Notes under the pieces: model-generated
The model's input: only the letters and a program-made list of their open reading frames with translations
Database searches by the model: none
Told to the model about the DNA's origin: nothing
NCBI GenBank assembly: GCA_963169875.1
Contig: CAUJEL010000001.1
Coordinates: 1 to 45,484 of the forward strand
Source: Candidatus Zhuqueibacterota bacterium
GTDB lineage: Bacteria > Zhuqueibacterota > Zhuqueibacteria > Residuimicrobiales > Residuimicrobiaceae
DNA length: 45,484 nt
Reading direction: 5' to 3'
Position numbers and translations under genes: made by a program
Shown: in pieces, positions 1 through 45,484 of the stretch
Position numbering within the stretch: the stretch's first letter is position 1
Layout of the letters: every line of letters begins with the position of its first letter

Positions 1-140
1 TCTCGACAGGTCCTTTGGAAGGCACTAACAACAAAATTATGACGATGCAACGGCAATCATATGGCTTCCGGGATAAGGAATTCTTTAAACTGAAAATCTA
101 TGCAATCCATTGTTCCAGGTACGCATTAATCGGATGAGCC
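1..140 (+). mobile_element. 3' end of an ISL3-type insertion sequence, cut by the window edge
   Basis: The first 137 bases encode the C-terminus of a transposase. The element seems to end about three bases after the stop codon, where the sequence reads GATGAGCC; ISL3 elements often carry ends beginning GGCTC, and GAGCC at 136-140 would be that end read on the opposite strand. The left end and any target-site duplication lie outside the window. The transposase frame is seen directly; the exact boundary is inferred. A truncated dispersed repeat begins directly afterwards. Confidence 0.6.
3..137 (+). CDS. Transposase, ISL3/IS204/IS1001 family, C-terminal fragment (partial)
   Basis: Reading from base 3, the frame is open from the window edge to TGA at 135-137 and gives 44 residues. 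It contains EGTNNKI, then QSYGFRDKEFFKLKIYAIH and a terminal RYALIG. The pattern EGTNNKIK-x-RQAYGFRD-x-EFFKLRIY is the characteristic end of DDE transposases of the ISL3 group, where the glutamate of EGTNN is the last acidic catalytic residue. Only the 3' end is visible, so whether the gene is intact cannot be judged. It has no start codon in the window. It is probably the rightmost part of a mobile element inserted next to the helicase operon, which is transcribed towards it. Confidence 0.75.
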   Translation, partial: STGPLEGTNNKIMTMQRQSYGFRDKEFFKLKIYAIHCSRYALIG

Positions 141-144
141 ATAT

Positions 145-247
145 TTGATTTTGATCTCAATCATCAAAGTTGTTATCAATGCCATTTTTATGTTTTTCTT
201 TTCTTTGCGTACCTCTGCGTCCTTGGCGGTGAATAATTCAGGCTAAA
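145..247. repeat. Dispersed intergenic repeat, copy A (one end missing)
   Basis: This stretch matches the reverse complement of 16307-16410 at roughly nine bases in ten and is also close to 42291-42389. It includes TTGTTATCAATGCCAT, TTTGCGTACCTCTGCGTCC and GGTGAATAATTCAGG. Compared with the two full copies it lacks the GC-rich half (AACCGCCG...GCGCGCC); the match stops next to the IS end at 140. The remaining bases 248-366 contain no gene or convincing promoter. Confidence 0.85.
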
Positions 248-366
248 TAACAGCTAAATTGAGCGATTTGTGCTTGACAAAGGCTGAACTTGGATGGTGC
301 TACCGCCACAATCGCGCAGTTCAGGTAACCATACTATAATTTGGTCCGACCCCAACTTACCCCCAT

Positions 367-2802
367 TTACAGCGGCACGCTGCGCCGCCGTTCCAGTTCC
401 TTGTCAATAGCCTGCGCGTCCGCAGCCCCTTGTCGCTTGAATTTGAGCAACGCGCGGTCGGAGAGATGCGCAAACCGGGGATCGTGGGCCAGTTCGTCCA
501 GGAAAACACTGGCTCCTTCCACGGGGGCGGTCACCAGCATATCCTCGATGGCGCGGGTGGCAGCGACATAGCATACCCTGCGCTCTTCCTCCACATCGCT
601 CTCTGCGTACAGTGCCGGCCACGCCAGATGATACAAAACCACATGGCGGAACTCGCGTCCCTTGGCGGCATGAATGGTGGAAAGATGCACTTCCGATTCA
701 GCCGCGGCAAGCCCCGCCGCGGCCGGCGCTTGCCGCAGAGCGTCATCCAGCCAGGCAAAGAACGCCTCAACCGATGCGTGGGCCGTGGCTACGGAATTTA
801 ACACATCCAGCAGGACCTCCATTCCCGCTTCATCCTGGCTGGCCATTTTTATCTCCTGTTGTTGGTAGAATTCGCGCAACCCGGTGACATCGGCCAGCAA
901 GGTGATAAATGCGTCCGGGCCTGTGACACGGCTCATCCGTTTTTGCAGATAGGATAAATCGTCCATAAAGCTCTGTATTTTCAGACGCATCCATTCGGCC
1001 AGTCCATCCGCTTGAGCCGCATACCCCAGATCCTCCCAGGTGTCAATGGAGAGGATGAACTGATTGGTGAAATATTTGTTGGGCCTTTTGAGAATCCGCG
1101 TCAACGATTCCACGCTGGCCGATTCCGGATGGAGCAGTACCTCCAGATAGGCGTGAATGTCTTTACCCACCGGCGTTTGCGCCAGGGTTGAGCCTTCGAC
1201 CGGTTGATGCGGAATGTGGTTGGCGTCGAGCAGGATGGCGATCACATATTTATAGGCATGATAGCGGAATAGCACAGCGAATTCATTCCAGGCGGCCTGC
1301 TTCTCCTTCTGTTTCTCCGCGATCCAGGCTGCCACCTCCTGGGCTTGGTGCCACAGGGAATCCGAACGCCGGAAGAGCACGATGCCTTCGGACGCCGCGG
1401 GCACGGCATGCATGGTTTTGGCCACGCGGTGACGATTGTTCTCGATCAGCCAGGATGAGTGACGCACAATGGACCGGCTTGAGCGGTAATTGGTTGTCAG
1501 GGTGCAGTCTTTGGCGTTGGCGAAGCGCTCTGGAAATTCGAGAATATGACGGATATCGGCGCCGCGCCAGCCGTAGATCATCTGATCGTCGTCTCCAACC
1601 ACGAAGAGATTGTTTTGTGGCATGGCGAGGAGCTGCATCATCATCAGTTGGGCGCGGTTGAGATCCTGGAACTCATCCACCAGAACATATTCGAAGCGGC
1701 GCTGCATCTCATGACGCAGTCCCGGTCGATCCAGCAGCAAGCGCAGCGCCCAGTAGATCATGTCGTCAAAATTGCAGAATTTATGTTGCTGTTGCAGCTG
1801 CAGAAACGCGGTGTAGACTGGCGCAAAGGGCAGAGATTTTTCTTCCACTTCAACAGACATCTCTTCAAGGGGCAAGAGGTCCATTTTGCACTGCGTCAAG
1901 GCGGTGATGAAGGGTTCCAGCAGATCCTGATTGCGCCGCGGCGGCAGTTTATAGTACTTTTCGACGGCTAGCTGTACCAATCTCCGCAACTGCGCCTCTT
2001 CCTCCTGGGCGTTATATGTCCAGCCCAGAGTGAGGCGGATCAGTTCATAGCCCAAACCGTGGAATGTGCGCACCACCACGCCGCCGTGATGTAACCGGCG
2101 CGCCACTGGCACGCCGCGATTGTTCAGGCGCGCTGCCATCTCGTCAGCGGCTTTTTTATTGAAGGCCAGCGCGAGGATGGATTCCGGCGTTGTGCCTGTG
2201 TTGACAAGATGAATGATGCGATTGGTGAGGGTCTTGGTTTTGCCCGATCCGGCGGGCGCGAGAACCCGTATCGGGCCGGCGCCGTGCAGCACGGCATTCT
2301 TCTGGCTTTCATCGAGGTCTGCGTCGATTTTATATTGGCGCGGCGCTGTTTCTTCGCGCTCGGCGTGGGGGGGGTGCGGAGCATGCCAGAGCATGCGCAC
2401 GTGTTCGAGATAGACCTCCGCCCAGATTTGCTCGAGGGATTCATGCAAGGCATCGCTGCATACCCGGCCCTCATAGGCTTCCCTGGGCAGCTCAGAGAGG
2501 AAGGAGACGGGTTTCTGTCTCTGTTGAAAGGGTTGGATGCAGTGATTGAACAGATAATCCAGATGCGGTTTCAACCTGGCAAGTGGCAGATCCTGAAAGA
2601 TCAAGAGATGCTGCGGACGATCCCCCGATTTCAGTTTACGTTTGCCGGGTTGGGATGTCCTGACGGCCAGGACCGGGACGCCCGCGCTGAGGCAGGCGTC
2701 CCGCAGGGCGTGAAATTCCTGGAGATTGTGCGCAAAACCGGTGTATCCCGCTGCGGGCATGGCTCCTGCTGCAATTTGAGCTATATAGTCTGCAAGTTTC
2801 AT
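367..2802 (-). CDS. UvrD/PcrA-like superfamily 1 DNA helicase with N-terminal extension
   Basis: An 811-residue ATP-dependent 3'-5' DNA helicase of the UvrD/Rep group. The motifs appear in order: Walker A APAGSGKT (182-189), FNKKAADEM, TFHGLGYELIR, the Walker B/DEFQD box, GDDDQMIYGWRGAD, TTNYRSS, STIHAAKGREF and the arginine-finger motif VCYVAATRA near the C-terminus. About 165 residues precede the helicase core and match no domain I recognise; they contain a basic stretch (GKRKLKSGDR, 53-62). The gene is the last of a minus-strand operon, 33 bases after the P-loop NTPase gene. The start is the ATG at 2800-2802, with only a weak GGG-type ribosome site. The family acts in repair, recombination or replication restart; the specific role here is unknown. 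Confidence 0.9.
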   Translation of the reverse strand: MKLADYIAQIAAGAMPAAGYTGFAHNLQEFHALRDACLSAGVPVLAVRTSQPGKRKLKSGDRPQHLLIFQDLPLARLKPHLDYLFNHCIQPFQQRQKPVSFLSELPREAYEGRVCSDALHESLEQIWAEVYLEHVRMLWHAPHPPHAEREETAPRQYKIDADLDESQKNAVLHGAGPIRVLAPAGSGKTKTLTNRIIHLVNTGTTPESILALAFNKKAADEMAARLNNRGVPVARRLHHGGVVVRTFHGLGYELIRLTLGWTYNAQEEEAQLRRLVQLAVEKYYKLPPRRNQDLLEPFITALTQCKMDLLPLEEMSVEVEEKSLPFAPVYTAFLQLQQQHKFCNFDDMIYWALRLLLDRPGLRHEMQRRFEYVLVDEFQDLNRAQLMMMQLLAMPQNNLFVVGDDDQMIYGWRGADIRHILEFPERFANAKDCTLTTNYRSSRSIVRHSSWLIENNRHRVAKTMHAVPAASEGIVLFRRSDSLWHQAQEVAAWIAEKQKEKQAAWNEFAVLFRYHAYKYVIAILLDANHIPHQPVEGSTLAQTPVGKDIHAYLEVLLHPESASVESLTRILKRPNKYFTNQFILSIDTWEDLGYAAQADGLAEWMRLKIQSFMDDLSYLQKRMSRVTGPDAFITLLADVTGLREFYQQQEIKMASQDEAGMEVLLDVLNSVATAHASVEAFFAWLDDALRQAPAAAGLAAAESEVHLSTIHAAKGREFRHVVLYHLAWPALYAESDVEEERRVCYVAATRAIEDMLVTAPVEGASVFLDELAHDPRFAHLSDRALLKFKRQGAADAQAIDKELERRRSVPL

Positions 2803-2835
2803 GGCGCAATCACCCGGGCAGCATTATGCAGCTGA

Positions 2836-3561
2836 TCATTCAGGCTTACGCAGCGTCCACAATTTGTCGAGATGCTTTTCCAGTGCGGGTCCCAGTTTGG
2901 CAAAATCATCGGTCAGTTCGGGCTCGTTATCAAGGATCACGAAAGGCACCTGGTGGCCCTTGATGGGCAGATAATCCTTGTGCCCGGCGATGACCTGGTC
3001 CCAGTCGATGGTCTGATAGAGCCGTTCCATCTTTTCGTCGGGCAGGCCGTGTTCGAGGATGCTGTCGGGACGTGCCGGATTGAAGCGGCGGCGATTTTTG
3101 CGCTTCGATTCCTCGTAACTGACGTTGATGTAGAGGATGGCGGCGCGTTGCAGCACTTCATCCGACAGATGTTCGAAGGCGGAGCGGTAACCGCCGTGTT
3201 CACTGCCGCGGGAGAATTCGATCAGCGTGGTGTGCTCGGCGTGGTAATCGTTATAGCCGCGCTGGTGTTTTTTATATTCCATGCAGATGCGCTCGATGAG
3301 CAGATCCCATTGATACTGGTAGAGGAAATAGCCGCCCTGGTCAGTGTGGATGCGGGGCTGGTGCATGATTTTTTCCAGGATGGCATCTTCCTCGAACCAG
3401 GTCCACAGCATGGGAAAATCATCGATCATGTCGATCATGCCAATGTGAAAGCGTTCGACGCGTTCAATGGGCGATGTCTTGGTGAGGAAATCCATGACCT
3501 CTGATTTTCCGGAAGCGGGCCGGCCGAGCAGGATTAAAATATCAAAATGATTGCGCGCCAT
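2836..3561 (-). CDS. P-loop NTPase, putative kinase-like protein
   Basis: A 241-residue soluble protein beginning with a beta strand and a Walker A loop, GRPASGKS (13-20). The rest (about 220 residues) is rich in charged and aromatic residues, with an RKNRRRFNPARPDS segment that could be the lid or arginine region of a nucleotide or small-molecule kinase. It has no membrane segment or signal peptide. I cannot assign a substrate. It lies between the transporter (22 bases upstream) and the helicase (33 bases downstream) on the same strand, so the three are probably co-transcribed. The ATG at 3559-3561 follows AGGAGAT in coding orientation, a good ribosome site. Confidence 0.75.
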   Translation of the reverse strand: MARNHFDILILLGRPASGKSEVMDFLTKTSPIERVERFHIGMIDMIDDFPMLWTWFEEDAILEKIMHQPRIHTDQGGYFLYQYQWDLLIERICMEYKKHQRGYNDYHAEHTTLIEFSRGSEHGGYRSAFEHLSDEVLQRAAILYINVSYEESKRKNRRRFNPARPDSILEHGLPDEKMERLYQTIDWDQVIAGHKDYLPIKGHQVPFVILDNEPELTDDFAKLGPALEKHLDKLWTLRKPE

Positions 3562-3584
3562 ATCATCTCCTCAAGTTGGGGTTA

Positions 3585-5285
3585 TCAGTGACTTTTTCGT
3601 CTGGCATCGGGAAAAGCATGCCATATTTTGATGGCCAGAATCAGACCCAGGATCGCGAAGGGGATGAGGAAGGGCGGCCAGTGGTCCCAATTCTGACTGG
3701 TGAGAAAACCGAGCGACAGGGATTGCAGGCCGGTGCCGAGATAGACAAAGCCGTCGATCAAACCGACGGCGGTGGCTGCGCCCCTTTGGCCGCCGAAATC
3801 CATGGTAGATGTGCCCGACAGCATGCCGTGTACGCCGATGACGCAGAGGGACATGAACACGACGATAAAGCCGAGGATATAGGCCCGTGTGTCAGCTTGT
3901 GCGCCCTGAACCACGGCGATATCCTTGACCTGGATGTGCAGGGATTCGGTTTTGTTTTTATATTTGTTGAAGCGCTCATAATCGGCCAGTTTGATGTCAG
4001 CAATTTTGGAGGCGGTGAGTGTTGCGGCATCGGCCGCCGATATTTTCCAGGTCAGGCTGTCCACTTTTATGATGGCATATTTCTGCGAAACCTGTGCTTC
4101 GATTTGTGCGAGGGAGACCGGTTTCACCTCGGCAAATTTTGCGATCTGTTTTGGCTGGATGGTGAGAATGAGATTGTCTTTCACGGTGCTGTTGGTATTC
4201 ACGACAAAGGGCCACATGGCCAGGGTGCTGATGAGCATCAGTCCATAGAGGAGGGCGGCCACAGGTCCGCGGCGCGAGCCAAAGACTTTGTCCGAAATCC
4301 ATCCGGCGAAGAGGCCGCCGAAGACGCCTGCCAGCATCAGCAGCAGACCCCAGTTGGCGTTGATGAAAAAATTGCGCGGATAGCCCATGTCCGCTGTGAA
4401 GATCAGATACCAGTGCATGATGCCGTTACGCATGACGCCGGAGCACAATTCGATCACGGCGATGGTGATGAGGATTTTATTGGTCAGTACTTTGAGGATG
4501 ATTTCGCGGGTGGAGAAATGGCGATCCGATTCGGCACTGGTGGCATCGCCGGTGTTAAAGTCGGCAAATCCGGCGCCCGAGGGCTTGTCCTTGAGGACGA
4601 ATATATCAAGCAGGGTGAAGATGCCGAGGATGATGGCCGGCAGGAAAAAGACCCACCAGGTCTGGTCGATGCCCGTGCCGGTGTCGATGGCGAGCAGGCT
4701 GCGCAGTCCCTGCTGCACCCAGCCGAGATTCTTGGGATTGGATACGGTGGCGTCAACGATGAGCTGGCCCCAGTCAAAAGCAAAGTAAAGACCCAGGGAT
4801 ATGAGGATGCCGAAGATACCGCCAAAGATGCCGCGTTCGCGGATATGGAACCAGTTGGCATTGACTTTGACGATGGCGACGGCGCCAAAGCTCTGAAAGT
4901 ACATGTTGGCGGCATAGAGGATGGAGAACCACAACACCAGATTAAAATGGAGGTTGCTGGTGAGCAGGAGATAGGTCAGAACCCCCATGCAGATGTTCAT
5001 GACAGCCGCGCCGGTTGAACCAATGAGCATGGCGCGCTTGCCGCCGATGCGGTCGGTGAGCGGGCCGTTGAGGAGAAAGGCAAAGGCGTAGGTGATGGTG
5101 CCGGCGCCGAAGATGGCGCCAAAGTCGGCTTTGGTCATCAGCTCGCCCAGGGCGTTTTTCGAGACGGTCAGATTGTAGCGCGCCATATATAAAAAGGCAT
5201 AAGTCAGTCCCAGGGGGAACCAGTTCAGGAAACGGCGCAGGCGATAGGCCTGGGTGTGCACAGGTTTGCCATCTATGAGTTCCAT
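3585..5285 (-). CDS. Major facilitator transporter, OPA (GlpT/UhpT-like) family, with large periplasmic insertion
   Basis: A 566-residue inner-membrane permease. The N-terminal FLYMARYNLTVSKNAL resembles the first helix of organophosphate:phosphate antiporters (Y-x-x-R-x-N), and GPLTDRIGGKRAM (74-86) is the typical loop 2-3 motif of the major facilitator superfamily. About twelve hydrophobic segments are visible. Family members are usually about 450 residues; here a hydrophilic stretch of about 100 residues (363-466) interrupts the C-terminal half between two membrane helices, probably on the outside. The substrate may be a phosphorylated compound, but this is not established. It is the first gene of the minus-strand operon. 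AGAGG lies 6 bases before the ATG, and a strong promoter lies at 5333-5361. Confidence 0.8.
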   Translation of the reverse strand: MELIDGKPVHTQAYRLRRFLNWFPLGLTYAFLYMARYNLTVSKNALGELMTKADFGAIFGAGTITYAFAFLLNGPLTDRIGGKRAMLIGSTGAAVMNICMGVLTYLLLTSNLHFNLVLWFSILYAANMYFQSFGAVAIVKVNANWFHIRERGIFGGIFGILISLGLYFAFDWGQLIVDATVSNPKNLGWVQQGLRSLLAIDTGTGIDQTWWVFFLPAIILGIFTLLDIFVLKDKPSGAGFADFNTGDATSAESDRHFSTREIILKVLTNKILITIAVIELCSGVMRNGIMHWYLIFTADMGYPRNFFINANWGLLLMLAGVFGGLFAGWISDKVFGSRRGPVAALLYGLMLISTLAMWPFVVNTNSTVKDNLILTIQPKQIAKFAEVKPVSLAQIEAQVSQKYAIIKVDSLTWKISAADAATLTASKIADIKLADYERFNKYKNKTESLHIQVKDIAVVQGAQADTRAYILGFIVVFMSLCVIGVHGMLSGTSTMDFGGQRGAATAVGLIDGFVYLGTGLQSLSLGFLTSQNWDHWPPFLIPFAILGLILAIKIWHAFPDARRKSH

Positions 5286-5332
5286 GTGAAGCCTCTGTTA
5301 TGTGAATGGTTAGAACTGGATATGCGGTGTTT

Positions 5333-5361
5333 AATATAAGAAGTGCGTTTCAGGATGTCAA
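5333..5361 (-). promoter_or_regulatory. Sigma-70 type promoter of the transporter operon
   Basis: In minus-strand orientation: TTGACA (5356-5361), a 17-base spacer, TATATT (5333-5338). Transcription would start near 5326, giving a leader of about 40 bases to the transporter ATG. Confidence 0.75.
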
Positions 5362-5414
5362 GAAGTATAAGGAGGCGGAGAAGAGTTTTTTGTTTGGGAA
5401 GGCCTGTAAAAAGA

Positions 5415-5438
5415 GAAAGCCCGGCAAGCCGGGCTTTC
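5415..5438 (-). terminator. Intrinsic terminator, perfect 11-bp stem
   Basis: GAAAGCCCGGC AA GCCGGGCTTTC is a perfect inverted repeat. Read on the minus strand it is followed by TCTCTTTTT (5406-5414); on the plus strand no T-run follows. It therefore ends leftward transcription arriving from beyond 5440 and insulates the transporter promoter at 5333-5361. The tRNA-Leu already has its own terminator at 5737-5770, so what this one stops is unclear. Confidence 0.75.
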
Positions 5439-5672
5439 CCCTGTGAGGAGACGGTCGGGATTCACAACAAGGTGGAATCCGACTTTGGGGGGGGATTTTT
5501 TATATCAAAAGATATAGTTCGTTTAGTGGTCTCGTTCTGCTGTTTGTTATACAATATCCATGCCAATTTTGCCGAAAAAAGAATAAAAATTACTAACTCA
5601 TGTTATTATGTAAGTTATCAGCATAAAATAAGCGCACTGCGAATGCTGATGTGGCTTGCGGGTGACAAAATC
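5439..5672. other. Gene-free stretch between two terminators
   Basis: No frame here resembles a protein. An eight-G run lies near 5486-5494. The stretch from 5500 to 5640 is AT-rich. A short leftward transcript ending at the 5415-5438 terminator is possible, but I see no convincing promoter for it. Confidence 0.4.
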
Positions 5673-5717
5673 TGGTGATATGACCATTTATTACCCCACA
5701 AGTTGGTGATATCACCA
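5673..5717. promoter_or_regulatory. Pair of 14-bp palindromes, possible operator
   Basis: TGGTGATATGACCA (5673-5686, one mismatch from symmetry) and TGGTGATATCACCA (5704-5717, perfectly symmetric) lie 31 bases apart, about three helical turns. Two phased copies of one palindrome are typical of sites bound cooperatively by a dimeric regulator. Which gene they would control is not clear: the nearest leftward promoter is at 5333-5361 and the region is flanked by terminators. Confidence 0.5.
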
Positions 5718-5736
5718 TATTGAAGCTGCAGAGAAA

Positions 5737-5770
5737 AAAAAAGTGTGAACGTCGTAATTCACACTTTTTT
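5737..5770 (-). terminator. Terminator of tRNA-Leu
   Basis: Stem AAAAAAGTGTGAA (5737-5749) pairs with TTCACACTTTTTT (5758-5770) around an 8-base loop. It starts three bases after the encoded CCA of the tRNA. A/T runs on both sides could make it bidirectional. Confidence 0.85.
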
Positions 5771-5772
5771 GT

Positions 5773-5859
5773 TGGTGCCGAAGGTGGGAGTTGAACCCAC
5801 ACGGGCGTATGCCCACACGGCCCTGAACCGTGCGCGTCTGCCAGTTTCACCACTTCGGC
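5773..5859 (-). tRNA. tRNA-Leu (anticodon CAG), CCA encoded
   Basis: The cloverleaf folds with a GCCGAAG/CTTCGGC acceptor stem, a CACGG/CCGTG anticodon stem around TTCAGGG (anticodon CAG), a long variable arm typical of class II leucine tRNAs, and a GTGGG-TTCAACT-CCCAC T arm. Discriminator A and CCA are encoded (5773-5775 is CCA on the minus strand). It is a single-gene transcription unit with its own promoter and terminator. Confidence 0.97.
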
Positions 5860-5875
5860 GATCATTTAGCATATA

Positions 5876-5904
5876 AATATAAAGATTTTTCAATTTTTTG
5901 TCAA
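5876..5904 (-). promoter_or_regulatory. Promoter of tRNA-Leu
   Basis: TTGACA (5899-5904), a 17-base A/T-rich spacer and TATATT (5876-5881), read on the minus strand. The predicted start is about 10 bases before the mature tRNA end at 5859. Confidence 0.85.
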
Positions 5905-5955
5905 GTGAATTATCATAATCTTTGCCAAAACCGGCTGGTATTGCATCTAACAGGC

Positions 5956-5984
5956 TTGCTTTTTTGCAGGAAATATCGTAATTT
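5956..5984 (+). promoter_or_regulatory. Candidate promoter for smpB
   Basis: TTGCTT (5956-5961), a 17-base spacer, TAATTT (5979-5984). The leader to smpB would be about 200 bases with nothing recognisable in it. It points away from the tRNA-Leu promoter. Confidence 0.4.
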
Positions 5985-6189
5985 ATAACTTGTTCATTTG
6001 ACCTGAATGATGCATCGCTGCGCGGCGCACGAGAAAAAATCAGAACTGGCGTGATCACCTGGCGGCTGGAAGCAGGCATCGGGAAATCGGGCCGGTGATG
6101 ATCTTCGGAGGCCAGCGGATAGAGAGTGATGCTCTTGGCGTCCCCGGCGGTTTGTAAATGGATCAGGTTGGCATAAGGAATCGTGCATC

Positions 6190-6660
6190 GTGGCAAAACA
6201 TACAAATCAACAACCCGTGATGGTCAATCGCAAGGCCTATCACGACTATGAAATATTGGAGAAATTTGAAGCTGGTTTCGTGCTCGCCGGCACCGAAGTC
6301 AAGTCGATCCGCGCCGGCCGCGTCAGTTTCCGCGACAGTTACGTCAAGGTGATCAACGCTGAACTCTGGCTGGTCAGTCTGCACATCAGCGAATATGATC
6401 ACGGCAGCGCCTGGAACCATGACCCGGACCGGCCGCGCAAACTGCTGCTGCATCACCGCGAAATCCGCCGTCTCATCGGTAAAATTGAAGAGCAGGGATT
6501 GACCCTGGTGCCGCTCTCCATCTATTTCAAAAAAGGATACGCCAAAGTCGAGCTCGGACTGGCCCGCGGCCGCAAACTCTTCGACAAACGCCACGAAATC
6601 GCCAAGCGCGATGTCAATCGCGATGTGCAGCGGGAATTGAAAAATAAACTGCGACTATAG
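6190..6660 (+). CDS. smpB: SsrA-binding protein SmpB
   Basis: A 156-residue partner of tmRNA in trans-translation: it binds the tRNA-like end of tmRNA and carries it to stalled ribosomes. Diagnostic stretches are NRKAYHDYEILEKFEAGFVLAGTEVKSIR, SFRDSYVKV, the LHISEYDHGS loop, PRKLLLH, LTLVPLSIYFKKGYAKVELGLARGRKLFDKR and the basic C-terminal tail (RDVQRELKNKLRL) that reaches into the decoding centre. Length matches the family (150-160). The start is GTG at 6190, nine bases after AAGGAA; the upstream in-register alternatives are blocked. No tmRNA gene is in the window. A degraded dispersed repeat starts immediately after the stop. Confidence 0.97.
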   Translation: MAKHTNQQPVMVNRKAYHDYEILEKFEAGFVLAGTEVKSIRAGRVSFRDSYVKVINAELWLVSLHISEYDHGSAWNHDPDRPRKLLLHHREIRRLIGKIEEQGLTLVPLSIYFKKGYAKVELGLARGRKLFDKRHEIAKRDVNRDVQRELKNKLRL

Positions 6661-6777
6661 GCCTGAATAATTCCCGACCATAAAGTTCACGAAGAAAATA
6701 ACCTGATAAACACATTAAATAATTAAAATTAGTAAACTATCCTTCGTGGTCTTCGAGGTGTTGTTCATTTCCGATAT
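6661..6777. repeat. Degraded dispersed repeat, copy E
   Basis: It begins GCCTGAATAATT directly after the smpB stop, then TTCACGAAGAAAATAA, an AT-rich middle, and ends CCTTCGTGGTCTTCGAGG...TTCATTTCC. The order and orientation match the 16307-16480 copy, but sequence identity is low. CACGAAG near the left end recurs inverted as CTTCGTG near the right end, giving imperfect terminal inverted repeats. Confidence 0.5.
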
Positions 6778-6865
6778 TTGAATGATATAGCCTACTATTA
6801 ATTTAATTTTTAAAGCTATTTGTAGTGTAGTTTATAAATATTGCTAAAATTATCACTTTGGTGTC

Positions 6866-6911
6866 AATCATTAAGATAGCCATCTTTGTGTCTCTGCGCC
6901 TCTGTGGTTTT
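6866..6911. repeat. Decayed repeat fragment, copy F
   Basis: TCAATCATTAA and CTTTGTGTCTCTGCGCCTCTG in this stretch line up with TCAATCATCAA and CTTTGCGTACCTCTGCGTCC of the better copies. It lies just upstream of tyrS and extends the open frame without being part of the protein. Confidence 0.45.
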
Positions 6912-6945
6912 TGACAAGGTGGCCGGCTCTAAAAGCGAACAAGCA

Positions 6946-8247
6946 ATGGAGAAAATAAGCGTGATCCAGGGAAATGTATATCAGGAAATGGGGCGGCGGG
7001 GGTTCATACAGCAGGTGACCGATCCAGAACCGCTGCAGGATATGTTGCAAAAGGAAGCGGTGACCTGCTATGTCGGCTTTGATCCCACGGCGGACAGCCT
7101 GCATGTGGGCCATCTCATGGCCATCATGGGCATGTCGCAGCTGCAGCGCCACGGTCACCGTCCCATCGCCATCATCGGCGGCGGCACCGCCATGGTGGGC
7201 GATCCCACCGGCAAGACCGAGATGCGCAAAATGCTCACCCGCGAGCAGATCGTCGCCAATGGGGAAAAATTCAAGGTGCAATTCAGCCGTTACCTCGATT
7301 TCGGCCCGGACAAAGCCCTGATGGTGGATAATTATGACTGGCTGGGTGAGTTGAAGTATATCGAATTCCTCCGCGATATCGGCCGCCATTTCAGCGTCAA
7401 TCGCATGTTGACCTACGAGACCTATAAAATGCGGCTGGAAAAGGGGTTGTCGTTCCTGGAATTCAATTACCAGCTGCTGCAGGCCTATGATTTTCTCATG
7501 CTGTTCAAAACCCACGGCTGCCGTTTGCAGATGGGCGGCGATGACCAGTGGGCCAACATCCTCGCGGGCGCGGATCTGATCCGCCGCGTGGAAGAGTGTG
7601 ATGCCTATGGATTGACCTTTCCGCTCCTGACCACAGCCGCGGGCAAGAAGATGGGCAAAACCGAGTCGGGCGCGGTGTGGCTCGATCCGGAAAAAACGTC
7701 GCCCTATGAGTATTACCAGTACTGGTACAACAGCGACGATCGCGATGTGGCGCGTTTTCTCGGTTTTTTCACCTATCTGCCCATGGAGGAGATCGAAACA
7801 GTGAAGGAGTTGCAGGGCGCAGATCTCAACAGCGCCAAGGTTGTGCTCGCCTACGAGGCGACGTGCATCACGCATGGTGAAACGGCGGCGCAGGAGGCGA
7901 TGCGCGCAGCGGCAGCGGCTTTCGGTTGCAGAGAGATCCCTGCTGCATTGTTGCCCTCCAGTTCGGTGCCGCGCGGGGCTGTGACTGGAAATGAAGCAGC
8001 GATGCCTGGCAGTGACCTGACACCCGCGCAACTGGCAGCGGCGCCCAGACTGGTCGATGTGATGGCGGAACTGGGGCTGGTCGCATCCAAAGGGGATGCG
8101 CGGCGGCTGATTCAGGGCGGCGGCGTCTATCTCAACAACGAACGCGTTGATGACATTAATTTCAGCCTCAGTATGGCCCTGGTGCAGGAGGGGCGTATCG
8201 TGCTGCGTCTGGGGAAGAAGCGGTTCCATCAACTGGTGATCAGGTAG
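6946..8247 (+). CDS. tyrS: Tyrosyl-tRNA synthetase, bacterial type
   Basis: A 433-residue class I synthetase that charges tRNA-Tyr. The HIGH signature is HVGH (53-56), within the conserved YVGFDPTADSLHVGHLM. GDDQWANI is the tRNA/tyrosine site segment and KMGKT (235-239) is the KMSKS loop. The C-terminus (about 365-433) is an S4 RNA-binding domain ending QGGGVYLNNERVDD...GRIVLRLGKKRF. I chose the ATG at 6946 because the frame upstream to a TTG at 6886 lies in a repeat remnant and is not family-like. There is no strong ribosome site. About 25 residues between the anticodon region and the S4 domain (318-345) are alanine/proline-rich and variable. The gene is monocistronic and precedes the rRNA operon. 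Confidence 0.96.
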   Translation: MEKISVIQGNVYQEMGRRGFIQQVTDPEPLQDMLQKEAVTCYVGFDPTADSLHVGHLMAIMGMSQLQRHGHRPIAIIGGGTAMVGDPTGKTEMRKMLTREQIVANGEKFKVQFSRYLDFGPDKALMVDNYDWLGELKYIEFLRDIGRHFSVNRMLTYETYKMRLEKGLSFLEFNYQLLQAYDFLMLFKTHGCRLQMGGDDQWANILAGADLIRRVEECDAYGLTFPLLTTAAGKKMGKTESGAVWLDPEKTSPYEYYQYWYNSDDRDVARFLGFFTYLPMEEIETVKELQGADLNSAKVVLAYEATCITHGETAAQEAMRAAAAAFGCREIPAALLPSSSVPRGAVTGNEAAMPGSDLTPAQLAAAPRLVDVMAELGLVASKGDARRLIQGGGVYLNNERVDDINFSLSMALVQEGRIVLRLGKKRFHQLVIR

Positions 8248-8362
8248 GGATGTTTGTTCGGATAATAGGGATAACTAAATAAATTTATATGAATTAAACA
8301 GACAATAAATTTTTCCGGGCGAAAAAAAAGATAAAAAAAATCACCCCAAAGTTAAAAAACCC

Positions 8363-8390
8363 TTGCTTTTTCATAAAAAAGCCTTATATT
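8363..8390 (+). promoter_or_regulatory. rRNA operon promoter P1 (candidate)
   Basis: TTGCTT (8363-8368), a 16-base spacer, TATATT (8385-8390), in a very A-rich upstream region (8320-8360) that could act as an UP element. Confidence 0.6.
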
Positions 8391-8464
8391 ATGTCCCATT
8401 TTGCGCGATAATTTTTCAAAAAGAGGTGTCACGCAAAAAAAGTTCTTAAAAATGAAAAAAGTAC

Positions 8465-8493
8465 TTGACTGGAATCGAAAAGTTTCGTACTTT
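8465..8493 (+). promoter_or_regulatory. rRNA operon promoter P2
   Basis: TTGACT (8465-8470), a 17-base spacer, TACTTT (8488-8493). It lies about 130 bases before the 16S 5' end, downstream of P1, the usual tandem arrangement for rRNA operons. Confidence 0.7.
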
Positions 8494-8541
8494 ATATGGC
8501 TGGAAACGAAACAACGAAATTTCAGCCGAAAAGTAGCAAAA

Positions 8542-8556
8542 TTGTTCTTTGAAAAT
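8542..8556 (+). promoter_or_regulatory. boxA-type antitermination element of the rrn leader
   Basis: TTGTTCTTTGAAAAT resembles the boxA core TGCTCTTTAACAA. The same 15-mer, with one change, recurs before the 23S gene at 10656-10670, as expected for NusB/S10-dependent antitermination sites. Confidence 0.75.
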
Positions 8557-8568
8557 AGCGTGCAAGGC
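8552..8568 (+). other. 5' arm of the pre-16S processing stem
   Basis: AAAATAGCGTGCAAGGC pairs with GCCTGCACGCTATTTT at 10243-10258 (one bulged base), bracketing the 16S gene. Such long stems are cut by RNase III. Confidence 0.75.
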
Positions 8569-8621
8569 TCTATCGTCGATTCAAGGTCAGGTTAAACTTG
8601 ATTGAAATAGATTAACATATT

Positions 8622-10179
<1,558 letters not shown>

Positions 10180-10242
10180 TGGAGAATCGCTTGCATTCAC
10201 GGTGCAAGCAGATCTCGAAACCTTGATCTTGATAGACTTTGG

Positions 10243-10258
10243 GCCTGCACGCTATTTT
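10243..10258 (+). other. 3' arm of the pre-16S processing stem
   Basis: GCCTGCACGCTATTTT is complementary to 8552-8568. A separate 12-bp hairpin follows at 10270-10306 (TAAAGATTCGAA pairing with TTCGAATCTTTA around 13 bases). Confidence 0.75.
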
Positions 10259-10352
10259 TTTTATTCTCTTAAAGATTCGAATCAGCATTCGGGCTTCGAA
10301 TCTTTATCGTCTAGGGCCAATCCTGCGATCCCTGCACGGGCCCACTCACCAT

Positions 10353-10427
<75 letters not shown>

Positions 10428-10482
10428 CACGTGCCTGGCGCTGTCCCGATGCCGCGGACAGAAGCGTTTCTCTGGCCAACTC

Positions 10483-10555
10483 GGGGCTATAGCTCAGCTG
10501 GGAGAGCGCCTGGTTTGCAACCAGGAGGCCACCGGTTCGATCCCGGTTAGCTCCA
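10483..10555 (+). tRNA. tRNA-Ala (anticodon TGC)
   Basis: Acceptor GGGGCTA/TAGCTCC with one G-T pair, anticodon stem CCTGG/CCAGG with loop TTTGCAA (anticodon TGC), T arm ACCGG-TTCGATC-CCGGT. CCA is not encoded. It is the second tRNA of the rrn spacer, a common Ile-Ala order. Confidence 0.97.
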
Positions 10556-10655
10556 CACGAGCAACAGACGATACCCTGGAGCACTCTAGTGAACAGCGCT
10601 AAAAGCGCTGCATGGTGCGAATCCATACTGCTCCGCTACGCAAGAAGTTTTTGCG

Positions 10656-10670
10656 TTGTTCTTTGACAAT
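10656..10670 (+). promoter_or_regulatory. Second boxA-type element, before 23S
   Basis: TTGTTCTTTGACAAT differs by one base from the leader copy at 8542-8556. It lies about 100 bases before the 23S gene. Confidence 0.75.
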
Positions 10671-10685
10671 TTGAAATGTAACGAT
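10667..10685 (+). other. 5' arm of the pre-23S processing stem
   Basis: CAATTTGAAATGTAACGAT pairs with ATCGTTCATTTCAAATTG at 13799-13816, with one base offset. A second complementary pair, AATAACCATCTGCTG (near 10730) and CAGCAGGTGGTTATT (near 13779), continues the stem towards the 23S ends. Confidence 0.75.
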
Positions 10686-10760
10686 CGTGGTAACAAAGGC
10701 ATATAACCTTAGAAATACCAGATGGATTTAATAACCATCTGCTGTGGACCATAGATGTTT

Positions 10761-13762
<3,002 letters not shown>

Positions 13763-13798
13763 AACTTTTATATCTTCAGCAGGTGGTTATTAGATCCT

Positions 13799-13816
13799 AT
13801 CGTTCATTTCAAATTG
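13799..13816 (+). other. 3' arm of the pre-23S processing stem
   Basis: ATCGTTCATTTCAAATTG is complementary to 10667-10685 and lies between the 23S and 5S genes. Confidence 0.75.
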
Positions 13817-13822
13817 TTGATA

Positions 13823-13940
13823 TTCCGGTGATCATAGCGTAGGTGTCACACCCGATCCCATTCCGAACTCGGAAGTTAAGCCCTACAGCGCCGATGGTAC
13901 TATATGGGAAACTGTATGGGAGAGTAGGTAGTCGCCGGAT
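13823..13940 (+). rRNA. rrf: 5S ribosomal RNA
   Basis: About 118 bases with terminal helix TCCGGTG/CGCCGGA. The conserved core CCCGATCCCATTCCGAACTCGGAAGTTAAG is present. It is the last gene of the operon; ends are estimated from the helix. Confidence 0.95.
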
Positions 13941-13950
13941 TTTATTTTCA

Positions 13951-13983
13951 AGCCCTGATTCCTGCGATCAGGGCTTTTTTTTT
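13951..13983 (+). terminator. rRNA operon terminator
   Basis: AGCCCTGAT, a 7-base loop, ATCAGGGCT, then eight or more T residues: a strong intrinsic terminator 10 bases after 5S. Confidence 0.95.
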
Positions 13984-14263
13984 GCCCCCTCCGTTGCTGC
14001 ATCCAGACTGTTGTGCCTGCAACATGCCTGACGCCATCCCTGTGCAAACCAATCTGACGCTCATCCACTTAGGACCTGTTGGCACATACCCGCTGTATGA
14101 ACGCCTGCGCTGCTTTTGCTGGCGTCGCTCAAGAATACCGCTGCAGCGAAATCCCTCTCCGCGGACTGCCATCGGCCTTGATAGTTGCGGCTTCCTTCTG
14201 AATCCTATCATTTAAGCAAAATCCGCGCGGACTCACGAGATGCGGCCAACTGTCCGTGTGCGC
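13984..14263. other. Gene-free stretch between rrn and the MarR gene
   Basis: I see no recognisable protein, RNA or repeat. Open frames on both strands have no homolog-like features and no ribosome sites. Confidence 0.5.
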
Positions 14264-14302
14264 AAAAAAAGAAAAGCCCTCGGGAATCATCCCCAGGGCT
14301 TT
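14264..14302 (-). terminator. Terminator of the MarR-family gene
   Basis: On the minus strand: AAAGCCCT (14295-14302), an inner loop with a GGG/CCC pair, AGGGCTTT (14273-14280), then TTCTTTTTTT. It lies 21 bases after the regulator's stop codon. Confidence 0.85.
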
Positions 14303-14323
14303 ATCTTTACCGTACAGAAAAAA

Positions 14324-14815
14324 TCATTCTACAGGCGCGCCTCCGCCCGCTGCCGCAATGGTTCCGAAATGAGCCATGAGCAAATCATGTATCCTGGCAA
14401 ACGATTTCACCAGTTCATCCGCTTCCTGTGGCGTAAAATTATTCAATAAGCGCTCGAACATCGTAACCACATCGCGCTGACGTTGTTGCATGACCTCCAC
14501 GCCGGGCTCCGTCAATTTGATACCCACCTGACGCCGATCCACTTCCTCACTGTGCTTTTCCACCAACCCCAACTGCAGCAAACGGTTGACCAGTTCGGTG
14601 CAGGTCGAAGGGGCCAGCGTCAACTTCTCACACAACTCGGAAACAGTTAGATGACCATGGACCGATAGCAGTATCAAAGTCTGATATTGCCGCATCGTCA
14701 CCTGCGAACCGCTCTCGTGATGACGATTGAGACTGTGAAAAGCGCCCATGATCCGCGGCGCCAACTCGGCGAGTTTGCTCGCCTGCTCTCTGCTTGATTC
14801 AGGTCCGTGCGACAT
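14324..14815 (-). CDS. MarR-family transcriptional regulator
   Basis: A 163-residue winged-helix repressor or sensor. The core reads MRQYQTLILLSVHGHLTVSELCEKLTLAPSTCTELVNRLLQLGLVEKHSEEVDRRQVGIKLTEPG: helix-turn-helix followed by the wing with the D-R-R motif typical of MarR proteins. The ligand is unknown. The frame is open upstream to 15076, but the start is fixed at the ATG 14813-14815 by GGAGGT six bases before it; the upstream extension is not protein-like. The gene diverges from ddl. A 15-bp palindrome at 14967-14981 in the shared upstream region is the likely operator. It has its own terminator. Confidence 0.92.
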   Translation of the reverse strand: MSHGPESSREQASKLAELAPRIMGAFHSLNRHHESGSQVTMRQYQTLILLSVHGHLTVSELCEKLTLAPSTCTELVNRLLQLGLVEKHSEEVDRRQVGIKLTEPGVEVMQQRQRDVVTMFERLLNNFTPQEADELVKSFARIHDLLMAHFGTIAAAGGGAPVE

Positions 14816-14966
14816 CCAATAACCTCCCATTATACATGATGGATCCGATGTTCCTGTCTTGTTTTGGCAGCGCTGATTTTGCCAGGTGACGCTGCCATGA
14901 CCAACTTGCACCGAATCGCGTGTTTCAAAAAAAATAACATCAACCTGTATATGAGCCTGACAAGGC

Positions 14967-14981
14967 CAAAGTAATACTTTG
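14967..14981. promoter_or_regulatory. 15-bp palindrome, candidate MarR operator
   Basis: CAAAGTA-A-TACTTTG is a perfect inverted repeat around one base, located between the divergent MarR gene and ddl. On the minus strand it sits 3 bases upstream of TTGTCA (14958-14963), a possible -35 of the regulator gene. MarR proteins typically bind palindromes of this size and often repress themselves. Confidence 0.5.
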
Positions 14982-15127
14982 TATAAACGAAATATACACG
15001 CGCACGGTTTTAAAATCAAGCAAAATATCTTTGAGCTGCCTGGGATCGTCGCAGAATATTTACTTGCTTTTTTCATCCCTTTTGAATAGGTTAAAATCTT
15101 GAAAAGAATATTTCACATGGAGGTCAT

Positions 15128-16300
15128 GTGGCAAAGTTGCGCGTAGGTGTGATATTTGGCGGTCGTTCCGGCGAACATGAGGTGTCCCTGGTATCCGCGA
15201 CATCGGTCATAAAGGCTTTGAATCCTGATAAATATGAAATTATACCCATCGCCATCAGCAAAAGCGGACGCTGGTCCGTGGGCGAAGGGGTGCTGCAGCG
15301 CCTCAAGTCGCATCAGGAAGGCACGCCGGTCCTGCTGGATGCCGATCCGGCGGATCACCGTCTCTATGTTCGCAATGATTCGGGCGCATTTATCCCGGAT
15401 CTCAGCCTGGATGTTATTTTCCCGGTGCTGCACGGCCCGTTCGGCGAGGACGGCACCATCCAGGGCCTGTTCGAATTGATGGACATCCCCTATGTGGGAT
15501 GCGGCGTCCTGGGTTCTGCCATGGCCATGGACAAGATCATCCAGAAACATATCTGCCGCCAGCAGGGCATACCCACCGTCGATTTTCTCTGGTTTCGCGA
15601 TGTGGATTGGCGCGAAAACGGCCAGGCGCCGCTGCGGCCGTCGCTGCCGGATCAACTGGCCAATCGCAGCCGGAAACAGATCGTTGCCACTTTGATGGAA
15701 AAACTGGGATTGCCGCTATTCATCAAACCGCCCAATCTCGGCTCCAGCCTGGGCATCAACAAGGCGCACGACGAGCGCGAAATTTACAATGCCATCGAGG
15801 ATGCCCTGCAATACGACCGCAAGGTGCTGGTGGAAAAAGCCGTGCCCAATCCGCGTGAGATCGAATTGAGCGTGCTCGGCAATGAATATCCAAGGGTCTC
15901 CGTCGCCAGTGAAATCTACCCCAGCAACGAATTCTACGATTATGATGCCAAATATGTCGACGGCAAAAGCAGGTCCGTCATACCGGCTGACTTGTCTCCG
16001 CAGCAGCTGCAGTCGCTGCAGGATACGGCCGTCAAAGCCTACATCGCCACCGAGATCGAGGGCATGGCGCGCGCCGATTTTCTCATGGAGCGCGACACAG
16101 GTGCCTTCTATCTGAGCGAACTGAATACCATACCCGGGTTCACCCGGATCAGCATGTATCCCAAGATGTGGGAAGCGTCGGGATTGTCCTACAGCGATTT
16201 GCTGGATGAGCTGATCACCCTGGCTTTGCAACGCCAGAAGCGCCGCCGCACCCTGCGCACCAGCTATCAGCCGAAAAAAGAATGGTATACTGAAGAATAA
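15128..16300 (+). CDS. ddl: D-alanine--D-alanine ligase
   Basis: A 390-residue ATP-grasp enzyme joining two D-alanines for the peptidoglycan stem. It shows [11 protein letters not shown] near the N-terminus, [22 protein letters not shown], the ATP-grasp segment [11 protein letters not shown], the omega-loop [12 protein letters not shown], whose Lys-Tyr indicates D-Ala rather than D-lactate use, MARADFLM, and the magnesium-binding ELNTIPGFT. About 20 extra basic residues follow the usual C-terminus. The start is GTG at 15128, four bases after GGAGG; an overlapping ATG at 15126 is in another frame and stops at once. The gene diverges from the MarR regulator, and a dispersed repeat begins 7 bases after the stop. 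Confidence 0.96.
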
Positions 16301-16306
16301 CGCATC

Positions 16307-16480
16307 TAACCTGAATTATATTCACCGCCAAGGACGCAGAGGTACGCAAAGAAAAGAAAAACATAAAAATAGCATTGATAACAACTTTGATGGCTGAGAT
16401 GAAATTTTAGTCAAAAATCTTTCGATAATTATGATAAAAATGGTTCAGCGGTCTTGGCGCGCTCGGCGGTTTATTCCATT
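16307..16480. repeat. Dispersed intergenic repeat, copy B (full length)
   Basis: About 174 bp with a left end containing TCACCGCCAAGGACGC and a right end GCGCTCGGCGGTTTA, which is an imperfect inverted match (11 of 14 around ACCGCC). Between them lie AGGTACGCAAAGAAAAG, an A-rich arm and an AT-rich middle. It matches 42215-42389 over its whole length in the opposite orientation and 145-247 over the left part. Confidence 0.85.
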
Positions 16481-16611
16481 ACTCCGGAAATCTTGGTGTT
16501 TTTAGCAAAATTTTAACGCAATAATTCTAATCATGAGAGAAAATAGCTTGTTTGTTGCAGCCTTTAGGCTGTTTTAGGAATAGAACAGGTGAAGTGAACA
16601 GAGGATGGTTT

Positions 16612-18687
16612 ATGAAAAAATATGTATTATTTTTGCTTTGTATGCTGGCTTCCCTGGCAGTCGCTGAAAAAAGAGCCTTCCAGATCAACGATCTCTACGC
16701 GCTGAAATCCATCAGCGATTTGCAAATTTCGCCCGATGGCAAGCGCCTCGCCTTCACCGTCACCAGCAGCGATCTCGCCAAAGCCGAACGCAACAGCGAC
16801 ATCTGGATGATGAATCTGGATGGCAGCAATTTGCAGCAGATGACCCGTGACAAGGCGGCGGATTTCCATCCGCGCTGGTCGCCCGACGGCCAGCAGCTGC
16901 TGTTCCTCTCCAGCCGCAGCGGCAGCGTCCAGGTCTGGCTCTTGCCCGTCCACGGCGGCGAGGCGCACTGCGAGACAGACCTCGCCATTGATCTGGATGA
17001 CCTCGAATGGATGACCGATGGCAGCGGTTTCGTCTTCACCAGCCATGTCTTTCCCGAGTGCGGCGCAGATGACGGTTGCACGGAAAAAAATTTGCAAAAA
17101 CTGAACGAGGGCCCTGTCCAGGCGCACCTCGCCGACCGCTTGTTTTTCCGCCACTGGAGCAGCTGGCGCGACGGCCGCGTCATCCACACCTTTCGCTACT
17201 CACTCAAGGACAAAAAACTCATTGATCTGACCCCGGGCAACCTCGATCAGCCCGCGAATGCCGGCGCCTCCGGCACCGCCGGCTATGACCTGTCGCCCGA
17301 TGGCGCAGAACTGGCCCTCGCTGTCAATCCGGATGGCGATGATTACGCCACCACGGACAAGGACATCCATCTCATCTCCCTGGCGGACAACCGCCGCGAA
17401 AACATCACGACGGATAACACCGCCTACGACGGCGGGCCGCGCTATTCGCCCGATGGCCGCTACATCGCCTGGCTCTGCCAGCTTGTGCCCATCAATGAAG
17501 CGGATCGCATGCGCCTCGCCGTCTATGACCGCCAGTCGCGTCAGCGCACCATCCTCACGGAATCCCTCGACCATCCGGTGAACGCCTTCCAGTGGGCGCC
17601 GGACAGCCGCAGCCTCTTTTTCACCGCCGATGTGAAGGGCCATGTGCCCCTGTATCAGGTGGACCTGGCTGCGAAAACAGTGCGGCAAATTGTCGACCTG
17701 AAATCCATCAGCGCCTTCACCATTGCTGTAGATGGCAAAACCGCCGTCATGACCCGCACCAGCGTCGGCGAACCCGCCGAGATATGGGCCGTCAATCTGC
17801 CCAAGGGCGACAACGTGCGCAGGTTGTCTTCCTTCAATCAAACGGTGGCAGAAGAGGTAGATATCCGCCCCGCCGAAGAGCTGTGGATTCCTTCGCCAAC
17901 CGGGAGAAAAATTCATACCTTTGTGGTCAAGCCCCATGATTTCGATCCTGCGAAAAAATATCCGCTGATCATCAACGTCCATGGCGGGCCGCAGATGCAG
18001 TGGGCGGACGCCTTTCGCGGCGACTGGCAGGTCTATCCCGGCGCCGGCTATATCGTCGCTTTTCCCAATCCCCACGGTTCAACCGGCTACGGACAGGATT
18101 TCACCCTGGCCATTTCCAAGGATTGGGCGGGCAAAGTCTACCAGGACGTCATGGCGGTGACCGACTCTCTCTCCAGGCTCGCCTGCGTCGATGCGGAACG
18201 CATGGGCGCCATGGGCTGGTCCTATGGCGGCTACATGATGATGTGGCTGGAAGGACAGACGACACGCTTCAAGGCCATCGCCGCCATGATGGGCATTTAC
18301 AATCTGCCCGCCTTTTACGGCACCACCGAAGAGCTGTGGTTCCCGGAGTTTGATCTCGGCGGAACGCCATGGACTTCGGATCTCTATGAAAAATTTTCAC
18401 CCCATCAGGGAGTTCAAAATTTCAAAACACCCTGTCTGGTGATCACCGGCGAGAAGGACTTTCGCGTCTCTTACACCCAGAGTCTGGAATTTTTCACCGC
18501 GCTGCAGAAGCAGCAGGTGCCGTCGCGGCTGATCGTGTTCAAGAACGATGGCCACTGGCCCGATGGATTAAAGTCCATGCCGCTCTATTATGCGGCGCAT
18601 CTGGACTGGTTTCACCGCTATCTTGGTGGTGAGCCATCTCCTTATGACATTGAGAAGCTGGTGCGCAATCAGATTTTCCAGGAATGA
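16612..18687 (+). CDS. Secreted prolyl-oligopeptidase family (S9) peptidase
   Basis: A 691-residue serine peptidase resembling acylaminoacyl-peptidase/dipeptidyl-peptidase types. A signal peptide (MKKYVLFLLCMLASLAVA) is followed by a beta-propeller made of SPDGKRLAF-type repeats (about 35-400) that restricts access to small peptides, then an alpha/beta-hydrolase domain. The catalytic triad is Ser537 in GWSYGG, Asp616 in GEKDFRV and His648 in NDGHW. It probably acts in the periplasm on peptides. I chose the ATG at 16612 because AGAGGA lies 6 bases upstream and a signal peptide follows; the open frame before it is not family-like. The next gene starts 29 bases downstream and may be co-transcribed. 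Confidence 0.93.
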   Translation: MKKYVLFLLCMLASLAVAEKRAFQINDLYALKSISDLQISPDGKRLAFTVTSSDLAKAERNSDIWMMNLDGSNLQQMTRDKAADFHPRWSPDGQQLLFLSSRSGSVQVWLLPVHGGEAHCETDLAIDLDDLEWMTDGSGFVFTSHVFPECGADDGCTEKNLQKLNEGPVQAHLADRLFFRHWSSWRDGRVIHTFRYSLKDKKLIDLTPGNLDQPANAGASGTAGYDLSPDGAELALAVNPDGDDYATTDKDIHLISLADNRRENITTDNTAYDGGPRYSPDGRYIAWLCQLVPINEADRMRLAVYDRQSRQRTILTESLDHPVNAFQWAPDSRSLFFTADVKGHVPLYQVDLAAKTVRQIVDLKSISAFTIAVDGKTAVMTRTSVGEPAEIWAVNLPKGDNVRRLSSFNQTVAEEVDIRPAEELWIPSPTGRKIHTFVVKPHDFDPAKKYPLIINVHGGPQMQWADAFRGDWQVYPGAGYIVAFPNPHGSTGYGQDFTLAISKDWAGKVYQDVMAVTDSLSRLACVDAERMGAMGWSYGGYMMMWLEGQTTRFKAIAAMMGIYNLPAFYGTTEELWFPEFDLGGTPWTSDLYEKFSPHQGVQNFKTPCLVITGEKDFRVSYTQSLEFFTALQKQQVPSRLIVFKNDGHWPDGLKSMPLYYAAHLDWFHRYLGGEPSPYDIEKLVRNQIFQE

Positions 18688-18716
18688 ACCGGTTATTTAT
18701 CAGGTGAGGTGTCGGG

Positions 18717-19319
18717 ATGGAACAGCAAATGCAACTGATTCTCAAGACACTGGCGGACATTCACATCGGTGTGGATAAGTACAAGCGCGGCCAGTGTGAT
18801 GACGGCAAACGGATCTTGAACAGCTCGTTGCACGTTTTGAACCAGGCGAGTCAGAATCCGGACTGGCGAGCCTTTTTCACCGATTTGAACGCCTATTTCG
18901 CGACGCTGGAAATGGCGGATTTGGGATATGTGGAGCATATCGCCTCTGCCGAGGCGGGGTTCCTCAAGCGCTATGGTCTGCGCGGACCGGATGTGGTCCG
19001 TTTGGCCCAGTTCTACCGCCAGCAGCGCGCTCTGACAAAACCGGAGGCGGTTTTTCAGCTTTTCAGCGATCCGGCCAGGCTGGTGCACTCCCTGAAGAGC
19101 CAGCTTGACGACATTCTCAAGGGGATCGATGCGAGCCGGTCGCTGCCGCGGCGGCTCAAAAAAAAGGCCCGGCAAGTGTTGACCAGTCCGGCGACGCATT
19201 TTGTGGCCGGCACCATGATGATTTTGGGGAATATGTTCTGGCTGAAGAATGTGCAGCCATCCATTTCCGTGGGCATTGTGTTTATCGGCAGCGCGGTGAA
19301 GGCTAAAAAGAGCGAATGA
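18717..19319 (+). CDS. Unknown protein with C-terminal membrane hairpin
   Basis: A 200-residue protein that I do not recognise. Residues 1-150 are mostly helical and hydrophilic, with a basic stretch SLPRRLKKKARQ before two hydrophobic segments (about 159-175 and 183-195) separated by LKNVQPSIS, giving a C-terminal hairpin in the membrane. The body would then be cytoplasmic. The start is ATG at 18717 with a weak GGTGAGGT ribosome site. Close spacing to the S9 peptidase suggests a shared transcript. Codon use and composition resemble the neighbours, so it looks like a real gene. Confidence 0.7.
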   Translation: MEQQMQLILKTLADIHIGVDKYKRGQCDDGKRILNSSLHVLNQASQNPDWRAFFTDLNAYFATLEMADLGYVEHIASAEAGFLKRYGLRGPDVVRLAQFYRQQRALTKPEAVFQLFSDPARLVHSLKSQLDDILKGIDASRSLPRRLKKKARQVLTSPATHFVAGTMMILGNMFWLKNVQPSISVGIVFIGSAVKAKKSE

Positions 19320-19664
19320 AGGGGAGGATCACAGTGTCTTTTGGCGGGGCATGTTGCCCCGTTTGTGAATGATGCCGCAGGCGCTAAGAGATGCTTGCAA
19401 GCATGACAGAAACGCAAAAATACACCCCGATGTCATTTTGTAAAGAACTTTTACGGCCGGCGGCACAATTCGCCGTTTGTGCCGTGCCGCGTGGTGCCAA
19501 AAGTCTATTGTCTGTTTCTCCCGCAGAGTCGTAGAGATGCTGTGTTAAAGCTGGCTCATTTTTCTCTTGCATCCTGGTACGAGTTGGTTTTTCTCGCCGC
19601 AACGCCTTGCGATTATAATCCATCCCCTGTTTTTAATCCTGATGCAAATCCCTTCTGTCAGGTT
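19320..19664. other. Structured gene-free stretch between convergent genes
   Basis: No credible protein frame. Inverted repeats present: CGGGGCA-TGT-TGCCCCG (19345-19361, followed by TTTG, a weak rightward terminator), the perfect palindrome ATGCTTGCAAGCAT (19391-19404) and CGGCACAA/TTGTGCCG (19461-19484). Confidence 0.5.
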
Positions 19665-20429
19665 TCAACAGTGCAAATAGTCGCGCAGATGGCGGCACAG
19701 GGACTCCTCGGCGTCGGCGTGCAGCCAATGCGATCCTTCGGGAATGGTCACCAGTTCCGCCGCCGGGAAAAGGGCGCGGATGGCCGCCTCGTCCTCATCG
19801 AGGATATAATCGCTACGGCCGCCGCGGACAAAGAGGGCGGGTTTTACAAACTGGCGTTCCGATTCGATCGCCGCAAAAATCTCATCGAGATGATCACGCA
19901 GGCTGTGCACGTTGATCCGCCAGCGAAAACCATGGTCCGTGCGTTGCAGGTTTTTAAGAATGAAAAGCCGCACCATGGGAGCTGGAATCACCGCCGCAAA
20001 TGCCTCCTCAATCCCGGCGCGCGTCGTGAACCGGCTCAGGTCGAGCGCCAGCATGAAATCGAGCACCCGTTCGAAAAAGGGATGGTGATAGGCGCGGGGC
20101 GCGATATCGACGATCACCAGTTTTTCAATCCGTTCGGGGTAATGGAGGGCATGGCACATCGCCGCCTTGCCGCCCATGGAGTGACCGATGACGCGCACCT
20201 CCCCGAGATCGTGCTCCCGGATAAAATCCTCCAGATCCTCTGCAAGGATCCGGTAGTTGAATTCCGCGGCATGCGGCGACTGGCCGTGGTTACGCTGATC
20301 CAATAGATAGACGGTGTGATTCCGGGCGATGCGGCCGGCAATGGTCAGCCAGTTGTCTGACATTCCGAAGAGGCCGTGCAGGATGATCAGCGGCCTGCCG
20401 TCGCCGACTTTTCGATAGGCAAGTTTCAT
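19665..20429 (-). CDS. Alpha/beta-hydrolase, YbfF-type esterase
   Basis: A 254-residue cytoplasmic serine hydrolase. HGLFG (18-22) forms the oxyanion hole, GHSMGG (82-87) holds the nucleophile Ser84, LFVRGGRSDYI carries the acid residue and EGSHWLHAD the catalytic histidine. DQRNHGQSPH after strand 4 is typical of YbfF/acyl-CoA-esterase-like members, whose physiological substrates are poorly known. There is no signal peptide. The gene is divergent from the tilS operon (promoter at 20587) and convergent with the unknown gene at 18717-19319. Confidence 0.88.
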   Translation of the reverse strand: MKLAYRKVGDGRPLIILHGLFGMSDNWLTIAGRIARNHTVYLLDQRNHGQSPHAAEFNYRILAEDLEDFIREHDLGEVRVIGHSMGGKAAMCHALHYPERIEKLVIVDIAPRAYHHPFFERVLDFMLALDLSRFTTRAGIEEAFAAVIPAPMVRLFILKNLQRTDHGFRWRINVHSLRDHLDEIFAAIESERQFVKPALFVRGGRSDYILDEDEAAIRALFPAAELVTIPEGSHWLHADAEESLCRHLRDYLHC

Positions 20430-20586
20430 GGTTCTGGGCCCTCGTTTTTGGTGCGTTCAAGGACAAAATAGCAATCAACGAGACCAGATTCAAGCACAAA
20501 TTCCAGCGAGGTTAAGAAAAGTTGTATGATTTGTCCCGACAGGATTTGCAGGGTAATGCGGAACCCCGCCCCGGCCTCTAAAAAAG

Positions 20587-20615
20587 TTGCCCTTCTCCTC
20601 CCGGTTTTGTATATT
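20587..20615 (+). promoter_or_regulatory. Promoter of the tilS-hpt-ftsH-folP-cdaA operon
   Basis: TTGCCC (20587-20592), a 17-base spacer, TATATT (20610-20615). Predicted transcript start near 20622, about 22 bases before the tilS start codon. Confidence 0.65.
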
Positions 20616-20643
20616 GCATCATCATAAGCAGGAGAAAATCGCC

Positions 20644-22050
20644 TTGCCGCATCGCGATGACATTTTTCACGTTTTCAAAATGGCCATGCAAGTTGAGGCC
20701 GCTGTGGCGGAAGGGAGCCACTTGCTTGTTGCGGTCTCCGGCGGACTGGATTCTGTCGTGATGCTGCATCTGCTGCGGCGTCTGGCCGCTGAGTTTCCCC
20801 TGCACATCGAGGTCGCCCATTTCAACCATCAGCTGCGCGATGAAGCCGCCGATATGGATGAACAGTTTGTCAAGGAGTTATGTGCAGGCTGGCACTGCCC
20901 CTTTCATGCCGGACGCGGCGATGTAAGATCCTATGCCCGGGATCACCATCTCAGCATCGAAACCGCGGCGCGGGAGATGCGTTATGCATTCCTGCACCAG
21001 TGTGCAAAAGAAAGCCGGTGCGAATTCATCCTCACGGCACACCATGCGGATGATCAGGCGGAAACGGTCCTCGATCGCTTCGTCAAGGGCGCAGCGCTGC
21101 ACGGCCTGACGGGTATTCCCTTCCGCAACGGCCCCATTTTGCGCCCCATGCTGCAAATCGAACGTGGGGCCATCGAAGACTATGCCCAAAAAGAGCAGCT
21201 TGATTATCGCACGGATGCCAGCAATGACGATATGCGCTATCACCGCAACCGCATCCGCCATGATCTGCTGCCGCATCTGAAACAATATAATCCCCAGGTC
21301 GTGGAAGGAGTGAACCGGCTCGCGCGCAATTTGCGTGAGGCGGAGGCGTATCTTGAACATGAAGCAGAACAGGCGCTGCAGCTTTGTCTTGTGCAGTGCG
21401 ATCGCGAAAAAATTATTCTTGAAACAAAGGCATTTTTATCGTACTTTAATATTTTACAGAAATATATGCTCTTGATTTGCTGGCGTCTTTCAGGTGAGGA
21501 TTCACGCCCTTTCAGCGATGAGCACTGGCACGCTTTTTTTGATTTTCTTCGCGCCGGACGCCGGGACCGGCCTTTGCGGCTGGGGAATATGCAAGTATGG
21601 CTTTTGCGCGGACGTCTCGTACTGCTACGGCGTTCAGATGAGCCCTGTGAAGTGCGGCTGGATGAAATTCCGGGTCATTACGCTCTGTGGAGCGGTTTCG
21701 AATTTGAAATAAAACCGTCCGAACAGCCGTTAGATCAGATAGAACAGAATCAGGATCAGTGTACGGTTTGGGTTGATGCCGATCGCTTGAACGAGCGCTG
21801 CTGGTTGCGGGTGCCCCGCCGCGGAGATCAATTCCAGCCGCTCAAGATGTCCGGTCAGAAGCGTGTCAGCCAGGTGCTGGCGGAAAAACACATTCCGCCC
21901 TATGATCGCAGCGTGATTCCGCTTTTCCTGAGTGGAGAAGAAATCGTCTGGGTCTGCGGGGTACGGCTGGATGATCGTTTTCGCGTCACAACTCACAGCA
22001 AGCATGTCTATCAGTTAAGGGTGGAAAGAAATCTTGAATCAGAGATCTGA
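20644..22050 (+). CDS. tilS: tRNA(Ile)-lysidine synthase
   Basis: A 468-residue enzyme that converts the wobble cytidine of tRNA-Ile(CAU) to lysidine so that it reads AUA. It shows the PP-loop ATPase signature SGGLDS (about 32-37), HFNHQLR, TAAREMRY, LTAHHADDQAETVL and a C-terminal TilS domain with WLRVPRRGDQFQPLKMSGQKRVSQVLAEKHIP. Length is typical of the long form. I place the start at the TTG 20644, eight bases after AGGAGA and about 22 bases after the predicted transcription start; the next ATG, at 20674, would give a protein ten residues shorter. The 3' end overlaps hpt by 17 bases. Confidence 0.95.
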   Translation: MPHRDDIFHVFKMAMQVEAAVAEGSHLLVAVSGGLDSVVMLHLLRRLAAEFPLHIEVAHFNHQLRDEAADMDEQFVKELCAGWHCPFHAGRGDVRSYARDHHLSIETAAREMRYAFLHQCAKESRCEFILTAHHADDQAETVLDRFVKGAALHGLTGIPFRNGPILRPMLQIERGAIEDYAQKEQLDYRTDASNDDMRYHRNRIRHDLLPHLKQYNPQVVEGVNRLARNLREAEAYLEHEAEQALQLCLVQCDREKIILETKAFLSYFNILQKYMLLICWRLSGEDSRPFSDEHWHAFFDFLRAGRRDRPLRLGNMQVWLLRGRLVLLRRSDEPCEVRLDEIPGHYALWSGFEFEIKPSEQPLDQIEQNQDQCTVWVDADRLNERCWLRVPRRGDQFQPLKMSGQKRVSQVLAEKHIPPYDRSVIPLFLSGEEIVWVCGVRLDDRFRVTTHSKHVYQLRVERNLESEI

Positions 22051-22585
22051 ATTTGAAAAAGTGGTTTACGACGGCGGCTTTCGCACGCTGCTCAGCCAGG
22101 ATGAGATTGGTCAGCGCATTCGTGAGATGGGGGCGCAGATCACTGAAGATTATCGCGGCCTTCAGCCCATTATGATTGGCGTCCTCAATGGCGCTTTCCT
22201 GTTCATGGCGGATTTGATCCGTCACGTCGAGATCGATCTGGAGGTGGATTTCATCAAAATCTCCAGCTATGGCGATGCCAAAGTCTCTTCCGGGGAAGTG
22301 AAGATGCTCAAGGACATCAACGCGCAGATCCAGGGGCGCCATGTTCTGCTGGTGGAGGATATCGTTGATACCGGGCTGTCGATTCGTTTCCTGCATGAGA
22401 AATTTATGGCCGTGAAACCTGCTTCGCTCAAGTTCGTATCTTTATTAATCAAGCGGGAAAATGTCAAAACGGATATCCCCATCGATTATGTCGGTTTTGA
22501 GATACCCAATGAATTTGTCATAGGTTATGGATTGGATTATAAACAGATATTGCGCAATTTACCCGCCGTTTATGTCATGGAATAA
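22034..22585 (+). CDS. hpt: Hypoxanthine phosphoribosyltransferase
   Basis: A 183-residue purine-salvage enzyme that makes IMP or GMP from hypoxanthine or guanine and PRPP. The PRPP-binding loop is VLLVEDIVDTGLS (104-116); MIGVLNGAFLFMADL and DFIKISSYGD are conserved, as is the C-terminal FVIGYGLDYKQILRNLPAV. The start is TTG at 22034 with GGAAAGA just upstream, inside the end of tilS (17-base overlap, different frame), implying translational coupling. tilS-hpt-ftsH is a widely conserved gene order. Confidence 0.95.
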   Translation: MNQRSEFEKVVYDGGFRTLLSQDEIGQRIREMGAQITEDYRGLQPIMIGVLNGAFLFMADLIRHVEIDLEVDFIKISSYGDAKVSSGEVKMLKDINAQIQGRHVLLVEDIVDTGLSIRFLHEKFMAVKPASLKFVSLLIKRENVKTDIPIDYVGFEIPNEFVIGYGLDYKQILRNLPAVYVME

Positions 22586-22600
22586 CTTGAGGTATACACC

Positions 22601-24601
22601 TTGATACAGAAAAACAATGAACAATTTGGCTTGATGAAAATGGATCCGCAGCCGCCCAACCGTCCGGACAATAATCGCCGTCCCCCGCGGCAGCCCTTGC
22701 GCCAACCCGAGGGTCCGCAGTGGAGCCGGGTGATCCGTCCTTTGCTGATCTGGATCGGATTGATCGTTCTGGCGCTGGTGCTGTCGCAGCAATTTTCGCC
22801 AACGCGCGTCAAGGAGACGCTGGTGACGTACGATGTTTTCATGAGCTATCTCCAGGCCGGCAAAGTGGAATCGATTGTGGTTGAAGATACGATCCTGCGC
22901 GGAAAATTGACGCAGGACGCAGTCGAAAAGGGCACGGCGGATATTCGTTTGGTTCTGCCGCCGCGCATCAGCGCGGAGACTTTTGAAACCTGGCGCCGGG
23001 ATTACAAGGTGCAACTGCAGTTCAAGGAGGGGGGACCCAGCATCTGGAGTTCTCTGGTTTACATTCTTCCCTGGATCTTGTTCATTGGCATTTGGATTTA
23101 TTTCATGCGCCGCATGCAAGGCGCCAATAACAAGGGGATATTTGCCTTTGGCAAGTCCAAGGCGCGCATGTGGACCGAAAATCAGACGCGCATCACCTTC
23201 GCGGATGTGGCCGGCGCTGACGAAGCCAAGCAGGAGCTGCAGGAGATCATCGAATTCCTGCGCGAGCCGGAAAAATTCCAGCGTCTTGGTGGCAAGATAC
23301 CCAAAGGCGCGCTGCTCTTGGGTCCTCCGGGAACCGGGAAAACGCTGCTGGCCAAAGCCGTGGCCGGTGAAGCCGGCGTGCCCTTCTTCAGCATGTCGGG
23401 CGCTGATTTTGTCGAGATGTTCGTCGGCGTCGGCGCTTCGCGTGTGCGCGATCTCTTTGATCAGGGCAAGCGCAACGCACCGTGCATCATTTTCATCGAT
23501 GAACTGGATGCGGTCGGCCGCCACCGTGGCGCCGGACTGGGCGGGGGACATGATGAGCGCGAACAAACCTTGAATCAGCTGTTGGTGGAGATGGATGGTT
23601 TTGACAGTAACGAAGGCGTCATTCTCATCGCCGCCACCAACCGTCCCGACGTACTTGATTCGGCGCTGCTGCGCCCCGGACGTTTCGACCGCCAGATCGT
23701 GGTGGATCGTCCCGATGTGCGCGGCCGCGAGGGCATTCTCAAAGTACATACCAAAAAGATCCCGATGTCCAAGCACGTCAATCTCAATATTCTGGCCAAA
23801 GGCACGCCGGGTTTCTCGGGCGCCGATCTGGCCAATATGGTGAATGAAGCCGCTTTGCTGGCGGCGCGCAAAAACAAGGAGAGCGTCGAAGCCGTCGATT
23901 TCGAAGAGGCCAAGGACAAGGTGATGATGGGCATCGAGCGCAAAAGCCTGCTCATCAGCGATGATGAGAAACGCAGCACCGCTTACCATGAGGCGGGTCA
24001 TGTGCTGGTCGGCAAGCTGACGCCGGAATCGGATCCGGTGCATAAGGTCACCATCATCCCGCGCGGACGCGCGCTGGGCGCGACGACGACGCTGCCCCTG
24101 GACGAAAAGCACAACTACAGCCGCACCTACTGCCTGGCCATGATGCGGCAGCTGCTGGGCGGACGCGCCGCTGAGAAACTGATCCTCAATGAAATGACGA
24201 CCGGGGCGGGGGATGATATCAAACGCGTCACCGAACTGGCGCGCAAGATGGTGTGCGAGTGGGGCATGAGCGAAAAGCTCGGGCCTTTGACCTTCGGGGA
24301 AAAGCAGGAAGAGATTTTTCTCGGCCGTGAGATCGCGCAGCATCGCGATTACAGCGAAGAGACCGCGCGGCTGATAGACAAGGAAATTCGTCAGCTGGTG
24401 GAAACCGCCGCTGCGGATGTCGAGGCCATGCTCAAGAAACATATTGATCTGCTGCACGCCATCGCCCTGGCGCTGCTCGAACGCGAAATGCTCGATGGCG
24501 AGGAAATTGAAAAGATCATGCAGGGCAAAAAGCTGCCGCGCAGCAAGAAAAACAACGCGGCGGCCAAGCCGGCGCGCCGGAAAAAATCGGTCAAGGAATA
24601 A
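22601..24601 (+). CDS. ftsH: ATP-dependent zinc metalloprotease FtsH
   Basis: A 666-residue membrane-anchored AAA protease that extracts and degrades membrane proteins and some soluble regulators. Two transmembrane helices (about 45-66 and 148-168) flank a periplasmic domain. The AAA module has Walker A GPPGTGKT (241-248), Walker [12 protein letters not shown] and the second region of homology [19 protein letters not shown]. The protease site is HEAGH (463-467) with Asp539 in TGAGDD as third zinc ligand. The tail is strongly basic ([20 protein letters not shown]). The start is TTG at 22601, seven bases after GAGGT; an ATG at 22634 is the alternative. Confidence 0.97.
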
Positions 24602-24609
24602 ACAGATTG

Positions 24610-25473
24610 ATGTCTGCGCCGCTTCACCATAGATATGTTTTGCGATGTGTGGACCGCAAGCTGGAATTGGGCGGCCGCACCCGGATCATGGGCATCCTGA
24701 ACGTCACACCCGATTCCTTTTCCGACGGCGGACGTTTTTTTAGCTGCGACGATGCCCTGCGCCAGGCGGAACAGTTGATCGCCGAAGGCGCGGATGTGCT
24801 GGATATCGGCGGCGAATCCACGCGCCCCGGCGCCCTGCCTGTGGATCTGGAGGAAGAGATACGCCGGGTAGTGCCTGTGATCGAAGCGCTCTGCAAACGC
24901 TTTGATATACTCCTTTCTGTGGATACCTGCAAATCCGTGGTCGCCCACGCCGCCCTGGAGCACGGCGCTCGCATCATCAATGACATCAGCGGTCTCACTT
25001 TTGACGCCAAAATGGCGCAGGTGGCAGCTCAGAGCGGCGCCGCAGTGGTCATCATGCACATCAAAGGCACGCCGCGGGACATGCAGCAGAATCCCCTTTA
25101 TGAGGACGTCACGGGCGAAATCCATGATTTTCTGGCGCGGCAGATGTCGTATGCGCAGGAGCAGGGCATTCAGGCCGACCAGATTGTTCTGGATCCGGGC
25201 ATCGGCTTTGGCAAGCGCCTCGAAGATAATTACACCCTGTTGCGCGAACTGGCGCGGTTTCACGATCTCGGCGCGCCGCTGCTGCTCGGACCTTCGCGAA
25301 AATCCTTCATCGGCAAGGTGCTCGACGCAGCAACGGATGACCGTCTGGAAGGGACAGCCGCGGCGGTCACCGCCGCCATATTAAACGGCGCTCACATGAT
25401 TCGTGTACATGATGTCCGGATTATGAAACGCGTTGCACGCATCTCCGATGCCATTCGGGGAATTCTCTCTTAA
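24610..25473 (+). CDS. folP: Dihydropteroate synthase
   Basis: A 287-residue TIM-barrel enzyme that joins p-aminobenzoate to dihydropterin pyrophosphate in folate synthesis, the sulfonamide target. It shows MGILNVTPDSFSDGG, DIGGESTRPGA, SVDTCKS, INDISG, VVIMHIKGTPRDMQ, DPGIGFGKRLEDNY, GPSRKSFIG and RVHDV, all in family order. Length is normal. It starts at ATG 24610, or possibly the TTG three bases earlier, after AAGGA. It lies 8 bases after ftsH and 13 before cdaA, so all are one operon; folP next to cdaA is common in FCB bacteria. Confidence 0.96.
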   Translation: MSAPLHHRYVLRCVDRKLELGGRTRIMGILNVTPDSFSDGGRFFSCDDALRQAEQLIAEGADVLDIGGESTRPGALPVDLEEEIRRVVPVIEALCKRFDILLSVDTCKSVVAHAALEHGARIINDISGLTFDAKMAQVAAQSGAAVVIMHIKGTPRDMQQNPLYEDVTGEIHDFLARQMSYAQEQGIQADQIVLDPGIGFGKRLEDNYTLLRELARFHDLGAPLLLGPSRKSFIGKVLDAATDDRLEGTAAAVTAAILNGAHMIRVHDVRIMKRVARISDAIRGILS

Positions 25474-25486
25474 CTGAATTTCTAAC

Positions 25487-26272
25487 ATGTCGCTGACCCT
25501 TTTCAAAATAGGTTTTCTGCCTGTATCGGTGATGGACATCGTCGACATCATCGTCATGTCTTATATTCTTTTCAAAGTCTATAATTTCATTCGCGGGTCG
25601 CGCGGCGCGCAGATGCTCGTGGGATTGATCATCATTTTGCTTTTTTCCGTGGTGACGCCGGTACTGCAGATGCGGGGGATCAGCTGGATCTTTCAAAATT
25701 TGCGCACCGTGTGGCTGGTGGCTTTTGTCATCCTGTTTCAGCCTGAACTGCGACGCATTTTAATATCGGTTGGACAGAGCCGCGTCATTCGTTATTTTGT
25801 CAAGGTCAGCGGCAATAAAGTCATAGATGAAGTTGTGGAAGCGACCGAGCAATTGCAGCAGCGTGGCTATGGCGCCCTGCTGGTCATGGGACGCGAAGCC
25901 GGCTTGAAAAACGTCACCGAATCCGGCGTCCGTATGCAGGCGGAGATATCAGCCGCCTTGATTATCTCCATCTTTAATCCCCGATCACCCCTTCATGATG
26001 GCGCGGTCGTCATCCAGAACGACCTCATCGATTCCGCCAAGTGCATTCTGCCGCTGACGGAAAATGCGAACGCCGACGCAACCTATGGCACCCGGCACCG
26101 GGCGGCGATCGGACTCTCGGAAGAGAGCGATGCCCTCATCATCGTCGTTTCTGAAGAAACCGGACGGGTTTCACTGGCGGTAAACGGTGAACTCAATTAC
26201 GATCTCAGTCTTGAGCAGCTCCGCCATCAACTCTATCAGGCTTTCAGTCCGACGTTTTCCAAAGTGATTTGA
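25487..26272 (+). CDS. cdaA: Diadenylate cyclase CdaA (DisA-N/DAC domain)
   Basis: A 261-residue membrane enzyme condensing two ATP into cyclic di-AMP. Three hydrophobic helices lie in the first 80 residues, followed by a linker and the DAC catalytic domain with DGA (171-173) and GTRHR (201-205), the two signature motifs. The N-terminal DIVDIIVMSYILFKVY and the QPELRRIL linker are typical of the CdaA subtype. Cyclic di-AMP regulates potassium transport and cell-wall homeostasis in many bacteria; the window also holds trkA/trkH, which may be a target. No CdaR partner gene follows; the next gene is unrelated. Confidence 0.95.
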   Translation: MSLTLFKIGFLPVSVMDIVDIIVMSYILFKVYNFIRGSRGAQMLVGLIIILLFSVVTPVLQMRGISWIFQNLRTVWLVAFVILFQPELRRILISVGQSRVIRYFVKVSGNKVIDEVVEATEQLQQRGYGALLVMGREAGLKNVTESGVRMQAEISAALIISIFNPRSPLHDGAVVIQNDLIDSAKCILPLTENANADATYGTRHRAAIGLSEESDALIIVVSEETGRVSLAVNGELNYDLSLEQLRHQLYQAFSPTFSKVI

Positions 26273-26285
26273 CCAGGATTGACTT

Positions 26286-27464
26286 ATGCGAATCATGACC
26301 CCGGCAGGAATAGTCATTTTCTGTCTGATGCTGCTGCCTGTGCAGGCGCAGGAATCAGGCACCATGGCGGTTGTCAGCGGCGAGGTGACCAGGGATCACC
26401 GTCCCCTGCTGTGGAAAAATCGCGAGAGCGATGTCCGTGAAAACGAAGTGGCGTTTTTTCATGGACCGCGTTATGATTTTATCGCGATCATCGATCGCAA
26501 TGATACGGCCAGGGTGTGGATGGGATTGAATACCGCCGGATTTGCGATTGTGCAAACAGAGGCTTTGGGACTGGACAGCAGTGCGACGGCCCGGAATGGT
26601 CAGTTCATCAAGCAGGCGCTGGGGAGATGCGGCCGGGTGGATGATCTCGAAGGGTTGCTCACTGCCTACGCCGATTCGAGCAGAGCCTGCTGCGCAAACT
26701 TTGCCAGCCTCGATGCCTTTGGAAGTGCCGCTTTGTTCGAAGTCATCTTGCGCCAGCTGGTGCGTTTGACCCCTTCGGATTCAACCCTTGGCGCGCCTGG
26801 CGTATTGGTGCGCACCGATTTTGTCCTGACCGGCCCTGGCGGCAGCCGCGGCGGTGTCTGGAAATATCAGCGCGCACGGGAACTCTTGCAAATCCGGGCG
26901 CGGTCTGGCGAAATCGATGTCCCTTTTGTACTGCAGAGCGTGGCGCGCGATCTGGCCAGCGAGGAGGTCGATCCGTATCCGTTGCCCTTCACCGGAATTG
27001 TGGGCGGTGCTCCGCAAGGATTTGTGCCAACGCGGACTACCCTCAACAGTTCTCGCACGGTCTCTTGCGCGGTGATTCAGGGGGTGCGGCCGGGGGAAGA
27101 TCCGCGTCTGGCAACGTTATGGGTCATTCTGGGGGAGCCCGTCAGCGGCATCGCATTACCCCTGTGGCCGGCCAGTGGCAAGATCCCCGAAGCGTATGAT
27201 GGCAAAGATGGTTCTGACCTCAATCAAACCCTGCTGCGCAATCGCGGGCGCTTTTATCCCAAAAAGAGCTGGCCGCAACACCTCGATACCTCGGCTTTGC
27301 TGCGCGGCCGCCGCAGCTGGCTGACGTTCATGACGGAGTTTGAGAACGACGTTTATTCTACCACTGCATCTGTTCTGCAGAAATGGCGCCGCAGCCGTCC
27401 CGATACCCGGGAGATGGCACAACTGCAATATCAGTTCAGTCGATCCCTGCTGCGCGCCCTGTGA
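26286..27464 (+). CDS. Secreted Ntn-hydrolase-like protein (C45/choloylglycine-hydrolase fold), nucleophile missing
   Basis: A 392-residue protein with a signal peptide (1-21). After it, TMAVVSGEVTRDHRPLLWKNRESD matches the start of a family of secreted N-terminal-nucleophile amidases, in which the mature chain begins C-T-x-A-V-x-S-G and continues to PLLWKNRD. Further family-like segments are YDFIAIID, RVWMGLNTAGFAIV, ANFASLDAFG and GVLVRTDF. Here the position of the nucleophilic cysteine is Gly25 (codon GGC at 26358-26360, one base from the cysteine codon TGC). The protein may therefore be inactive or a binding protein. It starts 13 bases after cdaA with AGGA upstream, so it is probably the last gene of the operon. 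Confidence 0.65.
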   Translation: MRIMTPAGIVIFCLMLLPVQAQESGTMAVVSGEVTRDHRPLLWKNRESDVRENEVAFFHGPRYDFIAIIDRNDTARVWMGLNTAGFAIVQTEALGLDSSATARNGQFIKQALGRCGRVDDLEGLLTAYADSSRACCANFASLDAFGSAALFEVILRQLVRLTPSDSTLGAPGVLVRTDFVLTGPGGSRGGVWKYQRARELLQIRARSGEIDVPFVLQSVARDLASEEVDPYPLPFTGIVGGAPQGFVPTRTTLNSSRTVSCAVIQGVRPGEDPRLATLWVILGEPVSGIALPLWPASGKIPEAYDGKDGSDLNQTLLRNRGRFYPKKSWPQHLDTSALLRGRRSWLTFMTEFENDVYSTTASVLQKWRRSRPDTREMAQLQYQFSRSLLRAL

Positions 27465-27756
27465 TAAGGCGTGAGATAGCCTCAACCCCGAACCCGCTGC
27501 TCCAAAATTCTGCTTTTTTACGATCCTTCAGCGTTTCTGAATATCATTGGGGACCATGCGATGTCCGTCTGTTGCCCTGATTTTTTTCCACGCAGCACCT
27601 CATAGTGCTAGTCCCCAAAATATCCTGGCATGCCATTTTTCGCAGTTCCGTCTTTAGACGGATCTATCAGCCGGTTGTATCCGCGACCATGGACGATTGC
27701 TTTTTTATAAAGTCCGGCATTATTGTCATTCATCAGAAAATTACGTCATGTTCCAT
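27465..27756. other. Gene-free stretch before the GMC oxidoreductase
   Basis: No protein-like frame. A small hairpin TCCGTC-TTTA-GACGGA lies at 27647-27662. No clear terminator follows the operon end at 27464. Confidence 0.4.
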
Positions 27757-27785
27757 TTGTGAATTTGATTCATTTTTTGTATTTT
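27757..27785 (+). promoter_or_regulatory. Candidate promoter of the GMC oxidoreductase/ALDH pair
   Basis: TTGTGA (27757-27762), a 17-base spacer, TATTTT (27780-27785), about 30 bases before the ATG at 27815, in an AT-rich segment. Confidence 0.45.
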
Positions 27786-27814
27786 TTAGCCACACCAATA
27801 ATGGGATATCGCTT

Positions 27815-29395
27815 ATGAAGAATGATTACGATTACATCATCGTGGGTTCCGGTTTTGGCGGCAGCGTCGCAGCGCTGCGCCTGGCGGAAAAAGGCTATCG
27901 CGTGGCGGTCATCGAACGCGGCCGTCGTTTTGCAGCGGAGGATTATGCCACGACCAATTGGCAGTTGCACAGGTGGTTGTGGAATCCGGCACTCTTTTGC
28001 ACGGGCATTCAGGAACTGACCTTTTTGCGCGAGGCCATGATCCTGAGCGGTGCCGGCGTCGGTGGCGGCAGTCTGGTTTATGCCGCTGTTCTCCTGGAAC
28101 CGCCCGCCGCCTTTTACCAGGATCCGCAATGGGCCGGCATGAAAGATTGGCAGAAAACCCTGCAGCCGTTTTATCAACTGGCGCGCAAGATGCTCGGCGT
28201 TGCCCCCAATCCAAAATCCTGGCGCAGCGATGAACTCTTGCGAGAATATGCGCAGGATATCGGGCGGCTGGACCATTTCCGTCCCACCGAAGTGGGCGTT
28301 TATTTCGGCGATCCTGATGCCGAAACCCCGGATCCCTATTTCAATGGCGCAGGTCCCGCGCGCCGCGGCTGCGACCATTCCGGCCGCTGCATGGTGGGCT
28401 GCCGCACCGGCGGCAAAAATTCACTGGACCGCAACTACCTCTATCTCGCTGAAAAATTGGGCGCGACGATCATAGCCGGGACCACCGTGACCCTGATCGA
28501 AAGGCCATCAGAAGACGGGTACCGTCTCACCATGAAGCCCTCGTGGGGCTGGCCGCGGCCGGCGAGACAATTGACGGCCAAAGGCGTGGTGCTGGCCGCG
28601 GGCGCTCTGGGCAGCAACCGCCTCCTCATGCATTGCAAGCACAAAGGCACGCTGCCAAAAATTTCATCGCAACTGGGCCAGACGGTGCGCACCAACAGTG
28701 AAATTTTGCTCGGCGTGCAAAGCAGGGATGGGGAAAATCGCTTCTGCGATGGCATCGCCATCACTTCCAGCCTCTTCGTCGATGAACATACCCACATCGA
28801 GCCGGTGCGCTATCCCGAAGGATCGGATGCGATGTTCTGGCTCTCCGGCCTCCTCACCGATGGGGGGTCGCGCTGGGTGCGGCCGCTGCGATTTTTCAAA
28901 CAGTGTTTGCGTCATCCCATCGAAGCATTAAAAAATATCTATCCATTCGGCTGGGCGCGCAAGACCATGATCCTGCTGGTGATGCAGACTTTCGACAACA
29001 AAATGGCTTTCGCCTACAAGCGCCGTTGGCTCATGCCCTGGCGGCGGCGCCTGGGCAGCAGTGGCGCCAACAGCACCATTCCCACTTATATCCCGCAAGC
29101 CAACACAGCGGCCCGGGCCATTGCTGAGAAAATCAACGGCACCGCCAAAAGCGCCATGCCCGAAGTGCTCTTCAATATGCCGCTGACCGCCCACATCATG
29201 GGGGGATGCGTCATCGGTAAAGATGCGGATCACGGGGTGATCGATGATAAATGCCAGGTGTTCGGCTATGATGATATGTATGTCGTCGATGGCGCGGCCA
29301 TCCCGGCTAACCTTGGCGTCAATCCCAGCCTGACCATCACCGCGCTGGCCGAATACGCCATGAGCCGGATTCCAGCAACCACTGAAAGGGGATGA
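27815..29395 (+). CDS. GMC-family FAD oxidoreductase (cholesterol-oxidase-like)
   Basis: A 526-residue flavoprotein that oxidises an alcohol. The dinucleotide-binding fold is at the N-terminus (YDYIIVGSGFGGSVAALRLAEKGYRVAVIERG). GAGVGGGSLVYA is the FAD-contact region, GCDHSGRCMVGCRTGGKNSLDRNYL a cysteine-rich segment typical of the cholesterol-oxidase branch, and the C-terminal AHIMGGC...MYVVDGAAIPANLGVNPSLTITALAEYA the conserved GMC_oxred_C block with the active-site His and Asn. There is no signal peptide. The frame is open upstream to 27605, but the ATG at 27815 is where homology begins. Four bases separate it from the aldehyde dehydrogenase gene, so the two enzymes probably act in sequence: alcohol to aldehyde to acid. 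Confidence 0.88.
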   Translation: MKNDYDYIIVGSGFGGSVAALRLAEKGYRVAVIERGRRFAAEDYATTNWQLHRWLWNPALFCTGIQELTFLREAMILSGAGVGGGSLVYAAVLLEPPAAFYQDPQWAGMKDWQKTLQPFYQLARKMLGVAPNPKSWRSDELLREYAQDIGRLDHFRPTEVGVYFGDPDAETPDPYFNGAGPARRGCDHSGRCMVGCRTGGKNSLDRNYLYLAEKLGATIIAGTTVTLIERPSEDGYRLTMKPSWGWPRPARQLTAKGVVLAAGALGSNRLLMHCKHKGTLPKISSQLGQTVRTNSEILLGVQSRDGENRFCDGIAITSSLFVDEHTHIEPVRYPEGSDAMFWLSGLLTDGGSRWVRPLRFFKQCLRHPIEALKNIYPFGWARKTMILLVMQTFDNKMAFAYKRRWLMPWRRRLGSSGANSTIPTYIPQANTAARAIAEKINGTAKSAMPEVLFNMPLTAHIMGGCVIGKDADHGVIDDKCQVFGYDDMYVVDGAAIPANLGVNPSLTITALAEYAMSRIPATTERG

Positions 29396-29399
29396 ACGC

Positions 29400-31022
29400 G
29401 TGCAACCTTCCATTTTGCAGGAAACAGAATTTGTAACGTTTTTGAGAAGCATCAATCCGGGCAGCGAAAAAGTGCTGGCGGAGGTCCCGGCGCTGGACAT
29501 TCCCGGCATCGACCGGGTCATCGCGACCGCAAGGTCGTCCTGGCCGTCGTGGAAGAGCCAATCGATCAAGGAAAGGCAAAAGCTTCTGGCAGCTGTTCAG
29601 TATCTTTTAGAGGATCGCAAGCAGCAGATTGCAGAATTGATTGCCATGGAGCAGGGCAAACCTGTGGCTGAAGCCATATCAGCGGAGATCGTGCCTTGTC
29701 TGGCGATTCTCAAATATCTGCATCGAAACGCACATAAAATCTTGCGATCCGAACGCATTCATCATGAAATGATCCTTTTCGCTCACAAGCAGAGCTATTA
29801 TCGTTGGGAACCTTATGGCGTCGTCGGGGTTATTTCCCCCTGGAACTTTCCCTTCTCAGTGCCCTTGCCGCAAATCGCGGCAGCGCTGGTGACCGGCAAT
29901 ACTGTGGTATTCAAACCATCGCCACAGGCGATCCTGGTCGCGCAAGCCATTGTCTCCCTGTTTCAGGATGCGGGTTTTCCCGATGAGGTGGTGCAGTTGG
30001 CGCCTGTTGCGGATGCGGACGCCCCCTATTTCGCTTCGCATCCGGGCATCGATAAAATTCTTTTCACCGGCAGCACCGCGGTCGGCAAGAAGGTCATGGC
30101 TGAGGCGGCGGAGAGCGTCAAATCCGTGGTTCTGGAGCTGGGCGGCAAAGATGCCGCCATTGTCGCCGCGGATGCGGATATTCGCCGCGCTGCCAAAGGG
30201 ATTGTGTGGGGTGCGCTGTTCGGTTCCGGCCAGGTCTGCGCATCGGTGGAGCGCGTTTATGTCGAAAAGGCCGTTGCTGATCAGTTCATAAAAGCATGCC
30301 TGGACGAAATCGCGCAAATTAAAGTGGGTGATCCGTTGGATGCGAATACGGACATGGGCCCGCTCAGCAATCTGCAGCAATTGGAAAAAGTCCTGCTGCA
30401 CATCGACGACGCCGTGGCCAAGGGTGCGCGTTTATTATACGGCGGCAAACGTCTGGATGGACCCGGCTATTTTTTGCTGCCTGCATTGCTCGTTGACGTG
30501 GATCATACCATGAAGGTGATGTGGGAGGAGACGTTTGGCCCGGTATTGGCGATCATGGTGGTGGATGATGTGGAGACGGCGATAGGCATGGCCAATGACA
30601 GCATCTACGGTCTGACCGCTTTTGGCTGGACGCGCAGTCGCCGCCTCGCCGGCAGACTGATGGAAGAATTACAGGCGGGTACGGTGATGATCAATGATGC
30701 CACATCGACCTGGGGGGAACCCCTGGCGCCCTGGACGGGCTTGAAGCAGAGCGGCCTTGGGCATACGCGGTCACCCTATGGTTTACTGGAAATGGTTCAG
30801 CTCAAGTATGTCAGTTATGATGCGGGACGCAATCGCAGCAACCTTTGGTGGTTTCCATATGGAGGCACGGCCAAAGAAATCATGACGCACGCGACCGGTC
30901 TCCTGTACGCCAGGGAAATCAGGGAGCGGTTAAGAGCTTTGTTCAGGTTATTGACATTCAAGCGGTTCATTCTGAGCATGCATTGGCCCGCGGTGATAAA
31001 AAAGCTACACAAACTGTATTAA
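29400..31022 (+). CDS. NAD(P)-dependent aldehyde dehydrogenase with C-terminal amphipathic extension
   Basis: A 540-residue aldehyde dehydrogenase. SPWNFPF holds the catalytic Asn, FTGSTAVGKKV the cofactor loop, LELGGKDAAIV the general-base Glu and GSGQVCASVERVYVE the nucleophilic Cys. EETFGPVLAIM is also conserved. About 45 residues beyond the usual end (LLYAREIRERLRALFRLLTFKRFILSMHW) are basic and hydrophobic, similar in kind to the membrane-associating tails of fatty-aldehyde dehydrogenases. The start is GTG at 29400, eight bases after AAGGGG, and only four bases after the GMC gene. The pair probably oxidises a lipophilic alcohol; the substrate is not known. Confidence 0.9.
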   Translation: MQPSILQETEFVTFLRSINPGSEKVLAEVPALDIPGIDRVIATARSSWPSWKSQSIKERQKLLAAVQYLLEDRKQQIAELIAMEQGKPVAEAISAEIVPCLAILKYLHRNAHKILRSERIHHEMILFAHKQSYYRWEPYGVVGVISPWNFPFSVPLPQIAAALVTGNTVVFKPSPQAILVAQAIVSLFQDAGFPDEVVQLAPVADADAPYFASHPGIDKILFTGSTAVGKKVMAEAAESVKSVVLELGGKDAAIVAADADIRRAAKGIVWGALFGSGQVCASVERVYVEKAVADQFIKACLDEIAQIKVGDPLDANTDMGPLSNLQQLEKVLLHIDDAVAKGARLLYGGKRLDGPGYFLLPALLVDVDHTMKVMWEETFGPVLAIMVVDDVETAIGMANDSIYGLTAFGWTRSRRLAGRLMEELQAGTVMINDATSTWGEPLAPWTGLKQSGLGHTRSPYGLLEMVQLKYVSYDAGRNRSNLWWFPYGGTAKEIMTHATGLLYAREIRERLRALFRLLTFKRFILSMHWPAVIKKLHKLY

Positions 31023-31025
31023 AAA

Positions 31026-31057
31026 TAAAAAGGGGTGGTTCGAAAAAGAACCACCCC
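31026..31057 (-). terminator. Terminator of the fibre-protein gene
   Basis: GGGGTGGTTC (31032-31041) pairs perfectly with GAACCACCCC (31048-31057) around GAAAAA. On the minus strand it is followed by CTTTTTATTTTT, so it ends leftward transcription from the fibre gene (stop at 31083). It may also slow rightward readthrough from the aldehyde dehydrogenase gene. Confidence 0.85.
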
Positions 31058-31082
31058 CGCCTCACACCTATAAATGCTACTG

Positions 31083-33803
31083 TTATTCCTCCTGCCACTC
31101 TTCCAGAAAAGATTCTCCTGTGAGTTCTTCGATCTTTTTGACCAGCTTTTCCATGTTGACCTTGACCACGCGGCCGGTTTTGATGTTTTTAGAGTAATAG
31201 ATCCATTCACCGGTGAGTTCATCATGCGGCGATATCTGCGTACTGTTGCCCTGATCGTCAAGGGCATAGAGTTCGCCGCCGTTTGAATAGATGCCGGATT
31301 CATTAGCAGTTGGATCCACCTTGCCGCCCACGTCGTGTAACATCACCGCTCCAGCCACATTGAGCTTGTAGCGCGGCGACGCAATTCCGATGCCCACATT
31401 ACCATTGCTTTCTGCACCAGTGACCACCAGTCGATGATGCAAAATATTGAAGGGAGAACCGGGCACCCATTCGCGAACCGCAAACAGATCCTGCGTGCTC
31501 GTGGTTTGCCCATCTTCAACCAGCAATTTATAGGTTGGCGTCGAAGTTCCGATGCCGACATTTCCATAGGGCATGACGATGTTTTTGTCTACCGTTGGCC
31601 CGAGCGTGAAGAAGCTGTGAATTTCGAGATCGTCGTTATCATTGGTTCGGAGCGTGGCGCCGGTTGGTCCCTGGCCAGAGAATGATGAATAAAGCCCAAT
31701 GGTTGGTCCCACTGCATTGAAAACTGTTAAATCAACAGGAGGGGTACTTGTGCCAACCCCGACGCGTCCTTTTTCGTAGTAGATGTCCGATCCGTTCTGC
31801 GACCACAGGCTGGTGCCCGAACCCTGTGCGGTGAGGGAGAGCCAACTTGCGCCATCGAATCCCTCAAAATCGCTGCCGGTCCAGCGCATGGTGCCTGCAT
31901 TAAAGGTCGTGGTGGAGGTGGTCATGCCGATGCGCACGGCGCCATCGACATCCAGTTTTTCCAAGGGGGCTGTGGTGCCGATGCCGACTTTGGCCAATGT
32001 ACCGTTCTGACGTTGCATGATGATGTTGCCATAGGAGTAGGGTGGCATGGTGTCTCCGGTGCGGCCGCCATCCAGATAGAGGTCGCCGCCCTGCCCGCTG
32101 GTGCCGAAACCGACACCTCGTCCAGCGTGAATATAGAGATCATAGCCTTTGCCGGCATCGGGACGGGTGACGGCATAGAGCTGTGGCCCTGTGCCTGCTA
32201 CAAGGTGATCACCCAGCGCAATGTTGCCGCGGACGTGGAGGTTTTCCTGCGGATCGGTGGTTCCGATACCGAGGCGGCCGGTGCTGGTGAGCCGCATGCG
32301 TTCGGTGGGTGTTGATCCATTCGAAAAGATCATTTCATCGTAGCGGCTGCCGATGCGGCCGTCTTCGAGGCCATCACCGCCGACGAAGGTGAGGGCTGCT
32401 CCGCCGCTGTTGATGCCGTGATTTTCCAGGCGCAGTACTTCGAGGATGGTGCCATCGAGGGCGCCGCGGACATGGAGGTTGGCGCCGGGCGCCGAGATGC
32501 CGACGCCGACGCGGCCGTCGCTGTAGTAGGTGTCATTGCCGTTTTCGAGCCAGAGCGAAGAGCCGCCGCCGCTGGTGAGGGAGACCCAGCTGCCGCCAAG
32601 ACATCCCTCAAAATCGAGTCCGGTGTACCGGATGGTGCCGTTGAAGGGTCCACCGAAGAGGGTCTCGTTGTTGTTGCCGAGGATCAGCGCGCCGCCGATT
32701 TCCATTTTTTCGCGCGGCATGGAGGTTCCGATGCCGACCTTGCCGCCATCCTCTTCGGTAAGAAGGATGTCTTGATAAGTGAAGGATGTGCTGAATTCGT
32801 CGCGCGCATAGATGTGGAGATCACTGTTGGCGTTGATCATGAATTGGGCGCCGATGGAGGAGAACGGCGGATTGAGAGATCTGTAGAGGCCCAGGGCGGG
32901 CGTGCCGTCCTTGACCACCGAGAGCTGTTCGCGCGGGACCAGGGTGCCGATGCCTGTTTTTGAAGTGGTGACGATATTCTGCGGCACGATCGGTCCTGCG
33001 GGACTGGACTGCAGTTGTGTGACAATTTCCAGATCGTTATTGGTATTGATGGAAAAGATGGCGCCATTGGGCGTGCCATCCATGAAGCCGCTGAGCAGGC
33101 TCAAGTAGCCGGTCTTGTCGCTGCCCATGACGGTGAGTTGATGGCTCAGCTGCGACGTGCCGACGCCGACTTTGCCGTCGCTGTAATGAATGCCATCGGT
33201 GACATCAAGCCATTGACTGGCGCCACCCGCGCCCGCTGTCAGCGATACCCAGCCGCTCGGGATGTACCCTTCGAAATCAGTGCCATTGTAGCGGATGGTG
33301 CCGGGCAGATAGCCGGTGTAGGCGGAAGCAACATTCTGCAGGCGCATGGCCCCTGCGATGTCCAGTTTGGCCTGGGGATCCGATGTGCCAATGCCGACGC
33401 GGGCTGCCATCCCAGTGGCGCTTGCCATTACGACATGACCGTAATTGTAGATGGGCATGGGATCTCCCTGGCGGCCGCCTTCCAGGTAGAGATTGCCGCC
33501 AAAACTGCTGGTGCCAAATCCCATGCCTTTTCCGGCTCTGATGGTGAGGCTGTAGCCCAGTCCTTCATCTTCGCGATCGCTGACATAAATCATGCGATCG
33601 CTGGCTTCCTTGAGCCGGTTGCTGAGGATGATGTCGCCCATGACGTCCAGCTTATCCTGAGGCGCGAAAGGCCCGATGCCAACCGCTCCGTCCTGAGTCA
33701 CAGTCATCAGCGTATTATCTTCTGAATTTTTGATGAGCATTTGCGCTGACGCCAGTGATGCCAGACAGAGGATGAAAACAACAAATCGTAGTCTTTTGAA
33801 CAT
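31083..33803 (-). CDS. Secreted repetitive fibre-like protein with VGIGT repeats
   Basis: A 906-residue secreted protein. A signal peptide (MFKRLRFVVFILCLASLASA) is followed by eleven copies of a beta-repeat, consensus VGIGT-x-x-P-x-x-KLxVxG, spaced irregularly. This repeat occurs in trimeric tail-fibre-like surface proteins of FCB and other bacteria. Longer modules containing GTIRY-x-G-x-DFEG, W-[VL]-SLT and YSDG-[KR]-VGVG occur three times, and residues 57-216 and 528-686 are duplicates. The C-terminus has a short charged helix (MEKLVKKIEELTGESF) but no recognisable S74 intramolecular chaperone. The start is the ATG at 33801-33803, preceded by GGGAGGAG; the open frame continues 29 residues upstream without signal-peptide features. 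Function is unknown; a cell-surface or extracellular filament role is inferred. Confidence 0.8.
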   Translation of the reverse strand: MFKRLRFVVFILCLASLASAQMLIKNSEDNTLMTVTQDGAVGIGPFAPQDKLDVMGDIILSNRLKEASDRMIYVSDREDEGLGYSLTIRAGKGMGFGTSSFGGNLYLEGGRQGDPMPIYNYGHVVMASATGMAARVGIGTSDPQAKLDIAGAMRLQNVASAYTGYLPGTIRYNGTDFEGYIPSGWVSLTAGAGGASQWLDVTDGIHYSDGKVGVGTSQLSHQLTVMGSDKTGYLSLLSGFMDGTPNGAIFSINTNNDLEIVTQLQSSPAGPIVPQNIVTTSKTGIGTLVPREQLSVVKDGTPALGLYRSLNPPFSSIGAQFMINANSDLHIYARDEFSTSFTYQDILLTEEDGGKVGIGTSMPREKMEIGGALILGNNNETLFGGPFNGTIRYTGLDFEGCLGGSWVSLTSGGGSSLWLENGNDTYYSDGRVGVGISAPGANLHVRGALDGTILEVLRLENHGINSGGAALTFVGGDGLEDGRIGSRYDEMIFSNGSTPTERMRLTSTGRLGIGTTDPQENLHVRGNIALGDHLVAGTGPQLYAVTRPDAGKGYDLYIHAGRGVGFGTSGQGGDLYLDGGRTGDTMPPYSYGNIIMQRQNGTLAKVGIGTTAPLEKLDVDGAVRIGMTTSTTTFNAGTMRWTGSDFEGFDGASWLSLTAQGSGTSLWSQNGSDIYYEKGRVGVGTSTPPVDLTVFNAVGPTIGLYSSFSGQGPTGATLRTNDNDDLEIHSFFTLGPTVDKNIVMPYGNVGIGTSTPTYKLLVEDGQTTSTQDLFAVREWVPGSPFNILHHRLVVTGAESNGNVGIGIASPRYKLNVAGAVMLHDVGGKVDPTANESGIYSNGGELYALDDQGNSTQISPHDELTGEWIYYSKNIKTGRVVKVNMEKLVKKIEELTGESFLEEWQEE
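31746..32222 (-). repeat. Internal duplication within the fibre gene (second copy; first copy 33156-33635)
   Basis: The proteins coded by 31746-32222 and 33156-33635 align through the shared blocks GYxLxIxAGxGxGFGTSxxGGxLYLxGGRxGDxMPxYxYG, VGIGT, GT[IM]R[YW], SDFEG/TDFEG and W[VL]SLTA. A partial third copy lies at 32481-32693. This indicates growth of the gene by module duplication. Confidence 0.75.
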
Positions 33804-34055
33804 GTCAAGCTCCTCCCAAAAAGACCATTTTAGAGTTAAGTTTGAAATATTTAAAGGGATTTTACCTTTTGCGCACATTGAACGTGTCACATAACTATGT
33901 CATTTTACCTGATTGCGTAACTTAAAATACTACCTTTTTTAAGAAGGAACAGTATAATTTCAATAATAATAACATATCTTTTTTCACCCTATCCCTTCAT
34001 TTGCAATTTTTAGGCCAGTTGTGAATGTTGAAAATGGAAATTGCAAACGCAGTGA
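33804..34055. other. Divergent upstream region of the fibre and HAD genes
   Basis: AT-rich. It holds the ribosome site of the fibre gene (33810-33817) and an inverted repeat ACATA-AC-TATGT (33889-33900). I cannot fix the fibre-gene promoter. Confidence 0.4.
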
Positions 34056-34084
34056 TTGGTGTTTAACTGCAAAATGTGTATCTT
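34056..34084 (+). promoter_or_regulatory. Candidate promoter of the HAD phosphatase gene
   Basis: TTGGTG (34056-34061), a 17-base spacer, TATCTT (34079-34084), about 32 bases before the start codon. Confidence 0.5.
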
Positions 34085-34116
34085 TATGTAATTTAATTTA
34101 AAGCGGAGAAGAACGG

Positions 34117-34686
34117 ATGATCGATACACGCGCACGGGCATTAATATTCGATTGCGATGGCACACTGGTGGACTCGATGCCCCTTCATATTGCGGCATGG
34201 TGTGAGACCTTTGAAAGGCATGGCTTGCACATTGTTGCGAAGGACATTGATGATTTTGCGGGCAAGCCCAGCGAAGAGGTGGCGCGCTGCATTGCCCGGC
34301 GTTATCAAAAAGAACTGAATGTTCGCAGTATAGCGGATGAAAAAAATGAAAGGGTCACGGCGCAATTGGCGCACGTGAAACCCATCGAGCCTGTGGTGAG
34401 AATCGTGCGAGAATACACGGGCAGACTGCCTATGGCAGTGGTGAGCGGCAGCCGCCGCAATATTGTTGACATGGAGCTGCGGGCTGTCGGTCTATTGCCT
34501 AGTTTTGCGGTGATCATCACACCCGAGGACGGGTATCCGAGCAAACCGTCACCGGTTCCATTTTTGGCGGCTGCGCGTTTTTTGCAGGTGCAACCCGAAT
34601 TTTGCCAGGTTTTTGAGGATGGTGAATCGGGATTACAGGGCGCCCGGGCAGCCGGCATGATAGCGACCGATATTCGCGCCTGGTGA
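34117..34686 (+). CDS. HAD-superfamily phosphatase, YqaB/beta-phosphoglucomutase-like
   Basis: A 189-residue soluble hydrolase. Motif I is FDCDGTLVDSMP with nucleophile Asp12 and acid/base Asp14; the small helical cap follows (about 18-85); motif II is VVSGS; motif III is the lysine of SKPSPVPFL; motif IV is FEDGESGLQGA. DGTLVDSMPLHIAAW resembles the YqaB group that dephosphorylates sugar phosphates such as fructose 1-phosphate; the substrate here is not determined. GGAGAA lies six bases before the ATG. It is convergent with the NUDIX gene, 17 bases between stops. Confidence 0.88.
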   Translation: MIDTRARALIFDCDGTLVDSMPLHIAAWCETFERHGLHIVAKDIDDFAGKPSEEVARCIARRYQKELNVRSIADEKNERVTAQLAHVKPIEPVVRIVREYTGRLPMAVVSGSRRNIVDMELRAVGLLPSFAVIITPEDGYPSKPSPVPFLAAARFLQVQPEFCQVFEDGESGLQGARAAGMIATDIRAW

Positions 34687-34703
34687 GGGAATAACCGCTG
34701 ACC

Positions 34704-35288
34704 TTACACGCCCGGTTGGGACAAAAGCCATTGCAAAGTTATCAGCGACTTGCCGTCTTCCATTTGATGATCAGCGAGCATGCGCCGGATTTCGTCCCAG
34801 CTTTTAACTTCGACTTTAATATCTTCATGTTCATGGGGTAATCCTCCACCGGCATGGTTGCGTTTTGCCAGTCGGATGTCTGCGGCGAACAGATAGATGC
34901 GTTCAGAAAAGGCGCCCGGGCTGGGGTAAATTTTACCCAATGGGATGAGATCCCCGATTTGAATGGCATACCCTGTTTCCTCTTCTACTTCACGCACGGC
35001 GGTGCTTTCGGGTGTTTCGCCGTGGTCGATGACGCCGGCGACGATTTCCAGGGGCCAGCCTTGCTCAGGGTCAACACTATAAACCGGAAAACGAAATTGC
35101 CGCACCAGAAGAACGGTCCGGTCCGCAGTGTTAAAAATCAGCACGGCGACAGCATCACCGCGATGGACCACGAGCCGGTGCACAGGTTCGCTCAGGGTGC
35201 CATCAAATTTTTCAAACTGCACTTCGACCTGACGCAGCGAGATAAAGCCCGTGAATAGATCACGCATCGTTAGAATTTTGGCTCTCAC
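34704..35288 (-). CDS. NUDIX hydrolase, ADP-ribose/GDP-sugar pyrophosphatase type
   Basis: A 194-residue enzyme that cleaves nucleoside diphosphate linkages. The NUDIX box is at 85-107 with G-x5-E-x7-REVEEETG. The N-terminus (RAKILTMRDLFTGFISLRQVEVQFEKFDG) and VHRGDAVAVLIFN...VLLVRQFRFPVY are typical of the ADP-ribose/GDP-mannose pyrophosphatase group. The open frame begins at 35345, but a GTG at 35288 has AAAGGA five bases upstream and starts where family members start, so I prefer it. The gene is divergent from the AMP nucleosidase gene, another nucleotide-recycling enzyme. Confidence 0.9.
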   Translation of the reverse strand: MRAKILTMRDLFTGFISLRQVEVQFEKFDGTLSEPVHRLVVHRGDAVAVLIFNTADRTVLLVRQFRFPVYSVDPEQGWPLEIVAGVIDHGETPESTAVREVEEETGYAIQIGDLIPLGKIYPSPGAFSERIYLFAADIRLAKRNHAGGGLPHEHEDIKVEVKSWDEIRRMLADHQMEDGKSLITLQWLLSQPGV

Positions 35289-35392
35289 ACAGTTCCTTTC
35301 ACTAGTGCGCATTAAATTACAGAGAGATTCGGACAAATGCAACAATTATGCATGGAAGGTGTGGACAAAGGGATCCTGTAGAAAGTTAAGCC

Positions 35393-35422
35393 TTGCATTT
35401 CATCCATAACAATTCGTATCTT
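35393..35422 (+). promoter_or_regulatory. Candidate promoter of the amn operon
   Basis: TTGCAT (35393-35398), an 18-base spacer, TATCTT (35417-35422); leader about 29 bases. Confidence 0.45.
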
Positions 35423-35457
35423 TTGGAGCTGAAATTTAACTTAACTTTCAAGGTCCT

Positions 35458-36279
35458 ATGAACAGCGATTATACGTTTCCGTTTCAAAACAACATGATAT
35501 ACAACAATCCCGACAAGCGCAAGATCGCAGAAGATATGCTGGAGCGCTACACGGGATCTGATCTGGGCGATTTTCAGAAAAACATCATTCTCACCAATTT
35601 TCAAAAATATTTACATGTTTTTAGTGAACGTTCCTCAGCGGACCTGCAACATGGCTCCGCGTTTTCCGCGGTGCACAGTCCCAAGGATAACATCAGCATG
35701 GTGGATTTTAAAATCGGTGCGCCGACGGCCGCCCTGATCATCGAAATGCTGAGTGTGGTCGAGCCTCAGGCGGTTCTCTTCCTCGGCATGTGCGGCGGAC
35801 TGCATCGTTCTCTCAAAGTGGGCGACTTTATTCTGCCGATGGCGGCCATTCGCGATGAAGGAGTCAGCGGGCACTTTATCCCGCCACAGGTGCCTTCTCT
35901 GCCGACTTTCAAAATACAAAAATTTATCAGTTCGATCATCGTCGAACATCAACTGGATTATCGCACCGGGGTGGTCCATACCACGGATTACCGCTTCTGG
36001 GAATTTGACGATACCTTCAAGCGCATCCTTTATGAAGAACGGGCCATCGCCATTGACATGGAGTGCTCATCCCTGTTTTCTGTCGGATTCGTCAGCAAGG
36101 TGCCCATCGGTGCGTTGCTGCTGGTTTCCGATTTGCCGCTGCAAAAAGGGGGGATAAAAACCAAGGAATCCTCCAAACAGGTATTCGCCGCTTTCACAGA
36201 GAAGCATATCCAGATCGGCATTGAATCAATGATCGAAATTCAGAAGCGTGGTGAGCACATCCGCCACTATCGTTGGTAG
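35458..36279 (+). CDS. amn: AMP nucleosidase (Bacteroidota-type)
   Basis: A 273-residue nucleoside-phosphorylase-fold enzyme expected to split AMP into adenine and ribose 5-phosphate. ERYTGSDLGDFQKNIILTNFQKYLHVF at the N-terminus, VLFLGMCGGLHRSLKVGDFILPMAAIRDEGVSGHFIPPQVPSLP, DYRTGVVHTTDYRFWEFDD, AIDMECSSLFSVGF and GALLLVSDLPL match the short AMP nucleosidases of Bacteroidota, which lack the extra N-terminal domain of the E. coli enzyme. The base-binding Asp is in LVSDLP and the ribose-contacting Glu in DMEC. The ribosome site is weak (AAGG). The next gene follows after 57 bases on the same strand. Confidence 0.88.
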   Translation: MNSDYTFPFQNNMIYNNPDKRKIAEDMLERYTGSDLGDFQKNIILTNFQKYLHVFSERSSADLQHGSAFSAVHSPKDNISMVDFKIGAPTAALIIEMLSVVEPQAVLFLGMCGGLHRSLKVGDFILPMAAIRDEGVSGHFIPPQVPSLPTFKIQKFISSIIVEHQLDYRTGVVHTTDYRFWEFDDTFKRILYEERAIAIDMECSSLFSVGFVSKVPIGALLLVSDLPLQKGGIKTKESSKQVFAAFTEKHIQIGIESMIEIQKRGEHIRHYRW

Positions 36280-36336
36280 AAATTTTCTCACTGGATCTTG
36301 CATTATCCATATTGCCAGAACGATCAAGGAGAGCTT

Positions 36337-37305
36337 ATGTTGAATTTGCAAACACGTTACTTACAGCTGGATTTGAAAAATCCCATCATAGTCGCCAGCA
36401 GCGGTTTGACCAAATCCGTTGAAAAAATAATCGCCTGTGAAGAGGCAGGGGCCGCTGCTGTGGTCGTCAAAAGCCTTTTCGAAGAGACCCTGATACAGGA
36501 AGAATGGGGAGCCTCCGGACATCCAGAGGTCTATGAGTATCTCGAAGCCGAACTCGGCAAGCAATATGGCCCGCGCGATTACTGCGCCCTGCTTGAAGCG
36601 GCCAAGAAAAAGGTTTCCATACCGGTCATCGCGAGCATCAATTGCGTGTCCGACAAGTGGTGGCCCGATTATGCCAGGCAGATGGAAGCCTCGGGCGCCG
36701 ATGCGCTGGAACTGAATGTTTATACTCTGCCAACCGACCCGGCCCAACGGCCCGGGCAGGCGGATCAGATTTATCTCGATATCCTCAGCGCGGTCAAAGC
36801 GAAAGTCAAAATCCCGGTGGCGCTAAAAGTCGGCCATTATTTTTCCAATCTCACCCATCTGGCCTCGTCCTTGAGCGCGGCTGGTTTGGATGGTCTGGTT
36901 TTATTTAACCGCTTTGCTGATCTGGATATGGACGTTGAAAAAATGCAGCTGCAAACCACATTCACATTCAGCCATGACCAGGAATACTACGAGGCATTGC
37001 GCTGGATTGCCCTGCTCTCCGGCAAGGTGCCGTGCGATTTTGCCGCCACCACCGGAATCCATCGCGGTACCGATGTGATCAAAATGCTGCTGGCTGGCGC
37101 CCGGGCGGTGCAAATTGCCTCCGCAATATACCAGAATGGGGTTGGGCAAATCGCGACCATACTCGGAGAGATTGAAGCGTGGATGAAACGGCACAACTGC
37201 ACCCAGCTTTCTGATAGCATCGGACGCTTGAGTTTCGTCAACAGCCAGACGCCGGAAATTTACCTGCGCTCCCAGTTCATGGAGAAAATCCGGGGGTGGG
37301 AATAG
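36337..37305 (+). CDS. Dihydroorotate-dehydrogenase-like FMN enzyme
   Basis: A 322-residue TIM-barrel flavoprotein. TRYLQLDLKNPIIVASSGLTKSVEKIIACEEAGAAAVVVKSLFEE opens the barrel, followed by VIASINCVSDKWW, GADALELNVY, VALKVGHYFSN, GLDGLVLFNRF and the phosphate-binding end TTGIHRGTDVIKMLLAGARAVQIASAIYQNG. It belongs to the DHOD-like group seen in many anaerobes and FCB bacteria, distinct from PyrD proper, so a role in pyrimidine synthesis is not assured. The start is the ATG at 36337 after AAGGAG; an upstream start would add 13 residues that do not fit the family. It is probably co-transcribed with amn. A palindrome and a promoter for the next gene lie directly after its stop. Confidence 0.85.
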   Translation: MLNLQTRYLQLDLKNPIIVASSGLTKSVEKIIACEEAGAAAVVVKSLFEETLIQEEWGASGHPEVYEYLEAELGKQYGPRDYCALLEAAKKKVSIPVIASINCVSDKWWPDYARQMEASGADALELNVYTLPTDPAQRPGQADQIYLDILSAVKAKVKIPVALKVGHYFSNLTHLASSLSAAGLDGLVLFNRFADLDMDVEKMQLQTTFTFSHDQEYYEALRWIALLSGKVPCDFAATTGIHRGTDVIKMLLAGARAVQIASAIYQNGVGQIATILGEIEAWMKRHNCTQLSDSIGRLSFVNSQTPEIYLRSQFMEKIRGWE

Positions 37306-37349
37306 TACCTCAGGTAGGTATTGACAAAGGCAAAAATATGTTGTAAATT
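37306..37349 (+). promoter_or_regulatory. Promoter with adjacent palindrome for the 37379 gene
   Basis: TACCT-C-AGGTA (37306-37316) is a perfect 11-base inverted repeat beginning one base after the previous stop. It is followed four bases later by TTGACA (37321-37326), a 17-base spacer and TAAATT (37344-37349), a near-consensus promoter. The palindrome could be an operator. Confidence 0.7.
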
Positions 37350-37378
37350 AAAGGCTTAATTTTATCATACACCAAGCC

Positions 37379-38176
37379 ATGGATTTTGTCTTGTCTACCT
37401 ATCTCTATTTATCCATTTTCCCGGAATCACTGATCGCCTCGATGCTGCCGCCGGAGGAGTTCGGGGTTTATTTTGCGCTGGGCACCAGCAAACAGTCCCG
37501 CGGTCAGGCGGCCTTCATCGAAGTCGATCAGCGTATGCGCAGTGATTTTTTCCCGCTCGAAGATATCGAACAGCGCTGTCAGCCCCATGTCGACGGTCAG
37601 CCGAAACGGTCGGTCTATCTGTCAATCTACCGCGTTCTGGAGCATATCCCCCTGGCGGCTCTGAAAAGTCTCTATCTGGTCACCGACGCCGGCAAAGTGC
37701 TCGAACTGCAAAAGACAGACTATGTGCCCGAGGAGCAACGGCAGCTGCATCTTTACCAGGAATTGTGTCCGGTGACGCCAAGAGTGGCCAGTCTGTTCAA
37801 TCCGGTTGAATTCTGCCGTTTTGTCACCAATCGCGAGTTCCCGGTTTCGGTTCCCAAATTATTCTTCATGGAAATGGTCCTTCATGATCTGGCGATTGAT
37901 CCCTTGCTGGCTTCAGCCGACGATCTTGACTATGCCAATATTGAACATCTACGCGCCTGCCTCACCGGCCTGGTGCAGCATCCGGAAAAGCCCGCCAAAA
38001 CCGTCAACAGAACCATGCAGCGTGAAATCGCCTACGATCTGATCAAAAATGGTTTTTTTATTGGCGATCAGGAACAATTCTGCTACTATCCTTTTCCATC
38101 GCCCCGCGAACTGGAGGAAAAGCACTATGAGTGGTGGCGATCGGCCCAGGATCTGACCTATTGGGATTACAAATAA
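37379..38176 (+). CDS. Unknown 265-residue cytoplasmic protein
   Basis: I do not recognise a family. The protein opens with TTYLYLSIFPESLI-like hydrophobic sequence (DFVLSTYLYLSIFPESLIASMLPPEEFGVYFALGTSKQSRGQAAFIEVD), which reads like a soluble beta/alpha core rather than a membrane segment. It is acidic overall, with many aromatic residues at the C-terminus (HYEWWRSAQDLTYWDYK), and has no signal peptide or obvious catalytic motif. A near-consensus promoter lies at 37321-37349, about 23 bases before the ATG, but no ribosome site is visible, so the transcript leader is short. The gene ends inside a terminator shared with trkH. Confidence 0.7.
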   Translation: MDFVLSTYLYLSIFPESLIASMLPPEEFGVYFALGTSKQSRGQAAFIEVDQRMRSDFFPLEDIEQRCQPHVDGQPKRSVYLSIYRVLEHIPLAALKSLYLVTDAGKVLELQKTDYVPEEQRQLHLYQELCPVTPRVASLFNPVEFCRFVTNREFPVSVPKLFFMEMVLHDLAIDPLLASADDLDYANIEHLRACLTGLVQHPEKPAKTVNRTMQREIAYDLIKNGFFIGDQEQFCYYPFPSPRELEEKHYEWWRSAQDLTYWDYK

Positions 38177-38204
38177 AAAAGGCGATTTTTAAATCGCCTT
38201 TTTT
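38175..38204. terminator. Bidirectional terminator shared by the 37379 gene and trkH
   Basis: AAAAAAGGCGATTT (38175-38188), loop TT, AAATCGCCTTTTTT (38191-38204). The TAA of the plus-strand gene (38174-38176) and the TAA of trkH (38203-38205) both overlap the stem ends. Confidence 0.92.
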
Positions 38205-39645
38205 ATTTCCGCCAAAAGTCCGGCGCAAAAAGAACAATGACAGTATAAATCTCGAGCCGGCCCAGCAGCATAAAAAATGTGAGCAGCCACTTGCCAGCCC
38301 AGGGCACATGGGCATAATGGTCCGTGGGACCCACAAGCCCCAGACCGGGACCGACATTTCCCAAGGTGGCTGCGACACTGGAAAATGCCGTGATGGTATC
38401 GAGCCCGAGCAGCGCCATGCAGATGGAGCCGGAAACAAAAATGATCAGATAAATGATGAAAAAAGCCAGGATTCTGGTCACCACGTCGGTGGACACCACC
38501 CGGCCGCCAAGGCGCACGGGGATCAGGGCATTGGGATGAAGCAGTTTGCTTATTTCCGTCACCCCATGCTTCAGTACGACCATGATGCGGATGATTTTTA
38601 TGGACCCGCCGGTTGATCCCGCACAACCCCCAATGAACATCAGCAAAACCATAATGAGTTGCCCCGCGTGTCCCCAGTGCTCAAAATCATCGGTAACAAA
38701 GCCGGTCGTGGTGATAATAGATACCACTTGAAAGGCCGCGGAGCGCAGGGCAGCGCCTATGTGCACGTTCGTCGTTGCATAGACGATGGCGGCGACGATG
38801 AGGATGGTGATGAGCGTGAACTGGAGGTAGAAGCGAAATTCCCGATCGAGCCGGTAAGAATCCCTTTTGCCGCTGAGGAAGCGGTAATGGAGACTGAAAT
38901 TAGTCCCCGCGATGAACATAAAGAGGATGATGATGGCTTCGATATAGAGACTGTCGTAGTGGGCGACGCTGTGGTTTTTGGTGGAAAAGCCTCCGGTGGC
39001 CATGGTGCCGAAGGTATGGCACAGCGCATCAAAGAGCGACATGCCGCCCAATAACAGCAGCACTGTTTCGAGGACGGAGAGGAGAAGGTAGACGCCCCAA
39101 AGTATCTTGGCGGTTTCCGTGATGCGCGGACTGAGCCGGTCTTTGGTGGGACCGGGGACTTCGGCCTTGAAAAGCTGCATGCCGCCGACACCGAGCAAGG
39201 GGAGTATGGCTATCGACAGAACCACAAAGCCCATGCCCCCGATCCAATGGGTCATGCTGCGCCAGAACAGCAAACCATGCGGCAACGCTTCGATATTGAC
39301 CAGAATGGTGGCGCCCGTGGTGCTAAAACCGGACATGGTCTCGAAAAACGCATCCGTGTACGCGGGAATGGCGCCGGAAAGGACAAACGGCAAAGCGCCA
39401 AACGCGGTCAATGCACTCCAGGAGCAGACGACCACGGCAAAGCCATCACGTAATTTAAGTTCCGCTTGACCGCGTGTGAAGAAAAAAAACAGTCCGCCGC
39501 AGAGGAAGCAGAGTGCAACGGTGATCAGGAGGGACCACAAATCTTCTCCGCCGTAATAGAGCGAAAAGCCGACCGCTGTGAGCATCGATACACCCTCGAA
39601 AACGATCAGCAGAGCGACAATGTGGAGAATGGCACGAGTGTTCAT
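38203..39645 (-). CDS. trkH: Trk system potassium uptake membrane subunit TrkH
   Basis: A 480-residue ion-conducting subunit made of four M1-P-M2 repeats. Selectivity-loop glycines are visible in each: FSTTGAT, GTMATGGFST, TTTGF and ATLGNVGPGLG. WRSMTHWIGGMGFVVLSIAILP and GCAGSTGGSIKIIR are further TrkH signatures. Length is normal. It lies 15 bases after trkA on the same strand, so the channel and its gating subunit are made together. Potassium uptake through Trk is a known target of cyclic di-AMP in many bacteria, and cdaA is in this window. Confidence 0.96.
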   Translation of the reverse strand: MNTRAILHIVALLIVFEGVSMLTAVGFSLYYGGEDLWSLLITVALCFLCGGLFFFFTRGQAELKLRDGFAVVVCSWSALTAFGALPFVLSGAIPAYTDAFFETMSGFSTTGATILVNIEALPHGLLFWRSMTHWIGGMGFVVLSIAILPLLGVGGMQLFKAEVPGPTKDRLSPRITETAKILWGVYLLLSVLETVLLLLGGMSLFDALCHTFGTMATGGFSTKNHSVAHYDSLYIEAIIILFMFIAGTNFSLHYRFLSGKRDSYRLDREFRFYLQFTLITILIVAAIVYATTNVHIGAALRSAAFQVVSIITTTGFVTDDFEHWGHAGQLIMVLLMFIGGCAGSTGGSIKIIRIMVVLKHGVTEISKLLHPNALIPVRLGGRVVSTDVVTRILAFFIIYLIIFVSGSICMALLGLDTITAFSSVAATLGNVGPGLGLVGPTDHYAHVPWAGKWLLTFFMLLGRLEIYTVIVLFAPDFWRK

Positions 39646-39660
39646 GGTATATATCGGGCC

Positions 39661-41013
39661 TTAGCGATTGGCAAAAATCTTTTCGACGCGCCCGACCGAT
39701 GCCGGCGTGGTGAACACAATCAAGGAATCCCCGGCCTGAAGCACCGTATCCCCAATGGGCACGATGACCTGGCCATTGCGGCTGATGATCCCCACCATGC
39801 CATGATGATCCAGGTTGATGGTTTTTATTTTACGCCCGCTGACTTTGGATTTGCCGGTGATCTCGATCTTGATCACTTCAGCTTCGATGCCGGGAAGGCT
39901 GGCCAGAGAGGTGATGTTGCCGCGCCGGATGTAGCGCAGGATGGCGTTGGCGGTCAGGGTTTGCGTATCCACCGCAGCGTCTACCCCGATGGAGGCCATG
40001 ATGGGCAGATAATCCGGACGACTCACCAGGGCGAGACAGCGCCGCACACCCAGATGCTTCGCCATCAGGCAGGAAATGATGTTGGTCTCCTCATCATTGG
40101 TTACCGCGATATAACTGTCCATTTCCATGATCCCTTCCACAGCCAGGAGATCCAGATCGGTGCCGTCACCGACGATGACGAGGGTGCGATGCAATTCCTC
40201 CGCAATGAGCAGGCTCTTGTCACGGTTGGATTCCACCAACTTGACGGTGATGTCTTTGTCCTGCTCCAGCTCGGCTGCCACCATGCGGCCAACCCGTCCG
40301 CCGCCCAGGATCATGACTTTTTCGATCTTGTCCTCACTTTTTCCCAGCACGCTGAGCAGCTGCGGCACCAGTTCCGATTTGGTGATGAAGAAGAGTTGAT
40401 CACCGCGCACAATGCGATCATCACCGCCAGGAATGAGGGTTTTGTTGGTACGGAATATGGCAACGGCGCGGAAGAGCAAATCGGGGTTTTCGCTGTCGAT
40501 CTCTTTGAGGGTTTTGTTGATGACCGGTGAGGAAAGGTCCAGACGGACGCCGATCAATTGTACTTTGCCATCTTCAAATTCGATGACATCGGTGGCTGCC
40601 GAGCGTTTCGTCAACCATACCAGCTCCCGCGCCGTCTCCCGTTCCGGGTGAATGATAAAATCGATGCCCAATTCTTCTTTTCCGAGCAAGGCATTATCCT
40701 GGCTGAACTCAGGATTGCGCAGCCGGGCGATTTTTATTTTCACGTTCGCTTTTGCGGCGGCCAGGCAAGCGAGTATGTTGACCTCATCGTTGGGACTGAC
40801 GGCGACCATCATGTCGCAGTCGCGTAATCCAGACTTCAGAAGCAGGGAAGGAGAAGCCCCATCCCCTTCTATGACCAGGGCATCCAAGGTATCCATAGCC
40901 CGGCGGCAGGCTGTATTGTCTTTTTCGATAACCGTTACATCATGATCTTCGGAACTGAGATATTCGCAGATATGGGTGCCGACCTGGCCGGCACCGATGA
41001 TGATTACTTTCAT
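39661..41013 (-). CDS. trkA: Trk system potassium uptake regulatory subunit TrkA
   Basis: A 450-residue peripheral protein that forms the gating ring of TrkH. It has two RCK units: a Rossmann fold starting MKVIIIGAGQVGTHICEYL and a second starting KVMILGGGRVGRMVAAEL (about 230), each followed by an RCK_C (TrkA_C) domain, the last ending GDSLIVFTTPASVGRVEKIF. Both GxGxxG loops are intact, so NAD(H)/ATP binding is likely. RCK_C is a domain known to bind cyclic di-AMP in some proteins. It is first in the trkA-trkH operon; promoter at 41088-41116. Confidence 0.96.
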   Translation of the reverse strand: MKVIIIGAGQVGTHICEYLSSEDHDVTVIEKDNTACRRAMDTLDALVIEGDGASPSLLLKSGLRDCDMMVAVSPNDEVNILACLAAAKANVKIKIARLRNPEFSQDNALLGKEELGIDFIIHPERETARELVWLTKRSAATDVIEFEDGKVQLIGVRLDLSSPVINKTLKEIDSENPDLLFRAVAIFRTNKTLIPGGDDRIVRGDQLFFITKSELVPQLLSVLGKSEDKIEKVMILGGGRVGRMVAAELEQDKDITVKLVESNRDKSLLIAEELHRTLVIVGDGTDLDLLAVEGIMEMDSYIAVTNDEETNIISCLMAKHLGVRRCLALVSRPDYLPIMASIGVDAAVDTQTLTANAILRYIRRGNITSLASLPGIEAEVIKIEITGKSKVSGRKIKTINLDHHGMVGIISRNGQVIVPIGDTVLQAGDSLIVFTTPASVGRVEKIFANR

Positions 41014-41087
41014 GCTTGCTATTACACCCTGAAATTTGATTGCGTGAATCCAGGCTTCCTCTCACCGCCTGTTTTATTGCCGGGAAT

Positions 41088-41116
41088 AAATTAAACTTTA
41101 TTTTACCCATTTGCAA
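41088..41116 (-). promoter_or_regulatory. Candidate promoter of trkA-trkH
   Basis: On the minus strand: TTGCAA (41111-41116), a 17-base spacer, TAATTT (41088-41093). Leader about 68 bases. Confidence 0.5.
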
Positions 41117-41250
41117 GATGAATATCACCGGCTTGGGCCAGCCTGGGATAACTGCTGTCCGCTTCCGGTGCTCACTTCTTGCCGCGATGATACGGCTCGG
41201 GGCAGCTTCACCATGCAGCACTACCTGCCGCATCCCTATTGGGCAGGTTC

Positions 41251-42138
41251 TCAGCGCAAAAAGATCAAAGCCACACCCGCCACGGCGATACAGGTACCCA
41301 TCACAGCCCGCAACGATGGACGGGTTCCACGGATGATCCACACCAATGGGATGACGAGAATCGGCACGGTCGCCAAAAGCGTCGCGGCTATGCCAGCCTC
41401 CGTATATTTGACGGCCGCATTGGCCAGCCAAACGCCAATGAACGGTCCGATGATGGAAGCAATGATGATGAACTGTACGGACTTGCGGTCGTGGAACACA
41501 CCTGGTATGGGCTTGAGCTTGCCCAACATAAGCATTACCAGCCACATGACCAGCGTGGCCGGCAGCATGCGCAGAAGGGTGGCATCGAGGGTGCCGATTT
41601 CTGTCCGGAATCCGTATTTTGCCAGGATCACGCCGACGCCTTGCCCCAACGCCGCAATAACACCCAGGATGATACCTTGCATCTTGGAGCCATGGCTGGG
41701 TTCATGTTCCGTTTCATTGACGACCCAAATGATGCCGCCGATGGTGAGAAAAATGCCGGCTATGGCCAATGCGTTCAGTTTTTCGTCCAGGAAGAGCCAG
41801 GCGAAGAGCGTGGTGATCACCGGTGCCAGTGATAACATCAGCGTGGCCAGCCGCGGACCCAGGATTACCAGACAGACAAAGAGCGCCGCATCGCCCAGAG
41901 CCAGTCCGATCACACCGCTCAAGCCGAGCCAGAAGTGCTGATCGGTTGTGGCGTGAATCGGGTAGAGTGTTCCGGTCTGGATGAAAAAAGTCAGACAGAG
42001 CAGCAGTGACGCCAACAGCAATCTCAGCAGATTGGTGTTCATGGCGCCGATGCGCTTACCCGTGGTTTCGAAGAGGATGGCGGTTGTACTCCATAAAGCC
42101 GCTGCCACCAGGGCGGCGATTTCACCTTGATAGGGCAA
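41251..42138 (-). CDS. EamA/DMT-family permease
   Basis: A 295-residue inner-membrane protein with ten hydrophobic helices in two EamA repeats: GEIAALVAAALWSTTAILFE...LAPVITTLFAWLFLDEKLNALAIAGIFLTIGGIIWV, then GIILGVIAALGQGVGVILAKYG...ATVPILVIPLVWIIRGTRPSLRAVMGTCIAVAGVALIF. Substrate unknown; family members export or import metabolites and amino acids. The frame is open to a TTG at 42171, but AAGGAG seven bases before a TTG at 42138 sets the start there. A weak hairpin (ACCTGCC/GGCAGGT, 41223-41248) follows the stop. A full dispersed repeat lies upstream. Confidence 0.88.
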   Translation of the reverse strand: MPYQGEIAALVAAALWSTTAILFETTGKRIGAMNTNLLRLLLASLLLCLTFFIQTGTLYPIHATTDQHFWLGLSGVIGLALGDAALFVCLVILGPRLATLMLSLAPVITTLFAWLFLDEKLNALAIAGIFLTIGGIIWVVNETEHEPSHGSKMQGIILGVIAALGQGVGVILAKYGFRTEIGTLDATLLRMLPATLVMWLVMLMLGKLKPIPGVFHDRKSVQFIIIASIIGPFIGVWLANAAVKYTEAGIAATLLATVPILVIPLVWIIRGTRPSLRAVMGTCIAVAGVALIFLR

Positions 42139-42214
42139 TGAATAACTCCTTTCCGGAAGTTTTGATGGCAAATATAGAGAAAAAAAGTCGCTTTTAAAAA
42201 CTATATTTAGCCTG

Positions 42215-42389
42215 TTCCATTCATAAACCGCCGGGCGCGCCGAGGCCGCCGAGCTATTTTTATTATAATTAATGAAAATTTATTGATTTAATTTTGATCT
42301 CAGTCATTAAAGTTGTTATCAATGCCATCTTTATGTTTTTCTATTCTTTGCGTACCTCTGCGTCCTCGTATGTGAATAATTCAGGTTAG
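42215..42389. repeat. Dispersed intergenic repeat, copy C (full length)
   Basis: About 175 bp in orientation opposite to 16307-16480 and matching it from end to end: AAACCGCCGGGCGCGCC, an AT-rich middle, TTGATCTCAGTCATTAAAG, TTGTTATCAATGCCAT, CTTTGCGTACCTCTGCGTCC, GTGAATAATTCAGG. The segment CTTGGCGGT of copy A reads CTCGTATGT here, so one end is mutated. Confidence 0.85.
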
Positions 42390-42397
42390 CAGCCCCA

Positions 42398-42432
42398 TAA
42401 AAAAAAGCCCGGCGGTCTGGCCTCCGGGCTTT
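42398..42432 (-). terminator. Terminator of the GH42-like gene
   Basis: On the minus strand: AAAGCCCGG (42424-42432), 11-base loop, CCGGGCTTT (42404-42412), then a T run (42398-42403). It lies 23 bases after the stop codon. Confidence 0.9.
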
Positions 42433-42455
42433 GCGGTCACACCCGTGATCCACGG

Positions 42456-44726
42456 TCAATAAATATAAAAAACCTTCACTTCTTTGGAGGTCAGCGCGGC
42501 AGTGAGACTCAGCCGGTTATTGCCGGCTTCGTGTTCGCGGCGCTGCTGTTCCAGGATATCCAGAATCTTGTAGGTCTTGCTCTCCGAAACCTGCACATCG
42601 ACGCTGACGGAGGTCTTTGTTTCGCCATGATTGATGAGGAAGAGGAGGTAGCCTTTTTCTGTGCTTCGCATCCGGATCTCCACCGGCGTCTCCTTGACGC
42701 CATCGAGGTCACTGGTATAGGGCCGTTGAATGCCCGCCCATTTGCTCAGCGCCAGCAGCAACTTTTCATTATTGGCGTTTGCTTTCTGATGATTGGCCAT
42801 GCCCAGGAACGTGCCGATGAAAAGCGTCTCGCCTTTGCCATAACGATTGGAGATGAGGCAGGGGGTGCCGTCGCTGAAATGCGCCAGGACTTTTCCGGTC
42901 TGCGCCGCGGTCAGTTCCAGGGATTCGGCAAAATTGGCGCCGTAGAGCGTATCGCCGGGCGCAAGATCATCGATGACCGGATGGGAGATGGTCTTGATGA
43001 TCATGGGCACCCGCTCGCCCATTTGCACCGACGTTTCTTTACCGCCGAAAATCTGTTCCAATCCCATGCCCGGGATGATTGGTGTGGCAAATCCGCGCTC
43101 ATCGTTCCACGCCATGCGCGCCTCGGAGACGACGAAGCCTCCGGCGGCAACATACTTTTTCAATCCATCGGCCGCTTTTTGGGTGAACATCAGAGGATAG
43201 GGCACAATAACAAGGCGGAAGGCGCTGAGATCGTCATTCTCGAGATCGCGGCGATGGATGAAATCGACCGGAATGTTTTGCTCTGTGAAGAACCGATAAT
43301 AACCCAGCAGCGATTGCAAATGCATGTCGGTGGTCACCGTGCGCTGCTCGCCGCCGACCATCTGCGCCAGCGGATTATAGACAATGGCGATCTGTGCCGC
43401 AACCGCTTTGGAATGCAACAGCAGATCCATGTTTTCCGTGATGATCCGCGCCGTTTTCCCCGCGGCGATGGCCCGCTCCGTGGTGGTGCCATCGAGGTTG
43501 ATCAAGCCATAGCCGCCCGATTCATAGCCGGAGGACATGGGATAATAGGCATAGATGTTGATCGCTTTGGCGCCTTTGGCCACCGCGGACCACATCCAGA
43601 TGCGATGATCCTCAGGCGTGATGGGATTGCCAATGTTTAATCCATATGTGCCTTTGCCCGCCTGGAGTTCTCCCACATAAAAACCGCCGTTCTTGCGGTT
43701 GGCGCTGCGGGAAAAATCCACGGCCACCTGAAACTTCCACGTCTCCCAATGGGTGCTGGGATGGCTGTGTTTTGGATACAAAGACGTGCCATAATAATCG
43801 ATCTGTTCGGCCATGAGAAAATCATCCGTGGCGCCCAGTCCGACATAGGGAGAGTAGAAAATTGATGGCACCGCCGCATGCGAGGTGATGACATGGGTTT
43901 TGTCGGCGAGCCGGATGGCATCATAGCGCAGCCGCAGATCGTTGGCCAGTTTTTCGTAGATGAAATTTTTCCAGTCGATAAAGTCGGTGTAACTGAGGAT
44001 GGTGCCGAACCGCGGCGCCGTCACTTCACGCCAATCACCAAAGTTGCGATACCAGGCCTGATTCAAGGCGTCCAGTGTGGCGTATTTTTTCTGCAGCCAC
44101 TGCTGGAAGGCGGACATGGTATGCGGGCAGTAGCAAAAGGAGGCATTGGGCACCCAGTTGACATAGGCCCAGTTGATGATATGGGGTTCGCTCCAGAGAT
44201 CCCAACCATGGAAATTGGGGTACTGATTGGCGACGCGGGCGGTGGCGGTGTAGAAATTCAGGACCGCTGCACGCACGCCGGCATGGTCGGTACAACAGCC
44301 GGGCGCGGCCTGCGGCACTACTTTATCTCCGCTCTGAGCTTCAAAGAGTCCGTCGGGAAATTGTTTCGCCACCCAGTCGGGCGCGGAATCCACGTATAAC
44401 TGGATGATGACGCGCAAGTCCAGTTCCCGGGCGAGCTCGCAGAGCAGTTGCAGATTTTCGAAATGGTATTCGCCCTGTCTGGGTTCACAGTGGGCCCATT
44501 CAACCCAGGTGCGCACCGTGTTGAAACCGAGGGATTTGATTTGCGCCAAATCCTTGCGCCATGCTTCACGCGACGCGGGGGTGATGGTGGACAGCATCGG
44601 GGCGCGGGCCGGACCGCCGGAGTACCAGGTGGAGACCGGGAAAAAAGTGGATTCGGGCCGGAGGGGGAGCTGTGAAAAAGCCAGAGAGACGCCTAAAAGG
44701 ATAACGCCTGCGAGATACGTTTTCAT
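42456..44726 (-). CDS. Secreted beta-galactosidase-like glycosidase (GH42 type)
   Basis: A 756-residue exported enzyme. A signal peptide (MKTYLAGVILLGVSLAFS) precedes a TIM barrel (about 25-400) with FNTVRTWVEWAHCEPRQGEYHFENL. The likely acid/base is Glu180 in WDLWSEPH and the likely nucleophile Glu353 in GGFYVGELQAG. A Rossmann-like beta-galactosidase trimerisation domain follows (about 470-690, with VIVPYPLMFTQKAADGLKKYVAAGGFVVSEAR) and then a small beta-sandwich. Family GH42 usually has Asn-Glu at the acid/base; here it is Ser-Glu. Substrate probably a galactoside or related glycan. The ATG at 44724-44726 is five bases after AAGGAGG. The gene is monocistronic with its own promoter and terminator. 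Confidence 0.85.
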   Translation of the reverse strand: MKTYLAGVILLGVSLAFSQLPLRPESTFFPVSTWYSGGPARAPMLSTITPASREAWRKDLAQIKSLGFNTVRTWVEWAHCEPRQGEYHFENLQLLCELARELDLRVIIQLYVDSAPDWVAKQFPDGLFEAQSGDKVVPQAAPGCCTDHAGVRAAVLNFYTATARVANQYPNFHGWDLWSEPHIINWAYVNWVPNASFCYCPHTMSAFQQWLQKKYATLDALNQAWYRNFGDWREVTAPRFGTILSYTDFIDWKNFIYEKLANDLRLRYDAIRLADKTHVITSHAAVPSIFYSPYVGLGATDDFLMAEQIDYYGTSLYPKHSHPSTHWETWKFQVAVDFSRSANRKNGGFYVGELQAGKGTYGLNIGNPITPEDHRIWMWSAVAKGAKAINIYAYYPMSSGYESGGYGLINLDGTTTERAIAAGKTARIITENMDLLLHSKAVAAQIAIVYNPLAQMVGGEQRTVTTDMHLQSLLGYYRFFTEQNIPVDFIHRRDLENDDLSAFRLVIVPYPLMFTQKAADGLKKYVAAGGFVVSEARMAWNDERGFATPIIPGMGLEQIFGGKETSVQMGERVPMIIKTISHPVIDDLAPGDTLYGANFAESLELTAAQTGKVLAHFSDGTPCLISNRYGKGETLFIGTFLGMANHQKANANNEKLLLALSKWAGIQRPYTSDLDGVKETPVEIRMRSTEKGYLLFLINHGETKTSVSVDVQVSESKTYKILDILEQQRREHEAGNNRLSLTAALTSKEVKVFYIY

Positions 44727-44751
44727 GATTGCCTCCTTGAAAAATCGGTGC

Positions 44752-44780
44752 AAAATAACGATTTTTAGGCAGAATCGCAA
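44752..44780 (-). promoter_or_regulatory. Promoter of the GH42-like gene
   Basis: On the minus strand: TTGCGA (44775-44780), a 17-base spacer, TATTTT (44752-44757); leader about 20 bases. Confidence 0.55.
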
Positions 44781-44804
44781 TGGCAATCCTGTCGAATAGG
44801 TAAT

Positions 44805-44836
44805 AAAAAAGGCTTTTCTCCCTTGGAAGAAAAGCC
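44805..44836 (-). terminator. Terminator after the symporter gene
   Basis: On the minus strand: GGCTTTTCT (44828-44836), 8-base loop, AGAAAAGCC (44811-44819), then TTTTTT (44805-44810). It is separated from the symporter stop (45031) by a dispersed repeat. Confidence 0.85.
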
Positions 44837-44859
44837 GGTTTATCCTGATGATTCACTGT

Positions 44860-45000
44860 CAGGAATGCAGAGATACGCAAAGAAAATAAAAACAGAAATC
44901 TGGCAGCAACAGCGGTTTTTATGACTGAGAATATTTACATTAAAGCTTGTTCTATCATCCCAACCAGAACAGCTCGACGCGCCCGGCGGTTAATGAATCA
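44860..45000. repeat. Diverged dispersed repeat, copy D
   Basis: In the same orientation as 16307-16480. Matching blocks are ATGCAGAGATACGCAAAGAAAA, TGACTGAGA, and CTCGACGCGCCCGGCGGTTAATGAA near the right end. It is more diverged than copies A-C. It lies between the symporter stop and its terminator, so it would be transcribed as part of the 3' untranslated region. Confidence 0.65.
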
Positions 45001-45030
45001 AACAGGTTAATACCTGAATTGCGTGATCAA

Positions 45031-45484
45031 TCAGGCCTCATGGGCATGAGGATCATGATGAACTGTACCGTCATCGCTGTGGTCGCGTTCGCGGCTGTGC
45101 AGATCGGCAAACATGCGGCGCATGTCGCGCACACCGCCGATGGTGAACCAGACGAAAACAACGGTGGAAATGACAACGCCGATGATCAGGTACGTATACC
45201 AGAAACGCATCCATGCGGTGTCAGAAAGCTGCGTGGTTAAACTCAGTATGGTGCCAACAACAAAAACAATGAACCACAGGAAGGTCCATGCATAGGTGGC
45301 GATGTATATGATCTTATCGCCACGGGTGAAGAGCTTGCCCATGCCCAGCATTTTGAGTCCGCGCGCCGGTTCCGCCATGGCTGCGGTCTGATCCTCTTTA
45401 ACCTGGTATTTGCCGCGGTGCAGCAGTTTATCCATATTAAATTCCTGTTTTTTGCCCAACAGGGAGACGGCAATGTAAACCAGG
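45031..45484 (-). CDS. Sodium:solute symporter, C-terminal part (cut by window edge)
   Basis: The frame is open to the window edge (VYIAVSLLGKKQEFNMDKLLHRGKY and onward). The order SLLGKKxEFNMDKLLHRGKYQV, then MLGMGKLFTRGDKIIYIATYAWTFLWF and a last helix, is the conserved end of a group of large sodium:solute symporters in FCB and related bacteria. Three hydrophobic segments are visible. The tail after the last helix is histidine- and acid-rich (HSRERDHSDDGTVHHDPHAHEA), which could bind metal or simply be a soluble tail. A TTG at 45457-45459 is not the real start, because coding continues upstream. Substrate cannot be judged from this part. Confidence 0.8.
   Translation of the reverse strand, partial: LVYIAVSLLGKKQEFNMDKLLHRGKYQVKEDQTAAMAEPARGLKMLGMGKLFTRGDKIIYIATYAWTFLWFIVFVVGTILSLTTQLSDTAWMRFWYTYLIIGVVISTVVFVWFTIGGVRDMRRMFADLHSRERDHSDDGTVHHDPHAHEA

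Follow-up and report, generated by a model that had tools for sequence, protein, structure and literature searches.

What are the short repeats that lie between the genes of this 45,484-nucleotide stretch of Candidatus Zhuqueibacterota DNA (hereafter the window), and how did they reach their positions after the stop codons of genes? The initial annotation called them a MITE-like family with six copies. The label was right, and it can be made more specific: the repeats are a family of non-autonomous DNA transposons (MITEs; here family 1), with IS1380-type ends and a 4-bp YTAR target-site duplication. They add a further branch to an already familiar type of genomic parasite and do not amount to a new system. 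It is highly probable that these elements are recognised in trans by a DDE transposase of the IS1380 family and inserted at YTAR with duplication of 4 bp, and that selection then produces their bias towards gene 3' ends.

Copies in the window

A profile built from 32 copies identified four family members in the window (A, B, C and E); the remainder of the six proposed copies comprises a relic of a sister family and a doubtful fragment. The two long copies first noticed are real and stand in opposite orientation, but their limits had to be redrawn. As read from the sequence, copy A spans 16310-16589 (+ strand, 280 bp, both ends) and copy B spans 42211-42385 (- strand, full length, 175 bp). The greater length of copy A is due to a 103-bp segment (16475-16577, +) placed ahead of the true right end, GAATAGAACAGG. 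The flanks of this copy, again read from the sequence, are CTAA (16306-16309, +) and TGAA (16590-16593, +), which indicates that its duplication has decayed; the 4-bp duplication of copy B is a perfect CTAA (42386-42389 and 42207-42210, -). The left iterons of copy A occupy 16324-16351 (+; CCGCCAAG GACGCAGAG GTACGCAAAG).

The profile also bore out the truncated copy proposed at 145-247 and the diverged one at 44860-45000. The former is copy C (approximately 129-242, -), which consists of the left end and half of the core only and is flanked on its left-end side by TTAG (243-246, -), and the latter is copy E (44844-45006, +), with both ends and the flanks TTAT and TTAA. The same cannot be said of the two sites described as decayed copies. 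The region 6661-6777 (no strand assigned) was unmatched by the family-1 profile at E<1e-3; with the same terminus (CCTGAATAATTC) and CACGAAG/CTTCGTGG iterons, it is probably a decayed member of the sister MITE family, while 6866-6911 is an iteron-like fragment at most.

Contigs C139 and C120 each hold a copy that shares the additional segment of copy A (approximately 73%). Copies of this kind constitute a subfamily that may have moved between phyla. A 36-bp part of the segment matches, at 83%, a copy in a Bacteroidota MAG (L255, 2648-2683).

Family size and local expansion

The initial annotation had proposed a profile search of the genome for further copies. Applied to 1.40 Mb of the 5.0-Mb genome (the sequence surrounding end matches), the profile found 145 family elements, with both ends present in 109. 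Genome-wide, an internal 22-mer (up to 3 mismatches) gave 80 matches and the two element ends gave 93 and 116, and the reversed-pattern controls for the repeat, including those for the 22-mer and the ends, gave 0. The elements are multicopy, have a modal length of 175 bp and contain no transposase gene, as expected of MITEs. Left-end matches number 109 in this genome, 15 in the congener and 0 to 7 in each of the other 61 genomes of the class that were searched; the expansion of the family is therefore local. Identity between the youngest pairs of copies is 96%, which we counted against current mobility.

Anatomy of the ends

A family-1 element runs from CCTGAATTATTCACCGCC to GGCGGTTTATGAATAGAACAGG, with long imperfect inverted ends, and its 175-bp consensus comprises CCTGAATTATTCACCGCCGAGGACGCAGAGGTACGCAAAG, an AT-rich core and GCTCGGCGGCCTCGGCGCGCTCGGCGGTTTATGAATAGAACAGG. 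The terminal inverted repeats characteristic of MITEs are present in imperfect form (CCTGAATTATTCACCGCC and CCTGTTCTATTCATAAACCGCC) and pair at the modal spacing. Read inwards, each end consists of the terminus, an AT spacer and roughly three units of 9 bp, in which GCNRAG forms the last bases. The "ACCGCC-type" sequences originally taken as the imperfect inverted ends are indeed inverted, but they are the inner part of this longer structure. The ends and iterons are better conserved than the core (approximately 0.85-0.92 vs 0.72-0.83), a difference to which base composition could contribute.

Runs of at least three iteron units are almost confined to the elements: within the 1.40 Mb, 90 lie inside them and 2 outside, and shuffled sequence contained 0-1. 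Iterons of 9 bp, in several sequence flavours, were also found in IS1380-ended MITEs from the same class, from a Bacteroidota MAG and from a Neomarinimicrobiota MAG, and none were present at the autonomous IS1380 ends examined. They may aid transposition. It is conceivable, though unlikely, that they are binding sites for a separate factor, which promotes amplification or directs the elements to the 3' ends of genes, and that they define a distinct, widely shared miniature element.

In the family-1 copy on contig C168 (L156, about 6788-6862), a 9-bp unit of the right end has grown into a tandem array of CTCAGCGTG. Elsewhere in the class, one genome carries another repeat flavour (L044), composed of CACGGATG units and of a type common in environmental genomes. 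Motifs like CTCTGCGTCCTTGGCGG were said in the initial annotation to recur in many environmental genomes; none of six such strings was present in the literature searched.

Target-site duplication and evidence of insertion

Target-site duplications, which the initial annotation had suggested looking for, were found immediately at both sides of the elements: they are 4 bp long, with the consensus YTAR. The left and right 4-bp flanks were identical in 34 of 85 elements (shuffled mean 9.6, maximum 19), and there was no excess of flank identity at any other length, including 2 bp. Because the excess is confined to 4 bp, a TA duplication, hinted at by the TA...TA flanks, was ruled out. Elements whose duplications are intact lie nearer to the consensus than the others (88% vs 83% identity), as expected if they are younger.

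Nested elements provide direct views of filled and empty sites. One family-1 copy, on contig C133, contains a sister MITE of 204 bp (with CACGAAG iterons) between TTAA and TTAA; when the flanks of the sister MITE are joined, the resulting empty site gives uninterrupted alignments with dozens of other copies of family 1. The reverse arrangement occurs on contig C43, where a sister copy with TTAG on both sides is divided by a family-1 copy that has CTAA at each of its own ends. An empty counterpart also exists for copy A, since in another genus the same two neighbouring genes (proteins 72% and 65% identical) have no element between them. For copy B, the matches in relatives stop short of the 3' end of the neighbouring gene.

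The sister family (approximately 200 bp; IS1380-type ends CCTGCATTATTCATAAAC; CACGAAG iterons) has fewer copies than family 1; its loci lie on contigs C133 (2607-2810), C161, C46, C43, C32 and C172 (L132, L151, L092, L090, L077 and L160, respectively). Another family-1 copy, on contig C29 (L075), is interrupted at about 7124-7384 by an insert of approximately 260 bp with the ends CAGTAGTGTCCCAACG and GGGACATTACTG, possibly a third, unrelated miniature element.

The family resembles ERIC, Correia and RUP elements in being short, intergenic, present in tens to hundreds of copies, devoid of genes and bounded by inverted ends (PMC10969869; PMC4133298). Classic bacterial MITEs duplicate TA (PMC4133298), whereas family 1 duplicates 4 bp and has other ends, with no recognisable sequence relation. 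The lack of a 2-bp excess, together with the excess at exactly 4 bp, led us to reject a TA-duplicating MITE of this type. Eukaryotic piggyBac MITEs have a similar TTAA-like 4-bp target (PMC7351741), and IS1380 transposases serve as the outgroup in piggyBac trees (PMC10813416); piggyBac MITEs are, however, eukaryotic and strictly specific for TTAA, while family 1 is bacterial and uses YTAR.

Gene context

Genes were predicted with a home-made caller based on codon usage (80% coding) in the 1.40 Mb sampled around the elements, so the proportions given here are approximate. The avoidance of coding sequence described for the window extends to the whole sample: of the 109 elements with both ends, only one falls inside a predicted gene, though coding sequence holds 44% of YTAR target sites. 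Intergenic regions between divergent genes contain fewer elements than expected (15 vs 31%, p=2e-4). Nearly half of the elements (52/109) are located at most 60 bp beyond a stop codon, compared with 424 of 2256 non-coding YTAR sites (19%; OR 3.9, p=4e-11), and 18 target-site duplications overlap a stop codon (OR 2.4). This bias arises in part because YTAR contains the stop codons TAA and TAG, which are duplicated on insertion.

The initial annotation held that gene 3' ends are favoured and that the same end of the element faces the stop codon. The first part stands, but the second does not extend beyond the window: when orientation relative to stop codons was mapped across the sample, as had been proposed, no preference emerged (Fisher p=0.23 for the nearest gene and 0.57 for all flanking genes), and between tandem gene pairs the two orientations occur 37 and 32 times.

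A preference for 3' ends could also reflect active targeting, mediated by the iterons, by a host factor or by transcription, in place of random insertion at YTAR followed by selection. The enrichment near stop codons, the duplications lying over them and the near absence of iteron runs outside the elements all fit this explanation, which we nevertheless regard as rather improbable: selection against insertions in promoters and coding sequences predicts the same pattern, and the depletion of divergent regions is what selection predicts. Selection against harmful sites and the target sequence suffice to explain the distribution, and it is most probably purifying selection that shapes it.

Link to IS1380 transposons

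GTDB genomes were scanned for the terminus YTARCCTGAATWATTCACCGC, for which about one chance match was expected. The scan yielded 26 stretches, six of which adjoin IS1380 transposases identified by tblastn (in Porphyrobacter, a proteobacterium and four Lachnospiraceae records). Similar MITEs were found in the Bacteroidota MAG, in MAG BMS3Bbin03 and in the Neomarinimicrobiota MAG, and a few other stretches (L237, L258) have the terminus without iterons. No viral contigs carried the family terminus.

The IS1380 element of Porphyrobacter is 1648 bp long, has CTAA on both sides and encodes a 456-aa product matching NF033539 (4e-128) and PF13701 (4e-168). Within the class to which the window belongs, IS1380 loci show these ends too, between TTAG and TTAG (L262) and between ATAA and ATAA (L263), and the two ends at L261 (CTATTCATAAA and TTATTCAC) reproduce even the asymmetry between the ends of the MITE. 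Ends common to the MITE and autonomous IS1380 elements were recorded at L235, L240, L242, L245 and L259-L263. Family 1 therefore shares with the IS1380 family (NF033539, PF13701) the terminus CCTGAATWATTCA and, in the members examined, a 4-bp NTAN/YTAR duplication. It differs in lacking a transposase gene, in its length (175 bp vs about 1.65 kb) and in having subterminal 9-bp iterons, which none of the examined IS1380 ends contain. YTAR was assigned to IS1380 as a target from the small number of IS1380 elements considered here, and a published member of the family, IS1247, makes a 5-bp duplication (PMC3281130).

A partner transposase was not found in the same genome. A PF13701 search of this genome and of the congener detected no IS1380 transposase (the assembly is 95.6% complete, and repeats may be missing from it), and pairing of the ends over distances of up to 6 kb revealed no autonomous copy in this genome. 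The family thus looks orphaned, and its partner has presumably been lost, has escaped assembly or acts from visiting elements.

YTAR duplication is typical of IS701, which made this family the first suspect. Another transposase that duplicates 4 bp (of IS701 or a different family of the IS4 clan) might then have moved the MITE, with convergent likeness to IS1380 ends, and the lack of an IS1380 gene in the genome agrees with such a history. We consider it very unlikely, as there is no IS701 match in this genome or the congener and none of the 24 loci from the IS701 search has the terminus, while IS1380 loci have both the terminus and 4-bp duplications. IS701 was rejected as the mobiliser on these grounds, and it was probably an IS1380 enzyme that moved these very copies.

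Proposed mechanism and significance

An IS1380-family DDE transposase would recognise the MITE ends in trans and insert the 175-bp element at YTAR tetranucleotides, duplicating those 4 bp. Where insertion occurs at or just after a stop codon, the upstream gene would stay intact, because YTAR holds TAA or TAG and the duplication restores the stop triplet. Insertions in coding or promoter DNA would be lost, leaving an intergenic distribution biased towards 3' ends. That the repeat instead functions as a 3'-untranslated element or as a structured RNA (a terminator or processing site) and was spread by selection would suit its intergenic position near stop codons but is extremely improbable, given its random orientation to genes, the 4-bp duplications and nested insertions that show transposition, and the outcome of the check for conserved RNA structure suggested by the initial annotation, which found none in the repeat (covariation term -0.12; no Rfam match).

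No IS1380-derived MITE is described in the searched literature that covers both IS1380 and MITEs (ISfinder and subscription journals lay outside this search). The tie to IS1380 through the terminus, the 4-bp target and the nested insertions offers a testable origin for such a family. It also accounts for the position of the MITE behind stop codons with no need to assume a function, and it gives a terminus pattern for the annotation of relatives.

Two other features of the window deserve mention. A complete rRNA operon (16S, two tRNAs, 23S and 5S) occupies 8622-13940, and a long gene at 31083-33890 (-) contains several families of internal direct repeats (D1, D4, D6 and D7), which suggest that its predicted product is a repeat-domain protein.
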